Origin: Urbifossiella limnaea | GTDB lineage: Bacteria; Planctomycetota; Planctomycetia; Gemmatales; Gemmataceae | NCBI RefSeq assembly: GCF_007747215.1 | Contig: NZ_CP036273.1 | Coordinates: 2,402,322 to 2,466,321, forward strand | DNA: 64,000 nucleotides | Direction: 5' to 3' | Shown: positions 1 through 64,000 of the stretch, in pieces | How the letters are laid out: each line of letters opens with the position of its first letter | How positions within the stretch are numbered: position 1 is the stretch's first letter | Made by a program: the position numbers and the translations under genes | Notes under the pieces: generated by a model | Seen by the model: only the letters and a program-made list of their open reading frames with translations | Database searches by the model: none | Told to the model about the DNA's origin: nothing

Positions 1-1139
1 CGGACGCCGCTCACCCCGTCCCACGGGTACTTCTCGAACGGCGGCTCCCGCTCGCCCTCGTCCCGCTCGGGGAACCGCGGCACGAAGAACTCCTTCGTGA
101 ACGTGCTCAGCAGCACCCGCCCGGTGCCGCCGTAGGGCACCACCTGGTTGTAGTCCTTCGGGTCCACCACCTCGATCACCGCCCGCGGCTGCGGGGCGTA
201 GTAGCTGATCTTGAAGCCGTCCTCCGGCCCGATCGGCTTCGAGCACGCCAGCCCCATCAGCGTGTTGCCGTACGTCGGCGTCATGTACACGTCGCCGTTG
301 TCCAGCATCTCCTCGTACGCCTCGCGCGTGAACTGCGGGGTGAACTCGGTGCCGCCGGAGAAGATGCCCGTGATCCCCGCGGCCTTGATGCTCCGCAGGC
401 CGCCGGGCGGAACTGGCTTCTTCAGCTCCCGATACTTGTCCTCCAACTTCCCGGCGCGGAGCGACTCGTCGAGCGCCGCCAGCAGCTTCGGCGTCGTGAA
501 CATGCACTTGATGTCGTGCCCGCCGGCCAGCACGGTGATCGCCTGGTCGATGCAGTGCTGCTTGTACGCGTTGGCCTCGCTGATCTTCCGCTCCTTGATG
601 CACTTCACGACGTAGCGCGGGTCGAGGTCGATGGCGAAGCAGATGCCGCCGCGGTACTGGGCCAGGTGCTCGATCGCCAGCCGCAGCCGCCGCGGGCCGC
701 TCGGCCCGAGCATCAGCCAGTTCGAGCCCTTCGGGAAGTACTTGTCCGGTAGCGTGTCGGACATCATCTCGTAGTCAATCTTGAAGTCGTCGATGACGAT
801 GCGGCTCTTGGGCAGGCCGGTGGTGCCGCCGGTCTCGAAGACGTAGACGCCGCGGTCGGCCAGCCCCTTCGGCACCCACCGGCGGACCGGGCCGCCGCGG
901 AGCCAGTCGTCCTCGAAGAACGGGAACTTCTTGATGTCGTCCCACCCGCTCACGTCGGTGAGCGGGTTGAAGTCGAACGTTTTGGCTTTTTCGAGCCAGA
1001 ACGGCGTGCCGGTGTCCGGGCTGAAGTGCCAGCGGATCGTCTCGCGGATGTGGGCGTCGAGCGCGGCGCGGGCGTTCTTGACGCGCTCGTCGAGGGTGGA
1101 ACCGGTGACCGGGGCCGGCTTGCCGGGGGTGTCTTTCAC
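1..1139 (-). CDS. AMP-binding ligase, PaaK/CapK-like (3' end outside window)
   Basis: The reading frame runs from a GTG at 1139 to the window edge without a stop, so the C-terminus is missing (about 379 residues visible). Residues FETGGTTGLPKS match the glycine/threonine-rich nucleotide-binding loop of adenylate-forming enzymes, and GGTEFTPQF and TPTYGNTLMG fit the later adenylation-core motifs. The family activates a carboxylate as acyl-AMP and usually passes it to CoA; the substrate cannot be read from sequence. GGAG lies about 8 bases upstream of the GTG, which supports this start. It is one of four related ligases in the window. No signal peptide is seen, so it should be cytoplasmic. Confidence 0.8.
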   Translation of the reverse strand, partial: MKDTPGKPAPVTGSTLDERVKNARAALDAHIRETIRWHFSPDTGTPFWLEKAKTFDFNPLTDVSGWDDIKKFPFFEDDWLRGGPVRRWVPKGLADRGVYVFETGGTTGLPKSRIVIDDFKIDYEMMSDTLPDKYFPKGSNWLMLGPSGPRRLRLAIEHLAQYRGGICFAIDLDPRYVVKCIKERKISEANAYKQHCIDQAITVLAGGHDIKCMFTTPKLLAALDESLRAGKLEDKYRELKKPVPPGGLRSIKAAGITGIFSGGTEFTPQFTREAYEEMLDNGDVYMTPTYGNTLMGLACSKPIGPEDGFKISYYAPQPRAVIEVVDPKDYNQVVPYGGTGRVLLSTFTKEFFVPRFPERDEGEREPPFEKYPWDGVSGV

Positions 1140-1209
1140 GGCCGCTCCAGGAGGGGCTGCGGGGCAGGGGGTGTGTCGTTCAGGATAGGCGCGGGGCGGG
1201 GCGAAAACC

Positions 1210-1235
1210 AAGCCCGGGGGGCGGCCCCCGGGCTT
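1210..1235. terminator. GC-rich hairpin downstream of beta-propeller gene
   Basis: An 11-base perfect stem (AAGCCCGGGGG, 4-base loop GCGG, CCCCCGGGCTT) lies 11 bases past the stop of the minus-strand gene at 1246. It belongs to the AAGCCCGGGG hairpin family seen at four other gene ends here. The left arm read on the minus strand is followed by a short run of T (TTTTCGC), so a terminator role is likely but unproven. Confidence 0.55.
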
Positions 1236-1245
1236 TCGCGGGGGG

Positions 1246-2988
1246 TCAGTTCTTCCGCCCGGCGCGGACGGCGAACAGCGTCTTCTCGGTCATCACGTAC
1301 AGCACCCCGTTGGCCACCACCGGCGTGCTGCGGATCGGCGCGTCGAACTCGACCTTCGCCAGCAGGAACCGCTTCTCGATCTCGGCCCGCTGCCTCAGCC
1401 GGAACGCCCGCGCCTCCTTCTGGTCCTTTGCGTTCGGGTCCAACTCCTCGATCACCGGCTGGTTCTTCTCGTGCTTCCAGACGTACAGGTCGCCGTTGTC
1501 GTTGCCGAGCATCACCTTGCCGTCCACGTAGTAGCACGAGCCCCACATCGCGGTCTTGGTGTCGTACTGCCATTTGTGCTCGCCGGTCTTCGCGTCGAAC
1601 ACGTGCATGTAGCCGGGTAGCTCGCCGAGGTACAGCACGTCGTCTACGATGCACGCCGTACACATCGTGCGGCCGAAGCGGAAGTCGCGGACCGAGAACG
1701 GCCGCTTCTCCTCGCCGCCGTAGCTCCACACCTTACCGGTGTTCGGGTTCGGCTTGCCGATGCCGACCTCGCGGCCGGCGTCGTCCTTCTTCTTGCCGGC
1801 GAGGAGCTCGTCGGAGATGTCGCCCTTCTTCCCCTTCGGGCTGATGCACCACAGCCGGCCAATGCCGTCGGTGTGCTCGGGGTCCTGGCCGACGGCGATG
1901 TACACCTTCGAGTCGTACACGACCGGCGTGGCGATGAAGTCGTTGCGGGTGCCGGCGCCGCCGAGCTCGTAGACGCCGTCCTTCGGGTTGCAGTCGAACT
2001 TCCAGATGATCTCGCCCGTCTCGGGCACCAGGCCGTAGAGCCAGCCGTCGCCGCCGGGGAAGATCACCTGCTTCACGCCGTCGATCTCGGCGTAGGTGGG
2101 GTTCGACCACTGGCCGTGCATGATGTCGCGGCCGGGGTAGTTCTTGGCCCACACCAGCTGGCCCGTGTTCTTGTTCAGCGCGACGAAGCTCGGGGCGTCC
2201 GGGCTGGGGATGTTGAAGTGCCCCTCGTCCACCCCGTTGGCGGTGGTGACGTAGATCAGGTCGCCGACGATGAGCGGGCACGTCGAGGTCATGTTGTGGG
2301 GGAACACCTTCAGCTCCCCGATCATGTCGTACTCCCAGATCACGTCGCCGTCGGTCGGCGTCTGGTACTTCTCCGTCTTCGAGCCGTCGTTGCCGTCCTT
2401 CAGCCCCTTCGCGTCGAGGCACACCACGGTGCACCGGTTGGACGTGAGGTACACGCGGTCGCCCTCCACCACCGGGGTCGAGCAGACGCCCTCGTGCGGC
2501 CAGTCGTTCACCTGGCCGGACGGCAGTTTGTCCCACACCATCTGCCACAGGAACTCGCCCTTCTTCTCGTCGAAGCACATGAGGATGCCGCGGTCGAGCG
2601 GCTCCTCCTCGCCGTCGGCGTTCTTGGCGATGTCGCGCTTGTTCCGCGGCCGCGCGTTGTTGGTGCCGACGTAGATGCGGCCGCCGGCGACGACCGGCCC
2701 GCCGTAGGCCTTCGAGCCGAGGTCGATCTTCCACAGCACGTCCGCGGGGCTGTCCAGGTTAAACTTCTCGGGCACGGCCTTGGCGACGAGGTTCACCATG
2801 TTGCGGTCGGGGGTGCCGCCGAACATGGTGTGGTCGTTCGGGCCGGGGTTGGTCGCCTTCGGGGCGGCCTTCGGGTCGGCGCCCGGCGGCTGGGCGTCGG
2901 ACCGCGAGAGCAGCGCGGCGCCGGCCCCGACCACGACGGCCGTGAGAATCACACCCAGGAGTAAGCGGCGGGGCAGCGTATACGGCAT
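1246..2988 (-). CDS. Secreted PQQ-like beta-propeller protein
   Basis: A 580-residue protein with an N-terminal hydrophobic segment (LLLGVILTAVVVGAGAALL) acting as signal or membrane anchor, followed by repeated beta-propeller blades of PQQ type such as GGRIYVGT, GDRVYLTS, NKNTGQLVWA, DAKTGEHKWQYD and ANGVLYVMT. Proteins of this family are outer-compartment beta-propellers; many planctomycete copies lack known enzyme activity, so no reaction is assigned. The ATG at 2988 was chosen because the longer frame begins only at a TTG (3048) and would place 20 non-hydrophobic residues before the signal. It lies 70 bases downstream of a second propeller gene on the same strand, probably in one operon. 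Confidence 0.85.
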   Translation of the reverse strand: MPYTLPRRLLLGVILTAVVVGAGAALLSRSDAQPPGADPKAAPKATNPGPNDHTMFGGTPDRNMVNLVAKAVPEKFNLDSPADVLWKIDLGSKAYGGPVVAGGRIYVGTNNARPRNKRDIAKNADGEEEPLDRGILMCFDEKKGEFLWQMVWDKLPSGQVNDWPHEGVCSTPVVEGDRVYLTSNRCTVVCLDAKGLKDGNDGSKTEKYQTPTDGDVIWEYDMIGELKVFPHNMTSTCPLIVGDLIYVTTANGVDEGHFNIPSPDAPSFVALNKNTGQLVWAKNYPGRDIMHGQWSNPTYAEIDGVKQVIFPGGDGWLYGLVPETGEIIWKFDCNPKDGVYELGGAGTRNDFIATPVVYDSKVYIAVGQDPEHTDGIGRLWCISPKGKKGDISDELLAGKKKDDAGREVGIGKPNPNTGKVWSYGGEEKRPFSVRDFRFGRTMCTACIVDDVLYLGELPGYMHVFDAKTGEHKWQYDTKTAMWGSCYYVDGKVMLGNDNGDLYVWKHEKNQPVIEELDPNAKDQKEARAFRLRQRAEIEKRFLLAKVEFDAPIRSTPVVANGVLYVMTEKTLFAVRAGRKN

Positions 2989-3021
2989 GTGTCGGGTTCC
3001 GCGTGGTGCTCGGTGAGGGAA

Positions 3022-3044
3022 GCCCGGGGCCGGTCGCCCCGGGC
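3022..3044. terminator. Short GC-rich hairpin between two beta-propeller genes
   Basis: A 9-base perfect stem (GCCCGGGGC, loop CGGTC, GCCCCGGGC) sits in the 70-base gap between the two propeller genes. It belongs to the same AAGCCCGGGG family as the hairpin at 1210. It could weaken read-through from the upstream gene or protect its 3' end. No T-run follows, so termination alone is uncertain. Confidence 0.45.
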
Positions 3045-3058
3045 ACAAAGTTCACTTA

Positions 3059-5365
3059 CTACTTGCCGTTGGGGGTGACCGTGACGTTGTCGTAGAAGAT
3101 GTCGGCCCCCGGCCGCTCGGCGGTGATCTGCGGGTCGGACACATACCCGTAAAGGGCGGCGGCGCCGGTCGCGTTGCCGGCCGGGTCGGCGAACTCGAAC
3201 TGCCACGCCGTCGGCTCGGTCTCGCCGCGCTTCCACACCTTGCCGCGGACCGTCACCTTGCCGCCGGGCTGCGGCTCGGCCGACATCTTCATCGTGTACC
3301 ATGTCCCCGGCTGCCAGTCGAAGTTCGTCGCCAGGTTCACCCGCGGCCGCGCCTCCCACGACACCAGCCGCAGTTGCCGTGACTTCTTCTCGTCGTCCGG
3401 CTTGCCGTCGAGGATGAGTGTGTACCGGCTGTTGACGACGCCGATGTCCGGCATCCGCCCGCGGACCTCGGTGGCGTACACGTCGGAGGTGATGGTGTAG
3501 TTCGCGGCGTTCGGCCCGGTGATGTAGGCGTTCGCCCGCGCGAACGGCGGCCGGCTGTCGGTGTTCACCTTGCTGAGGACGATCGTGCCGTCCGGTAGCT
3601 TCTTGACGGCGAACTTCGCCTGCGTGTTCACCCACCCGCCGGGCACGGCGCCCTCGGGCACCTTGTCGAAGTCCTGCTTGTACATCGTGGTCGCCGCGAC
3701 GCGGACGCGGGCCTTGCCGACCAGGTCCCCGAGCTTCGCCTCGACGTACCCCTGCTGGCTCGAGACCGGCTCCACCGTCACGGTCAGGCCGTCGGCCTTC
3801 CCCTTGAGCGCCGGCGGCTGTGCCCCCGTCGGCGTCTTGGCCGGCAGCGGCAAGCTCAGCTCGACCGTGCCGGCGGCCTTCACCGCCCGCCCGTTGGCGT
3901 CGACGGGCGTGGCCGAGAACACGACCTTGCCGCCGGCGTTGAGCGTCACGTCGGCCGGGAAGAGACGCAGTCCGACGGCCTTGCCCGCGGGGTCGGCCGG
4001 CGTCTCGGCCGCGAACTCCTTGTACTTCCCGCAGGCGTCCTTGGCGTCCGGCACGCCGAGGCAGAACAGGTCGGTGCGGGTCGTGAAATAGATGCGGTTG
4101 TTGACGGCGATCGCGGTGCCGTTCGTTTCGTTCAGCAACCCCTTCGGGTCGCGGAACTTGTACTCGAACACGTCGTCCGGGTTCGGCTCCTCGCCGTTCT
4201 TGTTCGGCACGATGAGCAGCCGGCCCTTCACGTCGAAGAGGTAGAGTTTGTCGTCGGCCACGAGCGGCGCCCCGCGGACTTCACTGGCGTAGCGGTACTT
4301 CCAGTCCACCTTGCCGGTCTTGGCGTTGAAGCAGAACAGCTCGCCGCTGTCGTCGGGCAGGTACAGCTTGCCGCCGGCCAGCGCCCCGGACGCGAGCCCG
4401 AACCGGTTCGACCGCTTGAACTCCCACACCAGCTTTGGCGCCTTCGTCTTGGCGTCGAGTTGGGAGGCGTCCACGCAGATCACGCGGCCGATCGCCCCGC
4501 CTTCGGGGTTCTCCTCGCCGTGGTTGCAGTAGACGAGGTTGCCGTCGACGACGGGCGAACCGTTGATGACGCCGGCCCCGAACCGGTAGCTCCACACCCG
4601 CTCGCCGGTGCGGATTTTGAAGGCGTGCAGGGCGCCGTCGGCCCCGCCGCTGATCAGGAGCCGCTGCCCGCCGATGACCGCGACGACGGGCGAGCTGTAG
4701 TACGTGCCCTTGATGGCGCCGGGGGTGTCGCCCCACCACGCCACCTCGCCGCTCTTGCCGTCGAGCGCCACGAACCGGTTCGACCCCTTGGCCATGTCGC
4801 CCCACGCGCTATTCACCATGCCGACGACGCACAGCCCGCTGTCGAACACCGGCGTGACGATGCGGCCGCCGTACCCGCTGATGCGGCCGAACTCTTCGGT
4901 CAGGCTCCGCTGCCACAGCAACTTGCCGTCCGGGTCGAGGGCCAGCACGAGCCCGGCGGTGGTGTGGGCGTAGACGGTTTTGGTGGCGGGGTCGGCGGTG
5001 AGCGTGGTCCAGCCGAGGCGGCTGGAGACGATGTCGGTGTGGAACACGTTGACGCGGAAGGCCCACTGCTTGGCCCCGGTCTTCTCGTCGAAGCAGACGA
5101 CCTGCTCGCCCTCGTGCAGCCCCTCGCCGACGCCCTGGATGATGTACAGCTTGCCGGCCATGACCAGCGGCGCGCTGCGGCCGCCGAACGGCTGCCGCCA
5201 CACCACGTTCCCCTTGGCGCCGAGCTTGGGGTCGAAGGAGCCCGGCAGGTTCGTCTCGCGGGAGACGCCGTTCTGCTCGGGGCCGCGCCAGTGAATCCAG
5301 TCGCGGGCGGCGGCCGGGGAGCCGGCCGCGGCGAGGGCGAGTAGGGCGAACCCGAGGTGCTTCAT
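3059..5365 (-). CDS. Secreted PQQ-like beta-propeller protein with C-terminal beta-sandwich region
   Basis: A 768-residue protein with a clear signal peptide (MKHLGFALLALAAAGSPAAA, cut near residue 21). Residues about 22-450 carry PQQ-type propeller blades: WRGPEQNGVS near the N-terminus (typical of planctomycete PQQ-like proteins), DEKTGAKQWAF, DGKSGEVAWWGD, NAKTGKVDWKYR. Residues about 470-768 are a beta-rich region (VTVRGKVWKRGE, YDNVTVTP) resembling an Ig-like domain and a DUF1080-like jelly roll, the latter by general look only. It probably acts outside the cytoplasmic membrane. It is first of a two-gene run with the propeller gene at 1246-2988. Confidence 0.85.
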   Translation of the reverse strand: MKHLGFALLALAAAGSPAAARDWIHWRGPEQNGVSRETNLPGSFDPKLGAKGNVVWRQPFGGRSAPLVMAGKLYIIQGVGEGLHEGEQVVCFDEKTGAKQWAFRVNVFHTDIVSSRLGWTTLTADPATKTVYAHTTAGLVLALDPDGKLLWQRSLTEEFGRISGYGGRIVTPVFDSGLCVVGMVNSAWGDMAKGSNRFVALDGKSGEVAWWGDTPGAIKGTYYSSPVVAVIGGQRLLISGGADGALHAFKIRTGERVWSYRFGAGVINGSPVVDGNLVYCNHGEENPEGGAIGRVICVDASQLDAKTKAPKLVWEFKRSNRFGLASGALAGGKLYLPDDSGELFCFNAKTGKVDWKYRYASEVRGAPLVADDKLYLFDVKGRLLIVPNKNGEEPNPDDVFEYKFRDPKGLLNETNGTAIAVNNRIYFTTRTDLFCLGVPDAKDACGKYKEFAAETPADPAGKAVGLRLFPADVTLNAGGKVVFSATPVDANGRAVKAAGTVELSLPLPAKTPTGAQPPALKGKADGLTVTVEPVSSQQGYVEAKLGDLVGKARVRVAATTMYKQDFDKVPEGAVPGGWVNTQAKFAVKKLPDGTIVLSKVNTDSRPPFARANAYITGPNAANYTITSDVYATEVRGRMPDIGVVNSRYTLILDGKPDDEKKSRQLRLVSWEARPRVNLATNFDWQPGTWYTMKMSAEPQPGGKVTVRGKVWKRGETEPTAWQFEFADPAGNATGAAALYGYVSDPQITAERPGADIFYDNVTVTPNGK

Positions 5366-5419
5366 GGGAGGGCTCCGGGGCGGGGCGGCAGTTGTTTTAG
5401 GAATCGCGGGACGCCCGTT

Positions 5420-6697
5420 CTACTTGTGGTGGACGAGGCGGCGGGCCTTCAACTCGAAACGCGGCAGCGACCCGCATGCCGCGGGAGTTACCTCGACGCG
5501 GAATAGCAGCTCGTCGCGCACGGCCCGCCCGACAGACTCCGCCAGCGCCGGGCCGTCGTGCCCGTCGGCCGGCTCCACTTCGATCCGCAGGTCGGCCAGC
5601 GGCCCGGTGTGATCGACGTGGATACGGTACTCCGCGACCGTCGGGAAGCGGCGGACGATCGCCTCGATCGCGGCCGGGTACAGGTTGTTACCGCGGACGT
5701 GGATCATGTCGTCGGCCCGGCCGAGGATGCCGCCGGCGAGTCTTCGCCAGGTGCGGCCCGCGGGGTCGGGCGTGGTGGCGAGGCGGACCAAATCCCCCGT
5801 GCGGTAGCGGACCAGCGGGCTGCCCGTGCGGCCCAGGTTCGTCAGCACCAGCTCACCGTACTCCCCGTCGGGCACGGGGTCGGTGCCGTCCGGCGTCAGA
5901 ATCTCGCAAAGGTACTCGGATTCGAGCAGGATCATCTCGCCCGGCGTGTCCACGGCCTCGACCGCGACGGGGCCGATCTCCGTCATCCCGTAGTGGTCGA
6001 AGACGCGGGCGCCCCACACCTCCTCGATGCGCCGCCGCGTCGCGGGGATGGTGCCGCCCGGCTCCCCGGCCACGACGAGCATCCGCACCGAACTGCCGGC
6101 GAGGTCGATCCGCTCCTTCGCCGCCAACTCCGCGAGGTGGAGGGCGTAGGTGGGCGTGGCGAACACGACCGTGGCCTCGTGCTCGATCAGGAAGCGCAGC
6201 CGCGCCGTGCTCGGCATCCCGCCGCCGGGTAGCACGAGCGCCCCGTAGCGGGACGCGGCTTCGAACGCACTCCAGAAGCCGATGAACGGCCCGAACGAGA
6301 ACGGGAAGAATACCCGGTCCGCGGGCGACAGCCCCATGACCGGGAAGCTGACCTGCCAACAGCGGAGCACGGCCTCCCACGATTCCGGCGTGTCGAGCCA
6401 GCGCAGCGGCCGGCCGGTGCTGGTGCCGGAGGTCTGGTGCAGCCGCGAGTACCGTTCGATCGGGAAGCTGAGTGCGGAGCCGTAAGGCGGGTGCTCGGCC
6501 TGGTCGGCGGCGAGTTCGGGCTTGGTCGTGAACGGCAGGCGGGCCAGGTCGGCGGGGCCGCGGAGGTCGTCGGGGCGGACGCCGGCGAGCTTCCGAGCCA
6601 GGAAGCGGCTGCCCGGCAGGACTTCGGCCAGCAGCGACCGGAGTCGCCCGAACTGGGCGTCGCGCAGGGTGTCGGGCGGGGTGGCCGGCGTGAGCAT
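5420..6697 (-). CDS. Phenylacetate-CoA ligase-like adenylate-forming enzyme
   Basis: A 425-residue protein with the PaaK-family layout: a P-loop-like TSGTSTGRPLRW near residue 89, FGPFIGFWSAFEAA, HYGMTEIGPVAVE (aromatic-x-x-T-E motif), and YRTGDLVRL with a following GRADDMIHVRGNNLYP. These match acyl-adenylate formation and CoA transfer, with an aromatic or other carboxylic acid as likely substrate. The length is usual for PaaK. It is cytoplasmic. It lies 54 bases upstream of the 5365 propeller gene on the same strand but has no obvious functional link to it. Confidence 0.85.
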   Translation of the reverse strand: MLTPATPPDTLRDAQFGRLRSLLAEVLPGSRFLARKLAGVRPDDLRGPADLARLPFTTKPELAADQAEHPPYGSALSFPIERYSRLHQTSGTSTGRPLRWLDTPESWEAVLRCWQVSFPVMGLSPADRVFFPFSFGPFIGFWSAFEAASRYGALVLPGGGMPSTARLRFLIEHEATVVFATPTYALHLAELAAKERIDLAGSSVRMLVVAGEPGGTIPATRRRIEEVWGARVFDHYGMTEIGPVAVEAVDTPGEMILLESEYLCEILTPDGTDPVPDGEYGELVLTNLGRTGSPLVRYRTGDLVRLATTPDPAGRTWRRLAGGILGRADDMIHVRGNNLYPAAIEAIVRRFPTVAEYRIHVDHTGPLADLRIEVEPADGHDGPALAESVGRAVRDELLFRVEVTPAACGSLPRFELKARRLVHHK

Positions 6698-6808
6698 GGA
6701 ACCCGGGGGAGCCGGGACGGCGGGCAGGCGGGGGCAGTCTAGCCGCGGGACTGCTCCAGGGCGATACCCGCCCCGACTTCCGGGCTTACAGCCTATGAAA
6801 AAGGTGCC

Positions 6809-9800
6809 TCACTCGCCCGCCCCGGCCTCGGGGGCAAAGCCGCGGCGAAGTTGGTTTTCGGTCACCGTCCGAGGCAGTACGAACTGCAACAAGTAGTCCG
6901 GGCCGCCGGCCTTCGAGCCGATGCCGCTCAGCTTGAACCCGCCGAACGGCTGGCGGTCCACCAGCGCCCCGGTGCACTTCCGGTTCACGTACAGGTTCCC
7001 CACCCGGAACCGCCGTTTCACCGCCGCGATATGCTCGGGGCTGCGGCTGTACACGCCGCCGGTCAGCGCAAACTTAGTCCCGTTGGCGATCCGCAGCGCG
7101 TCGTCCAGATCGTTCGCCCGGGTCACCGCCAGAACGGGGCCGAAGATTTCCTCCTGCGCGATCCACGCGCCTTCCGGCACGTCCGCGAACACTGTCGGCC
7201 CGACGTACGTGCCCTGTCCGGCGAGCGGCCCCAGGTCGGTTTCGTAAGCCAGTCGTGCCTCGGACTTGCCGCGCTCAATGGCGGCGCGGATGCGGTCGCG
7301 GGCCTCGGCGTCGATGACCGGGCCGAGCGACGCCCCCGGCTCGTCGGCCGGGGCCACCGTCAGGCTCCTGGTCGCCTCGATCAGCCGGGCCAGGAACTGG
7401 TCGTAGATGCCGGCCAGCACGATGGCGCGGGAGCCGGCCGAGCACTTCTGCCCGGCGTAGCCGAAGGCGCCGTCCACGACTCCCTTGACGGCCTCGTCCA
7501 GGTCGGCGTCCGAGTCCACGATCACGGCGTTCTTGCCGCCCATCTCGGCGATGACGCGCTTGACGAACGCCTGCCCCGGCGGCGTCCGCGCCGCCTGCTC
7601 CTGGATCAGCAGCCCGACCTTCATCGACCCGGTGAACGCGATGACCGCCACGTCCGGGTGGTTCGTCAGCACGGGGCCGATCACCTCGCCCTCGCCGGGG
7701 AGGTAGTTCACGACGCCCGGTGGTGCGCCCGCGGCCTCGAAGCACTCCATGAGCTTCGCCGCGATCACGCCCGATTGTTCCGCGGGCTTCATGATCGCGG
7801 GATTGCCCGTCACCACCGCGGCGGCCGTCATGCCGGTGAGGATGGCGAGCGGAAAGTTCCACGGGGCGATGACCACGGCGACGCCGCGCGGCTCGTAGAA
7901 GGTGGTGTTGTCCTCGCCGGCCACGTCGCGGCGGTGGGGGGTGTGCAGCTTGACGGCTTCGGCCGCGTAGAAGTCGCAGAAGTCGATCGCTTCCGCCACG
8001 TCGGCGTCGGCCTCGCGCCACGGCTTGCCGGTTTCGAGAATGATCCACGCCGACAACTCGAAGCGGCGGCGGCGGAACTGGTTCGCCACGCGGCGGAGCA
8101 GGGCGGCGCGCTCGTCGACCGGTGTGTCGCGCCAAGTGTCGAAAGCGGCCTGCGCTGCGGCCACGGCGGCGTTCGCTTCGTCCACGGACGCGGAGGCGGT
8201 GCGGCCGATCAGCTCCGCGGTGCGCGACGGGTTCACGCGCTCGATCGTGGCGCCGACCGGCAACGCCCGCCCGCCGACGATCGCCGGGTACGTGCGGCCG
8301 AGTTGCTGCCGCACCGTCGCCAGCGCGGCGCGCATGGCGGCGCGGCTGTCTTCGCGGGCGAAATCGGTCGGGGGCTCGTTCTTGAATCGTCCTTCGTCCT
8401 TCGGCACTCGTCCTTCGGCGGGCGCGGCCTGCGGCCTCGGATGGTCCATCGGTGGGTCCTCGAATGACGAATGGCGAATGACTGGCGACGCTGGATCGGA
8501 GAGGAGCACCTCCTCGGCGGCCCCGTCGGCGAAGCTCGCTTTCAGGAAGGAGTCGTTCGACGAGTTCTCCAGCAGCCGGCGGACGAGGTACGCCATCCCT
8601 GGCAGCAGTTGGCCGTAGGGCGTGTACACCCGCACGCGGTGGCCGAGCGAGCGGACCGCGTCGCGCAGCGGGTCGGCCATGCCGTACAGCATCTGGAACT
8701 CGAACCGGCGCGGGTCCACGCCCTTCGCCTCCGCGGCGGCGATAGCGTGCGCCATGCTGCGGACGTTGTGCGACCCGAACGCCGGGACGAGCCAGTCGGA
8801 GTGCTCCAGCAGGAAGTCGGTGCAGCGCTCGAAGCAGGCATCCGATTCCGGCTTGCGGGTGAACACCGGCACCGGCCAGTCGTTCTGGGCGGCGATCACC
8901 GTCTCGTAGTCCCAGTAGGCGCCCTTCACGAGCCGCACCGTAACGCGGCAGCGGCGCTCGTCGCGCGCCCACTTCATCAGCGCGTCCAGGTTGGCCTCCG
9001 TGTCGCGGAGGTACGCCTGCATGGCGATGCCGACGTGCGGCCAGTCGCGGAACGCCGGCTCCGTCAGCACGTCCTTGAAGATGCGGAGCGTCACGTCCTT
9101 GAAGGCGTGTTGCTCCATGTCGAAGTTCACGAACGCGCCGCCGGCGCGGGCCGCTTCCAGGATCGGCCGCAGCCGCCGCAGTACCGCCCGGCTCGTGCCC
9201 TCGGGGTCGATGGGGTCGAACTGCGAGTAGAGGGCGGACAACTTCACCGACACGTTCACCCGCGGGATCGGGCCGCGGTCGTCGCGGTCCGTCAGCGGGT
9301 CGTCCGCCCACCCGGCCGCCTCACGGCACAGGCCGGCGAGCAACTCCAGGTACTGCTTCTGGACGTGATCCGCCTCCACCTCGGTGATCGTGGCCTCGCC
9401 GAGCAGGTCGATGGTGAACGCGAACCGGCGCGCCCGTAGCGCCCGCACGGTGGCGCTGACCTCGGGCACGTTCGACCCGGCGATGAAGCGGCGGGCCATC
9501 TGGCGGGCGCCGGTGCGAGCGGCCCACGCCAGCAGCCCGCCGAGCGGCCCGCCGCGGGGCATGACACTCAGGCCGGCCCGCACCCAGCGCGGCAGGTCGC
9601 GCTCGGCCTCGCGGAGGTACTCGGCCAGGTGGCGGGTGATTTCCGGGGTCGTCTTCAGGTACGGCAGCGTGTCCACGAAGCGGAACAGCTGAACCTTCAG
9701 GGCGGGGTCGGACGTACCGATTCCCATGAGGCGGTCGTCGAGCCACGCCTTCGTGAGCGGCACTGGGCCGGAGCGGTCGATGCGCGCGAAGACCTCGCGG

Positions 9801-9841
9801 CCGATCTGACGGGTGCGGGCTTCGGTGTCAGCGGCGGTCAT
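6809..9841 (-). CDS. putA: Bifunctional proline dehydrogenase / glutamate semialdehyde dehydrogenase PutA
   Basis: A 1010-residue protein that oxidises proline to glutamate in two steps. The PRODH barrel occupies about residues 50-445 (VNVSVKLSALYSQ, VRLVKGAYWD, FGSHNVRS). The ALDH half occupies about 515-1005, with EMGGKNAVIVD (general base Glu) and GQKCSAGSR (catalytic Cys). Length fits short PutA without the DNA-binding domain. The start is the ATG at 9841, preceded by GGGGGAG; the longer frame's GTG lies within that ribosome site. Residues about 453-487, between the two enzymes, are encoded by a degenerate hairpin repeat (8384-8482). It is divergent from a kinase gene across a short promoter region. 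Confidence 0.95.
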   Translation of the reverse strand: MTAADTEARTRQIGREVFARIDRSGPVPLTKAWLDDRLMGIGTSDPALKVQLFRFVDTLPYLKTTPEITRHLAEYLREAERDLPRWVRAGLSVMPRGGPLGGLLAWAARTGARQMARRFIAGSNVPEVSATVRALRARRFAFTIDLLGEATITEVEADHVQKQYLELLAGLCREAAGWADDPLTDRDDRGPIPRVNVSVKLSALYSQFDPIDPEGTSRAVLRRLRPILEAARAGGAFVNFDMEQHAFKDVTLRIFKDVLTEPAFRDWPHVGIAMQAYLRDTEANLDALMKWARDERRCRVTVRLVKGAYWDYETVIAAQNDWPVPVFTRKPESDACFERCTDFLLEHSDWLVPAFGSHNVRSMAHAIAAAEAKGVDPRRFEFQMLYGMADPLRDAVRSLGHRVRVYTPYGQLLPGMAYLVRRLLENSSNDSFLKASFADGAAEEVLLSDPASPVIRHSSFEDPPMDHPRPQAAPAEGRVPKDEGRFKNEPPTDFAREDSRAAMRAALATVRQQLGRTYPAIVGGRALPVGATIERVNPSRTAELIGRTASASVDEANAAVAAAQAAFDTWRDTPVDERAALLRRVANQFRRRRFELSAWIILETGKPWREADADVAEAIDFCDFYAAEAVKLHTPHRRDVAGEDNTTFYEPRGVAVVIAPWNFPLAILTGMTAAAVVTGNPAIMKPAEQSGVIAAKLMECFEAAGAPPGVVNYLPGEGEVIGPVLTNHPDVAVIAFTGSMKVGLLIQEQAARTPPGQAFVKRVIAEMGGKNAVIVDSDADLDEAVKGVVDGAFGYAGQKCSAGSRAIVLAGIYDQFLARLIEATRSLTVAPADEPGASLGPVIDAEARDRIRAAIERGKSEARLAYETDLGPLAGQGTYVGPTVFADVPEGAWIAQEEIFGPVLAVTRANDLDDALRIANGTKFALTGGVYSRSPEHIAAVKRRFRVGNLYVNRKCTGALVDRQPFGGFKLSGIGSKAGGPDYLLQFVLPRTVTENQLRRGFAPEAGAGE
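8384..8482. repeat. Degenerate word hairpin element A, inside putA
   Basis: Read on the minus strand, one arm holds CATTCG words spaced by short variants (GTCATTCGCCATTCGTCATT) and the other holds CGAAGGA words (CCGAAGGACGAAGGACGATT), so the arms are imperfect inverted copies around about 45 bases of GC-rich DNA. The element stays in frame and encodes a hydrophilic proline-rich linker (SSFEDPP to VPKDEGRFKNEP). The word style differs sharply from surrounding codon use. Similar elements with other words lie at 25630, 26691, 36114 and 59280. Confidence 0.65.
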
Positions 9842-9863
9842 GTTCTCCCCCACGGCGGATCGT

Positions 9864-9892
9864 TTGCCGCCGGCCCGGGGTTCCGTTATGAT
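9864..9892 (+). promoter_or_regulatory. Putative sigma-70 type promoter for the kinase gene
   Basis: TTGCCG at 9864-9869 and TATGAT at 9887-9892 are separated by exactly 17 bases and match 4/6 and 5/6 of the housekeeping consensus. A start near 9899 would give a leader of about 40 bases to the GTG at 9940. Planctomycete promoters are poorly known, so this is a motif-based prediction. Confidence 0.45.
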
Positions 9893-9920
9893 TGCGGGTC
9901 GATCGTTCGACTTGCGGGTC
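9892..9920. promoter_or_regulatory. Direct repeats around an inverted repeat at the kinase start site
   Basis: TTGCGGGTC occurs at 9892-9900 and again at 9912-9920, exactly 20 bases apart (about two helical turns). Between and overlapping them is GTCGA-TCGT-TCGAC (9898-9911). The pair overlaps the end of the predicted -10 and the predicted start site, where a repressor operator would be placed. It lies between the divergent putA and kinase genes, so either could be the target. No regulator is identified. Confidence 0.35.
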
Positions 9921-9939
9921 CGGCACCGGGGGAGAGGCT

Positions 9940-10788
9940 GTGGACAAGATCGGCAAGTTTAGTGTGGTTCAGACCCTCGGGAGCGGGGCACACAGCAGCA
10001 TTCTACACGTCCGTCGAGAGGAGGACGGCAAGGACTACGCCCTCAAGATGGTCCCGATCGACGGCAAGGACGACTTGAAGTACCTGGAGCAGGCGAAGCA
10101 CGAGTTCCGCGTCGGCCAGATGCTCAACCACCCGAACTTGGTGAAGGTGTATTGCCTGGAGTTGGAGCAGGGCTGGTTCAGCGGGCCGAAGAAGGCCAAG
10201 CTGCTGATCGAGTACGTGCCGGGCACCACGATGGACCAGCTGCCGCTACTCCGCCAGCCGAAAATGCTGCGCGTCTTCGAACGCATCGCCGACGCCCTCA
10301 CGCACATGCACAAGCAGGGCGTCGTCCACGCCGACATGAAGCCGAACAACCTGATTCTCGGGCGTGGCACCGCTGTCAAGGTGATCGACTACGGGTTGGC
10401 GTGGATCAAGGGCGAGCCGAAGGACCGGGTGCAGGGGACGCCCGAGTACATCGCCCCGGAGACGGTCGCCCACAAGCTGGTGAACGAGCGCACCGACATC
10501 TTCAACTTCGGGGCCACGATGTACCGACTGGCGACGCTGCAACTGCCGCCGTCGTGCGCGCCGATGGGTGAGGGGCTGAAGGTGACGGAGAAGTACTACC
10601 GCGAGCAGTACCGACCGGCGAAGGAGCTCAACGCCGGCCTGCCGCCGGCGCTCGCGGAGCTGATCGACGGGTGCCTCAGCTTCAACGCCAACAAGCGGCC
10701 CGAGCGGATGAGCCAGGTGCAGGGCGTACTCGACCAGTTGGCCGACGAGGCGGCCGCGAAGTGCGACCCGGCGGTGCTGGAGGATTGA
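9940..10788 (+). CDS. Soluble serine/threonine protein kinase
   Basis: A 282-residue kinase domain with nothing added. It has GSGAHSS (glycine loop, residues 14-20), the ATP-binding Lys36 in YALKM, HADMKPNN (catalytic loop, 130-137), DYG in place of DFG (150-152), and GTPEYIAPE. All catalytic positions are present. There is no membrane segment or sensor domain, so it is likely cytoplasmic and regulated by partners. GTG at 9940 was chosen because GGGGGAG precedes it by about 5 bases; the longer frame starts at a TTG inside the promoter. Substrates are unknown. Confidence 0.88.
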   Translation: MDKIGKFSVVQTLGSGAHSSILHVRREEDGKDYALKMVPIDGKDDLKYLEQAKHEFRVGQMLNHPNLVKVYCLELEQGWFSGPKKAKLLIEYVPGTTMDQLPLLRQPKMLRVFERIADALTHMHKQGVVHADMKPNNLILGRGTAVKVIDYGLAWIKGEPKDRVQGTPEYIAPETVAHKLVNERTDIFNFGATMYRLATLQLPPSCAPMGEGLKVTEKYYREQYRPAKELNAGLPPALAELIDGCLSFNANKRPERMSQVQGVLDQLADEAAAKCDPAVLED

Positions 10789-10806
10789 GGGCGGGCGGCC
10801 CGCGCC

Positions 10807-12507
10807 TCACTTCTTCCCCGCCCCGTGGACCACCTTCGGCCAGTACTTCGCCAGGTCGAAGTGCGGGTCGTTCTCGCCGTCGTGGCACTTCGTACACGCC
10901 GCCGACACCGCGTTCACGATCCGTTGCTGCGCGGCCGGCAGGTCCGTCAGCCCGCCGGGGCCGCCGACCGGCGCCTTGGCGATCCGCTCGAACGTCGCCA
11001 CGTCCGGCAGCCGGTCCGTCGGCGTCAGCTTCCACGGCGACAGCAGCTTCAGCAGGTCGGCGTCGCGCGGGGCGCTCATGTGCCCGCTGCCGGGGCCGTG
11101 ACAGCTCTCACAGCCCACGTCCTTGAGCGCCGGCGTCTTTTCCGTGCTCTCGAAGCCGGTCTTCACCCCGTACCCGACGGTGTGGCAGACGATGCACTCG
11201 GGGTCGAACTGGCGGTTGCCCGGTCGCTTGGCGTACACCTCGAGCGCCTCGTAGGCGTGGCCGTGCTTGCTGTCCTTCCACTTGGCGAATTCGCCGGCGT
11301 GGCACCCGAGGCAGCGCTCGCTGCCGACGAAGCTCAGGTTCAGCTCCGGCTTCTGGAGTTGCGCCGAGTGCGGCGTGCGGGCCACCTTCGCCAGGAAGTT
11401 CCGCTCCTTCACCTGCTTCGTGTAGTCCTCCAGCAGCCCGAGCACGGTGTTCCCCTTCGCCGCCTCGTCGCCCTCGGGCGTGAGGAACTCCTCGCCCAGC
11501 GGCACGAGCTGGTACTGGAGGTCGAACGATCCGTCGGCCTTGCGGAAGACGCCGAGCGCCCCGACGTAGCGGCCCTTGTGCCCGACCTGTACGAGCAGCG
11601 TCTTGCCGATCGTTTCCGGGTACTGCGGCGGCTCGGGGTCGTCGGCCTGGCAGAGCACCACCTGGAATTCGGGCCGATCGGCGATCACCTTGCGGGCCTC
11701 GTCCGCGGTCCCCTGGTAGAGCAGGACGTTGAGTTTCGGCCGCTTCGGGTGTGCCGCCAACTCCTTGACCGCGGCGTCGAGAACGTCCTTATTGCCGAGG
11801 AACCCGAAGCCAGTGGCCGAGCCCTCGACGGCCTTCGCCACACTCGGCCCGACGACACCGACCACGCCGACGGGCACGCCGCCGATGTCCGCGACTTCGG
11901 TCAGGCCCACGAGCGGCCGCTTGCCGTCCGGCGCCGGCGGGAAGTACTGCTCGCGCGGGATCACGGTCTCGCCGGCCTTCCCGGCGATGTTCCCGCCCAG
12001 GCTGAACGGCGCCCGCTCCTTCTGCAGCGCGTACCCGGCCACCACCTGGAGCAGGTCGCCGTCGAACTCGCTCTTGCCGACGCCGACGGCGAGGTACCCC
12101 ATCTCGCGGAGGGCGTTCATGCCGGTGACGTACTTCAGGAGCCCCTGCTCCTTCACCGCGGACTTGGTGGGGTAGAAGTCGCCGAGGTCGACGCCGGCGA
12201 CGGGCCAGCCCTTGGCCTTGAGGCGCGAGACGAGGTTGGCCCGGCGTTCGAGGCCGCCGGTCTGCGGGCGGCTGCACCCGCACGGGCTGAGAAATCCGAA
12301 CGTCTGGCCGGACAGGATCAGCGCTGCTTCGGGGCGGCCCGCGGGCCAGGTCGAAAAGACCTTCGTGCCGCCGACGCTCGGCCACGCGCCCGATTCCGGC
12401 GGCGGGGGCGCGGGCGGCGGCTGCGCGACGGCGTCGTAAACGAGTCCGACGACGAGGGCGGCTAGCGCCAGAAGGCCGACGAGCCGTGTGCCGTTCCGCT
12501 GGAGCAT
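10807..12507 (-). CDS. Tetraheme cytochrome c with N-terminal metallophosphatase-like domain
   Basis: A 566-residue exported protein (hydrophobic residues 9-29). Residues about 60-370 resemble the 5'-nucleotidase/calcineurin-like fold, but the metal-binding motifs look degenerate: the first strand reads LSGQTFGFLSPCGC rather than a TNDxHG type, and GVGKSEFDG stands where GNHEFD is usual. Residues about 390-566 carry four CxxCH heme sites (CLGCH, CIVCH, CESCH, CTKCH), as in cytochrome c554-type proteins. It probably moves electrons outside the cytoplasmic membrane. The DUF1573-like gene lies 39 bases upstream on the same strand, suggesting a shared job. Confidence 0.8.
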   Translation of the reverse strand: MLQRNGTRLVGLLALAALVVGLVYDAVAQPPPAPPPPESGAWPSVGGTKVFSTWPAGRPEAALILSGQTFGFLSPCGCSRPQTGGLERRANLVSRLKAKGWPVAGVDLGDFYPTKSAVKEQGLLKYVTGMNALREMGYLAVGVGKSEFDGDLLQVVAGYALQKERAPFSLGGNIAGKAGETVIPREQYFPPAPDGKRPLVGLTEVADIGGVPVGVVGVVGPSVAKAVEGSATGFGFLGNKDVLDAAVKELAAHPKRPKLNVLLYQGTADEARKVIADRPEFQVVLCQADDPEPPQYPETIGKTLLVQVGHKGRYVGALGVFRKADGSFDLQYQLVPLGEEFLTPEGDEAAKGNTVLGLLEDYTKQVKERNFLAKVARTPHSAQLQKPELNLSFVGSERCLGCHAGEFAKWKDSKHGHAYEALEVYAKRPGNRQFDPECIVCHTVGYGVKTGFESTEKTPALKDVGCESCHGPGSGHMSAPRDADLLKLLSPWKLTPTDRLPDVATFERIAKAPVGGPGGLTDLPAAQQRIVNAVSAACTKCHDGENDPHFDLAKYWPKVVHGAGKK

Positions 12508-12546
12508 CGCCGTCCCCCTTGCGTCCTGCCCGCGGGGCTCGCCCGC

Positions 12547-13983
12547 CTACAACACCCCGCGACCGCGGACCGGGATGCGGATGCGCTGCGGGTTCGGCCC
12601 CTTCAGCTCCAGCACCACCAGCCCGTCGGTCAGCTCCCCCTGCACCCGGTTCGCCGGCACCCGCACCGTCAACTGCCACTGGCCGCGGCCGCCGCCTTCC
12701 GGCAGCTTCTTCAGCGACACGTCGAGGAAGTCCGGCTGGGTCGTTCCGGGCACGACTACCAGCGGCGCGTCGGGCTGGTCGGTGCTCAGCAGCACCGTCT
12801 CGGCGGCGCCGCCCTGGTGCTTGAACGATCCGAGGTTCAGTTCGGTCGCCCCGCCGGCGATCGTGACCGGTCCGGTCACCGCGGCCTTCACGCTAATCTT
12901 CCGTGGATCGGCCCCGGGCACGCCCGTGTCGATCCACACCTCGCGCTCGAGCCGGCCGATGTCCGGACGAGCGTCGCCGACCCGGCCGACGACTGTGACC
13001 GGGATGCGGTACGCCGACCGCACCCGCACCGGCTGCTTGGCGCGGGCGGTGTAGTCGGCGGCCAGCGCCGCCAGTTCGGCGTGCGGCACCGGCTCCGGCG
13101 GGCCGGTCGTCACGAACGGCCCCGGCGGCGCGCCGCCCGGGTTGATCACCCGGGCGGTCAGCCCCGGCAGTTCGCCCGGCCCGCGGGTCGACGAGTACAC
13201 CGTGACCACATGCGTCCGGCCCTGGGTGTTATCGGCCAACTCCCCGGCGTCGATCGCGGATTTATCCACCTCGGCCGGCTGCGACTGGGCGTAGAAGATG
13301 GAGAACAGGTCGTCCGGCTGGAGCGGCTGGCCGGCCTCGTCGAACGTGGCGAACCGCGCGCTCAGCGGGACGCGTGGGTTCGGCTTCACCTTGAAGTTGA
13401 GTTCGAGAATCCCCAGCGGCATGGCCCACGGGCTGCCGGTCGCCGGCGGCGGGATGGTGTAACTGACGTTGCCTTCGAGGAAGGTGTGCGCCTCCCATTT
13501 CAGTTCGTTGCTGAAGACGGTGCCGGCCCCGGCCATGCCGGTGGGGCAAGCCGCGACGGGGCCGAACGGCAGGACCGAGAAGCCCGCCATGCGGTAGAGC
13601 ACTTCCGCGGCCGACGGCGGGATGACGGCGACCCGCGCCCCGCTGCACGACCCGCAGTTCACGCCTGCGAGCTTCAGCGTGACCGGCCCGGGGTGCCGGT
13701 TGCGGAACCAGAACTGCGTCGCGTTCGTGACCTCGCCGGCCTCATAATACCCGGTGAACGCCACGTCCTGGAGGCTGGTCGTGTTGTCCGGCAGAAGCGT
13801 GCCGTCGCCCAGTTCCCACTTCCGGGTGGTGGTGAAGTACTCGAGCGCCCGCGTGGTCGGGACGAGTTGCTCGTCCTTCTTGTCCGGCTCCTCGGGGGGC
13901 TTGTGCCACGAGAACACGGTGACCGCGAACACGATCCCCATCAGTAGCGCGATCGGCAGGAGGTACTTCAGCGCGGACTTCAT
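12547..13983 (-). CDS. Membrane-anchored DUF1573-like protein
   Basis: A 478-residue protein with one N-terminal membrane helix (YLLPIALLMGIVFAVTVF) and a beta-rich exported body. Residues around 75-120 (FWFRNRHPGPVTLKLAGVNC, then GSC) resemble DUF1573/ASH-type Ig folds, including the paired cysteines NCGSC. The C-terminal part (about 340-478) looks like further Ig-like repeats (LNLGSFKHQGG, VRVPANRVQGEL). The ATG at 13983 starts directly before the membrane helix; the frame is open upstream to 14529 but that part overlaps the divergent gene's leader. Probably co-transcribed with the tetraheme cytochrome gene. Role unknown. Confidence 0.75.
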   Translation of the reverse strand: MKSALKYLLPIALLMGIVFAVTVFSWHKPPEEPDKKDEQLVPTTRALEYFTTTRKWELGDGTLLPDNTTSLQDVAFTGYYEAGEVTNATQFWFRNRHPGPVTLKLAGVNCGSCSGARVAVIPPSAAEVLYRMAGFSVLPFGPVAACPTGMAGAGTVFSNELKWEAHTFLEGNVSYTIPPPATGSPWAMPLGILELNFKVKPNPRVPLSARFATFDEAGQPLQPDDLFSIFYAQSQPAEVDKSAIDAGELADNTQGRTHVVTVYSSTRGPGELPGLTARVINPGGAPPGPFVTTGPPEPVPHAELAALAADYTARAKQPVRVRSAYRIPVTVVGRVGDARPDIGRLEREVWIDTGVPGADPRKISVKAAVTGPVTIAGGATELNLGSFKHQGGAAETVLLSTDQPDAPLVVVPGTTQPDFLDVSLKKLPEGGGRGQWQLTVRVPANRVQGELTDGLVVLELKGPNPQRIRIPVRGRGVL

Positions 13984-14134
13984 GGCCGACGGTCCCGGGC
14001 GGGGGGGTGTTTTCATTCTACGAGACGCCGCGGACCGGGGTTCGGGTCGGCGGTTCCGGCAGATTCGGCACACCGCGGGGGATCGTACTGCCGATAGAAG
14101 CTTGGTAACCCCGGCGCCTGCGGAGGGTCCGTCT

Positions 14135-14650
14135 ATGCGGCTCGCGCTCCAGACCGTCCCCGCGGCGTGTGTGTTCCTGGCGTCGTGCGCCGCACTCCCG
14201 GACCACCCGCCGCACCGCGAGCCGCGCGTCGTCGAGCGGACGCCGTTGCCGCGTGTCCCCCCGCCGAACACGCTGGAACGGGCCGGCAACTCGAACTGCG
14301 TCGCCCCGTGGGCCATCCCCGGCGTGACGAGCCACGAGAGCGGTGGGTATATCGGCGGCGGCAGCCTGTTCCACAACAACCGGCCGCTGGCGAAGGGGAT
14401 CGGCAGCACCGCGGGCGCGCCGGGCGACGGCACCTTCGGGCTGGACTTCGTCGGCTTCGGCCACCGGCCGGGGCGGGTGTTCCTGGCCCCGAGCCCGGAC
14501 CCGTCGGCCGGGGTGGCCATCGCAGACAACTACAAGACGGACACGCACTACCCTAAGGACGTGTTCAACATCCGGCCCCTGCGCAAAGCGCTGGTCGAGA
14601 AGCGAGAGGAAGCGCACGAGCGGCGCGAAGGCGGCGAGGGGCACGAGTAG
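14135..14650 (+). CDS. Predicted lipoprotein of unknown function
   Basis: A 171-residue protein with a lipoprotein signal: MRLALQTVPAACVFLASC, lipobox LASC with Cys18 as the lipidated residue. The mature part is rich in Gly and Pro (SGGYIGGGSLFHNN, GTFGLDFVGFGHRPGRVFL) and ends in a charged tail of Glu, Lys and Arg. No domain is recognised. GGAGG about 9 bases before the ATG supports the start. Divergent from the DUF1573-like gene across about 150 bases. Confidence 0.7.
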   Translation: MRLALQTVPAACVFLASCAALPDHPPHREPRVVERTPLPRVPPPNTLERAGNSNCVAPWAIPGVTSHESGGYIGGGSLFHNNRPLAKGIGSTAGAPGDGTFGLDFVGFGHRPGRVFLAPSPDPSAGVAIADNYKTDTHYPKDVFNIRPLRKALVEKREEAHERREGGEGHE

Positions 14651-14720
14651 TGAGCCACCCGATGCCGCGGGTGGGCTTCGAGCCTGTAAGACAGCTTCAC
14701 ACCTGATGTGGAGCCCTCCC

Positions 14721-15617
14721 ATGCCCCCGCCGTTCGCCGGCATCTGGCCGGCTATGCTCACACCCACCACGTCCGACGGTCGGGCCAACTTGCCCGCCTG
14801 CGAAACGCTCGTCGATCTGTTCGCCCGCCAGCAACTCGGCGGCATTTATCTCGTCGGCTCGACCGGCGGCTGGCCGCTGTTCAGCGTGGCGGAGCGGAAG
14901 GAGATCGCCGCAACCGTCGTGAAGGCGGCCGCGGGACGCATCCCCGTGATGGTTCACGTCGGCGCCGTCAGCACGGCGGACGCCGTCGAGCTGGCCGAGC
15001 ACGCCGCGGGGCTGGGGGCGGACGCCGTCTCGGCGGTGGGGCCGATCTACTACAAGCATCCGGCCGAGGTCGCGTTCGGGTTCTACCGCCGGCTCGGGGC
15101 CGCGACACCGCTGCCGCTGTTCGCTTACCACCTGAGCGGCGTCAACCAGTCGAGCCTCGGCCCGCGTGATGTCGCCGCCCGACTGCTGGACATCCCGACC
15201 GTCGCCGGGATGAAGATCACCGACCACGACTTGTTCCCGTTCGGCCTGATCCGCGGCGTCGCCGGCGACCGGCTGCGGCTGTTCAGCGGGGCCGACGAGG
15301 TGATGTGTCACGCCGTACTGAGTGGGGCGTGCGGTGCGATCGGCACGTTCTACAACCTGTGGGGGCCGAGCTGCGCCGCCGCCCGCGCCGCCACCGAGGG
15401 CGGCGACGTGGCCGCCGGGCGGGCGTTCATGCTGCGGTTCCAGTCGGCCATCGCCGACGCCCTGGCCGGCGGCGTGTGGTCGTTCCTGCGGGCGGGGATG
15501 CGGCTGAAGTACGGGCTCGACGTGGGGATGCCGCGGCCGCCGCTCGGGAGTAGCGACGGGGTGTGGAGCGACGAGCAGGTCCGCGAGCTCCTGGCCCGGG
15601 TGGACGGGCCGGCGTGA
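14721..15617 (+). CDS. DHDPS/N-acetylneuraminate lyase family aldolase
   Basis: A 298-residue class I aldolase barrel. GSTGGWPLFS corresponds to the substrate carboxylate loop (GSTGE in sialate lyases), FAYHLSG carries the catalytic Tyr, and AGMKITD carries the Schiff-base Lys. The LSGVN string after the Tyr resembles NanA more than DapA, but the loop Glu is replaced by Gly, so the substrate may be another 2-oxo acid. The ATG at 14721 is preceded by GGAG with a 7-base gap; the ATG at 14706 is less well placed. It stands 70 bases downstream of the lipoprotein gene. Confidence 0.8.
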   Translation: MPPPFAGIWPAMLTPTTSDGRANLPACETLVDLFARQQLGGIYLVGSTGGWPLFSVAERKEIAATVVKAAAGRIPVMVHVGAVSTADAVELAEHAAGLGADAVSAVGPIYYKHPAEVAFGFYRRLGAATPLPLFAYHLSGVNQSSLGPRDVAARLLDIPTVAGMKITDHDLFPFGLIRGVAGDRLRLFSGADEVMCHAVLSGACGAIGTFYNLWGPSCAAARAATEGGDVAAGRAFMLRFQSAIADALAGGVWSFLRAGMRLKYGLDVGMPRPPLGSSDGVWSDEQVRELLARVDGPA

Positions 15618-15691
15618 CCCGTTTTTCCGCCCCCGCCGTAACCGTGTGCTACTGTTCAACGTGGTGCCGCGCGGCGGAACAGGGTGCCCCG

Positions 15692-16201
15692 ATGACGCTC
15701 GACCTGTTGATGACGACGGTGCGGGAAAACCTGCCGGCTGCGGTCGGGGGGACGGTCGCGGTTCTGGTGCTCGTTTTCCTGGCCGTGCAGCAGGCCCGAC
15801 GGCGCCGGGTGATCGACCCGAGCCGGCTGGTGCCGACGGCCGCCCCGCCGACCGCCGAGAAGGCCGAGGCGTGGGCACCGCCCGAGCAGTCGTACGCCGA
15901 CCGCCGCGGCGCGGTCCGCCGCGAGGGCTCGCCGGTGCAGGTGCTGGTGTCGTCGTCGAGCCTTCGGAACGCCGTGAACGACGCCTACGTCGTAGACCGT
16001 TCGACGGGCGGTCTGAAGATCGTGATGCAGGCGGCGGTCCCGCCGGGCAGTACGCTGCAAGTGAAGGCGGTGAACGCCCCCGACACGGTGGGGTTCGTGA
16101 CGCTCATCGTCCGCAGCTGCCGCAAACACCCGGAACACTTCGAGATCGGCACCGAGTTCGAGAAGACGCCGCCGTGGAACGTGCTGCTGCTGTTCGGGTG
16201 A
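15692..16201 (+). CDS. Membrane protein with PilZ-like domain
   Basis: A 169-residue protein with one membrane helix (VGGTVAVLVLVFLAV, about residues 19-33), a basic stop sequence RRRR, and a cytoplasmic domain of about 100 residues. The segment RRGAVRREG followed some 30 residues later by DRSTGGLKI fits the RxxxR and DxSxxG signatures of PilZ domains, which bind cyclic di-GMP in many cases. Whether this copy binds it is unproven. The start is the first ATG before the helix. Confidence 0.65.
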   Translation: MTLDLLMTTVRENLPAAVGGTVAVLVLVFLAVQQARRRRVIDPSRLVPTAAPPTAEKAEAWAPPEQSYADRRGAVRREGSPVQVLVSSSSLRNAVNDAYVVDRSTGGLKIVMQAAVPPGSTLQVKAVNAPDTVGFVTLIVRSCRKHPEHFEIGTEFEKTPPWNVLLLFG

Positions 16202-16208
16202 GCGTCCG

Positions 16209-16673
16209 CTACCGTCCCATTTCCAGTGCGAAGTCGCCCTCCACATTTGTCCCACCGTTCCCGGGCGCCTTCCACGTCCCCCGCAAGCTCCGCCCCCGTA
16301 GCACGCCGTCGTAGGGCACGTCCAGCACCGGCACGGTGGACTGCGCGAGCGTCGTCCCCACCGACCGGAAGCGGACCGCGTGCCCCTGCCCGACCGGCGC
16401 CGGCGTCACGACGCCCTTCACCACGTACGTGACGCGGATTGGCCCGGCCACCTCGTCGAGCTCGGCCTCGAACCGGTCGCCGTGTCGGCGTGTCACCGTG
16501 AGCACGGCCTGGAACGCCGGCGGGGCGGGGGCGCCGCCGCGGAACGACCCGCGCTGCGACAGCGTCCCAACCCACTTCGTGCCGGCCAGGATGGGGTCCA
16601 CGTCCGGAAGCGGGGTCGCCCCCACGCCGGCCGACAGGGCGGTCGCCGCCAGCACGCACAAGGCCCGGAGCAT
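16209..16673 (-). CDS. Small secreted protein of unknown function
   Basis: A 154-residue protein with a signal peptide (MLRALCVLAATALSAGVGAT) and a compact beta-rich body (WVGTLSQRG, FEAELDEVAG, GVLRGRSLRGTWKAPGNGG). The pattern of short strands ending in G-x-W-K-A resembles small lipocalin-like or C1q-unrelated beta-barrels, but no family is claimed. It faces the PilZ-like gene tail to tail with 7 bases between, and is divergent from aspS. The ATG at 16673 starts the signal peptide. Confidence 0.65.
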   Translation of the reverse strand: MLRALCVLAATALSAGVGATPLPDVDPILAGTKWVGTLSQRGSFRGGAPAPPAFQAVLTVTRRHGDRFEAELDEVAGPIRVTYVVKGVVTPAPVGQGHAVRFRSVGTTLAQSTVPVLDVPYDGVLRGRSLRGTWKAPGNGGTNVEGDFALEMGR

Positions 16674-16706
16674 GACGGCCCCCTGAGTCGGGAATCGTGC
16701 CGGGCA

Positions 16707-16712
16707 TATACT
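16707..16712 (+). promoter_or_regulatory. Candidate -10 element of aspS
   Basis: TATACT lies 26 bases before the aspS ATG, in the least GC-rich part of the 65-base divergent gap. No good -35 is seen at the right distance, so this is only a weak prediction. Confidence 0.25.
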
Positions 16713-16738
16713 ACGCCCATTTCCCAAGAGGCAGTCTC

Positions 16739-18610
16739 ATGGCCGAGTGGCAGCGGACCCACACCTGCGGCGAACTGCGCGACTCGCATGTCGGGCAGAC
16801 CGTCACCCTGAACGGCTGGGTGCTCATCTCCCGCAAGTTCGGCAACCAGGTGTTCGTCGACCTGCGCGACCGCTACGGCCTCACGCAGATCGTGTTCGAG
16901 GCCGACAACGCCGAGTTGTTCGCCACCGCCGACAAGATGGGCCGCGAGTGGGTGCTCTCCGTCACGGGCGTGGTCCGCGCCCGCGTCGCGGGGAAGGATC
17001 GCACCGACGTGGCCACCGGCAGGATCGAGGTCGAGGCGAAGGCGCTGACGGTGCTGAACGCCTGCCCGCCGCTGCCGTTCAGCGTCACCGAGTTCCCCGA
17101 CGAGGAGCCGGCCAACGAAGACCTGCGGTTGCAGTACCGCTACCTCGACCTGCGCCGCCGCAGCATCCAGGGGGTGCTGACGCTGCGGCACCGCATGAAC
17201 AAGGCGATCCGCGACTACATGGACGAGCGCGGCTTCCTGGAACTGGAGACGCCGCTGCTGGGCAAGAGCACGCCCGAAGGCGCCCGCGACTACCTCGTGC
17301 CGAGCCGCGTCTTCAACGGCGAGTTCTTCGCCCTGCCGCAGTCGCCGCAGCTGTACAAGCAGTTGCTGATGATCTCGGGGTACGACAAGTACTTCCAGAT
17401 CGCCCGCTGCCTCCGCGACGAAGACCTGCGGGCCGACCGGCAGCCCGAGTTCACCCAGCTCGACGTGGAGATGAGCTTCGTCGAGATCGACAACGTGCTC
17501 GGCCTGATGGAAGGCCTGGCCGCGGACATGCTGCAAAAGTGCCACGGCATCACGGTGCCGACGCCGTTCCCGCGGCTGAAGTACGCCGACGCCGTGCTCC
17601 GCTACGGCTCCGACAAGCCGGACCTGCGATTCGGCCTGGAAATCGTGGACGTTTCGGACATTGCCGCGGAGAGCGAGTTCACGGTCTTCAAGAGCGTGCT
17701 GGCGGCCGGCGGCGTGGTCCGCGGCATCAACGCGAAGGGCGCCGCCGACAGGTTCAGCAACAGCCAGCTGAAGCCGGGCGGCGAACTGCCGAAGCTCGTG
17801 GAGGTGTACAAGGCGAAGGGGCTGGCGTGGATGAAGGCCGAGGGCGACAAGCTCACCGGCAGCATCGAGAAGTTCTTCCCCGACGCGGTGAAGGCGAAGC
17901 TGAAGGAGAAGCTCGGCGTGCAGCCGGGCGACCTGCTGTTGTTCGTCGCCGACAAGGCCGAGCTCACCGCCAACGCCCTGGGTGCGCTGCGGTCGCACCT
18001 GGGTTCGGCGCTCAAGCTGTACGTCAACTGGTGGGAGGAGAAGGCGGCGTGGGACGCGACCGAGGGCGCGGCGGCGAAGAAGGAGAAGCGGGCGGCGAAG
18101 CCGTTCGCCATGCGGCCGGAGCACTTCAACCTGCTGTGGGTGACCGACTTCCCGATGTTCGGCTGGGACGACGAGGAGAAGCGCTGGGCGGCGATCCACC
18201 ACCCGTTCACCGGCCCGATGGACGAGGACGTGCCGTTCCTGGAGAGCGACCCCGGCAAGGTGCGGGCGAAGGCCTACGACCTGGTGCTGAACGGCTACGA
18301 GGTCGGCGGCGGCAGCATCCGGATTCACCGGCAGGACGTGCAGAACACCGTGTTCAAGCTGCTCGGCATGGAGTTGGACGAGGCGAAGAAGCGGTTCGGC
18401 TTCCTGCTGGACGCGCTCCAGAGCGGCGCCCCGCCGCACGGCGGCATCGCCCTGGGCCTGGACCGGTGGTGCATGATCCTGGCGGGGACGACGAACATCC
18501 GCGACGTGATCGCCTTCCCGAAGAACCAGAAGGCCCGCGACCTGATGACCGGCGCCCCCGCCGCCGTGGACGCCCGCCAGCTCCGCGACCTGGGCGTGAA
18601 ATTGAGTTGA
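16739..18610 (+). CDS. aspS: Aspartyl-tRNA synthetase
   Basis: A 623-residue class II synthetase that charges tRNA-Asp (possibly also tRNA-Asn). It has an N-terminal OB-fold anticodon domain (GWVLISRKFGNQVFVDLRD), the class II motif 2 region (FFALPQSPQLYKQ, FQIARCLRDEDLRADRQPEF), the bacterial GAD insertion (about residues 310-440), and motif 3 (GIALGLDRWCMIL). A lysine-rich stretch (AAKKEKRAAK) extends a loop before LLWVTDFPMF, making it slightly longer than the usual 590. AGAGG precedes the ATG at 16739; the longer frame upstream has no support. Confidence 0.96.
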   Translation: MAEWQRTHTCGELRDSHVGQTVTLNGWVLISRKFGNQVFVDLRDRYGLTQIVFEADNAELFATADKMGREWVLSVTGVVRARVAGKDRTDVATGRIEVEAKALTVLNACPPLPFSVTEFPDEEPANEDLRLQYRYLDLRRRSIQGVLTLRHRMNKAIRDYMDERGFLELETPLLGKSTPEGARDYLVPSRVFNGEFFALPQSPQLYKQLLMISGYDKYFQIARCLRDEDLRADRQPEFTQLDVEMSFVEIDNVLGLMEGLAADMLQKCHGITVPTPFPRLKYADAVLRYGSDKPDLRFGLEIVDVSDIAAESEFTVFKSVLAAGGVVRGINAKGAADRFSNSQLKPGGELPKLVEVYKAKGLAWMKAEGDKLTGSIEKFFPDAVKAKLKEKLGVQPGDLLLFVADKAELTANALGALRSHLGSALKLYVNWWEEKAAWDATEGAAAKKEKRAAKPFAMRPEHFNLLWVTDFPMFGWDDEEKRWAAIHHPFTGPMDEDVPFLESDPGKVRAKAYDLVLNGYEVGGGSIRIHRQDVQNTVFKLLGMELDEAKKRFGFLLDALQSGAPPHGGIALGLDRWCMILAGTTNIRDVIAFPKNQKARDLMTGAPAAVDARQLRDLGVKLS

Positions 18611-18618
18611 CGGCATAA

Positions 18619-18647
18619 CCCCACCCGCCTCAGCACGTAGGGTGGGG
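18619..18647. terminator. Hairpin downstream of aspS
   Basis: CCCCACCC (18619-18626) pairs perfectly with GGGTGGGG (18640-18647) over a 13-base loop, 9 bases past the aspS stop. No T-run follows. It is placed as a terminator or 3' stabiliser. Confidence 0.45.
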
Positions 18648-18703
18648 CACGATTACCACCGACGGCACGAACGTTGCGGTTCCTCACACACGGGGAGCCG
18701 CTA

Positions 18704-19099
18704 ATGATCACCTCCGAGCCGATCCTGCGCGTCCTCTGCGTGGACGACAATCGCGACGCTGCCGACACGCTCGGCGTTCTGCTCGAACTCTACGGCTACC
18801 TCTCGCGCGTATGCTACGACGGCGCCAGCGCACTGGAGGCGGCCGAGGAGTTTCGCCCGGACGCGGTCATCCTCGACCTGTCGATGCCAGGCATGCCCGG
18901 CGACGAACTCGGCCGCCGACTTCGGGCAACCGATTGGGGCCGTTCGCTGCCGCTGGTCGCCCTGACGGCGCTCAGCGGCGACGAGGCCCGCGAACGGACT
19001 GCGGCCGCAGGGTTCGACCTGCACCTCGTGAAGCCCGTGAACCCCGACCGGCTGGCGAACGTGCTGGCCGACATCGTCATCCTCCGCGGCGACGTCTGA
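18704..19099 (+). CDS. Single-domain CheY-like response regulator
   Basis: A 131-residue receiver domain. It has the acidic pair in CVDDNRD, the phospho-acceptor Asp in ILDLSMPG, the Thr of ALTA and the Lys of LVKPVNP, so it should be phosphorylated normally. No output domain follows, so it acts through protein contact or as part of a phosphorelay. No histidine kinase is nearby. GGGGAG before the ATG at 18704 supports the start over the longer frame. Confidence 0.9.
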   Translation: MITSEPILRVLCVDDNRDAADTLGVLLELYGYLSRVCYDGASALEAAEEFRPDAVILDLSMPGMPGDELGRRLRATDWGRSLPLVALTALSGDEARERTAAAGFDLHLVKPVNPDRLANVLADIVILRGDV

Positions 19100-19100
19100 G

Positions 19101-19126
19101 AGCCCGGGGACGGCCGTCCCCGGGTT
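19101..19126. terminator. AAGCCCGGGG-family hairpin after receiver gene
   Basis: A 26-base near-perfect palindrome centred on GGACGG/CCGTCC, with one wobble position, starts 2 bases past the stop codon. It is nearly the same sequence as the palindrome at 30523-30558. Likely a terminator or 3' end element of this family. Confidence 0.5.
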
Positions 19127-19185
19127 CCGCTCCTTGCCTACACTACTTCCCACCACCCACCTCTCCAGGAAGGGAAGGCTGCCGC

Positions 19186-21948
19186 ATGTCGCTCCGCCTG
19201 TTCGCCGCCGCCGTCGCGGCCGCGCTCCTGAGTTCACCCGCCACCGCCGCCGACCCCCCGGCGTCCGTGCCGCCGAGCCGCGCCGCGGCCGACGCGGCGC
19301 TCGCCCGCACCGCCGCGGCCATGCTCGGCGGCGCCCGCACCGTCACGCTGCCGAACGGGCTGCGCGTGTACCTGTACCCCATCGCCAACTCGCCGCTCGT
19401 CACCACGATGGTGGCCTACCGCGTCGGCAGCGCCGACGAGGAGCCCGACCAGACGGGCCTGTCGCACTACCTCGAACACCTGCTGTTCAAGGGGACCGAC
19501 AAGCTCGTCCCAGGCGACGTGGACCGCGCCACACAGCGGAACGGCGGCGCGAACAACGCTTACACGTCGGAGGACATGACGGTCTACCACTTCGACTTCG
19601 CCGCCGACCGGTGGGAGATCGCGCTGCGGATCGAGGCCGACCGGATGCGGAACACCCGCATCGACGAGAAGCACGAGTTCGCGCAGGAGAAGGGGGCGGT
19701 GGTCGCCGAGCTGGCCCAGGGCGAGGACAGCCCATGGGGCATCGAGTTCAAGCGCATCCTGGCGCTGCTGTTCCCGGTCGGCTCGCCGTACCACCACCCC
19801 GTCATCGGCACCGAGGCGCACGTCCGCGGGGCGACCGCGGAGATCATCAAGCGGCACTACGACAAGTGGTACCACCCGAACAACGCCAGCCTCGTCATCG
19901 TCGGCGGGTTCGACCCGGCGAAGGCCGAGCCGCTGGTCCGCGAGCTGTTTGGCACCATCCCGCGGCAAGACCTACCGGCCCGCAAGCCGGCCGTGGCGCG
20001 GCCCGCACGCACCGAACCGGCACGGGTCGAGTTCCCGTCCAAGTTCGACGTGCCCAGGCTGCTGATGGGGTACAACACGACGACCGTCCACGACGCCGAC
20101 GACGCGGCCCTCGACGTGATCAGCCGGGTGCTGTCCGACGGGAAGACGAGCCGGCTGTACAAGAGGCTTGTCGAGGACGAACGCGTCGCCGCCGAGGTGG
20201 ACACCGGCAACTACACCGGCAAGCTGCCCGGGTGGTTCGCCGTGAACGTCGAGCTGCTCCAAGGCAAGGCCCGCGCCAAGACCGAGGCACTGGTGTTCGC
20301 CGAACTGGAGAAGCTGGCGAAGGAGCCGGTGTCGGACGCCGAGCTGAGCCGGGCGCGGCGGAAGATTCTGGCCGGCTTCGTGTTCGGCCGGGAGAGCGTC
20401 CACAACCTCGCCGACACCCTCGCCCGCGCCAGCGTCTACACCGACGGTGGCGACGCCGTCGCCTTCTACCAGACGTACCTGAACCGCGTCGCGGCCCTCA
20501 CCCCCGCCGATATTCAGAAAGTCGCGGCGAAGTACTTCGCCCGCGCCAACGCCTCGATCGTGTGGTCGGTGCCGCCGGCCGACGGCAAGGCCGGTTCCGC
20601 CCCCGCGGCTCGGCCCACGACCGGCCGTCACGCCCGCCAGGAGGCGCCCGGCGGCGGCGGCTTCACGCTGACCGCGGCGAAGAAGACCGTCCTGCCGAAC
20701 GGGCTGACGCTGATTCTGATGGAGGATCACCGGCTGCCGATCGTGGTGGCCCGCGCCGCGGTGAAGGACGTGACGCTCCGCGAGCCGGCCGACAAGGCGG
20801 GCATCGCCACGCTGGTCGGCGACCTGCTCGAAGAGGGGGCCGCGGCCCGCACCGGCGAGCAGATCGCCACGCTGATCGCCGACACCGGCGGCAGCCTCAG
20901 CTTCGGCTCCGACGGCGCCTCGCTGAGGATGCTGGCCCCCGACGCCGACCTCGGCCTGAAGCTGATGTTCGAGTGCCTCACGAAGCCGACCTTCCCGCAG
21001 GACGCCTTCGACCGGCAGAAGGAGAACCAGCTCTCCACCATCGCCGACAGCGAGACGCAGCCGAAGGTGAAGGCTCGGCAGCTGTTCAACAAGCTCGTCT
21101 ACGCCGACCACCCCTACGGCCGGCCCGGCCTCGGCACCAAGGCGACCGTCGGCAAGCTGACGCAGGCCGACGTGAAGGCGTTCCACGCCACTACGTTCGC
21201 CCCCAACGCGACGGTCGTCGTGGTCGCCGGCGACTTCAAGGCCGACGAGATGGCGAAGCGTGTCGAGGCGCTCACGAAAGACTGGAAGAAGGTGGACCTG
21301 GTCCCCGCTGACGCTGCGGCCCCGGCGAAGGGTACGGCCGTGACGGAGAGGATCGTGTCGGACAAGTCGGCGGCGCAGGTTCACGTCTACGTCGGCCACC
21401 TCGGCGTGACCCGGCAGCACCCGGACTACTACAAGCTGCTGGTGATGGACAACGTCCTCGGCGTCGGGCCGGGCTTCACCGACCGCCTCTCCAGCACGCT
21501 GCGCGACCGGCAGGGGCTGGCCTACACGGTGAACGCGAGCATCGCCGGCTCGGCGGGGAATCAGCCGGGGACGTTCACCGGCTACATCGGCACCTTCCCC
21601 GACAAGTTCGTCCTCGTCCGCGACAGCTTCGTGAAGGAGATCACCCGCATCCGCGACGAGCCGCCGACGGCCCAGGAGGTAGACGACGCCAAGAAGTACC
21701 TGCTGGGCAGCCTGCCGTTCCGCTTCGGCACGCTGTCCGGCGTCGCGGGGCAGTTGCTGAGCGCGGAACAACTCGGCCTCGGCTTCGACTTCCTGGACAA
21801 GTACCGCAAGGAGGTTGAGGCGGTCACCGCGGCCGACGTGCAGGACGTGGCCCGCCGGCACCTCGACCCGCGGGGGCTGACGATCGTCGCGGTCGGACCG
21901 ATCGACCCGAACGGGGCGCCGCTAGCGGCGCCGAAGAAGAAGAAGTGA
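19186..21948 (+). CDS. Exported two-domain M16 (insulinase family) zinc peptidase
   Basis: A 920-residue protein with a signal peptide (residues 1-22). The first M16 unit (about 50-470) has the inverted zinc motif HYLEH at 94-98 and a downstream Glu in EFAQEKGAVVAE, so it is a complete catalytic half. The second unit (about 500-910) has the same fold pattern (NGLTLILMEDHRLP, FAPNATVVVVAGDF) but no HxxEH, as expected for the non-catalytic partner half. In many bacteria the halves are separate proteins; here they are fused. The frame is open upstream but the ATG at 19186 begins the signal peptide. Confidence 0.9.
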   Translation: MSLRLFAAAVAAALLSSPATAADPPASVPPSRAAADAALARTAAAMLGGARTVTLPNGLRVYLYPIANSPLVTTMVAYRVGSADEEPDQTGLSHYLEHLLFKGTDKLVPGDVDRATQRNGGANNAYTSEDMTVYHFDFAADRWEIALRIEADRMRNTRIDEKHEFAQEKGAVVAELAQGEDSPWGIEFKRILALLFPVGSPYHHPVIGTEAHVRGATAEIIKRHYDKWYHPNNASLVIVGGFDPAKAEPLVRELFGTIPRQDLPARKPAVARPARTEPARVEFPSKFDVPRLLMGYNTTTVHDADDAALDVISRVLSDGKTSRLYKRLVEDERVAAEVDTGNYTGKLPGWFAVNVELLQGKARAKTEALVFAELEKLAKEPVSDAELSRARRKILAGFVFGRESVHNLADTLARASVYTDGGDAVAFYQTYLNRVAALTPADIQKVAAKYFARANASIVWSVPPADGKAGSAPAARPTTGRHARQEAPGGGGFTLTAAKKTVLPNGLTLILMEDHRLPIVVARAAVKDVTLREPADKAGIATLVGDLLEEGAAARTGEQIATLIADTGGSLSFGSDGASLRMLAPDADLGLKLMFECLTKPTFPQDAFDRQKENQLSTIADSETQPKVKARQLFNKLVYADHPYGRPGLGTKATVGKLTQADVKAFHATTFAPNATVVVVAGDFKADEMAKRVEALTKDWKKVDLVPADAAAPAKGTAVTERIVSDKSAAQVHVYVGHLGVTRQHPDYYKLLVMDNVLGVGPGFTDRLSSTLRDRQGLAYTVNASIAGSAGNQPGTFTGYIGTFPDKFVLVRDSFVKEITRIRDEPPTAQEVDDAKKYLLGSLPFRFGTLSGVAGQLLSAEQLGLGFDFLDKYRKEVEAVTAADVQDVARRHLDPRGLTIVAVGPIDPNGAPLAAPKKKK

Positions 21949-21957
21949 GGTGTCAAT

Positions 21958-21985
21958 AAGCCCACCCGTTGCAACGGGTGGGCTT
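21958..21985. terminator. Perfect 28-base palindromic terminator between convergent genes
   Basis: AAGCCCACCCGTTG pairs perfectly with CAACGGGTGGGCTT, and the right arm runs into TTTCT. It sits between the convergent M16 peptidase (ends 21948) and the HbpS-like gene (ends 21994), so it can serve both strands. Confidence 0.75.
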
Positions 21986-21993
21986 TCTGCCCG

Positions 21994-24369
21994 TTACCCC
22001 TCCGGGTTCCGGTTCCCCTTCTGGTACGGCAGCCGGACGCCCTGGAAGAACACCTGATCCGCCCGCAGCACCGCCCCCAGCACGTCGTAGCCCACCTGCC
22101 CGGCCACGGTCGTGATGTCGTCCTGGTCCACCCCGTCGCCGGACACGCCAAACCCACCCGACAGCACCGCCGTGGCGCCGGCGACCTTGTACAGCGGGGC
22201 GCTGCCGGGGAAGAAGACGATGCCGTTCTGGTTCAGAACGTTCCCCTGTTGGCGGAAGTTCGTGCCCGGGTTGAAGCTGTCGTACCCCACCACACTCTGG
22301 TACGCCGACGCCGGTTTCGCCGGGCCGACCAGCCGGCCGGTGTTGTAGTCGGTGCCGGCGATGTCGTCGTAAAGCTGCGAGAACGGGCCGGCGGGGTTGC
22401 CGTCGATTCCCTCCGGGAACCGTGGCAGGCCGAGGTAGCGGAACGTGCGGTTGGTGAACGCCGTCCCTGCCGGCACGCCTGGCACCTGGTCGATCGGCTG
22501 GAGCTGCGCGGGGTCGGCGTAGTACATCACGTTCCGCGCCTTCGCCACCGCCACGTCGATCGAGAACACCGTGGCGTCCGACTGGCGGAACAGGCCGACA
22601 ACGTTCCCCTGCCGGTCGGTGACGGCGAACACGAACTTGGCCCGCGAGCCGAGCGGCAGCCGGATCGCGGCGCGCGTCAGGTTCGACTGTACGACCGACT
22701 GCGTGATGATCCGCTCCACGTCGGCCTTGCTGATGCCGTCGCCGTCGTGCGGGGCCACGAGCCACCCCTCGGGCACGACCACGCCGCCGCGCAGGAACAC
22801 GTCGTCGCCATCGCCTGGGGTGCCGTTCGCGCCGGGGTCCACGGGCACGTTCGCGCCGTCGTCCGGGCTGCCGCGGCCGACCACCGCGCCGACCTGGAGC
22901 ACGCGCTCGGTACCTTCCTGGGCGCCGCCCTGGCCGAAGATGTCGAGCTGGATGCCGACGAGGTCGATGCGGCCGGTGGGGAGGCCGAACCCGGCCGGGA
23001 GCGCCGCCCCATTCAGCGGGAACTGCACGGGGCTCGGCTCGATACCGGGCGTGACGGATACGACGGTGCCACCCACGGCCGCGTAGGCGATCCACTCGGC
23101 TTCCAGCGTGCGGTCCGGCTTCGTGGGGTCGTAGGTGAACGACAGCGACGAGTTCTCTTCGGTGGCGAAGCCGGTCTTGCCCGGGAAGAAGACGCCGATG
23201 CCGCCGACGACCTGACCGTTCTTGTAAATCGGGATGCCGCCGGGCAGCGTGGCGATGCCGCGGCTCTGGGCGCGCGGGCGGACGCCGGACGCGAAGCCGT
23301 AGGACTCCGGCGCGAACAGCGCCTGCCCCGCGGGCACGAACGCCGGGTCAATGTTGAACCGCTGCGCCAGGGCCACGTCGTCCGCCGTCCCCTTGATCCC
23401 GTCGTCGCCGGGGTGAACACTGGAGTCGCGGTTGGTGTGCTCGATCTGGAACAGGTCCACCTGCGGGGTGAAGGCGATGCCCGGCGGGAAGTGGTTGCCG
23501 ACGTTTGTGGCCGCGACGAATCCCGGACCACGCTGGGTCGAGTTCGGGTCGGTGATGCTCGGGTTCGACTCGATCTCGCGCTGCGTGATCGTGCTCTGGC
23601 TGATGAACTGCACGGTCCGGCTCGTCAGCGGCGCCTGGTTGTTGCCGAAGAACGCCCCGGTGCGGGCCTTCGCGAGCGCCCCGTCGATGGCGAAGACGAG
23701 GTTGTCGACGTTGCCGGTAATTTCCGGCGCGACGCCGCTCTCGACGCGGGTGCCGAGGATGCGGCCGTTGCGGTCGGTGATGACGATGATGGCGTCGGAA
23801 CTGGCCGACGCCGCCGACGCGCGGCGGAGCAGGGCGTTCACCTCGTCGGCGGTGATCGTCTCCGTGACCGCCGGCAGCGGTGGGCCGGCGTCGGCGAGAA
23901 TCCGGTCGCCGGCCGCGGGGAAGACCACGTCGTCGGGCCGGACGCGGATGAGTTCGTTGACGCCGCCGTCGCCGTTGAACGTGTTCATCCCGGCGCCGCC
24001 GAACAACACGTCGTCCCCGCCGTCACCCGTGAGGCCTGTCGCGCCGCCGCCGCCCACCAGCTTGTCGTTGCCGGCGCCGCCCATCAGGTCGGCCGGCTGC
24101 GTGACGGACCGGTCCACCTTGATCACGTCGTTCCCGCCGGCGCCGTCGATGGCGATGGCGGTGACGGCGGCCGACGCCACGCGGCCGATCTCGGCGGCGC
24201 CGTCGTACACGACGAGGTCGGTGCCGCTGAGGAAGACGGCGATGCGGTCGTCCCCGTCGGTGCCGGCGACGGCCAGTGTGGTATCGACGAGCGCGGCGAC
24301 GGCGGGCACGTCGCGCGGTTCGAGCCGCTCGACGTGCAACAGGCCGGCTTCCGTTCGGGGGTCGGTCAT
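21994..24369 (-). CDS. HbpS/GlcG-like protein with calcium-loop repeats and LEPRDVPA N-terminus
   Basis: A 791-residue, likely exported protein. Residues 16-23 read LEPRDVPA, an N-terminal motif type shared by large planctomycete surface proteins that lack a classical signal peptide. Residues about 30-140 carry acidic Gly/Asp loops (DGAGGNDVIKV, GGAGNDKL, DGGDDVLFGGAG) like RTX calcium sites. Two HbpS/GlcG (DUF336)-type units follow: ITADEVNALL with VITDRNGRIL, and SKADVERIITQS with AVTDRQGNVVG, each ending in a GGIGVFFPG or GGFGVSGDG strand. HbpS relatives bind heme, but heme ligands are not evident. ATG 24369 has GGAG 7 bases upstream. Confidence 0.75.
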   Translation of the reverse strand: MTDPRTEAGLLHVERLEPRDVPAVAALVDTTLAVAGTDGDDRIAVFLSGTDLVVYDGAAEIGRVASAAVTAIAIDGAGGNDVIKVDRSVTQPADLMGGAGNDKLVGGGGATGLTGDGGDDVLFGGAGMNTFNGDGGVNELIRVRPDDVVFPAAGDRILADAGPPLPAVTETITADEVNALLRRASAASASSDAIIVITDRNGRILGTRVESGVAPEITGNVDNLVFAIDGALAKARTGAFFGNNQAPLTSRTVQFISQSTITQREIESNPSITDPNSTQRGPGFVAATNVGNHFPPGIAFTPQVDLFQIEHTNRDSSVHPGDDGIKGTADDVALAQRFNIDPAFVPAGQALFAPESYGFASGVRPRAQSRGIATLPGGIPIYKNGQVVGGIGVFFPGKTGFATEENSSLSFTYDPTKPDRTLEAEWIAYAAVGGTVVSVTPGIEPSPVQFPLNGAALPAGFGLPTGRIDLVGIQLDIFGQGGAQEGTERVLQVGAVVGRGSPDDGANVPVDPGANGTPGDGDDVFLRGGVVVPEGWLVAPHDGDGISKADVERIITQSVVQSNLTRAAIRLPLGSRAKFVFAVTDRQGNVVGLFRQSDATVFSIDVAVAKARNVMYYADPAQLQPIDQVPGVPAGTAFTNRTFRYLGLPRFPEGIDGNPAGPFSQLYDDIAGTDYNTGRLVGPAKPASAYQSVVGYDSFNPGTNFRQQGNVLNQNGIVFFPGSAPLYKVAGATAVLSGGFGVSGDGVDQDDITTVAGQVGYDVLGAVLRADQVFFQGVRLPYQKGNRNPEG

Positions 24370-24475
24370 CGGCACGCTCCGGGGCCGCCGGCGGATCGAC
24401 CGGCATCACCCCCCTTATCGGCACGGCCGGTGGGCGAAGTTGGGCGGAAATGGCAGTTTCGCTGAAGTTTCGGCG

Positions 24476-24544
24476 CTCCGAGCCGGCCCAGTCCGGGGTT
24501 GGGGTTGTTCGGCGGCTCCGACCCCGGACGGGGCCGGCTCGGGG
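24476..24544. promoter_or_regulatory. Long imperfect hairpin in the gmd leader
   Basis: The arm at 24476-24499 (CTCCGAGCCGGCCCAGTCCG onward) is the near-perfect reverse complement of 24521-24544, with a 21-base loop. It lies 88 bases before gmd in the 262-base divergent gap. A smaller hairpin (GTTCCCC/GGGGAAT) follows at 24554-24572. It may be an attenuator, a transcript-end element for an upstream start, or an operator. Confidence 0.4.
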
Positions 24545-24574
24545 GCATTGGTCGTTCCCCCGCACGGGGAATAA

Positions 24575-25627
<1,053 letters not shown>

Positions 25628-25629
25628 GC

Positions 25630-25719
25630 ATTGATGAATTGTGATTGAAGATTGATGAATGACCGGACCGGACCGGCGTTCTGCACAATCATCAATCCGC
25701 ACTCATCAATCATCAATCC
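25630..25719. repeat. Degenerate word hairpin element B, between gmd and rmd
   Basis: The left part (25630-25662) repeats TTGATGAA-type words (ATTGATGAATTGTGATTGAA onward); the right part (25686-25719) repeats ATCATCAATC-type words, the reverse complement. A CCGGACCGGACCGG core lies between. It is far more AT-rich than its surroundings and occupies nearly the whole intergenic gap. It ends directly at the rmd ATG, leaving no visible ribosome site. Confidence 0.7.
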
Positions 25720-26673
25720 ATGCGAACGCTCATCACCGGCATCACCGGGTTCGTCGGCGGGCATCTCGCCGAGCGGCTTGCCGCCGCGGGGCACTCCCTC
25801 GCCGGCGTCGGCCGCTCGGCGACGTGGCCCGGCCGCCTGGAACACCTCGCCGGCACCGCCGAACTTCACGCCGCCGACCTGCTCGACACCGGCCGCGTCG
25901 AGGACGTGTTGAAGCAGGTTCGGCCCGAGTGGCTGTTCCACCTCGCGGGGTACGCCAACACCGGCGGCTCGTTCCGCGAGCCGGGGTCGTGCTGGCGCGA
26001 CAACCTCGACGCCACCCGCAGCCTGTACGACGCCGTCGTCCGCTCGGGCGTCCGGCCGCGCATCCTGTTCGTGTCCACCGGCCTCATCTACGGCGACCCC
26101 GACGCGCCGGACGCCGCCTGCGACGAGCGGACGACGCTGAAGCCGGCGAGCCCTTACGCCGCAAGCAAGGCCGCCGCCGACATCGTCAGCTACCAGTACA
26201 CCCGCAGCGCCGGCCTCGACATCGTGCGGGTGCGACTGTTCAACCAGATCGGTCCGCGCCAGAGCGCCGACTACGCGGTCGCCAACTTCGCCCGCCAGAT
26301 CGCGGCCGCCGAGATGCGCCGACAGGAACCGGCCATGACCACCGGCGACCTGTCCGCCCGCCGCGACATCACCGACGTGCGCGACATGGTGGCGGCGTTC
26401 CCGCTGCTACTGGAGAAGGGGAAGACGGGCGAGGCGTACAACGCCGGCCGCGGCACGACGTACCGCATCCAGGAGCTTCTGGACCGGCTACTCGCGCAGG
26501 CGACGATCCCGATCGAGGTGCGGCAGGCGGTCGAGCCGGGCCGCAAGGCGGACACGACGATCACGCGGGCGGACACGTCCAAATTACGGGCCGCGACCGG
26601 CTGGGAGCCGCACATCGCGCTGGACCAGACGCTCGCCGACATCCTCGCCGACTGGCGCCAACAGGCCGGCTGA
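25720..26673 (+). CDS. rmd: GDP-4-keto-6-deoxy-D-mannose reductase-like epimerase/dehydratase
   Basis: A 317-residue extended SDR with GITGFVGGHLAE (cofactor loop), a VSTGLIYGD strand, and YAASK carrying the Tyr-Lys pair. SARRDITDVRDMV is typical of Rmd-type reductases, and the gene directly follows gmd, so the likely product is GDP-D-rhamnose. Another 4-keto reductase role (for example towards 6-deoxytalose) cannot be excluded. The ATG follows repeat element B at once, with no Shine-Dalgarno; no better in-frame start exists upstream. Confidence 0.82.
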   Translation: MRTLITGITGFVGGHLAERLAAAGHSLAGVGRSATWPGRLEHLAGTAELHAADLLDTGRVEDVLKQVRPEWLFHLAGYANTGGSFREPGSCWRDNLDATRSLYDAVVRSGVRPRILFVSTGLIYGDPDAPDAACDERTTLKPASPYAASKAAADIVSYQYTRSAGLDIVRVRLFNQIGPRQSADYAVANFARQIAAAEMRRQEPAMTTGDLSARRDITDVRDMVAAFPLLLEKGKTGEAYNAGRGTTYRIQELLDRLLAQATIPIEVRQAVEPGRKADTTITRADTSKLRAATGWEPHIALDQTLADILADWRQQAG

Positions 26674-26690
26674 CGAACACCGAGCACGAC

Positions 26691-26767
26691 CACAAAAGGG
26701 CACGAAAAGACACAAAAAGTCAGTCTCCGACCGGCTTCCTTCTTGTGTCTTTTCGTGCCCTTTTGTG
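26691..26767. repeat. Degenerate word hairpin element C, between rmd and ugd
   Basis: A perfect 25-base inverted repeat: the arm at 26691-26715 begins CACAAAAGGGCACGAAAAGA and its reverse complement is at 26743-26767, with a 27-base loop. The arm itself is a run of CACRAAARGG-like words. It is AT-rich compared with its surroundings and lies 25 bases before the ugd start. It is the best-paired member of the degenerate word family. Confidence 0.8.
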
Positions 26768-26792
26768 TCCAATCCTGACTTGGGATTTCGAC

Positions 26793-28121
26793 ATGAAAGT
26801 TACCGTCGTTGGCACCGGGTACGTCGGGCTCGTCACAGGCACCTGCCTGGCCGAGAGCGGCAACGACGTGACGTGCGTCGACAACAACCCCGCCAAGATC
26901 GAGACGCTGAACGCCGGCAAGCTCCCCATCTACGAGCCTGGCCTCCTCGAACTCGTGCAGCGGAACCGGCACGACGCCCGCCTCAGCTTTACGACCGACC
27001 TGCGCACCGCCGTCCGCGCCGCGCGGCTCATCTTCATCGCCGTCGGCACCCCGCAGTCCGAAGCCGGCGACGCCGACCTGACGGCCGTGTTCGCCGTCGC
27101 CGACGCCATCGGGGCGGCGCTGAAGGACGAGCCGCCGGGGCCGCCCGGTTCTCGCGTCGTCATCACCAAGAGCACCGTCCCCGTCGGCACGAACAAGGCC
27201 GTGGCCGGGCGGCTCGCCGCGGCCGGGTGCCCGCACGTCGAGGTCGCCAGCAACCCCGAGTTCCTCAAGGAAGGCGCCGCGATCGACGACTTCATGAAGC
27301 CCGACCGCGTCGTCGTCGGCGTCCGCCGGCCCGAGGTCGCCGAGGTGCTGCGCGAGCTGTACGCGCCGTTCCTCCGCACCGAGCGGCCGTTCCTGGTGAT
27401 GACCCCCGAGTCGGCCGAGATGACGAAGTACGCCGCGAACGCCATGCTCGCCACGAAGATCAGCTTCATCAACGAGATGGCCAACCTGTGCGACCGCCTC
27501 CACGCCGACATCAACGACGTGCGGAAAGGCATCGGCCACGATCAGCGCATCGGCTTCCAGTTCCTCTTCCCCGGCCCCGGGTACGGCGGGTCGTGCTTCC
27601 CGAAGGACATCGAGGCGGTCATCGCGATGGGCCGCCGCACCGGCCTGCCGCTGAAGCTCATGCAGGCCGTGGATGCCGTCAATGACGACCAGAAGCTGGT
27701 GTTGTTCGGCAAGATCGCGGCCCACTTCGGTGGCGACCTGGCCGGCAAGACGCTGGCGGTGTGGGGGCTGGCGTTCAAGCCCCGCACCGACGACATCCGC
27801 GAGGCACCGGCCCTGACGTTGATCGACGAACTGCTCGCGGCCGGCGTGAAGGTTCGCGTCCACGACCCGGAGGCGATGGAGAACGTGCGAGCGCTCTACG
27901 GCGAGAAGCTCTACTACGCCGACAAGCCGTACGGGGCGCTGGAGGGGGCCGACGGGCTGGCGATCGTGACCGAGTGGCCGGAGTTCCGCAACCCGGACTT
28001 CGAGCTGATCCGCCGGCTGCTCGCGGGGCACGTCGTCTTCGACGGCCGCAACGTGTACGACGAGCGGACGATGAGCCAGTACGGGTTCACCTACTACGGC
28101 ATCGGCCGCGGCAAGCGTTAG
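26793..28121 (+). CDS. ugd: UDP-glucose 6-dehydrogenase
   Basis: A 442-residue enzyme that oxidises UDP-glucose to UDP-glucuronate with two NAD. The N-terminal NAD domain begins VVGTGYVGLVTG; FIAVGTPQ, SNPEFLKEG and the catalytic Cys in GPGYGGSCFPKD are all present, and GLAFKPRTDDIREAP marks the C-terminal domain. Length is normal. It is third in the gmd-rmd-ugd run and supplies acidic sugar for polysaccharide. ATG 26793 follows a GGGA. Its stop overlaps the stop of the convergent desaturase by 4 bases. Confidence 0.95.
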   Translation: MKVTVVGTGYVGLVTGTCLAESGNDVTCVDNNPAKIETLNAGKLPIYEPGLLELVQRNRHDARLSFTTDLRTAVRAARLIFIAVGTPQSEAGDADLTAVFAVADAIGAALKDEPPGPPGSRVVITKSTVPVGTNKAVAGRLAAAGCPHVEVASNPEFLKEGAAIDDFMKPDRVVVGVRRPEVAEVLRELYAPFLRTERPFLVMTPESAEMTKYAANAMLATKISFINEMANLCDRLHADINDVRKGIGHDQRIGFQFLFPGPGYGGSCFPKDIEAVIAMGRRTGLPLKLMQAVDAVNDDQKLVLFGKIAAHFGGDLAGKTLAVWGLAFKPRTDDIREAPALTLIDELLAAGVKVRVHDPEAMENVRALYGEKLYYADKPYGALEGADGLAIVTEWPEFRNPDFELIRRLLAGHVVFDGRNVYDERTMSQYGFTYYGIGRGKR

Positions 28122-29074
28122 GCCGCGTCGGACGATCGCGCGCCGCCGGTCGCGTGCCACTGCGGCCCGACCTGTGGGTCGCCGAGGCCGCGCAGCAAAT
28201 CCACCACCGCCGCCCGGTACGACGGGAACACCCGCCCCTCCGCCGGCAGGTCGCCGACGAACGCCGGCAGCCGCCCACTCGGCAGCCCAGCGTACAGGTG
28301 ATGGACGCCGTGCAGCGGCTCGTGGAACAGCAGCACCGACAGCGCCTTCCCCGCGGGATCGGGCGCGGCGATGAGTCGCGTCAGGCCGGCGGGTCAGTCG
28401 CCGGTCAGGCCGACGTGCTCGACATACTTCCGCCACGTCGTCACGTTCCCGACCAGGAACGCCGGCAGCACCCACGCCACGACGAACGGCAGCCACAGGT
28501 CGAGCGCCGCGACCGCGGCGACCGTGCCGCTCCACACCACGGCAATGACCGCGAGTTCGACCCACACGCGGCGGCGGACGTGCGGCTCACGTACCGGCCC
28601 GCCGCGGCGGAGAAACGACCGCAGGAACAGCAGCGGCGTGGCGATCAGCCCAAGTCCCAACTCAAACGCGGCCATCAGCCGGCGGAAGCGCCGCGGGGCG
28701 TCCGGCCGTGTGTGCGGCCACAGTTCCTCGTCGCGGTCGGTGCCGAAGTAGGCGTGGTGCGTGTGGTGGACCGCGCGGTACAGCGTGAGGCTCATGAACG
28801 TACTGGTGCCGAGCAGCAGCCCGCACACCTCGTTGTAGGCGCGCGCCGGCGCGAAGTTGAAGTGCGCCGTCTCGTGGAAGCCGATCAGGCAGGCGTGCAT
28901 GAAGTGCAGCTGCACCGCCATCAACAGCGCGACCGCCCACCACGGCGCGCCGAGGTACACGGCCAGGAACGTGGCCGGCACCAGCAGCATAACGGGGGCG
29001 GTGCGGGCGTGTCCGCGGAGGGTGTCGGCCCACGACAGCTTGCGGGCGGTCACCAGGGCGGTGGGCGAAGTCAT
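28118..29074 (-). pseudogene. Fatty acid desaturase interrupted by an in-frame TGA
   Basis: The frame begins MTSPTALVTARKLSW at 29074 and has several membrane helices and two of the three histidine boxes (HETAH; HHTHH). A TGA at 28394-28396 stops it after VEHVGLTGD (226 residues). Beyond the stop the same frame stays open to 28118 and encodes the missing end, including the third box HGVHH (FHEPLHGVHHLYAG). Without readthrough the diiron site is incomplete. The stop reads TGA-C, a leaky context. A sequencing error is possible. Its ATG overlaps the stop of the ligase gene upstream, suggesting co-translation. Confidence 0.75.
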
Positions 29075-30471
29075 CGCGGCGTCTCGGCGGGGCCGGTGCG
29101 GCAGATGGAGCGGCGGACCTTTCCCGTGCGCGGGTCGGGGGCGATCCGTGATACCCCCCGCGGCTCGATCCGCACAAGCCCGCGCAGCCCGTACAGCGCC
29201 AGCTGCTCGTCAAGCCGGAACCGCAGCCGGGGCACGTCCAGCTCGCGGCCCGGGAGGACGGCGACGGCGAGGCGTATGACGCCGGGCTCGTCCTGCTCGG
29301 CCTGCCAGTCGAACGAGTCGGTGCAGTAGTTCAGCGCGGCCTTGATGATGAAGGCGTCCACCCGCACCCACTCGCCGCCGCGATGTGCCCAGAAGTTCTC
29401 CTGCCCGCGGCCCTCGACGCGCTCGACCCGCGGCAGCCGGCTGCCGCAGCGGCACCCGGCGGTGGCGAGCGTGACCCGGTCCGGCACCTCGTAGCGGATC
29501 ACCGGCTGGACCGTGTTCGCGAGATTCGTCAGTAGCACCTTCGACCCGGTGACGCCGGGCGGGACGGGGCGGTTGTCCGCGTCTACGACTTCGAGGATGG
29601 ACCAGTCGGCGTTCACGTGCATCCCCGGGTCGGTGGGGCAGCCGGTGGTCAGGTGCATGCACTCGGCGGTAGCGTAATTATTAAACACGGGCACGCCGAA
29701 CACTTTGAGCAACCGCTCCCGCGCCGGTTCGGTCAGCAGCTCGCTATTGTTCACGACGTGCTTCAGGCCCGGGAGTTTCAGCCGGCCCGCTTCGAACTCG
29801 TCGGCCAGCTCCTGCAGCGCCGTGGCGTAGGCGGTGACGACCGTCGGCGAGTAGTCGTTCAGCTTGGCGATCAGGTCCGGGTCGGTCTGCGAGAGCCGCC
29901 GGAGGTGGACGAAGTGCCGCAGCTGCCGCGGGTAGAACTCGAACGTGGCGCCGGTCGGATAGAAGCCCTCCTTCAGCGTCACGATCGCCAGCCGGGCGGG
30001 GTTGCGGAACTTGCGGTACGCCTCACGGACGCCGGTGTCGCCGGTGGCGTTGCCGCGCGTCATCTGGAGCGTGAACAGCAAATCGACCGCCGCCCGCGGC
30101 TGGACGAGGATCACGGCCTGCCCGCTGCTGCCGGACGTGTGCATCAGCACGTACTTGCCGAGGAACAGCCTACCGACGTTGGCGAAGTCGCCGACGAACG
30201 CCTCGGCCGCGCGGAGGGTGACGGCGCGGTCGGTGGCCCAGTCGTCGAAGCGGGCCATCGCCTCGTGCTTGTTCAGCGTCGGCAGCGCGTCGAGGGGGCA
30301 GCGGGCGAGATCGAGACCGCGGAACTTGTCGCGGTAGAGTGGCGAGCGGGTGGCGGCACGGAGGAGCTTGCGGAACCGCGTCTCGCGGAGCCTGGCGACC
30401 TTCGCCGGGTCGGAGCGCGTCAGCCGGTTGACGACGTTGGCGCGGGCCAGGAACGACAGCGTCGAGAACAT
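29071..30471 (-). CDS. CapK/PaaK-like AMP-binding ligase
   Basis: A 466-residue adenylate-forming enzyme. LMHTSGSSGQAVIL is the nucleotide loop (about residues 109-122), FNNYATAECMHL the central aromatic/Glu motif, and IRYEVPDRVTL the later hinge. GCRCGS in the C-terminal region is a CxC pair seen in the CapK-like branch. The substrate is unknown. It overlaps the desaturase start by 4 bases (ATGA), so the two were probably an acyl-modifying pair. ATG 30471 starts an amphipathic N-terminus with no signal peptide. Confidence 0.8.
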   Translation of the reverse strand: MFSTLSFLARANVVNRLTRSDPAKVARLRETRFRKLLRAATRSPLYRDKFRGLDLARCPLDALPTLNKHEAMARFDDWATDRAVTLRAAEAFVGDFANVGRLFLGKYVLMHTSGSSGQAVILVQPRAAVDLLFTLQMTRGNATGDTGVREAYRKFRNPARLAIVTLKEGFYPTGATFEFYPRQLRHFVHLRRLSQTDPDLIAKLNDYSPTVVTAYATALQELADEFEAGRLKLPGLKHVVNNSELLTEPARERLLKVFGVPVFNNYATAECMHLTTGCPTDPGMHVNADWSILEVVDADNRPVPPGVTGSKVLLTNLANTVQPVIRYEVPDRVTLATAGCRCGSRLPRVERVEGRGQENFWAHRGGEWVRVDAFIIKAALNYCTDSFDWQAEQDEPGVIRLAVAVLPGRELDVPRLRFRLDEQLALYGLRGLVRIEPRGVSRIAPDPRTGKVRRSICRTGPAETPR

Positions 30472-30522
30472 GCGGTCCCGTCCGTGGGTAGGCTCGAATT
30501 TCGATTCTACCCGACGGCTACG

Positions 30523-30558
30523 AGAGAAGCCCGGGGACGGCCGTCCCCGGGCTTCTCT
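30523..30558. terminator. Perfect 36-base AAGCCCGGGG-family palindrome
   Basis: AGAGAAGCCCGGGGACGG is followed at once by its exact reverse complement. It lies 17 bases past the end of the minus-strand sigma factor gene and 52 bases upstream of the ligase gene start, so it would end sigma-factor transcripts. Minus-strand sequence after the stem is not T-rich. Confidence 0.55.
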
Positions 30559-30575
30559 GCGGTTTCCCGCTCACG

Positions 30576-31169
30576 TCACACGCCGGCGAGCTCGCCCTCC
30601 GCGGCGAACTGCTCGGCCAGCGTCGGGTCGATCCCCTCCAGTACCTCCTTCAGCCGCGCCCGGGCGACGTGCAGCCGCCGCTTCACGGTCCCGGTCGGCA
30701 CCTCGAACTCCCGGGCGATCTGCTTCAAGCTCCGGCCCCGGATGTAGAACGCCTCCAGCGTCGCCCGGTCCAGCGGCTTCAGCCGGGCCAGCCCGACCTT
30801 CAGCTGCCCGACTGCCTCGCCGACGGCGTACTCGTCCTCCGCCGCCCGCGCCCGGGCCGGAACCGCGTCGAGCAGCTCCGTCTCGGCGCCGAACAGCGGC
30901 CCCCGCCGGGTCAGCCGGTTGATCGCCATCCGTGCCGTGATCCGCCGCAGCCACCCGGCGAAGCACCGCGGGTCCCGGAGCTGCGGCAGCTTCCGCATGC
31001 CGTGGACGAACACGTCCTGCGCCAGCTCCTGCGCCTCCAGCGGGTTCCGCACCCGCGCCAGCGCCATGGCGTAGACGCTCCCCTGGAACCGGGTGACCAG
31101 CTCGCCGTACGCCGCCCGGTCGCCGGTCTTCGCCTGCTCGACCAGGACGGTGATCTCGTTCCAGCTCAT
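30576..31169 (-). CDS. ECF-type RNA polymerase sigma factor
   Basis: A 197-residue sigma-70 family protein. Region 2 spans about residues 20-90 (LVTRFQGSVYAMAL, ELAQDVFVHGMRKL, FAGWLRRITARMAINRLTRR) and region 4 about 120-175 (LKPLDRATLEAFYIRGRSLK, TGTVKRRLHVARARLK). No anti-sigma gene is adjacent, so control is unclear. The ATG at 31169 is preceded by GGAAGG; the frame is open further upstream but that sequence does not look coding. Confidence 0.9.
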   Translation of the reverse strand: MSWNEITVLVEQAKTGDRAAYGELVTRFQGSVYAMALARVRNPLEAQELAQDVFVHGMRKLPQLRDPRCFAGWLRRITARMAINRLTRRGPLFGAETELLDAVPARARAAEDEYAVGEAVGQLKVGLARLKPLDRATLEAFYIRGRSLKQIAREFEVPTGTVKRRLHVARARLKEVLEGIDPTLAEQFAAEGELAGV

Positions 31170-31605
31170 CGCGCGACCTTCCGCCCGATCCTTCCCGTGG
31201 GAGTATGTGTGCGGGTGCCCGCGACCCGGCCGGCCGGCCCGCCCCGGATCAGGGGTGGGGGGACGGCGGCAACCGGGCCGGGGGACGGCGCGAGCCCGCG
31301 CGGTGCGCGGGGTCGTCGGCGCGTCCCTCGGTGCGAGGCGGCGGCGGCACAGGTGGCGTTGCGTGCGGGGGGTTGTACCCGGGACGACTGGGTGATGGTC
31401 ACCCGTCTGTCCGGTGGGCACCCGCCCGCCGCGCGGCCTAGCCGCGGGCCATCTCTCGCTCAGGAACCAGCGAAATCAGTGGATGTCTCGGTGTGACCTA
31501 CACCACACGCGCAGCACGGTCTGGGGGCTATCAGTCGAACCCGGGGTGCGGGTTCTCGTGGGTCGTTCCAGGGAGCCGTTCACGTCGCGTATGCCGTGGG
31601 TCACC

Positions 31606-32064
31606 TCACTTTCCGACCACCGGGGTCGGGGCCGGGAGCCGCGTTGCGGGCCGTGTGTCGAACCGCTGGTCGGGCGATTGGCAGTCGCAGCCGGACCAGG
31701 TGCATCGACGGGACACCGCGGCGTCTCCCGCCCGCGCCGGCCGTTTGGCCGCTGGCAGCCAACTCCGCGAGGAGCTGGTGCTTCGCGACCCGGGCCGCCC
31801 GAGGGTCGGGGTTACCGGGACGAAACGACCGGCCGGACCGGCCGGGGGCTCGACAGTCGCCCGCATTCGCATGGCGGGGTCCTGCCGGCCCTCGGCGTTG
31901 TCCGAGGCCGGATACGGGGGCAACGGGAATTGCCCCCGCGACAGGTGTTCCGCCGGCGAACCCGCGAACGCGACGAGCCCGCGACCGATGCGATCGGCCG
32001 GGGTCGTCAGCTTCACGCTGACGGCCGTCACGGTCTTCGTCATGGTCTTCAGGGTCGTGGACAT
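31606..32064 (-). CDS. Possible small protein, start supported, end doubtful
   Basis: A 152-residue frame. GGAGG sits 7 bases before the ATG at 32064, and the first 35 or so codons (beginning MSTTLKTMTKTVTAVSVKLT) end mostly in G or C as in real genes nearby. Further on, the composition turns rich in Arg, Pro and Ser with mixed third positions, so either the true protein ends earlier through a frameshift or this is a decayed gene. No family is recognised. It could equally be chance. Confidence 0.3.
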   Translation of the reverse strand: MSTTLKTMTKTVTAVSVKLTTPADRIGRGLVAFAGSPAEHLSRGQFPLPPYPASDNAEGRQDPAMRMRATVEPPAGPAGRFVPVTPTLGRPGSRSTSSSRSWLPAAKRPARAGDAAVSRRCTWSGCDCQSPDQRFDTRPATRLPAPTPVVGK

Positions 32065-32142
32065 TTCGGGCCTCCGGCGGACGGTTGTGGCAGCGGTTGT
32101 GGGCCGCTGCCGTGCGGATGGAGCTAGGAGGTCATCGGGAAC

Positions 32143-32173
32143 GGTTAGGGGGATTCGGGTTACGGGTTAGGGT
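32143..32173. repeat. G-rich GGGTTA-word repeat
   Basis: Four close variants of GGTTAGGG/GGGTTACGGG occur in 31 bases (for example GGGTTACGGGTTAGGGT). At least four runs of three or more G make a G-quadruplex possible. It resembles the word-repeat elements in style but no inverted partner is seen nearby. Confidence 0.45.
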
Positions 32174-32369
32174 CCGGCGGACGGGTCGGCTGGAACCGAA
32201 AGCCGGACGGGTAACTGTACCCGATCTGGCCGTTGGTCGCAAGCCGCTCCGCCCGATTGACCCACGCTTTCCAGTGGCCGGCACGAACCGGTCGCAGGGT
32301 AACTCCTCTCGGACGCTGGGAGACAGCAGGAGGTTCGCGGGCGGCGGCGATTTTTTTCGAGAATCTTTC

Positions 32370-32460
32370 GCCCCGGCGAGGGGCCCGCGTCAGCGGGCTG
32401 TTCTCTCCAGTAACTGACGCGCTCAGGAACAGCCCGCTGACGCGGGCCCCTCGCCGGGGC
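32370..32460. repeat. 34-base perfect inverted repeat with 23-base loop
   Basis: The arm at 32370-32403 (GCCCCGGCGAGGGGCCCGCG onward) is the exact reverse complement of 32427-32460. The loop (32404-32426) is CTCCAGTAACTGACGCGCTC and three more bases. A T-run lies just before at 32351-32357. The RNA would form an extremely stable stem. It ends 87 bases before the M28 peptidase start. Its arm length and perfection suggest a mobile hairpin (REP- or MITE-like) rather than a simple terminator. Confidence 0.8.
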
Positions 32461-32547
32461 AGCTCGCCTCTGCAACGCCGCCCCTGTTCCGACTTGCGCC
32501 GATCGGTGATAATGACTGCCATCGTCCCCGCCGCTCAGGGTCGCGTC

Positions 32548-34413
32548 ATGCGCCGCTTGCTGCCGCTCGCGTTCGTCCTCCTTGCCGCCACGGCCGTTGC
32601 CCAGCCGCTGCCGGCGGACGCCGAGGCCGTCGCGCGGATGAAGAAGGACCTGTTCTTCCTCGCCGGCCCCGACTGCGAAGGCCGCGGCGTCGGCACCGCC
32701 GGGCTCGACCGCGCCGCCGACCACGTCGCCGCGCAGTTCAAGGCCGCGGGGCTGATGGTGTCCTTCCAGCCGTTCACGATGCTCGCGTTCCCCGAGGTCG
32801 AGGGGCCGAGTTCGCTCACCTTCACCGGCCCCGACAAGCGTGTGCCGGTCGAGTACAAGGGCGAGTTCGCCCCCACCGGGTACAGCAGCGGCGGCAAGCT
32901 CGCGGCCGGCGTCGTGTTCGTCGGCCACGGTATCACCGCGCCGAACCTCAAGTACGACGACTACGCCGGCGTCGACGTGAAGGGGAAGTGGGTGATCGTG
33001 ATCCGCCGCACGCCGCGGCCCGCGGAGAAGGGCGAAAAGCGGTTCGATACCAGCACGCCCGCCGGCGAGGACAGCCCGTATGCCGCGCTGCGGATGAAGC
33101 TCGACAACGCTGTCGAACACAAGGCGGCCGGCGTCATCTTCGTCAGCGACCCCGAGACGGCCGGGTCCGCCGACCAACTCGTCCCGTTCGAGGACCACAA
33201 GTACACCGACGTTTCCACCCGCCTGCCGGTGCTGCACCTGAAGCGCGTCGCGGCGTCGCGGTTGCTCCAGGCGGCGCTCGGCAAGACGCTCGTGCAGCTC
33301 GAAGCGGAGAACGACAAGGACTTGAAGCCGGTGTCGGCCGAGCTGCCCGGCTGGAGCGGCGACGGCGACATCGGCGTCAGCCGCAAGGAAGTTCAGGTCA
33401 AGAACGTCGTCGGTGTGCTGGAGGGGAGCGGCCCGCTGGCCGACGAGACGGTGGTGATCGGCGCCCACTACGACCACCTCGGCTACGGCAGCGGCCCGCT
33501 CAGCATGGGCGGCAACCCCGCCCAGGGAAAGCTCCACCTCGGCGCCGACGACAACGCCAGCGGCACCACCGGCCTGATCGAACTCGCCCGCCGGTTCGGG
33601 GCCGAGAAGAACCGCCGCGGCCGGCGCCTGGTGTTCGTCGCCTTCACCGGCGAGGAGCGCGGCCTGTTCGGCTCGAAGTATTACTGTGAACACCCGGTCG
33701 TGCCGCTGGCGAAGACGGCGGCGATGGTGAACCTCGACATGATCGGCCGGCTGCGGCCCGGCGCTGGCGACTGGCTCGGGCTCACCACCAAGCCGCGGAT
33801 GGTCGTGTACGGCACCGGCACCGGCGACTCGTTTGAGCGAACCGTGTCCGCCGCGGAGTCGCGGTACGGGCTGAAGATCGTCAAGATTCCCGGCGGCATC
33901 GGCCGCAGCGACCACGAGTCGTTCTACCGCAAGAAGGTGCCGGTGCTGTTCCTGTTCACCGGCCTCCACGACGAGTACCACCGCCCGGCCGACATCCCCG
34001 AGACGATCGACGTGCCGGCGATGGCCACCGTCGTGGCGCTGTGCGAAGACCTGGTCCTCGACCTGAGTTCGTCGCTGGCCCGGCCGCGCTACCAGGAGGC
34101 GGCGGGCGGGTTCGAAGACCCGCTGAACCCGCACGCGGGGACCGGCGTGAAGATGGCCGCGGTGCGGCTCGGCGTCCGGCCCGACTACGGCTACATGGGC
34201 GGCGACGGGATGCGGATCGAGGGCACGACCGGCGGCGGGCTCGCCCAGAAGACCGGGCTGCGCGAGGGCGACGTGATCGTGGAGATCGCCGGCGTGCCGG
34301 TGCGGAGCGTGCAGGGCTACATGTCGGCGATGGCGACGCGGCGTGCGGGGCAGGCGTTCGAGCTGGTCATCCTGCGCGGCGGGAAGCGGGTGCCGCTGCG
34401 GGTCATGCCGTAG
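32548..34413 (+). CDS. Exported M28 aminopeptidase with PA and PDZ domains
   Basis: A 621-residue protein with a signal peptide (MRRLLPLAFVLLAATAVA). A PA-type insert lies at about 100-230 (GVVFVGHGI, AAGVIFVSD). The M28 core carries the zinc ligands and catalytic Glu: GAHYDH, GADDNASG, TGEERGLFGS, NLDMIGR and SDHESF. A C-terminal PDZ domain (about 530-615: GLREGDVIVEIAGVPV) may bind substrate. It probably works outside the cytoplasmic membrane on peptides. The ATG at 32548 starts the signal peptide; another ATG at 32512 in frame is possible. Its last 11 bases overlap the convergent kinase gene. Confidence 0.9.
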   Translation: MRRLLPLAFVLLAATAVAQPLPADAEAVARMKKDLFFLAGPDCEGRGVGTAGLDRAADHVAAQFKAAGLMVSFQPFTMLAFPEVEGPSSLTFTGPDKRVPVEYKGEFAPTGYSSGGKLAAGVVFVGHGITAPNLKYDDYAGVDVKGKWVIVIRRTPRPAEKGEKRFDTSTPAGEDSPYAALRMKLDNAVEHKAAGVIFVSDPETAGSADQLVPFEDHKYTDVSTRLPVLHLKRVAASRLLQAALGKTLVQLEAENDKDLKPVSAELPGWSGDGDIGVSRKEVQVKNVVGVLEGSGPLADETVVIGAHYDHLGYGSGPLSMGGNPAQGKLHLGADDNASGTTGLIELARRFGAEKNRRGRRLVFVAFTGEERGLFGSKYYCEHPVVPLAKTAAMVNLDMIGRLRPGAGDWLGLTTKPRMVVYGTGTGDSFERTVSAAESRYGLKIVKIPGGIGRSDHESFYRKKVPVLFLFTGLHDEYHRPADIPETIDVPAMATVVALCEDLVLDLSSSLARPRYQEAAGGFEDPLNPHAGTGVKMAAVRLGVRPDYGYMGGDGMRIEGTTGGGLAQKTGLREGDVIVEIAGVPVRSVQGYMSAMATRRAGQAFELVILRGGKRVPLRVMP

Positions 34414-35446
34414 AACGTGGCCCGGGACGGTGTTTGATGACCGAACTGGACCGCCCCCCGTTCGTCGACGCCGGCGGCGGGGTGCAGGTCAGTAAGCGGG
34501 AGCGGGACCCCGCCCTGGTCCCGTCCGGCAGGGTCTCGTCGTCGGGCACGATCCTCACGGGCCGGTCCATCTCCAGCTGAGCCTTCAATCCGAGCGAGCG
34601 GAGGAGCTGGTTCGTCAGCGCCTCGCAGTTCGGGTAGCGGTCCTGCGGCACCGGCGACAGTGCCCGGCTCAGTGCCAGCCGCTCGGCCGGGCTCAGCGCC
34701 GACAGGTCGGCGGCCGGTCGGGCGTAGGACTTCGGCAGTTCACCACTCGGGGCTGGCGGGTACGGGAAGCAGCCGACGCGGAGCACGTGGTAGGTCACCG
34801 CCAGGCTGAACTGGTCGGAGTAGTCGGTCTGGTAGCCCTGGAGCACCTCGGGGGCGGCGTAGTCGCGGGTGCCGTGCCGCGGGCACGGGGTCGTCGGCCC
34901 GTTGGTCGCCGTCGCCACGCCGTAGTCGGTCAGTTTCGCGACGTCGCCGAAGAGGAGCACGTTGTTCGGCTTGATGTCGCCGTGCTGGAAGCCGACCTTC
35001 CGCCCGTCGCGGACGTGCTTACGGGCGTTGAGGAAGTCCAGCGCCTGGCCGACCTGCCACAGGTAGAGCCCGAGTTGGGCCGGCGGGATCGGCTGGCGGA
35101 GCTCGTCGGAGTACAAGAACATCAGGTCGAGGAGCGTCGCCTCGGCCAGTTCCATTGCCGTGACGACGTACCCGGGCACCGTGAAGACGGCGTGCGTGCG
35201 GACGAGGTACGGGTGCTCCATCGCCTGGAACGACTGCACACTCCGCAGCTCGCGCGAGGTGGTGGAGGCGTTCGAGCTGAGCATGAACTTGAGGGCGACC
35301 GGGCCGCTGGGGCTGTCGGACTCCCAAACCTCGGCGAACCCGCCGCGGCCGCGGACCCGCTTCAGACGGTATCCCGGTGCCGGTTCGGCGCCGACGGCCG
35401 GGGCGAACGCCCCCGGTGTCGTGGACCGGACTTTGGGGAAAGACAT
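34403..35446 (-). CDS. Serine/threonine protein kinase
   Basis: A 347-residue kinase. GRGGFAEVWE is the glycine loop, ALKFML carries the ATP-binding Lys, HGDIKPNN the catalytic loop, DYG replaces DFG, and YAAPEVLQG ends the activation segment. No membrane helix is seen; the last 40 residues are basic and low in structure. GTG at 35452 and ATG at 35446 are both possible starts; GAGG lies 10 bases before the ATG. The same DYG variant occurs in the kinase at 9940. Targets unknown. Confidence 0.87.
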   Translation of the reverse strand: MSFPKVRSTTPGAFAPAVGAEPAPGYRLKRVRGRGGFAEVWESDSPSGPVALKFMLSSNASTTSRELRSVQSFQAMEHPYLVRTHAVFTVPGYVVTAMELAEATLLDLMFLYSDELRQPIPPAQLGLYLWQVGQALDFLNARKHVRDGRKVGFQHGDIKPNNVLLFGDVAKLTDYGVATATNGPTTPCPRHGTRDYAAPEVLQGYQTDYSDQFSLAVTYHVLRVGCFPYPPAPSGELPKSYARPAADLSALSPAERLALSRALSPVPQDRYPNCEALTNQLLRSLGLKAQLEMDRPVRIVPDDETLPDGTRAGSRSRLLTCTPPPASTNGGRSSSVIKHRPGPRSTA

Positions 35447-35575
35447 CGACACGGCGCCTCACAGGTCCGTCGCACCCGGTCCGGGCCGGGTCCGCGAACA
35501 ACCCTAGCACACGGTTGCATTCAAAGGCGCGAGCGCGACCCAAAGTTTCGGCCCCGGCAGAAAATCGTACACAGG

Positions 35576-36106
35576 TCACGCGCCGGTAGGGTTCCACGGC
35601 CCTCTCAACTCGAGCGCCGGGAGAAGGCTGACCGACCAGCGTACCGGCCGCCCGTTCTCGTACGGCATGACGCCGTGGAACTGTGGAAGTGACGGGTCGA
35701 ACACGAACGGTAGGAAGTGTCGGTCGCCCTCCCACAGCGGGAGCTCAGGCACCCGCTCCAGTTCAACCCATTCCAGTGTGCCCTCGGCGTTCGCGGCCGG
35801 CGGCGTGCCGTGGAAGGCGAAGACGCGGAAGACGAAGCCGAACCAGTCCTCGCCACCTTTCCCGAAGCCCGGCCAGGAGACGGTGCCGGCGAGCTGGACG
35901 GCGTCGCACTCGATGCCGGCTTCCTCCCGGAGCTCGCGGCGCATCCCGGCGACCACATCCTCGCCGGGTTCGAGCTTGCCGCCGAGGCCGTTGTACTTGC
36001 CGAGGTGCGCGTCGCCGGGCCGTGCGGTGCGGTGGACCATGAGCACCCGCCTGCGGTCGGGCGAGAACACGTAGCCGAGCGTGGCGAGGATCGGGGTGTA
36101 GGGCAT
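35576..36106 (-). CDS. Nudix hydrolase, MutT-like
   Basis: A 176-residue Nudix enzyme with a complete box: GKLEPGEDVVAGMRRELREE followed by AGI, matching GX5EX7REUXEEXGU. HLGKYNGLGG before the box fits MutT/8-oxo-dGTP diphosphatase relatives (NUDT1-type), so it may clean oxidised nucleotides. The exact substrate is unproven. It is separated from the kinase start by about 130 bases and may be co-transcribed with the small gene upstream (36144-36434). Confidence 0.85.
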   Translation of the reverse strand: MPYTPILATLGYVFSPDRRRVLMVHRTARPGDAHLGKYNGLGGKLEPGEDVVAGMRRELREEAGIECDAVQLAGTVSWPGFGKGGEDWFGFVFRVFAFHGTPPAANAEGTLEWVELERVPELPLWEGDRHFLPFVFDPSLPQFHGVMPYENGRPVRWSVSLLPALELRGPWNPTGA

Positions 36107-36113
36107 GGCCGGA

Positions 36114-36190
36114 TCAGGGGAAATGGGCCAGGGGACAATGCTCTTACGGTTCTGGAGTGCCTCCTGTCCCCGGGCTCCTGTCTCCTGGGA
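36114..36190. repeat. Degenerate word hairpin element D
   Basis: The right part (36160-36190) holds CTCCTGTCCCCGGGCTCCTG and TCTCCTGGGA words; the left part (36114-36137) holds CAGGGGAAATGGGCCAGGGG, roughly the reverse complement. The words (GGAGACAGG/GGGGACAGG) are the same as those of element E inside the UbiD gene. It spans the gap after, and the last 15 codons of, the small gene at 36144. Confidence 0.6.
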
Positions 36191-36434
36191 GGCCGGCGAT
36201 CACCTTCCGCACAGCGGCCAGATCCTCGTCGGACACGCCCTCGCGCCGCCGGTACCGCCGCTCCAGCGCGTCCAGCAGCGTCTCCCACATGTCCCGGGTC
36301 GGCACGACCGTGCGGTCCCACTCGGTGCGGCGGCGGAAGCGGACCTGGAACCGCCACGCCCGCGCGAACTTCTCGACCCGTACGTACCGCTTCTCGCCGG
36401 TGTCCGGGTCGTCGTCGGTCCACTCGATGCTCAT
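36144..36434 (-). CDS. Small acidic/basic protein of unknown function
   Basis: A 96-residue protein beginning MSIEWTDDDPDTGEKRYVRV. The middle is rich in Arg and Trp (WRFQVRFRRRTEWDRT) and an amphipathic helix follows (MWETLLDALERRYRRREGVS). GGAG lies about 9 bases before the ATG. The last 15 residues are encoded by repeat element D, so the native end may have been replaced. No family is recognised. Confidence 0.65.
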   Translation of the reverse strand: MSIEWTDDDPDTGEKRYVRVEKFARAWRFQVRFRRRTEWDRTVVPTRDMWETLLDALERRYRRREGVSDEDLAAVRKVIAGLPGDRSPGTGGTPEP

Positions 36435-36517
36435 CGGCGGGCTCCGGGCTGGGCGTAGAATCAGGATAGCGTGATCCCGGCCGGCCGGGGTATCCTGCCG
36501 CCGGCGAGACCCGCACC

Positions 36518-37390
36518 ATGCTGATCCACCACGACCACACGAAGCCCGTCGCCGCCCTCGCGTTTTCGCCGGACGGCGCCGCCCTCGCGTCCGCCGGCCG
36601 CGACGGGGCCGTGTGGGTCCGCTCCGAGGCCGGAGCCGAACTCCTCGTCGAACCGCACCCGAAGGCACCCGAGGTATTCGGCCTGACGTTCCTCGCCGAC
36701 GGCGGCCTGGCGGTCGGCCACGCCCACGGCTGGCACCTGTACCGCCGCACCGACGGCAGCTGGCGGGCGTTCGGGCCGCCGGCGCCGGCGGGGGTGAACG
36801 GCGTCGCCGCGGCCGGCCCGCACTGGCTGGCCGTCGGCACCGGCGACCGCGACAAGCCGACGCCGGGCGCATTCGAACTGTGGGACGTGGCGGCCGAGAA
36901 GCGGATCGGCCCGGCGTTCCGCGAGCCGAACGGCGTTCGCGCCGTTGCGGCCGCCCCCAACGCCGGCGTGGTGGCGTGGGCGACCGGGCACATGAAGGCG
37001 ACCGCGTGGGACGTGCGCAAGCGCGACCCGGTTCACTTCCCGCTCAAGCACACCGCTTCGGCCGTTGCCCTGTCGCCCAGCGGTTCCACGCTCGCGGTCA
37101 CGGCCGACTGGCTCGTCGCGTTGTTCGACGTTCCGAAGCGACAGCCGCGGGGCACGCTGAAGGGGCACAAGGGGCGGGTCACGTCGCTGGCATTCAGCCC
37201 GGACGGCGCCACGCTCGTGACCGGTAGTTGGGACCAGACGGTGCGCCTGTGGGACGCCGCGACCGGCGCCGATCGGATGGCGCTGACGTGGCCGGTGGGG
37301 AAGGTGACGGCGCTCGCGTTCGCCCCGGACGGCCTGCGGGCGGCGGCCGGCGGCGACGGCGGCGCGGTCGTGGTCTGGGACGTGGATTAA
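36518..37390 (+). CDS. WD40 repeat protein
   Basis: A 290-residue beta-propeller of WD40 type with about six blades. Clear repeats are VAALAFSPDGAALASAGRDG, VTSLAFSPDGATLVTGSWDQ followed by TVRLWD, and VTALAFAPDGLRAAAGGDGG followed by VVVWD; middle blades are more divergent. No signal peptide or kinase domain is attached, so it is a cytoplasmic scaffold by inference. Its TAA overlaps the stop of the convergent polymerase gene by 3 bases. Confidence 0.88.
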   Translation: MLIHHDHTKPVAALAFSPDGAALASAGRDGAVWVRSEAGAELLVEPHPKAPEVFGLTFLADGGLAVGHAHGWHLYRRTDGSWRAFGPPAPAGVNGVAAAGPHWLAVGTGDRDKPTPGAFELWDVAAEKRIGPAFREPNGVRAVAAAPNAGVVAWATGHMKATAWDVRKRDPVHFPLKHTASAVALSPSGSTLAVTADWLVALFDVPKRQPRGTLKGHKGRVTSLAFSPDGATLVTGSWDQTVRLWDAATGADRMALTWPVGKVTALAFAPDGLRAAAGGDGGAVVVWDVD

Positions 37391-38643
37391 ACGACCCGGC
37401 GGTCGAAGTCCGGGATCTGCGTGAACGCCACCCGCGTGGGAGCCGCGTCCTTCAGCCCCCACATGCCGCCGAAGTGCACGACGCTTCCCCCGAACTCGGC
37501 GTTCACGTCGTCCATGGCGTGCGACAGCTCCGCCTCCTTGCGGTCGATCTCGAACAGGCTCGGTGTCGCGTTCGCGGCCGGCCGCAGGTCCGTCAAGACC
37601 ATGCCGACTTTGAACGGCACCCCGCCCGGCGGCCGCGTCGCCCACATGTCGGACACGGCCCGGAGCACGCCCGGCGTGTCCTCGCGGTGCGGGAACCGGC
37701 ACCTGGCGCCCCACCCCGCCTTGCCCCAGCCCGACGGCGCCGCCACCGTCCCCGGCTCGCCCAGGTAGCTGACGCCGACCGACACGCCTCCGGTCCAGTA
37801 CCCCACCTTCCGCAGCCGGGCTACCGCCTTGTGAGTCAGTCGCACCATCACGCCGTAGGCGCCCTCGTCGGTCCGCAGGCCCGGCGGCAGGACGTGCGAG
37901 TGGCCGACCGTCTGCCGCCGCGTCGGCCGCTCCGGCACGTCCTCGCCGCGGACGGTGCGGTACCACTTCTCGCCGAGCAACTTGCTCCCCCACACGGCCG
38001 CCAGCACGCTCACCGGGGCGGCGCAGAACTGTTCGGTGGTGAACACGCCGTGCAGGTTCAGCCGCCGCTTCATCCGCGGCCCCACCCCGGGGAAGGCCTC
38101 GATCGGCAGCACGTGCAGGCGGTGCGGCAGGTCGTCGTCGGCGAACACGGTCAGGCCGTCGGGCTTCTTGAAGTCGGAGCCCATCTTGGCGAGGATCTCG
38201 TTCGGCCCGGCCCCGATCGAGCAGCGCATCTGGTCGCCGGCCCGTCGGTAAATCGCGTCCTTGATCGCCCGGCCGATCTCGACCACCCTGTCGCGCTTCC
38301 GCTCCGACTCGACCAGCCGGCACGACATCTCGTCGATCGACGCGATCGACTTGACCGGGATGACCGACCCGATGGCGTCCACGACGCGGTTGTGGAACGT
38401 GACGTACTCGCGGTGCCGGGCCTCCCTCAGGATGATCCTGGGGCACAGCTGCTTGGCCTCCCACACGGGCGTGCCGGTCTTCACGCCGAACGCCTTGGCC
38501 TCGTAGCTGGCGGCGATGCAGAAGGTGGTGTCGGCCTGCGTCGGGATGACGGCGACGGGCTTGCCGCGGAGGGCGGGGTCGAGCTGCTGCTCGACGGACG
38601 CGAAGAACGAGTTCATGTCCACGAACAGGTAGCGGAGCGGCAC
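37387..38643 (-). CDS. Y-family (DinB/UmuC-like) translesion DNA polymerase
   Basis: A 418-residue polymerase of the Y family. FVDMNSFFASVEQQ carries the first metal Asp, SIDEM carries the second Asp/Glu pair, and FPGVGPRMKRRL is the helix-hairpin-helix thumb. It copies past damaged bases. GTG at 38643 was chosen because GGGAG lies 5 bases upstream and the start gives PLRYLFVDMNS at once, normal for the family; the longer frame to 38751 adds sequence with no similarity. The C-terminal little-finger region is more divergent than DinB, so it is not named further. Confidence 0.85.
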   Translation of the reverse strand: MPLRYLFVDMNSFFASVEQQLDPALRGKPVAVIPTQADTTFCIAASYEAKAFGVKTGTPVWEAKQLCPRIILREARHREYVTFHNRVVDAIGSVIPVKSIASIDEMSCRLVESERKRDRVVEIGRAIKDAIYRRAGDQMRCSIGAGPNEILAKMGSDFKKPDGLTVFADDDLPHRLHVLPIEAFPGVGPRMKRRLNLHGVFTTEQFCAAPVSVLAAVWGSKLLGEKWYRTVRGEDVPERPTRRQTVGHSHVLPPGLRTDEGAYGVMVRLTHKAVARLRKVGYWTGGVSVGVSYLGEPGTVAAPSGWGKAGWGARCRFPHREDTPGVLRAVSDMWATRPPGGVPFKVGMVLTDLRPAANATPSLFEIDRKEAELSHAMDDVNAEFGGSVVHFGGMWGLKDAAPTRVAFTQIPDFDRRVV

Positions 38644-38794
38644 GGCGGCTCCCGTGGATGTGAGCGTAATGTCAGTAGTGGACTCCTGTCCATAGTAATG
38701 GCATAACCTCCCGTTCGGGGGATGCAACCGGAATCGACGGAATCCGGTCAAAAAGTGCTGCCCCGCGTGCCGGACGGGGAGAGCTCACGACCGA

Positions 38795-40264
38795 TCAGGG
38801 CAGTGACGCGACCGCCGGGTGCCGCAGGTCGAGCCGGTATAGCACCTGGTTGTAGTCGTACCGCGGCACCCGGTCGGGGTTGCCGCTGAAGTCGTGCGTG
38901 AAAGTCCCCTCGAAGTGGATCGTCCGCCCGCCGTCGCGGTCGAGGATGGCGTGGTGGACGACGTTGTAGAACGTCTGCCGATCGTGCGTCGCCACCTTCA
39001 TGGCCTTTTGGAACGGCCCGGTCGGGTGGTCGGCCTCCGCGTACCACACCTCGCCCAGGTGCGACGTGCCGCCGACCTGTCCGGCGAGCATCACCCAGCG
39101 CTTCCGGTACTCGTTCCAGCGCACCGACCCGCTGTGCAACTGCACGCGCTGGGCCGGCTTCGCCGCGTCCGCGGGGCAGAAGCGGGCGTGTTCCGCCTTC
39201 AGCTTCCCGGCCTTCAGCCAGGCGTGCTCGGTCTTAGAGTCGGTCGGCGGCAGCTCCTTCTGCCAGCGCCAGGTTCCGTCCGCCGGCTCACAAGTGAACG
39301 CCTCGTACCGCGTCGCGTCGAGGATCGCCTCCAGCGTCGCCGGCACACGGACGTTCGGGTTCGGGCTACCGAACAGCAGGTAGCGGGTGCCGCCGTCGTC
39401 CCACGGGATCGGGTGCCCGTTCGGCCGCCGCCACTTCTCGGCGAGCGGCAGCTGCTTGACGGGGACGAAGACGTCCTTCGCGTCGTCGTACACGGCGATG
39501 CCGTGCTCCAACTCGTCAGTCAGCCCCTTACGGCGGGTGTAGTGCGTCGCCAGGCGCTCCTTCCCGTCGGCGTCCGGGACGACACACGTGCAGAACACCC
39601 ACACCACGCCGTCGGGCCGCTCCGGCAGCGGGATCATGGCGCGGGCGAAGCCGGTCTTCGGGTTTACGAAGTAGTCGTAAGGCAGACCTGCCGACGGGTC
39701 GAAGGCGGGTGTGGGGATCGGCGTGGTGGCGCCGGCGGTGCGGTAGAGGCCGAGCGGGTAGTCGAGCCGGTTGGTGTCGCCCCAGAACCAGAACGCCTTG
39801 CCGCGGTAGATGACCGACTGGACGCTGTCCTGCCCCACGACGCGGCCCAGGTTCGGGCTCACCGGCAGCGGCGACGGGTAGCCGAGCAGTTCGGTGTCGC
39901 GGAACCGACCTTCGCCCGTCAGGCGGCACAGCCGTTCCGCGGGGACAGTGCGCGCCACCTTGATCTCGCTCACCTTCCCCGGCTGCGGCGTCACCTTCGC
40001 GCCGGCGAAGCCGAAGCCGTCCTTCTTCACCTCGTAGCCGTGGCCGCGGACGGAGAGGTACACGTCGCGGCCCATCAGGCCCGGCTCCTGGAACGCGATG
40101 CGGCCGGCGCTGTCGGTGACGAAGCGGTCGCCGTGGACGGTGGTGAGTTCGACGAGCGGTACGCCGCGGCCGGTAGCGGCGTCGGTGACGCGGAGCTCGG
40201 CCCACGGCGCGTTCGGCGGCGCGGCGGGGGCCAGCAGGAGGGCGGCGACGACGGGGGAGAGCAC
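38795..40264 (-). CDS. Secreted protein with beta-propeller-like body
   Basis: A 489-residue protein with a short signal peptide (MLSPVVAALLLAPAAPP). Residues about 20-110 look like an Ig/carboxypeptidase-regulatory-like domain (ELRVTDAATGRGVPLVEL). The rest resembles five-bladed propellers of glycoside-hydrolase or DUF4185 type: VQSVIYRGKAFWFWGDTNRL, WDDGGTRYLLFGSPNP, SVRWNEYRKRWVML. No catalytic residues are assigned. It follows the PSCyt1/DUF1553 gene by 15 bases, so the two form an operon. Confidence 0.7.
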   Translation of the reverse strand: MLSPVVAALLLAPAAPPNAPWAELRVTDAATGRGVPLVELTTVHGDRFVTDSAGRIAFQEPGLMGRDVYLSVRGHGYEVKKDGFGFAGAKVTPQPGKVSEIKVARTVPAERLCRLTGEGRFRDTELLGYPSPLPVSPNLGRVVGQDSVQSVIYRGKAFWFWGDTNRLDYPLGLYRTAGATTPIPTPAFDPSAGLPYDYFVNPKTGFARAMIPLPERPDGVVWVFCTCVVPDADGKERLATHYTRRKGLTDELEHGIAVYDDAKDVFVPVKQLPLAEKWRRPNGHPIPWDDGGTRYLLFGSPNPNVRVPATLEAILDATRYEAFTCEPADGTWRWQKELPPTDSKTEHAWLKAGKLKAEHARFCPADAAKPAQRVQLHSGSVRWNEYRKRWVMLAGQVGGTSHLGEVWYAEADHPTGPFQKAMKVATHDRQTFYNVVHHAILDRDGGRTIHFEGTFTHDFSGNPDRVPRYDYNQVLYRLDLRHPAVASLP

Positions 40265-40279
40265 GGCGGGCTCCGGGGT

Positions 40280-43200
40280 TCAGTCGGCGAACACGAACTC
40301 GTTCAGGTTCAGCACCACGCGGCACGCCGCGGGGAGGCCGTGCGCCGCGGCGTAGTCGCCGAGCGAACGCCGCTCGTCGGGCGTCGGCGCCCGCCCCGTC
40401 GCGATGCGGAACGCGGCCGCGGCGCGGCCGGTGTCGTCGGTCGCAAGGGGCCGCACCCGGTCCGCGAGGTGACCGGCCATCGTCACCGCCAGCCGGTTGT
40501 TCAGCAGCGCCAGCGCCTGCTGCGGCGTGATCGTCTGGTTCCGCCGGTCCACGGCGAGCGACGGGTCGGCGCAGTCGAGCGCCGCCATGAACGGCTGCTG
40601 CTTCGACCGCACCACGAACCGGTACACCGCCCGCCGGTGGCTCGCCGGGTCGTTCGGGTTGTGGAGGTGGTACTGGTAGTGCGGCGAGTGCTCGGGCCGC
40701 TCGACGACGAAGTCGCGGAAGCTCGGCCCGCCCATCGTGCGGTCGAGCTTCCCGGCCGCCCACAGGATCGAGTCGCGCACCACCTCGGCCTCCAGCTTCC
40801 GCCGGTTCTGCCGCCACAGGAAGCGGTTGTCGGCGTCGGCGCGGGCGTACTCCGCGTTCGTCGCCGAGCCCTGGCGGTACGTCGAACTCGTCACGATGAG
40901 CCGGTGCAGGTGCTTGAGGCTGTCGCGGTCGCGCAGTTCGGCGGCGAGCCAGTCGAGCAGTTCGGGGTGCGTCGGCAGCGCGCCCATGCGGCCGAAGTCG
41001 TTCGGCGTCTCGACGAGGCCGCGGCCGAAGTGGTACTGCCAGACGCGGTTCGCGGCGCTGCGCCAGACCAGCGGGTTCTTCGAGTCCGTGACCCACCGCG
41101 CGAGCGCCGCCCGGCGGTCGCCCTCGCGGTGGTTCGGCGGCAGGTCGAACGCCGCAGGGAGCCCCGGTAGCTGCGAGAGCGGCCCGGGTTGAACCTCGCG
41201 GCCGGGCTTGGTCACGTCGCCGCGCGGCAGCAGGTGGATCGGCCGCGGTCGGCCGGCGTTCGTGCCGGTGCCGACGAAGTTGCCCGAGCCGGTGTGAACC
41301 GCGCCGACGTAGGCGGTGCGCTGCGTCGGCGGTAGCTTCCGCAGTTCAAGATCGGCCCCGTCGCGGTCGGCGACTGCGGCCCGCCACGCGACGGCGTCCG
41401 CGGGCGCGAGCGCGTCGTCGAACCGCTTGGCGCGTCGGGCGGTGAGTGCCGTCACGTCCTCGGTCGCGGTGCCGGTCGGGAACTTGCCGTCGGTCAGGTT
41501 GGACCGGCGCCACCGCGGCGCTGCTTCGATGCTGTCCAGCGACGTGGCCGCCTTCCCGGCCGCCCGGTTGGCACCGGCCGCGTCGATCGCTTCGAGCTCG
41601 GACACGGCGAGGATGTAGTCCGTGGGCATCCGGCTGACGAGCCGCGTCGCGGTGAGGCGGACGTAGCGCCCCTTCGCGCCGTTGGCGGGCAGGCGTACCG
41701 CGGTCAGGCCGGGGTTGGGGAAGTCGGCCGCGGTGTGGTCGGCGACCAGCGCCGGCCGCGCGAACGCGGCGTCGTCGGACACTTCCACCTTGAACCGCAC
41801 CGGGAAGCCGAACCCGGCGCCGATGCTGTTGAAGTCGTCGTGGCACGGCCGCAGCACGACGCGGTCGAGCGCCACGGTCTCGCCGAGATCGACCTGCACC
41901 CACTTCGCCCGGTCGGGCTGGGCCTCGATGGCCGAGTGGTAGCCGTGTTCCGCGGGGCGGGCGCCGGGCTGCTTCGCGGCCGCGATCTGCTTGTCGAGTT
42001 CGACCAACTCCGGCCCCGCTTTCGCCTTCGCGGCTGACTCGATGCGGCTCACCCGCTCCTGCGCCGCGGACCGCTTCGCGGTCAGCTCGGTGCGCTTCGC
42101 CCCGGTGGCGGGGTCGGGGTCGTACTGGCGGTCGGCCCGGTCGATGGCCGCGAACACGGCCTGCAACCGGTAATAGTCCTCCTGCGGGATCGGGTCGAAC
42201 TTGTGGTTGTGGCACTGGGCACAATGCGCCGTCAGGCTCAAAAACGAGCCCACGGTGTTGGAGACGAAGTCGTCGCGGTCCAGGTGGCGGGCCACGCGGC
42301 CGTCGATCTTCGACTCGGGCAGCTCGACGTGGCCGATGAAGTCCCACGGGCCGGCTGACAGGAACCCGAGCGCCTCGAACCCGTCGGCGGTGCCGGGGAA
42401 CAGCACGTCGCCGGCGATCTGCTCCTGCACGAACCGCGAGTACGGCTTGTCGGCGTTGAACGCCCGGATGACGTAGTCGCGGTACGGCCACGCGTTCGGC
42501 CGCGGCTGGTCCTTGTCGTACCCGTGCGTCTCGCCGAAGTGGACCACGTCGAGCCAGTGCCGCGCCCACCGCTCGCCGAAGTGCGGCGACGCCAGCAGCT
42601 TCTCGACCAGCTTCTCGTAGGCGTCGGGGGCGGGGTCGGCAGCGAAGGCGTCGATCTCCTCGGGCGTCGGCGGCAGGCCGATCAGGTCGAAGGAGAGCCG
42701 GCGGATGAGCGTGCGCCGGTCTGCTTCCGGCGAGGGAGACAGGTTGCGGGTGCGGAGCGTGGCGAGAACATAAGCGTCGATCGGGTTGCGGATCGGGAAC
42801 GCGACGGCCGCGGGCGGGGTCGGCACCGGCGGCCGGGTCAGCGGCTTCAGCGACCACCAGTCGGCGGGGTTGGCGGCGGCCGAGCCGTCGTCGGGCCAGC
42901 GGGCGCCCTGCTCGACCCAGCTGCGGAGCACGCCCACCTGCGCGGCGGTGAGGCGTTCGCCGCGCGGGGGCATCACGTTGTCGGGGTCGGCGCCGCTCAC
43001 CAGCTTCAGCAGGTAGCTGTCGTTCGCGTTCCCGGCCACGATTGCCTTGCCGCTGTCGCCGCCGCGCAGGGCGTCGGCGCGGCGGTCGAGGCGGAGGCCG
43101 CCCTTCTGCTTCTCGGGGCCGTGGCACGAGACGCAGTGCCGGTCGAGGATCGGCTTCACGTCCTTCGTGAAATCGACGGGCGGGCTCTTGGCCGGGGGAG

Positions 43201-43294
43201 CGGGCTGGGCGTCGAGGTGACCCGCGGCGAGGAGGCCGGCCGCGGCGAGCGCCACGGCCGCGGGGCCGGCGAGGCGGCAGAACATGGACGGCAT
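40280..43294 (-). CDS. PSCyt1/DUF1549/DUF1553 protein with discoidin-like insert
   Basis: A 1004-residue exported protein of planctomycete type. After the signal peptide comes a PSCyt1 domain (CVSCH near residue 50, MPPRGERLT), then DUF1549/PSCyt2 (about 150-380: LIRRLSFDLIGLPPTPEEID, RWARHWLDVVHFGE) with a second heme-like CAQCHNH, and a C-terminal DUF1553/PSD1 region (NPLVWRSAANRVWQYHFGRG, DFGRMGALPTHPELLDWLA). Between them, about 430-570, lies an F5/8 type C (discoidin)-like domain (WVQVDLGETVALDRVVLRPC), which suggests sugar binding. Start 43294 gives the signal peptide. Confidence 0.9.
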   Translation of the reverse strand: MPSMFCRLAGPAAVALAAAGLLAAGHLDAQPAPPAKSPPVDFTKDVKPILDRHCVSCHGPEKQKGGLRLDRRADALRGGDSGKAIVAGNANDSYLLKLVSGADPDNVMPPRGERLTAAQVGVLRSWVEQGARWPDDGSAAANPADWWSLKPLTRPPVPTPPAAVAFPIRNPIDAYVLATLRTRNLSPSPEADRRTLIRRLSFDLIGLPPTPEEIDAFAADPAPDAYEKLVEKLLASPHFGERWARHWLDVVHFGETHGYDKDQPRPNAWPYRDYVIRAFNADKPYSRFVQEQIAGDVLFPGTADGFEALGFLSAGPWDFIGHVELPESKIDGRVARHLDRDDFVSNTVGSFLSLTAHCAQCHNHKFDPIPQEDYYRLQAVFAAIDRADRQYDPDPATGAKRTELTAKRSAAQERVSRIESAAKAKAGPELVELDKQIAAAKQPGARPAEHGYHSAIEAQPDRAKWVQVDLGETVALDRVVLRPCHDDFNSIGAGFGFPVRFKVEVSDDAAFARPALVADHTAADFPNPGLTAVRLPANGAKGRYVRLTATRLVSRMPTDYILAVSELEAIDAAGANRAAGKAATSLDSIEAAPRWRRSNLTDGKFPTGTATEDVTALTARRAKRFDDALAPADAVAWRAAVADRDGADLELRKLPPTQRTAYVGAVHTGSGNFVGTGTNAGRPRPIHLLPRGDVTKPGREVQPGPLSQLPGLPAAFDLPPNHREGDRRAALARWVTDSKNPLVWRSAANRVWQYHFGRGLVETPNDFGRMGALPTHPELLDWLAAELRDRDSLKHLHRLIVTSSTYRQGSATNAEYARADADNRFLWRQNRRKLEAEVVRDSILWAAGKLDRTMGGPSFRDFVVERPEHSPHYQYHLHNPNDPASHRRAVYRFVVRSKQQPFMAALDCADPSLAVDRRNQTITPQQALALLNNRLAVTMAGHLADRVRPLATDDTGRAAAAFRIATGRAPTPDERRSLGDYAAAHGLPAACRVVLNLNEFVFAD

Positions 43295-43373
43295 CCCGAA
43301 GGAAGCGGGGCAGGGGTCCGCGCCCATTAACCTACACGACGAGGCAATCGGTCGCACCCCGGTTTCCCGCGCG

Positions 43374-45359
43374 TCACACTGCGGCTGACGCGGCGCGCCG
43401 CGCCGCCTCCACCCCGTCCACGAACCGCTTGCACTCCGGCAGCGCCTCCAGGAACATCCGCCCGTACGGCTTCGTCAGCACCCGCGGGTCGAACAGCACC
43501 ACGATGCCGCGGTCCGTCGCGGTGCGGATCAGCCGGCCGAAGCCCTGCTTCAGCTTGATCGCCGCCTGCGGCACCTGAAATTCCATGAACGGGTTGCCGC
43601 CGTCCGCCGCGATCTTCTCCAGCCGCGCCTCTGTGAGCGGCCGGTCGGGCACCGCGAACGGCAGCTTCGTGATGATGACGTTCGAGAGCGCCTCGCCGCG
43701 CACGTCCACGCCCTGCCAGAAGCTGTCCACGCCGAACAGCACCGCCTTCGGCGCCGTCCGGAATTGCTCCAGCAGCCGCGGCGCCGGCAGCCCCGACCCC
43801 TGCGCCAGCAGCGTGTAGCCGTGCTTGGCGAACCACGGCCCCAGCTGGGCCGCGGCGCGGTTCAGGAACGTGTAGCTGGTGAATAGCACGAACGCCCGGC
43901 CCTTCGTCTTCTCGATGTACTCGGGGAGCCGCGCCAGCACCTCGTCCTCGTACTTCGCAGCCGACGCGGACGGGTCCGGCATGGTGCGAAACAGGTGGAG
44001 CTCGACCTGCTCGCGGAAGTTGAACGGGCTGCCGAGTTGGTGCGCCTCGGCCTCGTCGAGCCCGAGGCGGCGCTGGAAGTGGGCGAACCCCTCCTTCCCG
44101 CCCGCGGAGAGCGTGGCGCTCGCCATCACCACCGTCGGCACGCGGTCGTACAACTGGCGCTTCAGCTCGGGGCCGACCTCGATGGGGGCGCTGGCGAGCG
44201 ACACCCGCGGCACCCGCCCGGCCCGCACCTCGACCCAGTACACCTGCCCCGGCAACTCCTGCCCGAGCCACTCGCGCACGCTCGTCGCCATGCCCATGAG
44301 CCGGTCGGCCCGGCTGACCAGCTCGATCTTCTCCTCGTCCGACTTCAGCTTGTCCGCGGCGGTCGTCAGCTGCGTCGCCAGCTTGTCCAACTCCTCGGAC
44401 AGCCGGTCGGGCACCACGTTCTTCTCGCGGACGCGGCCGGTCCCCTTCGGCTGAATCTGCTGCCACTGGTGGACGGCGAGGAAGAACGTCTCCGCGGCCT
44501 GGCGGGTCCGTTCGAGCTGGGCGATGCTTTCGGCCGTGCCGAGGGTAGCGAGAATCCCCTTGTGCGACCGCGGGGCGAGGAGCTGGTTCAGGATGTACTC
44601 GACGCCGCCCTGCGACACCGCCAGCCCGAGGTGGTCCGCGGCCACGTCTTCGAGCGTGTGCGCCTCGTCGAAGATGACGACCTGGTAGTCCGGCAGCAGC
44701 CCGCCGCCGGAGCGCCGCAGGGCCAGGTCGGCGAAGAACAGGGCGTGGTTCACGACCAGCACGTTGGCCCCGAACACTTGCTTGCGGGCCTTGTAGTAGA
44801 AGCAGGTGTCGTGGGTGGGGCACTTCCGGCCGAGGCAGTTGCCGCCTTCGCTCTGCACCAGATCCCAGACGCTCTCGAACGGTTGAAGCGGCAGGTCGGC
44901 CTTGCTACCGTCGCGGGTCTGGCGCGACCAGCGGCCGATCTGCACGAGCTGGTCCACGGCCCCGGGCGTTTCCAGCAGCGAGTTCATCTTCTGCTGCGCG
45001 GTGTGGAGGCGGCGGAGGCTGAGGTAGTTGCCGCGGCCCTTGACCAGCACCGGCCGGAAGTCGAACGGCAGCGCCTTCTGGAGGAACGGCAGGTCCTTGC
45101 GGATGAGCTGTTCCTGGAGGCTGATGGTGTGCGTGGAGACGACGACCTTGAGGTCCTTCTTGGCCGCGGCGAGGATGGCGGGGACGAGGTAGGCGAAGCT
45201 CTTGCCGACACCCGTGCCGGCCTCGACGAGGAGCTTGTGCTTGCCGTCGATGGCGGCGGCGACGGCCTCGGCCATGTCGAGCTGCTGGGGCCGCGACTCG
45301 AAGCCGGGGTAGCTGGCGGCGACGAGCCCGCCCGGACCGAGGATGGACGCGATGGACAT
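43374..45359 (-). CDS. DinG/XPD-like ATP-dependent DNA helicase
   Basis: A 661-residue superfamily 2 helicase. Walker A is EAGTGVGKS (46-54), the DEAH box is at 231-234, and motif VI-like QGFGRLIRT is near 610. DinG enzymes carry a 4Fe-4S cluster held by four Cys. Here Cys175, Cys180 and Cys186 match the last three with identical spacing (x4, x5), but the first, in the GRxNYLC motif, is Ser114 (KGRGNYLSLRRL). The cluster may be altered or lost. It probably unwinds R-loops or forked DNA. ATG 45359 is the first start. Confidence 0.85.
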   Translation of the reverse strand: MSIASILGPGGLVAASYPGFESRPQQLDMAEAVAAAIDGKHKLLVEAGTGVGKSFAYLVPAILAAAKKDLKVVVSTHTISLQEQLIRKDLPFLQKALPFDFRPVLVKGRGNYLSLRRLHTAQQKMNSLLETPGAVDQLVQIGRWSRQTRDGSKADLPLQPFESVWDLVQSEGGNCLGRKCPTHDTCFYYKARKQVFGANVLVVNHALFFADLALRRSGGGLLPDYQVVIFDEAHTLEDVAADHLGLAVSQGGVEYILNQLLAPRSHKGILATLGTAESIAQLERTRQAAETFFLAVHQWQQIQPKGTGRVREKNVVPDRLSEELDKLATQLTTAADKLKSDEEKIELVSRADRLMGMATSVREWLGQELPGQVYWVEVRAGRVPRVSLASAPIEVGPELKRQLYDRVPTVVMASATLSAGGKEGFAHFQRRLGLDEAEAHQLGSPFNFREQVELHLFRTMPDPSASAAKYEDEVLARLPEYIEKTKGRAFVLFTSYTFLNRAAAQLGPWFAKHGYTLLAQGSGLPAPRLLEQFRTAPKAVLFGVDSFWQGVDVRGEALSNVIITKLPFAVPDRPLTEARLEKIAADGGNPFMEFQVPQAAIKLKQGFGRLIRTATDRGIVVLFDPRVLTKPYGRMFLEALPECKRFVDGVEAARRAASAAV

Positions 45360-45392
45360 TTGGTGATTGTGCCAGCGGAGGGGTGGCCGGGG

Positions 45393-45424
45393 GAAGCCCG
45401 GTTGAGGGGGCGCGACCGAGCTTC
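45393..45424. terminator. Imperfect hairpin downstream of acyltransferase gene
   Basis: GAAGCCCGGT and ACCGAGCTTC pair with one mismatch over a 12-base loop. It lies between the stop of the acyltransferase (45441) and the helicase start (45359), all on the minus strand. A divergent member of the AAGCCCGGGG family. Confidence 0.4.
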
Positions 45425-45440
45425 TCGAAAAGGCTAGGGG

Positions 45441-46193
45441 TTACGCGGCTTTCGCAACATCGCCGCGCAGCTCGTCGAGGATCGGTCCACACAGCACGGC
45501 TTCCAGTTTCGCCAATACGCGGGCGACGTTGGCCCCGTCGAGTACGCGGTGGTCGTAGATGAGCCGCACGTCGCACCCGCCGTCCGCCGCGATCACGCCG
45601 TAGTTCAGCAGGGTCGTCCACGGCGAGAGCGGGTGGAGCGACTCGGCCCCGAGCCCGGAGTAGACCGACACCGCAAACGTGCCGGCGTAGTTCGCCCGCT
45701 GGCGGCCCACGTTCAGGGCGACCCACATCAGCAGCCGGCGGACGAGCCTCGGGTAGCCGGCGACGGTCAGGGCGCGGCGAAACGTCTTTACCTCATCGAC
45801 CGGCGCGGTGGCCGCGTACTTGAGGTGGTCGGCGATTTGGCGAATCGACAGCGCGGCCGGGTCCTTGATCCGGTAGCCGAAGACCGCCTTCTCGCTCTCG
45901 TAGTCGCGCTCGACCGTGACGTACGCGGCGCTCGCCGGGTACTCGTACAGGTGGGCCCACGGGAACTTGACGTACGCCCGGCGGAGGTCGGGCACGTCCG
46001 CCGCGACGAGGGCGTACGCCTTGGTGAAGATCGCCGTCCAGGCTGGTCGGTCGGCAGTGGCGTTCCGGGCGGCGACGAGCGGGGCCAGGTTCATCCGCCG
46101 CTGGACCGGCACCGTGGGCACGCCGGCCGCGAAGTACATGAGGTCCGCGACCATCCGCCGCGGGCGGGAGAGTGCAACCGCTCGGCCGCGCAT
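45441..46193 (-). CDS. 2-oxoacid dehydrogenase E2-like acyltransferase, catalytic domain only
   Basis: A 250-residue protein resembling the trimer-forming catalytic domain of E2 acyltransferases and chloramphenicol acetyltransferase. YDHRVLDGANVA is the catalytic His motif (DHRxxDG), and FAVSVYSGLGAESLHPL matches the preceding strand. There is no lipoyl or E1-binding domain, so it is not a standard dehydrogenase core; it may acylate a small molecule or lipid. It follows the methyltransferase gene by 4 bases, clearly one transcript. Confidence 0.72.
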   Translation of the reverse strand: MRGRAVALSRPRRMVADLMYFAAGVPTVPVQRRMNLAPLVAARNATADRPAWTAIFTKAYALVAADVPDLRRAYVKFPWAHLYEYPASAAYVTVERDYESEKAVFGYRIKDPAALSIRQIADHLKYAATAPVDEVKTFRRALTVAGYPRLVRRLLMWVALNVGRQRANYAGTFAVSVYSGLGAESLHPLSPWTTLLNYGVIAADGGCDVRLIYDHRVLDGANVARVLAKLEAVLCGPILDELRGDVAKAA

Positions 46194-46197
46194 CGGG

Positions 46198-46974
46198 CTA
46201 CCTCGTCGGCTTCACGGCCCGGAAGATGAACGCCTGCTGGGAGTAGCTGAGGCGGTGCTCGATGCGGGTGTACCCGGCGGCCGCGAGTTTCTCGGCGATC
46301 TCGTCGGCCGGGAGGTAGTGGAACCGGCCGGTCCGGGCCTCACGCTTCAGCCACGCCCCGTACCGCATCATCCGCCACGACCGCTTCAGGAATTCGAGCG
46401 GCCGCCGCGTCCGGAAGATGCCGCCGAGCGACTCGACCCCTACGCGCAGCCACGACGGCTCGGGCACGTTCACCGAGAACACGAACCGCCCGCCGGGCCG
46501 GATCACCCGCAGCACCTCGGCCAGGATGGTGTCGTACGCGGCGGTGGTCCACCGCCCCTCGGCCTCGGAGTACGACTCGGCATACGTGATCGAGAGGCCG
46601 GACACGGCGTGGTCGAACGAGTCCGACGGGACCTGCGACAACCCGTCGCTGAAGTTGTGGCACTCGAACCGGACGCGGTCCCCGGGCGGCGGGGCAAGCG
46701 TTTTGCGGAGCTTCGCGTACGCCTGCTCGTTCACCGCGGCGCAGTCCAGCCCGACCACCTCGGCGACGGCGCCGTTCGACCGCTCCCACAGGGCGGCGCT
46801 CAGCGGCCCGCTCCCGCAGCCGAGGTCGAGCCACCGCTCGCCGGCGGCCGGGGCGCACCAGTCGATGGTGTCGGTCAAGAGTTGGCGGTAGGGGCGGAGT
46901 TCTTGCTGCGACCAGAACGCCTTTGCACACTTCGCGTCCGGCCAGAAGTTCCGCACCGCGGGCGCCACGCCCAT
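46198..46974 (-). CDS. Class I SAM-dependent methyltransferase
   Basis: A 258-residue methyltransferase. WLDLGCGSGPLS is motif I (SAM glycine loop), GLDCAAVN the acidic ribose-binding strand, FDHAVSGLSITY motif II, and VIRPGGRFVFSVN motif III. The C-terminal half (FRTRRPLEFLKRSWR, YLPADEIAEKLAAAGY) fits the small-molecule methyltransferase shape. Substrate unknown. It is first of a tight two-gene unit with the E2-like acyltransferase, so both may modify the same compound. Confidence 0.85.
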   Translation of the reverse strand: MGVAPAVRNFWPDAKCAKAFWSQQELRPYRQLLTDTIDWCAPAAGERWLDLGCGSGPLSAALWERSNGAVAEVVGLDCAAVNEQAYAKLRKTLAPPPGDRVRFECHNFSDGLSQVPSDSFDHAVSGLSITYAESYSEAEGRWTTAAYDTILAEVLRVIRPGGRFVFSVNVPEPSWLRVGVESLGGIFRTRRPLEFLKRSWRMMRYGAWLKREARTGRFHYLPADEIAEKLAAAGYTRIEHRLSYSQQAFIFRAVKPTR

Positions 46975-47172
46975 GCCTCGCCTCCGTGCCGTAAGGCCAT
47001 TTCCCGTATCAGTGGTCTTACCCCCGGTGCCTCATCTCGCACAATATCACTTCCGCTCCCCGCTCGGAGTCGCGACCCGAGGTGCAGCTACAGGGCGTCG
47101 CCCTCGCGCGTCACGAGTTGCCGACGACCAGGTCCGAACGACGATCCGGGGAGCAGGACGAGAGGGGCACCC

Positions 47173-47583
47173 ATGAAGGTCACGGTCGAGGCGACGGTCG
47201 CGGCGCCGGTCGAGGCGGTGTGGCGGGCCTGGACGACGCCCGACGACATCAAACAGTGGAACGCCGCGTCCGACGACTGGCACACCACCGCCGCCAGCGT
47301 CGACCTGCGCGTCGGCGGGCGGTTCTCGTCGCGGATGGAGGCCCGGGACGGCAGCGCGGGCTTTGACTTCGCCGGCACGTACACGACCGTCATTCCGCTC
47401 GAACTGATCGAGTGCGCGATCGGCGAACGGACGCTGCGCGTGGAATTCCACCCGAACGGGGCCGGCGGCGTCATCGTCCGCGAGACGTTCGACGCCGAGG
47501 AGACGCACACCGTCGAGCAGCAGCGCGCCGGCTGGCAGGCGATCCTGGACCGGTTCGCCCGGCACGTCGAGGGGCGCTCCTGA
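47173..47583 (+). CDS. SRPBCC/AHSA1-like domain protein
   Basis: A 136-residue protein of the START-like SRPBCC fold: VTVEATVAAPVEAVWRAWTT, then IKQWNAASDDWHTT, GGRFSSRMEARDG and QQRAGWQAILDRFARHV at the C-terminus. These domains bind hydrophobic ligands or regulate Hsp90-like partners; no ligand can be read here. ATG 47173 has GAGAGGGG upstream. It converges with the glycosyltransferase gene, 6 bases apart. Confidence 0.85.
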   Translation: MKVTVEATVAAPVEAVWRAWTTPDDIKQWNAASDDWHTTAASVDLRVGGRFSSRMEARDGSAGFDFAGTYTTVIPLELIECAIGERTLRVEFHPNGAGGVIVRETFDAEETHTVEQQRAGWQAILDRFARHVEGRS

Positions 47584-47589
47584 CAGCCG

Positions 47590-48519
47590 TCACACGTTCG
47601 CCGTGGCGTTCTCGGCCGCCCCGGCCTCGCGCCGGCCGCGTGCCCACGCCAGCAGCGCGGCGGCCAATCCCTTCGCCGACGCCAGCCGCGCGTCGGGCCA
47701 GCGCAGCGCCGTCGCACACCACCGCGCCGCGGCTAGTGGCTCCGACTTGCGGACGACGTAGCCGAGCGTGCGGCACGTCGAGGCGTAGCCGGCGGCGATC
47801 ACGCCCGCGGGCACTTCCTCGCCCACGGCGTAGCGCGTCTCGGCCCGGTGCATGATCGAAAGGGCCGTCGCCACGCGGTCGGCCAGCTTCTTCGACAGGT
47901 TACCGTGACCGGTGCGGTACGCCACCAGCTCCTCGTCCACGAAGTCGAAGCCGAACCGCGCCGCGACCCGCAGCCACAGGTCGTAGTCGATCGCTAAATC
48001 CCACCCGGGGTCGAACGCCCCCACGGCGCTGAACACCTCGCGCCGCACCACCACCGACGAGAAGCAGACGAAGTTCTGCACGAACATCGGCGTCAGCACG
48101 CGGCCGGTCGGCGGGGCGGGCGTCGGTGTGTGCGGCAGCTCGATTCCGTTCTCGTTCATCAGCGAGCGGCGGCAGAACACGACGGCTACGCCGTCCGTGA
48201 ATCGTGCCAGCTGCTTCTCCAGCTTCGTGGGCTGCCAGGCGTCGTCGGCGTCGAGGAAGGCGACGAACCGGCCGCGGCTCAGGCCGATGCCGAGGTTCTT
48301 CGCCCGCGACTGGCCGAGGCGGTCGGAGCGAACGTACTTCACGCGCGAATCCACGAGGTACGGCCGGACCGCGGTGGGCGTGGCGTCCGAGGAGCCGTCG
48401 TCCACGATGAGCAGTTCCCAGCCCGGGAGCGTCTGCGCGACCACGGACTCGACCGCGGTCGGGAGGAAGCGGGCGTAGTTCTTCGCGGCCATCACCACGG
48501 AAACGAGCGGCTTGGTCAT
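47590..48519 (-). CDS. Family 2 glycosyltransferase
   Basis: A 309-residue GT-A enzyme. VSVVMAAKNYARFL is the N-terminal strand, LLIVDDGSSDAT holds the nucleotide-binding Asp pair, and FLDADDAW carries the DxD motif. The C-terminal part lacks membrane helices. It probably adds a sugar in polysaccharide or glycolipid assembly. Its ATG overlaps the stop of the ligase gene by 4 bases, and an epimerase gene precedes that, giving a three-gene surface-sugar unit. Confidence 0.88.
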   Translation of the reverse strand: MTKPLVSVVMAAKNYARFLPTAVESVVAQTLPGWELLIVDDGSSDATPTAVRPYLVDSRVKYVRSDRLGQSRAKNLGIGLSRGRFVAFLDADDAWQPTKLEKQLARFTDGVAVVFCRRSLMNENGIELPHTPTPAPPTGRVLTPMFVQNFVCFSSVVVRREVFSAVGAFDPGWDLAIDYDLWLRVAARFGFDFVDEELVAYRTGHGNLSKKLADRVATALSIMHRAETRYAVGEEVPAGVIAAGYASTCRTLGYVVRKSEPLAAARWCATALRWPDARLASAKGLAAALLAWARGRREAGAAENATANV

Positions 48520-49865
48520 GCGCTCAGCGCCTGGAGGTGATCGCGGGCGGGCTTCGAGATGCAGAATCGGTACTTCCCGCTCGGTTCCTGCGGGATCGCG
48601 TCCACCAGTTCCACGGCGAACCGCACCGTCGGGCCGAACGTGTCGCGCACCAGCTTCTCGATCTGCGTGTGACTGGCAGGGCCGAACCCGTCGCCGGCGA
48701 CGAGGCGGATACGCAAGTCGTGGATAGTTTCCTGCACGATCTGCACCTGGGCGGTGCCGTCGATCAGCAGCGCGAAGTTCTCGGTCAGCGAGATGCCGCT
48801 GACGAGCGTGCCGGCGGGCGTGACCACGTAGTCGGCCTCGCGGCCCTCGATGCGATCCAGCAGCGGCAGCCCGCGGCCGCACGTGCAGGCGCGCCCGGCG
48901 CCGACGGCCACGTCCCCGATCTGGTAGCGGATCAGCGGCATGGCGCGGTTTACGAGGTCGGTCACGACCAGCGGGCCGGGCGTGCCCGTGCGTGCTTCCA
49001 CGAACACGTTGTCGGCGTTGACGTGGAGCCCGGCGTGGGCCTCGCACTCTGACGCGATCAGGCTCACTTCCTCGCACCCGTAGCGGTTCGTGACCGGCGT
49101 GCCGAACACCTCGGCGATCAGCTTCCGCTGGTAGTCGTGCAGCACCATCGCCGTCGAGATGATGCCGTTCGGGCGGATGTCGAGCACACCTGTCTTCTTC
49201 AGGTGGCAGGCGACGAGGTACAGCGAATGCGCGTGACCGAAGATCAGGCCGGGGCGGTGGCGGCGCACTTCCGCGGCGAACGCGGCGACCTTCGCGTCGG
49301 TGAGGTGGATGGTGTCGAGGTAGACGGCGCGGTCGAGGAGGCGGTTGCGGAGCCGGCCGCGCCAGCCGTGGTGGAGGTACTCGGGGTTGCCCCACACCTT
49401 CGCCACCCGCTGCCCCAGGCGGTAGCCGCTCCACTGGTCAGAGCGGATCGTGCAGGCGTGCTTCCACTGCATCGCCGGCTCGTCCACCCGGATCGTCAGC
49501 GGCACGCCGGTCGAGCCCGACGTGCGCTTCAGCCGCAGCTTCGCGCAGCGGTAAGGGGTGGAAAGAAGTTCGGACTCGTGGGCGCGGATGTCGGCCTTCG
49601 TGAGCACCGGAAAAGCGGTCAGGTCGGCGAGCGTCTTCACGTCGGCGGGGTTGACGCCGACGGCGTCCCACGTGCGGCGGTAGTAGGGGACGGTAGCGTA
49701 GGCGTGGGTCAGCTGCACCTTCAGCGCGGCGAGCTGTCGGGCGGCGACGGCCGCAGGCGGGTCGTACTGCCTCTGCTCCAAAAGGCGGAGGTAGTGCAGG
49801 TGCCGGCTCTTCGCCCGGCGGGCGAAGTACGGTTGCGCGACGTGGCGGTTCAGGAAGGTGAGCAT
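48516..49865 (-). CDS. CapK-like AMP-binding ligase
   Basis: A 449-residue adenylate-forming enzyme. LKRTSGSTGVPLTI is the nucleotide loop, TNRYGCEEVSLIASEC the central motif (Tyr/Glu), IRYQIGDVAV the hinge, and ACTCGRGLP the CxC pair also seen in the ligase at 29071. CapK-type proteins occur in capsule clusters. Its position between an NAD-dependent epimerase and a GT2 gene supports a role in polysaccharide or glycolipid work. The ATG at 49865 follows GAGGG; the longer frame starts at TTG. Confidence 0.83.
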   Translation of the reverse strand: MLTFLNRHVAQPYFARRAKSRHLHYLRLLEQRQYDPPAAVAARQLAALKVQLTHAYATVPYYRRTWDAVGVNPADVKTLADLTAFPVLTKADIRAHESELLSTPYRCAKLRLKRTSGSTGVPLTIRVDEPAMQWKHACTIRSDQWSGYRLGQRVAKVWGNPEYLHHGWRGRLRNRLLDRAVYLDTIHLTDAKVAAFAAEVRRHRPGLIFGHAHSLYLVACHLKKTGVLDIRPNGIISTAMVLHDYQRKLIAEVFGTPVTNRYGCEEVSLIASECEAHAGLHVNADNVFVEARTGTPGPLVVTDLVNRAMPLIRYQIGDVAVGAGRACTCGRGLPLLDRIEGREADYVVTPAGTLVSGISLTENFALLIDGTAQVQIVQETIHDLRIRLVAGDGFGPASHTQIEKLVRDTFGPTVRFAVELVDAIPQEPSGKYRFCISKPARDHLQALSA

Positions 49866-49887
49866 CCGTGCCCTCAACGATGCCGGC

Positions 49888-50817
49888 TCAGGTCAGTGTC
49901 TTCTGCCACTCCACCTGGCGGGCCAAACCCTCGTCCAGCGGCGTTGTCGGCTTCCAGCCGAGGTGGCGGTACAGTTTCGACACGTCGGCGCCGGTGGCGA
50001 GCTGGTCGCCGGGGCGGCTCGCGGCGCGCTCGATGATCGCCGGCTTCCCGATGATCCGCTCCAGCCGGCGGAACACTTCGAGCACCGTCACCAGCTCGCC
50101 GCCGCCGAGGTTGAACACCTCGCCCGGCATCGCCCCGGTCGCGCGGACGGTCGCCTCCACGCAGTCGTCGATGTACGTGTTGCCGCGCACCTGCAACCCG
50201 TCGCCGGTGAGCGTGATCGGCTTGCCGTGCAGGATGGCGTTGATGAACAGGTGATACCCCATCTCGGGGCGCTGCCGCGGGCCGTACACGCTGAAGTAGC
50301 GCAGCACCACGGCCGGCACGGCGTGCTCGTCGTGGTAGACGCGGCACAACTGCTCGGCGGCCAGCTTCGTGATGCCGTAGGGCGAGCCCGGCCGCGTCGG
50401 CAGCGCCTCGTCGCCGCTGGCGTACCGGCCGTACACGCTCGACGTGCTGGCGTAGACCAGCCGCTTCAGCGTCGGCGAGCCCTTGAGAGCTTCGAGCAGC
50501 CGGTGCGTGGCGGTGAGGTTGTGGCGGGCGTACAGGTCGAAGTCGGTCCAACTGCGGGTCAGGCCGGCCATCGCGGCCAGGTGGAACACCCAGTCGGCGC
50601 CGCGCACCACGTCGGGCGGCACGCCATTCGACAGGTCGATCTCGTGAAAGGTGAACCGCGGGTGCGTACGGAACCCGGCCAGATTGCGGACCTTCACCGG
50701 CCGCGGGTAGTAGTCGGTAAAACAGTCCACGCCGGCGACGGTGTGCCCGTCGGCCAGCAGCCGCTCGCACAGGTGTGAGCCGATGAACCCGGCCGCGCCG
50801 GTGACCACGCAGTTCAT
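49888..50817 (-). CDS. NAD-dependent sugar epimerase/dehydratase (UDP-glucose 4-epimerase family)
   Basis: A 309-residue extended SDR. GAAGFIGSHLCERL is the cofactor loop, STSSVYG the active-site strand, YGITK the Tyr-Lys pair, and RYFSVYGPRQRPEM a strand typical of UDP-glucose/glucuronate epimerases. SNGVPPDVV and HLAAMAG fit the same family. Probable product is UDP-galactose or UDP-galacturonate. It starts the run epimerase-ligase-GT2 with 22 bases before the ligase gene and is divergent from the cytochrome gene. Confidence 0.87.
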   Translation of the reverse strand: MNCVVTGAAGFIGSHLCERLLADGHTVAGVDCFTDYYPRPVKVRNLAGFRTHPRFTFHEIDLSNGVPPDVVRGADWVFHLAAMAGLTRSWTDFDLYARHNLTATHRLLEALKGSPTLKRLVYASTSSVYGRYASGDEALPTRPGSPYGITKLAAEQLCRVYHDEHAVPAVVLRYFSVYGPRQRPEMGYHLFINAILHGKPITLTGDGLQVRGNTYIDDCVEATVRATGAMPGEVFNLGGGELVTVLEVFRRLERIIGKPAIIERAASRPGDQLATGADVSKLYRHLGWKPTTPLDEGLARQVEWQKTLT

Positions 50818-50911
50818 GTCGTTCGTTTCCCCGGTCGGATGCTACCCCGCCGGCCGCCGACGCCGCAACCCCGTCTATACTGTAGGACACGCCCCCCAGG
50901 GGTTCGCACGC

Positions 50912-52246
50912 ATGCGTCGCCTCGCCGTTCTCACCCTGCTTGTTGTCGCGGTCCCTGTGACCGCCGAGCCGAACGCCGCCGAGCGCGGGGAGAAGGCGCT
51001 CACGACGACCGCGTTCATCCCGGCCTTCTGGACGCCGCGGGCCGTGGACAGCGCCTGGAAGCAGTGGGGCGTTGCCGCGAAGCCGGCCGACTACGACGCC
51101 GCCCTGCGCGACCGCTACGGCCTCCACCCGGCCCCGTACCCGAACGACGGCCTGCCGATGGGCCTGCGGAAGGCCCGGCACCTGTTCGGCACCGGCGTCG
51201 GCGCCGACTGCATGATGTGCCACGGCGGGTCGGTGATGGGCACCAGCTACGTCGGCCTCGGGAACGCCAGCCTCGACATTCAGGGGCTGTTCGAGGACCT
51301 GGCCCGCGCCGACGGCATCGCCAAGACCCTGCCGTTCACCTTCTCGCAGGTCCGCGGAACGAACGAGGCCGACGGGTTCGGCGTGTACCTCCTCGGCTTC
51401 CGCAACCCCGACCTGAGCATGAAGCCGAGCTGGACGAACCTCGGCCTCCGCGACGACACCTGCGCCGACGTGCCGGCGTGGTGGCTGCTGAAGAAGAAGC
51501 GCACGATGTACGCCACCGGCGCGACCGACAGCCGCTCGGTGCGGTCGCTGATGCAGTTCATGATGCACCCGCTCAACGGCCCGGCCGACTTCACGAAGCA
51601 CGAGCTCGCCTTCCGCGACGTGCAGGCGTACCTCCTGAGCCTGACGCCGCCCAAGTACCCGTTCCCGATCGACGCCGCGAAGGCGGACGCGGGCCGGGCC
51701 GTGTTCGCCGAGCACTGCGCCCGCTGCCACGGCACCTACGGCGCGACCCCGACCTACCCGAACCGCATCGTGCCGCTCGCCGAGATCGGCACCGACCCGG
51801 TGCGGCACCGCTCGGTGAACGAGGCGTACGCCGCCGCCTACACGGCGTCGTGGTTCGGCAAGGAGCCGGCCGGGTGGTTCGTGGACGGCAAGCTCCTCCG
51901 CTGGACGCCCGGCTACCAGGCGCCGCCGCTCGACGGCGTGTGGGCCACCGCCCCGTACCTGCACAACGGCTCGGTGCCGACGCTCGCCGGCGTACTGAAC
52001 TCGAAGGCGCGGCCCAACCTTTTCACACGCAGCTTCCGCACCGGGGTCGACGACTACGACCGCGACCAGGTCGGCTGGAAGGTGACGGAGCTGGCCGCGC
52101 CGCCGGGCGCGGACGTGCCGCCTGTCGAGCGGCGGAAGGTGTACGACACCACGCGCAGCGGCCGCAGCAACGCCGGCCACACGTTCGGCGACGACCTGAC
52201 CGACGCCGAGCGGCGGGCGGTGATCGAGTACCTGAAGACGCTGTAA
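50912..52246 (+). CDS. Exported diheme cytochrome c
   Basis: A 444-residue protein with a signal peptide (MRRLAVLTLLVVAVPVTA). Two heme sites, CMMCH (near residue 91) and CARCH (near residue 269), are 170 residues apart. The C-terminal region (YLHNGSVPTLAGVL, TAPYLHNG) matches di-heme cytochromes of the planctomycete and MauG-like surroundings, where a Tyr or Met is the distal ligand. It may be a peroxidase-like or electron carrier protein; which is unclear. A weak TATACT (50876) lies 30 bases before the ATG. First of a same-strand run with five genes. Confidence 0.82.
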   Translation: MRRLAVLTLLVVAVPVTAEPNAAERGEKALTTTAFIPAFWTPRAVDSAWKQWGVAAKPADYDAALRDRYGLHPAPYPNDGLPMGLRKARHLFGTGVGADCMMCHGGSVMGTSYVGLGNASLDIQGLFEDLARADGIAKTLPFTFSQVRGTNEADGFGVYLLGFRNPDLSMKPSWTNLGLRDDTCADVPAWWLLKKKRTMYATGATDSRSVRSLMQFMMHPLNGPADFTKHELAFRDVQAYLLSLTPPKYPFPIDAAKADAGRAVFAEHCARCHGTYGATPTYPNRIVPLAEIGTDPVRHRSVNEAYAAAYTASWFGKEPAGWFVDGKLLRWTPGYQAPPLDGVWATAPYLHNGSVPTLAGVLNSKARPNLFTRSFRTGVDDYDRDQVGWKVTELAAPPGADVPPVERRKVYDTTRSGRSNAGHTFGDDLTDAERRAVIEYLKTL

Positions 52247-52260
52247 TCGGTGGGGTCGTC

Positions 52261-52932
52261 ATGTCCGAAACCGTCGGGTTCGCCATCCTCGCCGCCGGCG
52301 CGGCGGTCGCCGCGGTCGGGTTCCTGTGGCTCGTCGTGCGGGCGTTCCGTACCCGCTTCTGGTGGGGGCTCGGCACGCTCGTGTTCGCGCCCGTCGGTCT
52401 CGTGTTCGCCGCCGTCCACCGCCGCCGGGCGCTCGCCCCGCTTGTCGTCGTCCTCCTCGGCCTCGCGCTCACGGCCTCGCCGGTCGTCATCAACCGCGTC
52501 TACCAGCCGCCGCGCGAGGCGGTTGTCGAACAGACGAAGGGCGAGACGCGCGGCACCCTCACCGGTGCGACCGCGACGGACGTGGTCGAGTACCTCAAGG
52601 CCCACCGCGGCGACGCCGTGTTGCAGATGGCGAACCGGGCCGACGTGACCGACGCGGTGCTGCTCGAGCACGTCGCCGGGATGCCGAACCTCCGCGAACT
52701 CGACCTGAACGACACGCCGATCACCGACGCCGGGCTCGCCGCGGTCGAGACGCTGCCGAAGCTGGAATCGCTCCGCATCGCCCGCACGAAGGCGACGCCC
52801 TCCGGCGTGACGCGGCACGTCCTCGCCAGCAAGACGCTTGTCGAGATCGACGTGGGCGGGCTGGGCGTGCCGGCGCCGGCGCTGCGGGCGTGGAAGAACG
52901 CCGACCCCGCCCGCCGCAAGTACCTCAACTGA
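52261..52932 (+). CDS. Membrane protein with leucine-rich repeats
   Basis: A 223-residue protein with three likely membrane segments (residues 6-26, 38-52 and 58-76) and an outside or inside domain of leucine-rich type: MPNLRELDLNDTPITDAGLA and LPKLESLRIARTKAT fit two LRR units of about 24 residues. Function unknown. It sits 14 bases after the cytochrome gene and 14 bases before the lipase gene, so it is likely co-transcribed with both. Confidence 0.7.
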   Translation: MSETVGFAILAAGAAVAAVGFLWLVVRAFRTRFWWGLGTLVFAPVGLVFAAVHRRRALAPLVVVLLGLALTASPVVINRVYQPPREAVVEQTKGETRGTLTGATATDVVEYLKAHRGDAVLQMANRADVTDAVLLEHVAGMPNLRELDLNDTPITDAGLAAVETLPKLESLRIARTKATPSGVTRHVLASKTLVEIDVGGLGVPAPALRAWKNADPARRKYLN

Positions 52933-52946
52933 ATCGGAGACGCCCC

Positions 52947-53801
52947 GTGCCCCTATCGCTCGTCGAGGAACCGGCGGACGACCCGCGGAACGCCGCCGCC
53001 CTGTGTGCCGCGTGCGACCTCGCGTACCTGCCTGCCGACCAGGGCGCCGCGGCGTTCCGCGACCAGCTCGGCCTGGAGGCGACGCTCGTGTGCGTGGACA
53101 ACACGCAGGTCTATCTCGCCCAGAACGCGGAGCACGTCGTCGTCGCGTTCCGTGGGAGCGAGAACCCGGCGAGCCTCGACGGGCTCAAGGACTGGCTTCT
53201 GACGAACGCGCTGAACCTGCTGGTGCAACCGCAGGGGCCGCTCGCCACGGAGTTCGCCGCGGCCGGCGCCGGGGCGCGATTCCACCAGGGGTTCGTGACC
53301 GCGATCACCGCCGTGTGGCCGCAGCTGTTCCCGGCCGTCGAGGCCGAGTTGAAGCGCGCCGACCGGCCGCTGTGGGTGACCGGGCACAGCCTCGGCGGGG
53401 CGCTGGCGCTCCTCGCCGCGTGGCTGTTCAAGCGGAAGTTCCTGAACGTACACCAGGTGGTGACGTTCGGCGCCCCGATGGTCGGGAACAAGGACGTGGC
53501 CGAGGCGATCGGCCGTGAACTCGCCGGCAAGGTGGTGCGCTACGTCAACTCGCCCGACCCGGTGCCGCTGCTGCCGATGATGAGCCTTGTGAGCAGCGAG
53601 TACCTCCACTGCGATCGCGTGGTCGGGCTCGGCGACACGGCAGTGGCGGCGAACCTGCTGGCGTACCTCCGCGACGCCGCCGGCGGCGTGGCCGAGGGCG
53701 TGCTGGCCGGCGACCTGCACGACAAGGTGTGGGGCGCCATCCAGCAGAAAGTCAACGCCCACCTCCTCACCGACTACCGGGCACTCCTCGGCGGGTCGTA
53801 G
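52947..53801 (+). CDS. Class 3 lipase-like serine hydrolase
   Basis: A 284-residue alpha/beta hydrolase of the fungal-lipase type. VVAFRGSEN is the oxyanion strand, TGHSLGGALA the nucleophile elbow (GxSxG), and NSPDPVPLLP carries the likely catalytic Asp with a His in AGDLHDK. No signal peptide is seen. GTG 52947 with GGAGA upstream is the start; the frame is open beyond it only by overlapping the LRR gene. It acts on esters or triacylglycerol by family. Confidence 0.82.
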   Translation: MPLSLVEEPADDPRNAAALCAACDLAYLPADQGAAAFRDQLGLEATLVCVDNTQVYLAQNAEHVVVAFRGSENPASLDGLKDWLLTNALNLLVQPQGPLATEFAAAGAGARFHQGFVTAITAVWPQLFPAVEAELKRADRPLWVTGHSLGGALALLAAWLFKRKFLNVHQVVTFGAPMVGNKDVAEAIGRELAGKVVRYVNSPDPVPLLPMMSLVSSEYLHCDRVVGLGDTAVAANLLAYLRDAAGGVAEGVLAGDLHDKVWGAIQQKVNAHLLTDYRALLGGS

Positions 53802-53808
53802 CGCCCGG

Positions 53809-55092
53809 ATGCCCCACACCGAAGGCATCCATAAGCTGACACCCACCGACCGCTCCCTCCCCGCGCCCCGGCCCGCCGTGGATTCGCCGCTCTCCATCGA
53901 CGGCTCCCAGCCCCTTCCCGTCCGCCGGCCCGCCTCCGTCGCTGAGGTGTGCGAGCTGGTTCGCGCCGCGAAGGCCGCCGGCGAGGGCGTCTACCCCGTC
54001 GGCGGCCGCACCAGTTTGGACGTCGGCCTGCCCCCGACGAAGCCCGGGTTCGCGCTCGACGCCACGGCCCTCGACGCCGTCATCGACTACCCCGCCCGCG
54101 ACATGACGATCACGGTGCAGGCCGGGGTCACGGTCGGGAAGCTGCGGGCGGCGCTCGCCGCGGAAGGGCAGTGGCTCCCCGTCGATGTTCCCCGCGCCGA
54201 CGCGGCCACGCTCGGCGGCGCCGTCGCGCTCAACCAGAGCGGCCCGCGCCGCCTCGGCTACGGCACCCTCCGCGATTACGTGATCGGTGTCCAGTTCGTC
54301 GCCGACGACGGCCGCGTGGTGAACGCCGGCGGCCGCGTGGTGAAGAACGTCGCCGGGTACGACCTGATGAAGATCCACACCGGCGCCCTCGGCACGCTCG
54401 GCGTCCTGACGCAGCTGACGCTAAAGGTCCGTCCGAAGCCCGAAGCGGCGGTCGCGGTGCGGCTCGACTGCGAGGGGCCGCACCTGGCCGCCGTGCTGGA
54501 CGTGCTCCACGCCTCCAAGTCGCGGCCGGTCGCCTGTCACGTGGCGCGTGCGACCGGGTCGCCGTGGCAGGTCACCGTCGTGTTCGAGGAGAAGGCCGCG
54601 ACGGTGCCGTGGCAGAAGAGTACGCTCCTGGCCGATCTCGCCGCCGCGCCGTTGACCGCGGCCGAGGTGCTGACCGACGCCGACCCGAACGCCCTGATCC
54701 GCAAGGCGACCGACGCCGCGGCCGGGTGGCGGCCCGACGGCCCGGCGGCGCGGTTCGTGTGGAAGGCGAGCGTGCGCCGCAGCCGCACCGCCGCGTTTTG
54801 CGTCGCCGCGTCCGGGCTGAGCGACGCGATGACCGTTCACGCCGAAGGGCTCAGCGGCATCGTCCACGGCACAGGCGACGTGGACGAACCGACCGCCGCC
54901 GCGATGCTGACGCAACTGACGGCGCTTGCCGGCGACGGTTCCGTGGTCGTGCGGCGCTGCCCGCCGGCCTGGAAGGCCGCGCTGCCGGTGTGGGGGCGGC
55001 TCCCGGCCGACGTCGCCGTGATGCGGCAGGTCAAACACGCCCTCGACCCGGCCGACGTGTTCAACCCCGGGCGACTGTTCCCCACCATCTGA
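53809..55092 (+). CDS. glcE: FAD-binding glycolate oxidase subunit GlcE-like
   Basis: A 427-residue FAD_binding_4 protein. VYPVGGRTSLDVG and the VDVPRADAATLGGAVALNQS segment form the flavin-binding loop, with KIHTGALGTLGVLTQLTLKV following, typical of GlcE. It is slightly longer than usual because of an N-terminal extension. It has no catalytic cap of GlcD, so it is a partner subunit. The FeS gene glcF lies 13 bases downstream; no glcD is in the window. The ATG at 53809 lacks a strong ribosome site. Confidence 0.82.
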   Translation: MPHTEGIHKLTPTDRSLPAPRPAVDSPLSIDGSQPLPVRRPASVAEVCELVRAAKAAGEGVYPVGGRTSLDVGLPPTKPGFALDATALDAVIDYPARDMTITVQAGVTVGKLRAALAAEGQWLPVDVPRADAATLGGAVALNQSGPRRLGYGTLRDYVIGVQFVADDGRVVNAGGRVVKNVAGYDLMKIHTGALGTLGVLTQLTLKVRPKPEAAVAVRLDCEGPHLAAVLDVLHASKSRPVACHVARATGSPWQVTVVFEEKAATVPWQKSTLLADLAAAPLTAAEVLTDADPNALIRKATDAAAGWRPDGPAARFVWKASVRRSRTAAFCVAASGLSDAMTVHAEGLSGIVHGTGDVDEPTAAAMLTQLTALAGDGSVVVRRCPPAWKAALPVWGRLPADVAVMRQVKHALDPADVFNPGRLFPTI

Positions 55093-55105
55093 CGCCGCAC
55101 CCGAC

Positions 55106-56431
55106 ATGCCCACACCGCTCCCGGTCGTTCCGAACGTGGACTACGAACTCGTCCTCGACTGCGTCCACTGCGGCCTCTGCACCGCCAGCTGCCCCACCTA
55201 CGTCGAGACGAGCAACGAGGCCGACTCGCCGCGCGGCCGCATCTACCTCATGCGCCAGGTCATCGACGGCGCCCTCGCACTCGACAACGACGTGAAGCGC
55301 CACCTCGACCTGTGCCTCAACTGCCGGGCGTGCGAGACCGCGTGCCCGTCGGGCGTGCAGTACGGCCGGCTGATCGAGCCGTTCCGCGAGTACATGGCCC
55401 ACCTCGAACCCGGCCGACAGACCGCCACCCTCAGCGCCGTGCAGCGGTTCCTGCTGTTCCACGTCTTCCCGCACCGCTGGGCCAACCGCCTGAGCCTCGC
55501 CCCCGCCCGCCTCATGCAGTGGACCGGCCTCGACTGGCTGCTGAAGAAGACCGGCGCCGACCGCCTCATCCCCGGCAAGTTCCGCGCGATGAAGGACATG
55601 CTGCCGGCGCTGAAGCCGCACTACGGCCAGCTGCCGGAGGTGCTCGAACCGGAGGGGAAGCCGCGGGCGCGCGTCGCGCTGTTCCTCGGCTGCGTCGCCG
55701 ACGCGCTGTTCCCCGAGACGAACCTGAACACCGCACGCGTGCTGCAAGCGAACGGCTGCGAGGTGTGGATCCCGCGCAACCAGGGGTGTTGCGGCGCCCT
55801 CCACTACCACGCCGCGGAGGAGGCGCCGGCCCGCGACTTCGCCGCGAAGAACTGCCACGTCTTCGGCGCCGACGACGCGGCACGGTTCGAGCGCGTGGAC
55901 GCCGTCATCAACAACGCGGCCGGGTGCGGGGCACAGCTTAAGGACTACGCCCACATGCTGCACGGCACGCCGCACGCCGCGGCCGCGGCCCGCTTCCAGA
56001 GCAAGGTGCGCGACATCCACGAGTTCCTGATGGAACTCGGCCCGGTGAAGCCGACGCACCCGCTGCCGATCCGCGCGACGTACCACGATGCCTGCCACCT
56101 GCGACACGCGCAGCAGGTGTTCAAGCAGCCGCGGCAGTTGCTCGAAATGATCCCCGGGCTGGAACTAGTGCCGCTCCCCGAGAGCGAGCTGTGCTGCGGT
56201 GCCGCCGGCAGCTACAACCTGACGCAGCCCGAGATGGCGACGCGGCTCGGTGACCGCAAGGCGGCGAACGTGGGCGGCACAGGGGCGCGGGCGATGTTCA
56301 CCGGCAACGTCGGCTGCCTGATGCAGATCACCCGGCACATGAAGGCGGTGGACCCGTCGGTGTGGTGCGCCCACCCGATCGACGCCCTGTGGGCGAGCTA
56401 CAGCGGCGAGCTGCCGGTGGAGTTGAAGTAG
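55106..56431 (+). CDS. glcF: Iron-sulfur subunit GlcF-like
   Basis: A 441-residue protein with two 4Fe-4S ferredoxin motifs, CVHCGLCTASCP (residues about 19-30) and CLNCRACETACP (about 70-81), and two CCG-type cysteine-rich domains (GCCGALHYH near 230; CCGAAGSYN near 365). This is the exact layout of GlcF, which carries electrons from glycolate oxidation to the quinone pool at the membrane. It pairs with the GlcE-like gene. The hairpin at 56439 follows its stop. Confidence 0.9.
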   Translation: MPTPLPVVPNVDYELVLDCVHCGLCTASCPTYVETSNEADSPRGRIYLMRQVIDGALALDNDVKRHLDLCLNCRACETACPSGVQYGRLIEPFREYMAHLEPGRQTATLSAVQRFLLFHVFPHRWANRLSLAPARLMQWTGLDWLLKKTGADRLIPGKFRAMKDMLPALKPHYGQLPEVLEPEGKPRARVALFLGCVADALFPETNLNTARVLQANGCEVWIPRNQGCCGALHYHAAEEAPARDFAAKNCHVFGADDAARFERVDAVINNAAGCGAQLKDYAHMLHGTPHAAAAARFQSKVRDIHEFLMELGPVKPTHPLPIRATYHDACHLRHAQQVFKQPRQLLEMIPGLELVPLPESELCCGAAGSYNLTQPEMATRLGDRKAANVGGTGARAMFTGNVGCLMQITRHMKAVDPSVWCAHPIDALWASYSGELPVELK

Positions 56432-56438
56432 CCCACCC

Positions 56439-56476
56439 GCTTGCGGCTTTGCGCCGGGTGGCGCGAAGCCGCGAGC
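56439..56476. terminator. 17-base hairpin after glcF
   Basis: GCTTGCGGCTTTGCGCC and GGCGCGAAGCCGCGAGC pair with two wobble positions over a GGGT loop, 8 bases past the glcF stop. An outer CCACCCG/CGGGTGG pairing is an alternative fold. It lies between convergent genes and probably ends both. Confidence 0.6.
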
Positions 56477-56493
56477 GGCGGCACATGTGCATG

Positions 56494-57012
56494 TCAGTCG
56501 TCTACGACTTTCAGCTCCCGCTTGGGGAAGACCAGGCTCTCTGGAATCTGCGGAAACGACTTCCGTAGTTTCTCGGCGTCGAGCGATCCGTGCAGGAACG
56601 TCCAGGACTTGCCGTCATCCGGAGAAACGCCGACGACAAACCCCTTGCTTACAATCTTGCCTTGCGGCGACGCGATCTCGGTGGTCGTCGGGACGACGAC
56701 GAAGAGTTCCCCGCCTTTCTTGACCGGGTCCGCCGGCTCACCCGCTCGGGCGGCCTTAAACTCAATTCCCTTCTGCTTGAAGGACTCCGCCCCGGCCTTG
56801 ACCGTTGCCAGTGCCTTATCCCGTCCGCCCATCTGCTCGATGAGTTTGGGGTAGGTCGACGCGATGACCGCAGCGTGATCGCCCTTGACGGTCGCGGCTT
56901 GCAGTTCCTCCACTTTCGCTTTGACCACCCGCTTGATGGCCGCGTCGTCCGCGCGGGTTGCTGACGCGACGAGGGTGAGGCAGAGCATTACGAATCCGAA
57001 CGCGCGCAACAT
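56494..57012 (-). CDS. Small secreted protein of unknown function
   Basis: A 172-residue protein with a signal peptide (MLRAFGFVMLCLTLVASATRA). The mature part (VVKAKVEELQAATVKGDHAA, MGGRDKALATVKAG) resembles DUF4440 or NTF2-like small domains with a Gln/Trp-rich end (DGKSWTFLHGS), but no assignment is made. GGGGG precedes the ATG. Its codons use more A and T in third positions than its neighbours, so it may be a recent arrival. Confidence 0.65.
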   Translation of the reverse strand: MLRAFGFVMLCLTLVASATRADDAAIKRVVKAKVEELQAATVKGDHAAVIASTYPKLIEQMGGRDKALATVKAGAESFKQKGIEFKAARAGEPADPVKKGGELFVVVPTTTEIASPQGKIVSKGFVVGVSPDDGKSWTFLHGSLDAEKLRKSFPQIPESLVFPKRELKVVDD

Positions 57013-57121
57013 GGCGCCCCCTTTGGAAGTCATCTCATCCCGCCACACTAGCCCGTACCCAGTTAGACTCGGGCGCGAACGACGAGCACGAGGGATTTCG
57101 CAACCGCCCTTCGCACCCAAC

Positions 57122-57147
57122 GTCGGGCCTCGCTGAATCGGCCCGAC
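57122..57147. terminator. Hairpin downstream of serine hydrolase gene
   Basis: GTCGGGCC (57122-57129) pairs perfectly with GGCCCGAC (57140-57147) over a 10-base loop, 53 bases past the minus-strand hydrolase stop. It could terminate that transcript. The rest of the 188-base gap holds nothing recognisable. Confidence 0.4.
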
Positions 57148-57200
57148 CTACGATACTACTTCGCCCTGCCCCTTATGGGACTCGGTTCGCCGGCGAATGC

Positions 57201-58373
57201 TCACTTCACCGCGGCTACAGCCAGCTCCTGGAGCGTCTGGCGGAACGGGGAGGCGTCCCCGTTCGCCAGGCCGGTCCGCTGGATCATCAGCACCACGAAC
57301 ACGTCCTGCTTCGGGTCGATCCACCCCTGCGTGCCGAACGCCCCGCCGTGGCCATACGTGCCCGGCGACAGCATCGCCGTCACCCCCTTCGGCTCCTTCA
57401 CCACCGCCCAGCCGTAGCCGAAGCTCATCCCGTCCACGAACCCCGTCTTGATGTCCCCCGTCTGCGTCCGCGTCATCTCGGCGACCGCCTTCTCGCTCAG
57501 GATTCGCTTGCCGTCCAGCTGCCCCTTGCCGAGCATCGCCCGGTACAGATTCGCCTGGTCGGCCGCGGTCGAAATCAGGCCGCCCGCCGGGATCGGGTGC
57601 TTCGGGTTCGCCGGCAGGCCCACCAGCCCGAACGGACCCGCCTCCAGCTTCCCGTCCTTCTTCCCATAGGTGAGGGCGACGCGCTTCATGTCCGCCGGCG
57701 TCGGGTAGAAGCGGGTGTCGGCCATGCCGAGCGGTGCGAACACGCGATCCTGCAGGAACGACTCGAACGACTTGCCGCTCGCCACCTCCACGACGCGGCC
57801 GAGGGTGTCGATGCCGGAGTTGCAGTAGCTCCACTTCGTGCCCGGCTCGAACATCAGCGGCTGCTTGGCGACTGCGGCGCTGGTCTCGGTCAGGGTGCGG
57901 TCGCGCTTGCCGTACACGTCGCCGAGGTCCGCCGGGTAGTTGCCCAGGCCGGACGTGTGCGTCAGCAGGTCGCGCAGCTTCACGGCCCGCTTGGGCTTCG
58001 CGCCGCCGGCGAGCGTGAGGTTGGCGAACTCGGGCAGGTGCTTCGCCAGGTCGTCGTCGGGGGACAATTTCCCCTCGTCGGCGAGGATCATGATCGCAAT
58101 CGCGGTGATGGGCTTGGTCATGGACGCGATGCGGAACGGGGTGTCCGCCTGCATGGCGTCGCGGGCGGCGAGGTCGCGGAAGCCGACGGCCTCGTGATGG
58201 ATCACACCGTTCGACCGGCCCACGAGCGTGACGGCGCCGGCGAGGTCGCCGGAATCGACGTACCGCTGCATGGCCGGCTTGATGGCGGCGAGCTTGCCGG
58301 CGTCGGGCGTCTGCGCCGGCGCGGGGATCAGCACCAGGGGTGCGACGAGTAGGGCGACGAGCGCGGCGCGCAT
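57201..58373 (-). CDS. Exported beta-lactamase family serine hydrolase
   Basis: A 390-residue class C-like serine hydrolase (beta-lactamase/esterase type) with a signal peptide (MRAALVALLVAPLVLIPAPA). The catalytic Ser-Lys pair is in RIASMTKPI (SxxK), the YxN motif is YCN, and the C-terminal HGGAFGTQG replaces the KTG box. LLTHTSGLG is a family hallmark. It may be an esterase or D-Ala-D-Ala peptidase; lactamase activity is not shown. ATG 58373 has GGAG upstream. Confidence 0.88.
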   Translation of the reverse strand: MRAALVALLVAPLVLIPAPAQTPDAGKLAAIKPAMQRYVDSGDLAGAVTLVGRSNGVIHHEAVGFRDLAARDAMQADTPFRIASMTKPITAIAIMILADEGKLSPDDDLAKHLPEFANLTLAGGAKPKRAVKLRDLLTHTSGLGNYPADLGDVYGKRDRTLTETSAAVAKQPLMFEPGTKWSYCNSGIDTLGRVVEVASGKSFESFLQDRVFAPLGMADTRFYPTPADMKRVALTYGKKDGKLEAGPFGLVGLPANPKHPIPAGGLISTAADQANLYRAMLGKGQLDGKRILSEKAVAEMTRTQTGDIKTGFVDGMSFGYGWAVVKEPKGVTAMLSPGTYGHGGAFGTQGWIDPKQDVFVVLMIQRTGLANGDASPFRQTLQELAVAAVK

Positions 58374-58404
58374 GGGTGGCTCCGGGGAGGGTCGGAGCCT
58401 GAAG

Positions 58405-58917
58405 TTACGCGGCCCCCGGGTCGGCGTCAACCGGCGCCCCGCGGGCCAGCGCGTCCACCTGCTTGAGAAGTGTCGGGACGCGGTATGGGCCGTGCATCGC
58501 GGCCACCCACCCGGCGGCGACTGTCGCTTCGACACCCGCGGCGGTCACGTATAGTGGCGACCGGCTCGCCCCGCGACAGACCTCCACGGCCGTGGCCGAC
58601 GCGAACCGGGTCTTGGCGACGCCGACCACCACGCCGCCGTGAACCGCGTGAAGGTGCCCGCCGAGGCCGGGCGTATCGCCGCCGAGCCAGACGTACCCGT
58701 CAACGACGACAACGTCGGGTCGCGGGCCGAGGGCGAGGACGCCGAGCAGGCACGGCAACTCGCGGCGGTAGAACGCCCCCGGCTCGTAGGCTGCAATCTC
58801 GCTGAAGGGGCGTACGGCTTCGCACTCGGCCACGGCCGCGGCCCACCCGCGGAACCACAATGCGGCCGCGACCGCCCCGCGGGTGCGGTAGTCCACGTCC
58901 ACGCACGCGATCAGCAA
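58405..58917 (-). CDS. Endonuclease V-like protein, short form
   Basis: A 170-residue protein matching the catalytic core of endonuclease V, which cuts DNA near deaminated bases. CVDVDY carries the first Asp, PGAFYRRELP the Glu, VVVVDGYV the second Asp, and VGVAKTRF a conserved strand. Typical family members are about 220 residues; this one begins right at the first catalytic strand and lacks the N-terminal 35 or so residues, including the usual wedge part. TTG start with GGAAGG 5 bases upstream. Activity is uncertain. Confidence 0.7.
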   Translation of the reverse strand: MLIACVDVDYRTRGAVAAALWFRGWAAAVAECEAVRPFSEIAAYEPGAFYRRELPCLLGVLALGPRPDVVVVDGYVWLGGDTPGLGGHLHAVHGGVVVGVAKTRFASATAVEVCRGASRSPLYVTAAGVEATVAAGWVAAMHGPYRVPTLLKQVDALARGAPVDADPGAA

Positions 58918-59020
58918 ATTGCCTTCCGTTGCAGACCCCTTCTAGATGTGCGAAACCGTCCAGCGGTTCGGACACCGGCCACCGGGGACGGAGTTCGCGC
59001 CCGCCTGTCGTCGTGAGGCA

Positions 59021-60886
59021 TCAGCCCCACCGATGCAGCGGGCCGCCGCGGGCGAACAGCGGGTCGATTCGCTTCTCGACCGCAGGGTCGTCCTCAAGCG
59101 GCGGCGGCATGTGCGGCTTCAGCCGGGCGTCGATCACCAGCGGCCCGGTGCAGCCCCAGTGCTTCCGATGCGTGAACGCCCCGACTCCCCACACGTCCGA
59201 GGCCGGATCGCTTCGGGTGAACACCACCCACACGAAGTTCTCGACGGACCGGGCGACGAAGTCGGGATCGTCCACGATCAGGAGACAGGGGACAGGAGAC
59301 AGGGAACCAGAAGCAGAAGCCAGCGCGGCGCAAAGCCGAAGCACGTCGGGGTCGCCGGCCGGTTCCTGGTCTCTGGCTCCTGTCTCCTGTCTCCTGGCCA
59401 CCGGTCCCCGGACCGCTACCACGCCGGGCAGCACGACCCGCGGGTCGGCGAAGCCCTCCGGCAGGGCGAAGCCGGGCGGCAACTGCGTCGCCAGCTCGCG
59501 GCGCTTCGGGCCGGCGGCGGCCACCACCAGCTTGCTGCCGGCGTTCAGCCCCAGGCCGGCGCTGTAGTCCAGCGTGTCGATCGTGGTGCGCGTGTGGAAG
59601 TGCAGGTCGGTCTCCCAATCGACGCGCTCCAGGACGTGACGGAAGAACCCGGCCACGTCGTGGATGTCCAGGTCGGGGGCGTCCTCCTTCGCGGCGATGA
59701 ACAGATACTTGGCCAGCGACAGCTGCCCCTGCCCGAGCACGGCGCTGGCGATGGTCAGCAACTCCTGCGGCTTGCGGCGCTCGGCGTAAGGCACGTACCG
59801 CTCACTACCGATCGCCAGGAGCAGCGGGTGCACCCCGGCCGCGTCCACGGCGTGGACCGCGTGCAGGCCGGGGATCACCGTCGGGATGACAGGGCCGGTC
59901 AGGTCGTGGATCAGTTCGCCGAACGACGTGTCCTCCTGGGGCGGCCGGCCGACGACGGTGAACGGCCAGATCGCGTCCGGGCGGTGGTACACGGCATCCA
60001 CCGTCATCACCGGGAACGGGTGCGTCAGGCTGTAGTAGCCGAGGTGGTCGCCGAAGGGGCCTTCGGGCCTGGTGCGGGACGGGTCGATGAACCCGCTGAT
60101 GACGAAGTCGGCCTCCGCGGGCATCGGAAGGGGGCCGGGCTTCACCAGCCTCAGCCGCCGCCCGCCGATCGCGGCGGCGAAGGCGAGTTCAGGCAGCCCC
60201 TCCGGCAGGGGCATCACCGCCGCCAGCGGCAGTGCCGGGGGGCCGCCGACGATGATGTTCACGGGAAGCCGCTCGCCGCGCCGCACCGCCGCCGCGTGGT
60301 GGACGCCGATGCCGCGGTGAATCTGGTAGTGCAGGCCGCACTCGCGGTCGGGCTCGTAGTCGTTGCCGCCGAACTGCACCCGGTACATGCCGAGGTTCGA
60401 CTTCGCCCAGCCGGGCCGGTCCGGGTCTTCGGTGTACACCGCGGGCAGCGTCACGAACGGGCCACCGTCCATCGGCCAGCACTTGAGTTGCGGCAACTGC
60501 GACAGCGTGGTGCGGCCGGCGAGCACGGGGCCACGGCGGACGAACTTCGGGCGTAGCTTCCACGCCGCGAGCGGCACGTCCCAGTAGCGCCACGGGCGGC
60601 GGGCGAAGTTCCCCGGATCGACCTTCAGCTCGACGAGCTTGCGGACGGTGGCGAGGGCGTCGCGGAACAGGAAGCGGGCGCGCTTTGGCGTACCGAACAG
60701 GTTCGACGCCATCGGGAACGGCGTACCGCGGACGCGTTCGAACAGCAGCGCCGGCCCGCCGGCCCGGTACACGCGGCGGTGGACGGCGGCGGCGTCGAGG
60801 TGCGGGTCGATCTCGGCCGGGAGGCGGACGAGCTGTCCCGTGCGCTCTAAGTCGGCGACGCACGCCCGCAGGTTCGGGTATCCCAT
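59021..60886 (-). CDS. UbiD-family decarboxylase
   Basis: A 621-residue prenylated-FMN-dependent decarboxylase. SNLGMYRVQ contains the metal-binding Asn region, VIIGGPPA-like VNIIVGGPPAL and RPEGPFGDHLGYYS hold the substrate and Glu motifs, and HKHWGCTGPLVIDAR the C-terminal dimer region. Substrates in the family range from 4-hydroxybenzoate precursors to aromatic acids, so no gene name is given. Residues about 496-536 are encoded by degenerate repeat element E, in a variable loop before the VDDPDFV strand. ATG 60886 follows GGGAG, which fits better than the longer frame. No ubiX is adjacent. Confidence 0.88.
   Translation of the reverse strand: MGYPNLRACVADLERTGQLVRLPAEIDPHLDAAAVHRRVYRAGGPALLFERVRGTPFPMASNLFGTPKRARFLFRDALATVRKLVELKVDPGNFARRPWRYWDVPLAAWKLRPKFVRRGPVLAGRTTLSQLPQLKCWPMDGGPFVTLPAVYTEDPDRPGWAKSNLGMYRVQFGGNDYEPDRECGLHYQIHRGIGVHHAAAVRRGERLPVNIIVGGPPALPLAAVMPLPEGLPELAFAAAIGGRRLRLVKPGPLPMPAEADFVISGFIDPSRTRPEGPFGDHLGYYSLTHPFPVMTVDAVYHRPDAIWPFTVVGRPPQEDTSFGELIHDLTGPVIPTVIPGLHAVHAVDAAGVHPLLLAIGSERYVPYAERRKPQELLTIASAVLGQGQLSLAKYLFIAAKEDAPDLDIHDVAGFFRHVLERVDWETDLHFHTRTTIDTLDYSAGLGLNAGSKLVVAAAGPKRRELATQLPPGFALPEGFADPRVVLPGVVAVRGPVARRQETGARDQEPAGDPDVLRLCAALASASGSLSPVPCLLIVDDPDFVARSVENFVWVVFTRSDPASDVWGVGAFTHRKHWGCTGPLVIDARLKPHMPPPLEDDPAVEKRIDPLFARGGPLHRWG
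59280..59399. repeat. Degenerate word hairpin element E, inside ubiD-family gene
   Basis: Left arm 59280-59322 holds GGAGACAGGGGACAGGAGAC and related words; right arm 59361-59399 holds CTCCTGTCTCCTGTCTCCTG, its approximate reverse complement, around a 38-base GC-rich core. The words are the same as in element D at 36114. The element keeps the frame of the decarboxylase gene and encodes low-complexity sequence (RRQETGARDQEPAG; SASGSLSP). Confidence 0.68.
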
Positions 60887-60896
60887 CCCGCTCCCA

Positions 60897-60910
60897 ATTC
60901 GTGCACGAAT
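60897..60910. promoter_or_regulatory. Perfect 14-base palindrome upstream of the UbiD gene
   Basis: ATTCGTGCACGAAT lies 10 bases before the ATG of the decarboxylase gene, just ahead of its GGGAG ribosome site, in an AT-richer gap of 249 bases. Its symmetry suits a dimeric repressor. The gap otherwise shows no gene. Confidence 0.35.
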
Positions 60911-61135
60911 AGTGTGACTTCCGGCCACGGCCTGTCGCCATAACCGTCGCCGCCGAGTGTGGTTAACCCCGTACCCGCGTCGCGCGGCAATTCATCTCGG
61001 CGCAAACCTGTTGGACCAGACCGGAAATTCCGTCAGGCAGTTGAATCTTTCGAAGCTTTTCCGAACTGATCGCCTGGAAGCCCCCGTCTGGACGAGTATC
61101 GTGGATTCGTTCTTACCCCTCCATGGGCGGTTCCG

Positions 61136-61516
61136 ATGCTGCCCCCGCCGCACCAACCGCCTCAAGTCGTGCTCCTCGTGGACGACGAGCCGATGATCCG
61201 TGAACTCGGCCGGGCCGTCCTGGAGCCTGCCGGGTACGTGGTTCATACCGCCGATGACGGCGACACCGGCGTCGCGGCCTATGCCGCACACCGGCCGGCG
61301 CTGGTCGTCATGGACTTGACCATGCCGCGGATGTCTGGCCGCGAAGCGTTCCTGCTCATCCGGTCCTTCGACCCGGCGGCGCGGGTACTGTTCTCGACCG
61401 GGTTCGCGGCCGACGACGTGACCACGCTGGCCGGCCCGGTCGGGATGCTCCCCAAACCCTACCGCCCGACCGAACTGCTCGACGCAGTCCGCGCCGCACT
61501 GCCGACCCCGGCGTAG
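61136..61516 (+). CDS. Single-domain response regulator
   Basis: A 126-residue receiver domain: LVDDEP holds the acidic pair, VMDLTMPRM the phospho-acceptor Asp, FSTG the Ser/Thr position, and PKPYRP the conserved Lys. No output domain. It resembles the C-terminal receivers of hybrid histidine kinases, so it may act in a phosphorelay. No kinase is adjacent. ATG 61136 is the first start after an AT-rich leader. Confidence 0.87.
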   Translation: MLPPPHQPPQVVLLVDDEPMIRELGRAVLEPAGYVVHTADDGDTGVAAYAAHRPALVVMDLTMPRMSGREAFLLIRSFDPAARVLFSTGFAADDVTTLAGPVGMLPKPYRPTELLDAVRAALPTPA

Positions 61517-61659
61517 GCCCCGGCTACTCCCATCGTTTTACTCCGATCCGGTGATCCGGGTGGGATGCGCGATTTCTGCGGGCCGGCGGTTGCGGTGGGC
61601 ATGCCCACTGCCGACAATACACCTCCCGCCGTCGCCCTCCCGCCGGGAGTCCGCCCGTC

Positions 61660-64000
61660 ATGCTCGTCCGCACACTCCCGGCCGTCGCCTTCGCTGTGGC
61701 GGCGCTCGCCGTCCCCGTCGCGGCCCAGCCGCCGACCCCCGAACAGCAGGCCGCCCAGCTGCTGACCACGGGGCAGAAGGCGTTTAACGACGCGAACCCC
61801 GCCTTCGCCGCCGACCGGTTCCGCGAGTACCTCCAGAAGTACGGCGGCAACAAGGACGCCCACGCCGCCCGCTACGGCCTCGGCCTCGCACTGCTGGAGA
61901 TTCAGCCGCCCGACTACCAGAAAGCCGTCGAGGCGCTGGCCCCGGCGGCGAACGAAAAGGCGTTCGCGGACCAGCCGCTGGCGCTGTACTACCTGGCCGC
62001 CGCGCAGCGCGGACAGGGGCACAAGGAACTCGCCGAGGCCGTCGCCCGGCCGAACGAACTGCCGCAGCGCACCCAGGCCGCGAACGGCCGCTTCACCGAG
62101 GCGATGAAGCACTTCACGCTGGCGCGCGAAGCCTTCGAGAAGAAGCCGGACGCGGCGTGGGCCGCCCGCGCCCGCTGCGACCAGGCCGAGATGGAACTGC
62201 GGCTCGGCAAGACGAAGGAGGCCCGCGCCACCACCGAGCCCTTCGCCAAGGACGCCGCCTTCGCCGCGAGCAAAAGCCGGCCGCTCGGCCTGTACTACCA
62301 CGGCGTCGCCAGCTTCCTCCTCACCGACTACCCCGCTGCCGGCAAGTCGCTGAGCCTGCTGGCGCCGTTCGAGCAGCCGTTCGGCCCGCACGCGCGGTAC
62401 CTGCGCGGCCGGGTGCATTCCGCCGCCGGCGAGAAGGCCGAGGCCGCCGCCGCGTTCGACGCGGTCATCGCCGGCTACGAGAAGCAGAAGAAAGACGCGC
62501 AGACCGCGCTACAGCAGCCGGACCGCTTCAAGAGCGACCCGTGGGAGAAGGCCCGGCTCGAAGCGCTGGTGAAGAACCCGGCCCCGGACTACGTCGCGGG
62601 CAGCGTCTTCTACGGGGCCTGCCTCGGCTACGAGGCCGGCAAGTTCGGCGAGGCGCTCGGCAAGTTCCAGGCGTTCGTGAAGGACAACCCCGCGGCCGCG
62701 CTCAAGGACGACGCGCAGTTGCGCGCCGGCTTCTGCCTCGTGCAGCTGAAGCAGAACGACGACGCGCTGAAGGCGCTGCAGCCGCTGGCGAACCACCCGA
62801 AGCTCGCCGACCAGGCGCTGTACTGGCTCGGCAGGGCGCACGCCGGCCGGGCCGCTGCCGCCGACCCGAACAACGCCCAGCAGAAGGCGCAGCTGTTGAA
62901 CGAGGCGATCGGCGTCCTCCGGCAGGCGAGCGACCGCGCCGGCCAGCTCGCCGGCTCCGCCCCCGACGCGAAGGCCCGCCGTGGCGAGATCCTGCTCGAA
63001 CTCGCCGACACGCACCTGACCGCCAAGCAGCCGTCGGACGCCGCCCGCACCTACGAGGCACTGCTTAACGAGAAGCTGCTCCCCGATCGTGCCGAGGAGA
63101 CGCTCGAACGCCTCGTCAGCGCGCTGCACCTGGCTGGCGACCTACCCGCCTCCGACGCCCGTGCCGCGGCGTTCCAGCAGCAGTACCCGCAGAGCCCGCT
63201 GCTGCCGTCGGTGCTGTTCCGCGTCGCGGAGAACCAGTACGCCCGCGCCGAGAAGGCCGGCAAGGAGAACAACGCCGCCGCCGCGAAGGCCGGGTTCGCC
63301 GACGCGGCCAAGAAGTACGAGGCGCTCGTCGCCAAGTTCCCGGAGTTCGAGCGGGTGCAGCGCGCCCGCTACGGCATGGCCCTGTGCCACGTGGCCGCCG
63401 ACGACTTCGAGAAGGCCGCGGAAGTGCTCGACCGCATCCCCGGCCCCGACCGCACCGGCGACCTCGCGGCCGTGCCGTTCGTGCTGGCCGACTGCCTGAT
63501 TCGCACCGCCCCGGCGAAGGCCGAGGACGCGCTGCAGGACAACATGCTCCGCGAGAAGCTCGGCAAGGCGGCCGACATGCTGGACGCCTTCGTGGCTGCG
63601 AACCCGAAGGCGCCCGAGGCGGCCGACGCGCTCGTGAAGTTCGGCTACTGCCAGAAGCGGCTCGGCGTCCAGCTCGCCGCCGGGAACGAGAAGAACGAAG
63701 CGCTGAACAAAGCCCGCGCCGCGTTCGAGCGTGTCGGCCGCGAGTACGGGGCGTCGCCCGTCGCCGGGAACGCGGCGCTGGAGCGGGCGCAGGTGATGGC
63801 GTTGCAGGGCGACAAGGGCGGGGCCACGAACGCGCTGGCCGCGTTCGCCAACGACCCGCTGGCCAAGTCGCCGGTGGCGCCGCTGGCGTTCGTGTCGCGG
63901 GCCACGCTGCTCCGCGAGCAGAACCAGGCCGGCAACGCCGCCGGCGTGATGCAGGACGCCCGCAACCGCTTCGAGGGCCAGCTCAACGGCGACACCGCCC
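61660..64000 (+). CDS. Secreted TPR-rich protein (3' end outside window)
   Basis: An open frame of 780 residues to the window edge. It has a signal peptide (MLVRTLPAVAFAVAALAVPVAA) followed by many helical repeats of TPR type: AFAADRFREYLQKYGGNKDA, EALGKFQAFVKDNPAAALKD, DALKALQPLANHPKLADQAL, FADAAKKYEALVAKFPEFER. The pattern resembles planctomycete YbgF/BamD-like tetratricopeptide proteins that scaffold complexes in the periplasm. GGGAG lies about 12 bases before the ATG. Partners are unknown. Confidence 0.82.
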   Translation, partial: MLVRTLPAVAFAVAALAVPVAAQPPTPEQQAAQLLTTGQKAFNDANPAFAADRFREYLQKYGGNKDAHAARYGLGLALLEIQPPDYQKAVEALAPAANEKAFADQPLALYYLAAAQRGQGHKELAEAVARPNELPQRTQAANGRFTEAMKHFTLAREAFEKKPDAAWAARARCDQAEMELRLGKTKEARATTEPFAKDAAFAASKSRPLGLYYHGVASFLLTDYPAAGKSLSLLAPFEQPFGPHARYLRGRVHSAAGEKAEAAAAFDAVIAGYEKQKKDAQTALQQPDRFKSDPWEKARLEALVKNPAPDYVAGSVFYGACLGYEAGKFGEALGKFQAFVKDNPAAALKDDAQLRAGFCLVQLKQNDDALKALQPLANHPKLADQALYWLGRAHAGRAAAADPNNAQQKAQLLNEAIGVLRQASDRAGQLAGSAPDAKARRGEILLELADTHLTAKQPSDAARTYEALLNEKLLPDRAEETLERLVSALHLAGDLPASDARAAAFQQQYPQSPLLPSVLFRVAENQYARAEKAGKENNAAAAKAGFADAAKKYEALVAKFPEFERVQRARYGMALCHVAADDFEKAAEVLDRIPGPDRTGDLAAVPFVLADCLIRTAPAKAEDALQDNMLREKLGKAADMLDAFVAANPKAPEAADALVKFGYCQKRLGVQLAAGNEKNEALNKARAAFERVGREYGASPVAGNAALERAQVMALQGDKGGATNALAAFANDPLAKSPVAPLAFVSRATLLREQNQAGNAAGVMQDARNRFEGQLNGDTA

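Follow-up and report, generated by a model that had tools for sequence, protein, structure and literature searches.

What kind of repeat DNA can reside within the gene of a conserved enzyme, and how did it come to be there? The question is raised by a short segment of a UbiD-family decarboxylase gene of Urbifossiella limnaea, located just before the conserved motif VDDPDFV. The gene lies in a 64,000-nt stretch of DNA (hereafter the window) that corresponds to positions 2402322-2466321 of the single 7.80-Mb contig of the source genome (Table 1). A profile search finds three Pfam domains in the product (UbiD_N, UbiD and UbiD_C), the TIGR00148 score exceeds its cut-off, and the AlphaFold2 model (pLDDT 87.5) matches E. 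coli UbiD (5m1d) in Foldseek with an E value of 5.8e-41. The protein is a UbiD-family decarboxylase by these sequence and model comparisons, with a predicted prenylated-FMN-dependent activity. UbiD matches were found in 57 of the 59 genomes searched, the source genome included. The neighbouring ORFs are Endonuclease V-like (58408-58917, minus strand) and a response regulator receiver (61136-61513, plus strand) according to Pfam.

Table 1. Features of the window and period-7 arrays or hairpins at corresponding places in relatives (positions are those of the window; G000, source genome; G001-G005, congeners; equivalent forms of a word in parentheses)
Feature	Position	Strand	Description
UbiD-family decarboxylase gene	59024-60886	minus	621 aa; putative ATG start; stop codon 59021-59023
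Arm 1 (first in gene order)	59363-59396	minus	heptad array, word GAGACAG (= GGAGACA); encodes ARRQETGARDQE
Native stretch between arms (PDVLRLC helix)	59313-59362	minus	aligns with homologues
Arm 2	59279-59312	minus	heptads in complementary sense (TCTCCTG/TCCCCTG); encodes SGSLSPVPCLL; ends in strand before VDDPDFV
Degenerate copies of the UbiD words	36114-36190		between two minus-strand genes; overlap end of ORF 36144-36434 (start codon by eye)
Hairpin	26691-26767		decamer-like word CACAAAAGGGCACGAAAAGACAC; similar ones recur in source-genome sample
Hairpin	32370-32460		non-periodic; resembles recurrent GGCCCGCGTGAGCGGGCTGTTCC type
Hairpin	24478-24542		non-periodic
UbiD arms, G000			arm 1 GAGACAG; arm 2 TCTCCTG
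UbiD arms, G001			arm 1 GGGGCGA; arm 2 CCCTTGC and CCCTCAC
UbiD arms, G002			arm 1 none; arm 2 ACTCAGC (= AGCACTC)
UbiD arms, G003			arm 1 none; arm 2 ACCCCTC
UbiD arms, G004			arm 1 CCCAAGT (= AAGTCCC); arm 2 AGTACTC
UbiD arms, G005			arm 1 CGAGTTT (= GAGTTTC); arm 2 AAACTCG
UbiD arms, L276			arm 1 CGGAACG (= GCGGAAC); arm 2 ACTCACC (= CTCACCA)
UbiD arms, L281			arm 1 CGGAACG (= GCGGAAC); arm 2 CCGCACT (= CTCCGCA)
GlnE-like linker, G000			lag-7 identity 0.81; z -2.7
GlnE-like linker, G001			lag-7 identity 0.86, another word; z -4.1
GlnE-like linker, G002			lag-7 identity 0.95, third word; z -3.6
GlnE-like linker, G003			none
GlnE-like linker, G004 and G005			long in-frame non-heptad hairpins; z -7.1 and -4.5
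Transporter (BPD_transp_1) linker, G000 and G001			lag-7 identity 0.86 and 0.81; z -1.8 each, no better than codon shuffles
Transporter (BPD_transp_1) linker, G002 and G003			none
Transporter (BPD_transp_1) linker, G004			non-heptad hairpin; z -6.3
Transporter (BPD_transp_1) linker, G005			lag-7 identity 0.90 plus nested hairpin; z -6.1

The repeat words reported for the UbiD gene at about 59280-59399 are real, and they take the form of two 34-nt heptad arrays arranged as an inverted repeat, the arms being 82% complementary across 34 nt and both lying within the open UbiD reading frame. Lag-7 identity is 0.93 in arm 1, where all other lags give at most 0.57, and 0.86 in arm 2, where the next best lag gives 0.71. 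Because the repeat unit is 7 nt (GGAGACA / GGGGACA), the 9-letter word described earlier is one heptad plus the beginning of the next. Single-strand DNA folding of the arm region gives a z of -5.1 against dinucleotide shuffles, and RNA folding of the segment gives -5.4 against codon shuffles. Six copies of GGAGACAGG occur in the window against 0.72 expected, a number reached in none of 100 shuffles; four of them fall within 59281-59394 (two per strand), one at 36177-36185, and one, isolated, at 42735. A looser 16-letter pattern with three mismatches is not enriched in the window as a whole (17 matches against 12.3 expected, equalled in 11 of 100 shuffles).

These words had been thought to encode about 40 residues, but of the 120 nt they make up no more than some 2 x 34 nt, the central 50 nt being native (GDPDVLRLC). 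The simple idea of a 40-residue repeat element inserted in the UbiD gene was rejected on this account: a native helix (residues 513-523 of the AlphaFold2 model) separates the arms, the closest relative, G001, has GDPDVLRLC at the equivalent place in the family alignment, and the length of the segment, 57 codons in the window, is within the range of 39-62 seen in outside homologues. No element borders were seen for the UbiD arrays. Arm 1 does encode a low-confidence loop (residues 502-507, pLDDT <50), as would suit a surface loop absent elsewhere, but arm 2 encodes structured positions up to the strand at residues 534-538, and the segment is therefore not simply a surface loop that other UbiD proteins lack. 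In a sequence search this strand, which precedes VDDPDFV, pairs with VIVCDDDVNARD of E. coli UbiD, at 5.3 bits, a score not significant alone. The preliminary description had further held that an insertion would be contradicted by the same peptide in other UbiD proteins with different DNA words. The peptides were found to differ; yet all five congeners and two further relatives carry period-7 arrays there that are spelled with different words.

These arrays were traced in a first set of 35 sequences from 34 of the 57 genomes with a UbiD match (the G020 matches did not span the segment) and, after the addition of 80 further loci, in 115 sequences in total, at least seven of which are duplicates, leaving at most 108 independent ones. 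Periodicity was scored by the highest lag-7 identity in the segment (21 comparisons; lags 5-10 tested); the congeners are draft assemblies. All six members of the genus show a lag-7 identity of 0.76-0.90 (next best lag 0.64), and none of the 29 sequences outside the genus in the first set exceeds 0.52. In the total set, identity is at least 0.76 in eight of 115 sequences and reaches at most 0.67 in the other 107, the additional carriers beyond the genus being L276 (JAFKJJ01) and L281 (PNLP01). Within the tblastn-aligned gene parts, values of at least 0.8 are restricted to the two arm places. In a 113-tip UbiD tree built with the segment masked, all eight array-bearing genes belong to one 10-tip clade (support 0.994), although some of the inner branches are weak (support 0.10, 0.42). 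Two members of this clade, L035 and L036, are without arrays. Both arms are present in six of the eight array-bearing genes, and arm 2 only in two (G002 and G003).

Comparison across the clade reveals different heptad classes at this one UbiD site. Arm 1 of L276 and L281 has a common word; otherwise the words mostly differ among species (Table 1). Both arms are built from the same heptad in G000, G001, G005 and, weakly, L281, and not in G002, G003, G004 and L276. Strong arm folding is found only in G000, G001 and G005 (z -5.4, -4.0 and -5.2, respectively); the L281 arms fold weakly (z -2.7), and no arm folding is found in L276 (z +1.3), G002, G003 or G004. Among the 107 non-array segments, z falls below -3.5 in none (25 shuffles each; lowest -3.4). 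The arms of G004 and G005 are of equal length and in register despite their different words, with phase-clustering p values of 0.036 (arm 1) and 0.055 (arm 2). Over arm 2 as a whole, the phase-clustering p value is under 0.05 for 11 of 21 pairs; the corresponding figures are 4% for 200 control pairs, one pair of 21 for period 6 and none of 21 for period 8. The effect is partly built in when any two period-7 arrays are compared, and it was computed with L281 left out. It is absent in the closest pair, G000-G001 (0.65). Overall, position, 7-nt period, reading frame and clade restriction persist while the words change. A second in-frame, palindrome-like insert occurs near residue 258 of UbiD in G005 (L074, ~1127-1225) and G035 (L078), with pairing judged by eye; the two inserts have different sequences and the species are distant.

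The local word is also common in its own genome in several cases. Words were counted as three-unit pattern matches, overlapping units and the UbiD gene itself included, with the reversed word as control. The source genome contains 69 overlapping matches to GGRGMCAGGRGMCAGG with at most one mismatch, against 17 for the reversed control, and 24 to GGRGMCA (reversed control 7), which has 0, 1, 2, 3 and 4 matches in the congeners. The reversed GGRGMCA control itself matches 41 times in G005 and 10 times in G004, which points to a probable further period-7 array of GGAC type there. GGGGCGA has 25 matches in G001 (control 4) and 0-10 elsewhere, and GAGTTTC, for which the control is 0, has 154 in G005, 142 in the sister genome G004 and 2-14 elsewhere. 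The two UbiD words of G004 behave differently: AAGTCCC, of arm 1, has three matches in G004, two of them at UbiD, against two for the control, and AGTACTC, of arm 2, has six, again two at UbiD (control 0), the other four being overlapping matches on two other contigs; each word has one match in G002 and none in the six other genomes. GAGTTTC, abundant across the G004 genome, is yet absent from its UbiD arms. Enrichment in the genome whose UbiD carries the word is thus clear for three of the words tested, GGRGMCA, GGGGCGA and GAGTTTC, and weak or lacking for the two words of G004.

The source genome contains degenerate tandem 7-nt units dispersed in many copies, both intergenic and intragenic. 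Of 26 site rows, 21 show a lag-7 identity of at least 0.71 within 90 nt, and the other five are probably chance matches. These sites share heptad words and, by eye, not array number, loop or borders, and a mobile element of fixed sequence was rejected. A known RNA family was likewise rejected, as Rfam gathering matches in the eight sources searched were tRNAs only (14). At about 1566637-1568373 of the source genome (L004, 250-1986), 13 tRNA genes lie within some 1.7 kb, and a GGRGACA hairpin separates two of the genes. The same words had been noted 23 kb from the UbiD gene, at 36114-36190; they are indeed present there but degenerate, and encode the C-terminus (LPGDRSPGTGGTPEP) of the short minus-strand ORF. 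The strict ungapped hairpin detector misses this site (36150), and different hairpins occupy the orthologous position in congeners G001 and G004. Spread between loci, claimed from these two sites, is supported by the excess of GGRGMCAGGRGMCAGG matches and by arrays in five other ORFs, with copying as the presumed process.

A strict scan of 1.262 Mb of source sequence finds nine period-7 arrays and 11 each of periods 6 and 8, as well as 109 dispersed hairpins, 10 with period-7 arms and 75 without clear period; order-2 Markov controls contain neither period-7 arrays nor hairpins. The window's UbiD arrays are below the strict period threshold but are among the 109 hairpins. Further dispersed hairpin types in the source genome include an octamer, TGAAGGGG, together with AACCACAGAGTCACAGAG and ACAGGATAACAGGATGAACAGGAT (e.g., L158 7326-7413, L169 6357-6445, L176 4931-5059 and L215 8079-8152). 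Three intergenic sites have different hairpins in congeners, folded without a shuffle control. Of 15 places examined with the strict ungapped detector, 7 have a hairpin, and another 43.6 kb of these loci have 11; this control is rough, because three of the 15 places have one flank only and three were projected on long stretches (711, 1311 and 1643 nt).

Coding tolerance, the other property claimed for the repeat, is supported by the open frames that carry it: in addition to UbiD, five further source-genome ORFs (of 26 site rows, five ORFs scanned) have in-frame arrays and Pfam domains, namely UvrA, DEAD helicase, GlnE, CT_C_D and BPD_transp_1, the last in a putative PstA gene. The array is thus kept in frame inside genes of unrelated function, as in palindromic-element families. 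No stops occur in the aligned frames of the GlnE-like and transporter linkers in congeners. As 7 is not divisible by 3, successive units of a heptad array are read in each of the three frames in turn, and the array is stop-free in all frames or in none. Neither strand contains a stop in the consensus words of G000, G001, G005 and L281, whose arms are complementary to a greater or lesser degree; because this is true of 50% of all heptamers, and of 75% at an assumed GC content of 68%, stop-freeness is a filter rather than strong evidence.

Arm 2 of the window encodes Cys at a position that is Leu in 95 of 100 non-heptad homologues (otherwise Met in three, Ile in one and Trp in one; 7 of the 107 sequences, without a recognisable VDD motif, were excluded). 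The Pro just before the Cys (-5) and the Leu at -9 before VDD are kept in all eight array-bearing genes. Such a departure from a near-invariant Leu suggests that it was the repeat, and not the protein, that brought about the change.

How such a site arises can be read in several ways. We consider it moderately probable that an inverted pair of heptad arrays is ancestral in the UbiD of this clade, most likely Gemmataceae, and that its words have turned over in concert and are tolerated. The array pair would already have been present in the UbiD of the clade ancestor. Units within an array may then have been homogenised by slippage or template switching, an older suggestion, cited in a passage of PMC4679880, being that units of this length make polymerase slippage more likely; in some lineages copying from one arm to the other across the hairpin may have made the arms complementary, and the arrays may have taken up words that are frequent at other loci of the genome, so that position, period and reading frame would stay and the word would change. 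The arrays would then share a common ancestry and would have no function beyond that of tolerated repeat DNA. They would be tolerated because arm 1 encodes a presumably disordered loop and arm 2 keeps the required Pro and Leu, and because a word without stops on both strands fits a gene in either orientation. Several observations weigh against this turnover: folding is strong in three of eight genes only, arm 1 is missing from G002 and G003 and both arrays from L035 and L036, inner branches are weak, AAGTCCC is not enriched, the G004 UbiD lacks the abundant GAGTTTC, the phase test succeeds in only 11 of 21 pairs, and the strict scan finds periods 6 and 8 as often as 7. No donor event was observed in the genomes compared. 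More speculatively, older arrays at fixed sites, those inside conserved enzyme genes among them, might receive copies of whatever heptad word is currently common in the genome, with no shift of place or register, with the two arms matched and with near-invariant residues overridden. The sites would then be slots rewritten per species; we regard this replacement process as a doubtful, tentative possibility.

Independent insertions, in which mobile palindromes of the Rickettsia palindromic element or MITE kind repeatedly hit permissive linkers, each species with its own family, are an unlikely source of the UbiD arrays. The native helix, the family-range length, the concentration of all eight cases in one clade at the same places, the equal, in-register arms of G004 and G005 with different words, and the lack of any visible border all argue against them, even though the source genome is rich in dispersed hairpins (none in the Markov control) and UbiD of G005 and G035 has, by eye, a second palindrome-like insert. 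The linkers of other genes speak for this reading. In the GlnE-like linker, non-heptad hairpins of G004 and G005 stand where G000, G001 and G002 have heptad arrays, and the transporter linkers of G004 and G005 contain strong hairpins, that of G005 being nested and accompanied by heptads; these unrelated structures require insertion or replacement rather than word drift, and repeated insertion must therefore also act to some degree. Selection for an mRNA or DNA hairpin (for pausing, stability or termination), with the sequence free and the arms covarying between species, would account for the different words yet pairing arms of G000, G001 and G005 and for the different hairpins at orthologous intergenic sites. 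It is distinctly improbable, since five of the eight heptad-bearing UbiD genes lack a strong fold (z above -3), two of them having arm 2 only, the transporter-linker arrays of G000 and G001 do no better than codon shuffles, and the 7-nt period is more widely conserved than the pairing, although a hairpin function would have no need of such a period. Least credible of all are chance and selection acting on the protein through a low-complexity or amphipathic peptide. The Leu and Pro kept in all eight genes could be cited in favour, but we give this reading almost no weight, because a period of 7 nt is not a multiple of 3, outside homologues lack period 7, and the Markov control contains no period-7 arrays against nine in the source sequence.

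An ancestral slot in a conserved gene, occupied in eight genomes by mostly different words, would make turnover traceable in register under protein constraint, and such a slot could separate slippage, arm-to-arm copying and inter-locus copying. The likely source of amino-acid change in this conserved protein would be repeat DNA rather than selection on the enzyme, and such loops should not be read as adaptive or as simple insertions. Taken together, the arrays suggest that repeat DNA goes on altering a short stretch of a working gene and leaves the gene intact.

In searches of the open-access literature, no paper on heptad arrays in planctomycetes or in UbiD was among the matches listed, a weak negative given that subscription papers are not covered. 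Heptads as such are familiar from cyanobacterial STRR repeats, degenerate heptanucleotides that also occur within functional RNA genes, in a phylum other than that of the UbiD arrays. In the portions of the published accounts drawn on here, heptad repeats are described as over-represented in many bacterial genomes (PMC4692102). The heptameric G-rich repeats GGGAATC and GGGGA[C/T]T of Xanthomonas and Nostoc resemble the UbiD arrays in being dispersed heptads with species-linked words; they are treated there as quadruplex formers (PMC4692102), whereas GAGTTTC, AGTACTC and AGCACTC contain no G tracts, and a G-quadruplex was rejected as the common basis because it would not be general. The TAACTGA direct repeats of marine Beggiatoaceae and some cyanobacteria are dispersed heptamers, sometimes mixed with related ones, but consist of a single word, lie for the most part between genes and ahead of start codons, and include just one indirect repeat in the main genome (PMC4679880, in part). 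The heptanucleotide elements of Geobacter metallireducens, 49 copies of four GGACCGG units, lie between and within genes, as the dispersed heptads do here, and other Geobacter classes are paired on opposite strands; they differ in being described, in the relevant part of the source, as putative regulatory elements, with no comparison of words between orthologous sites in that part (PMC2700814).

Rickettsia palindromic elements, insertions of about 150 bp with family-specific sequence, are likewise palindromes tolerated in frame within genes for conserved proteins, according to sections of PMC10969869 and PMC2996958. Unlike them (PMC10969869), the heptad arms of UbiD flank native sequence and vary by species. 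Since no clean insertion was found and no shared consensus was seen by eye, the arrays are best classed as dispersed heptad repeats and not as members of the RPE or MITE type. Their closest analogue is the P6b stem of the Nostoc tRNA-Leu(UAA) intron, with class I TDNGATT and class II NNTGAGT heptads, where, in the part of PMC4476775 concerned, 7-nt repeats build a stem at a fixed site and one class has repeatedly replaced the other with the structure kept. That stem belongs to a group I intron RNA with two word classes (PMC4476775), whereas the UbiD arrays are protein-coding, occur in another phylum, use more word types across eight genomes and partly share their words with dispersed copies.
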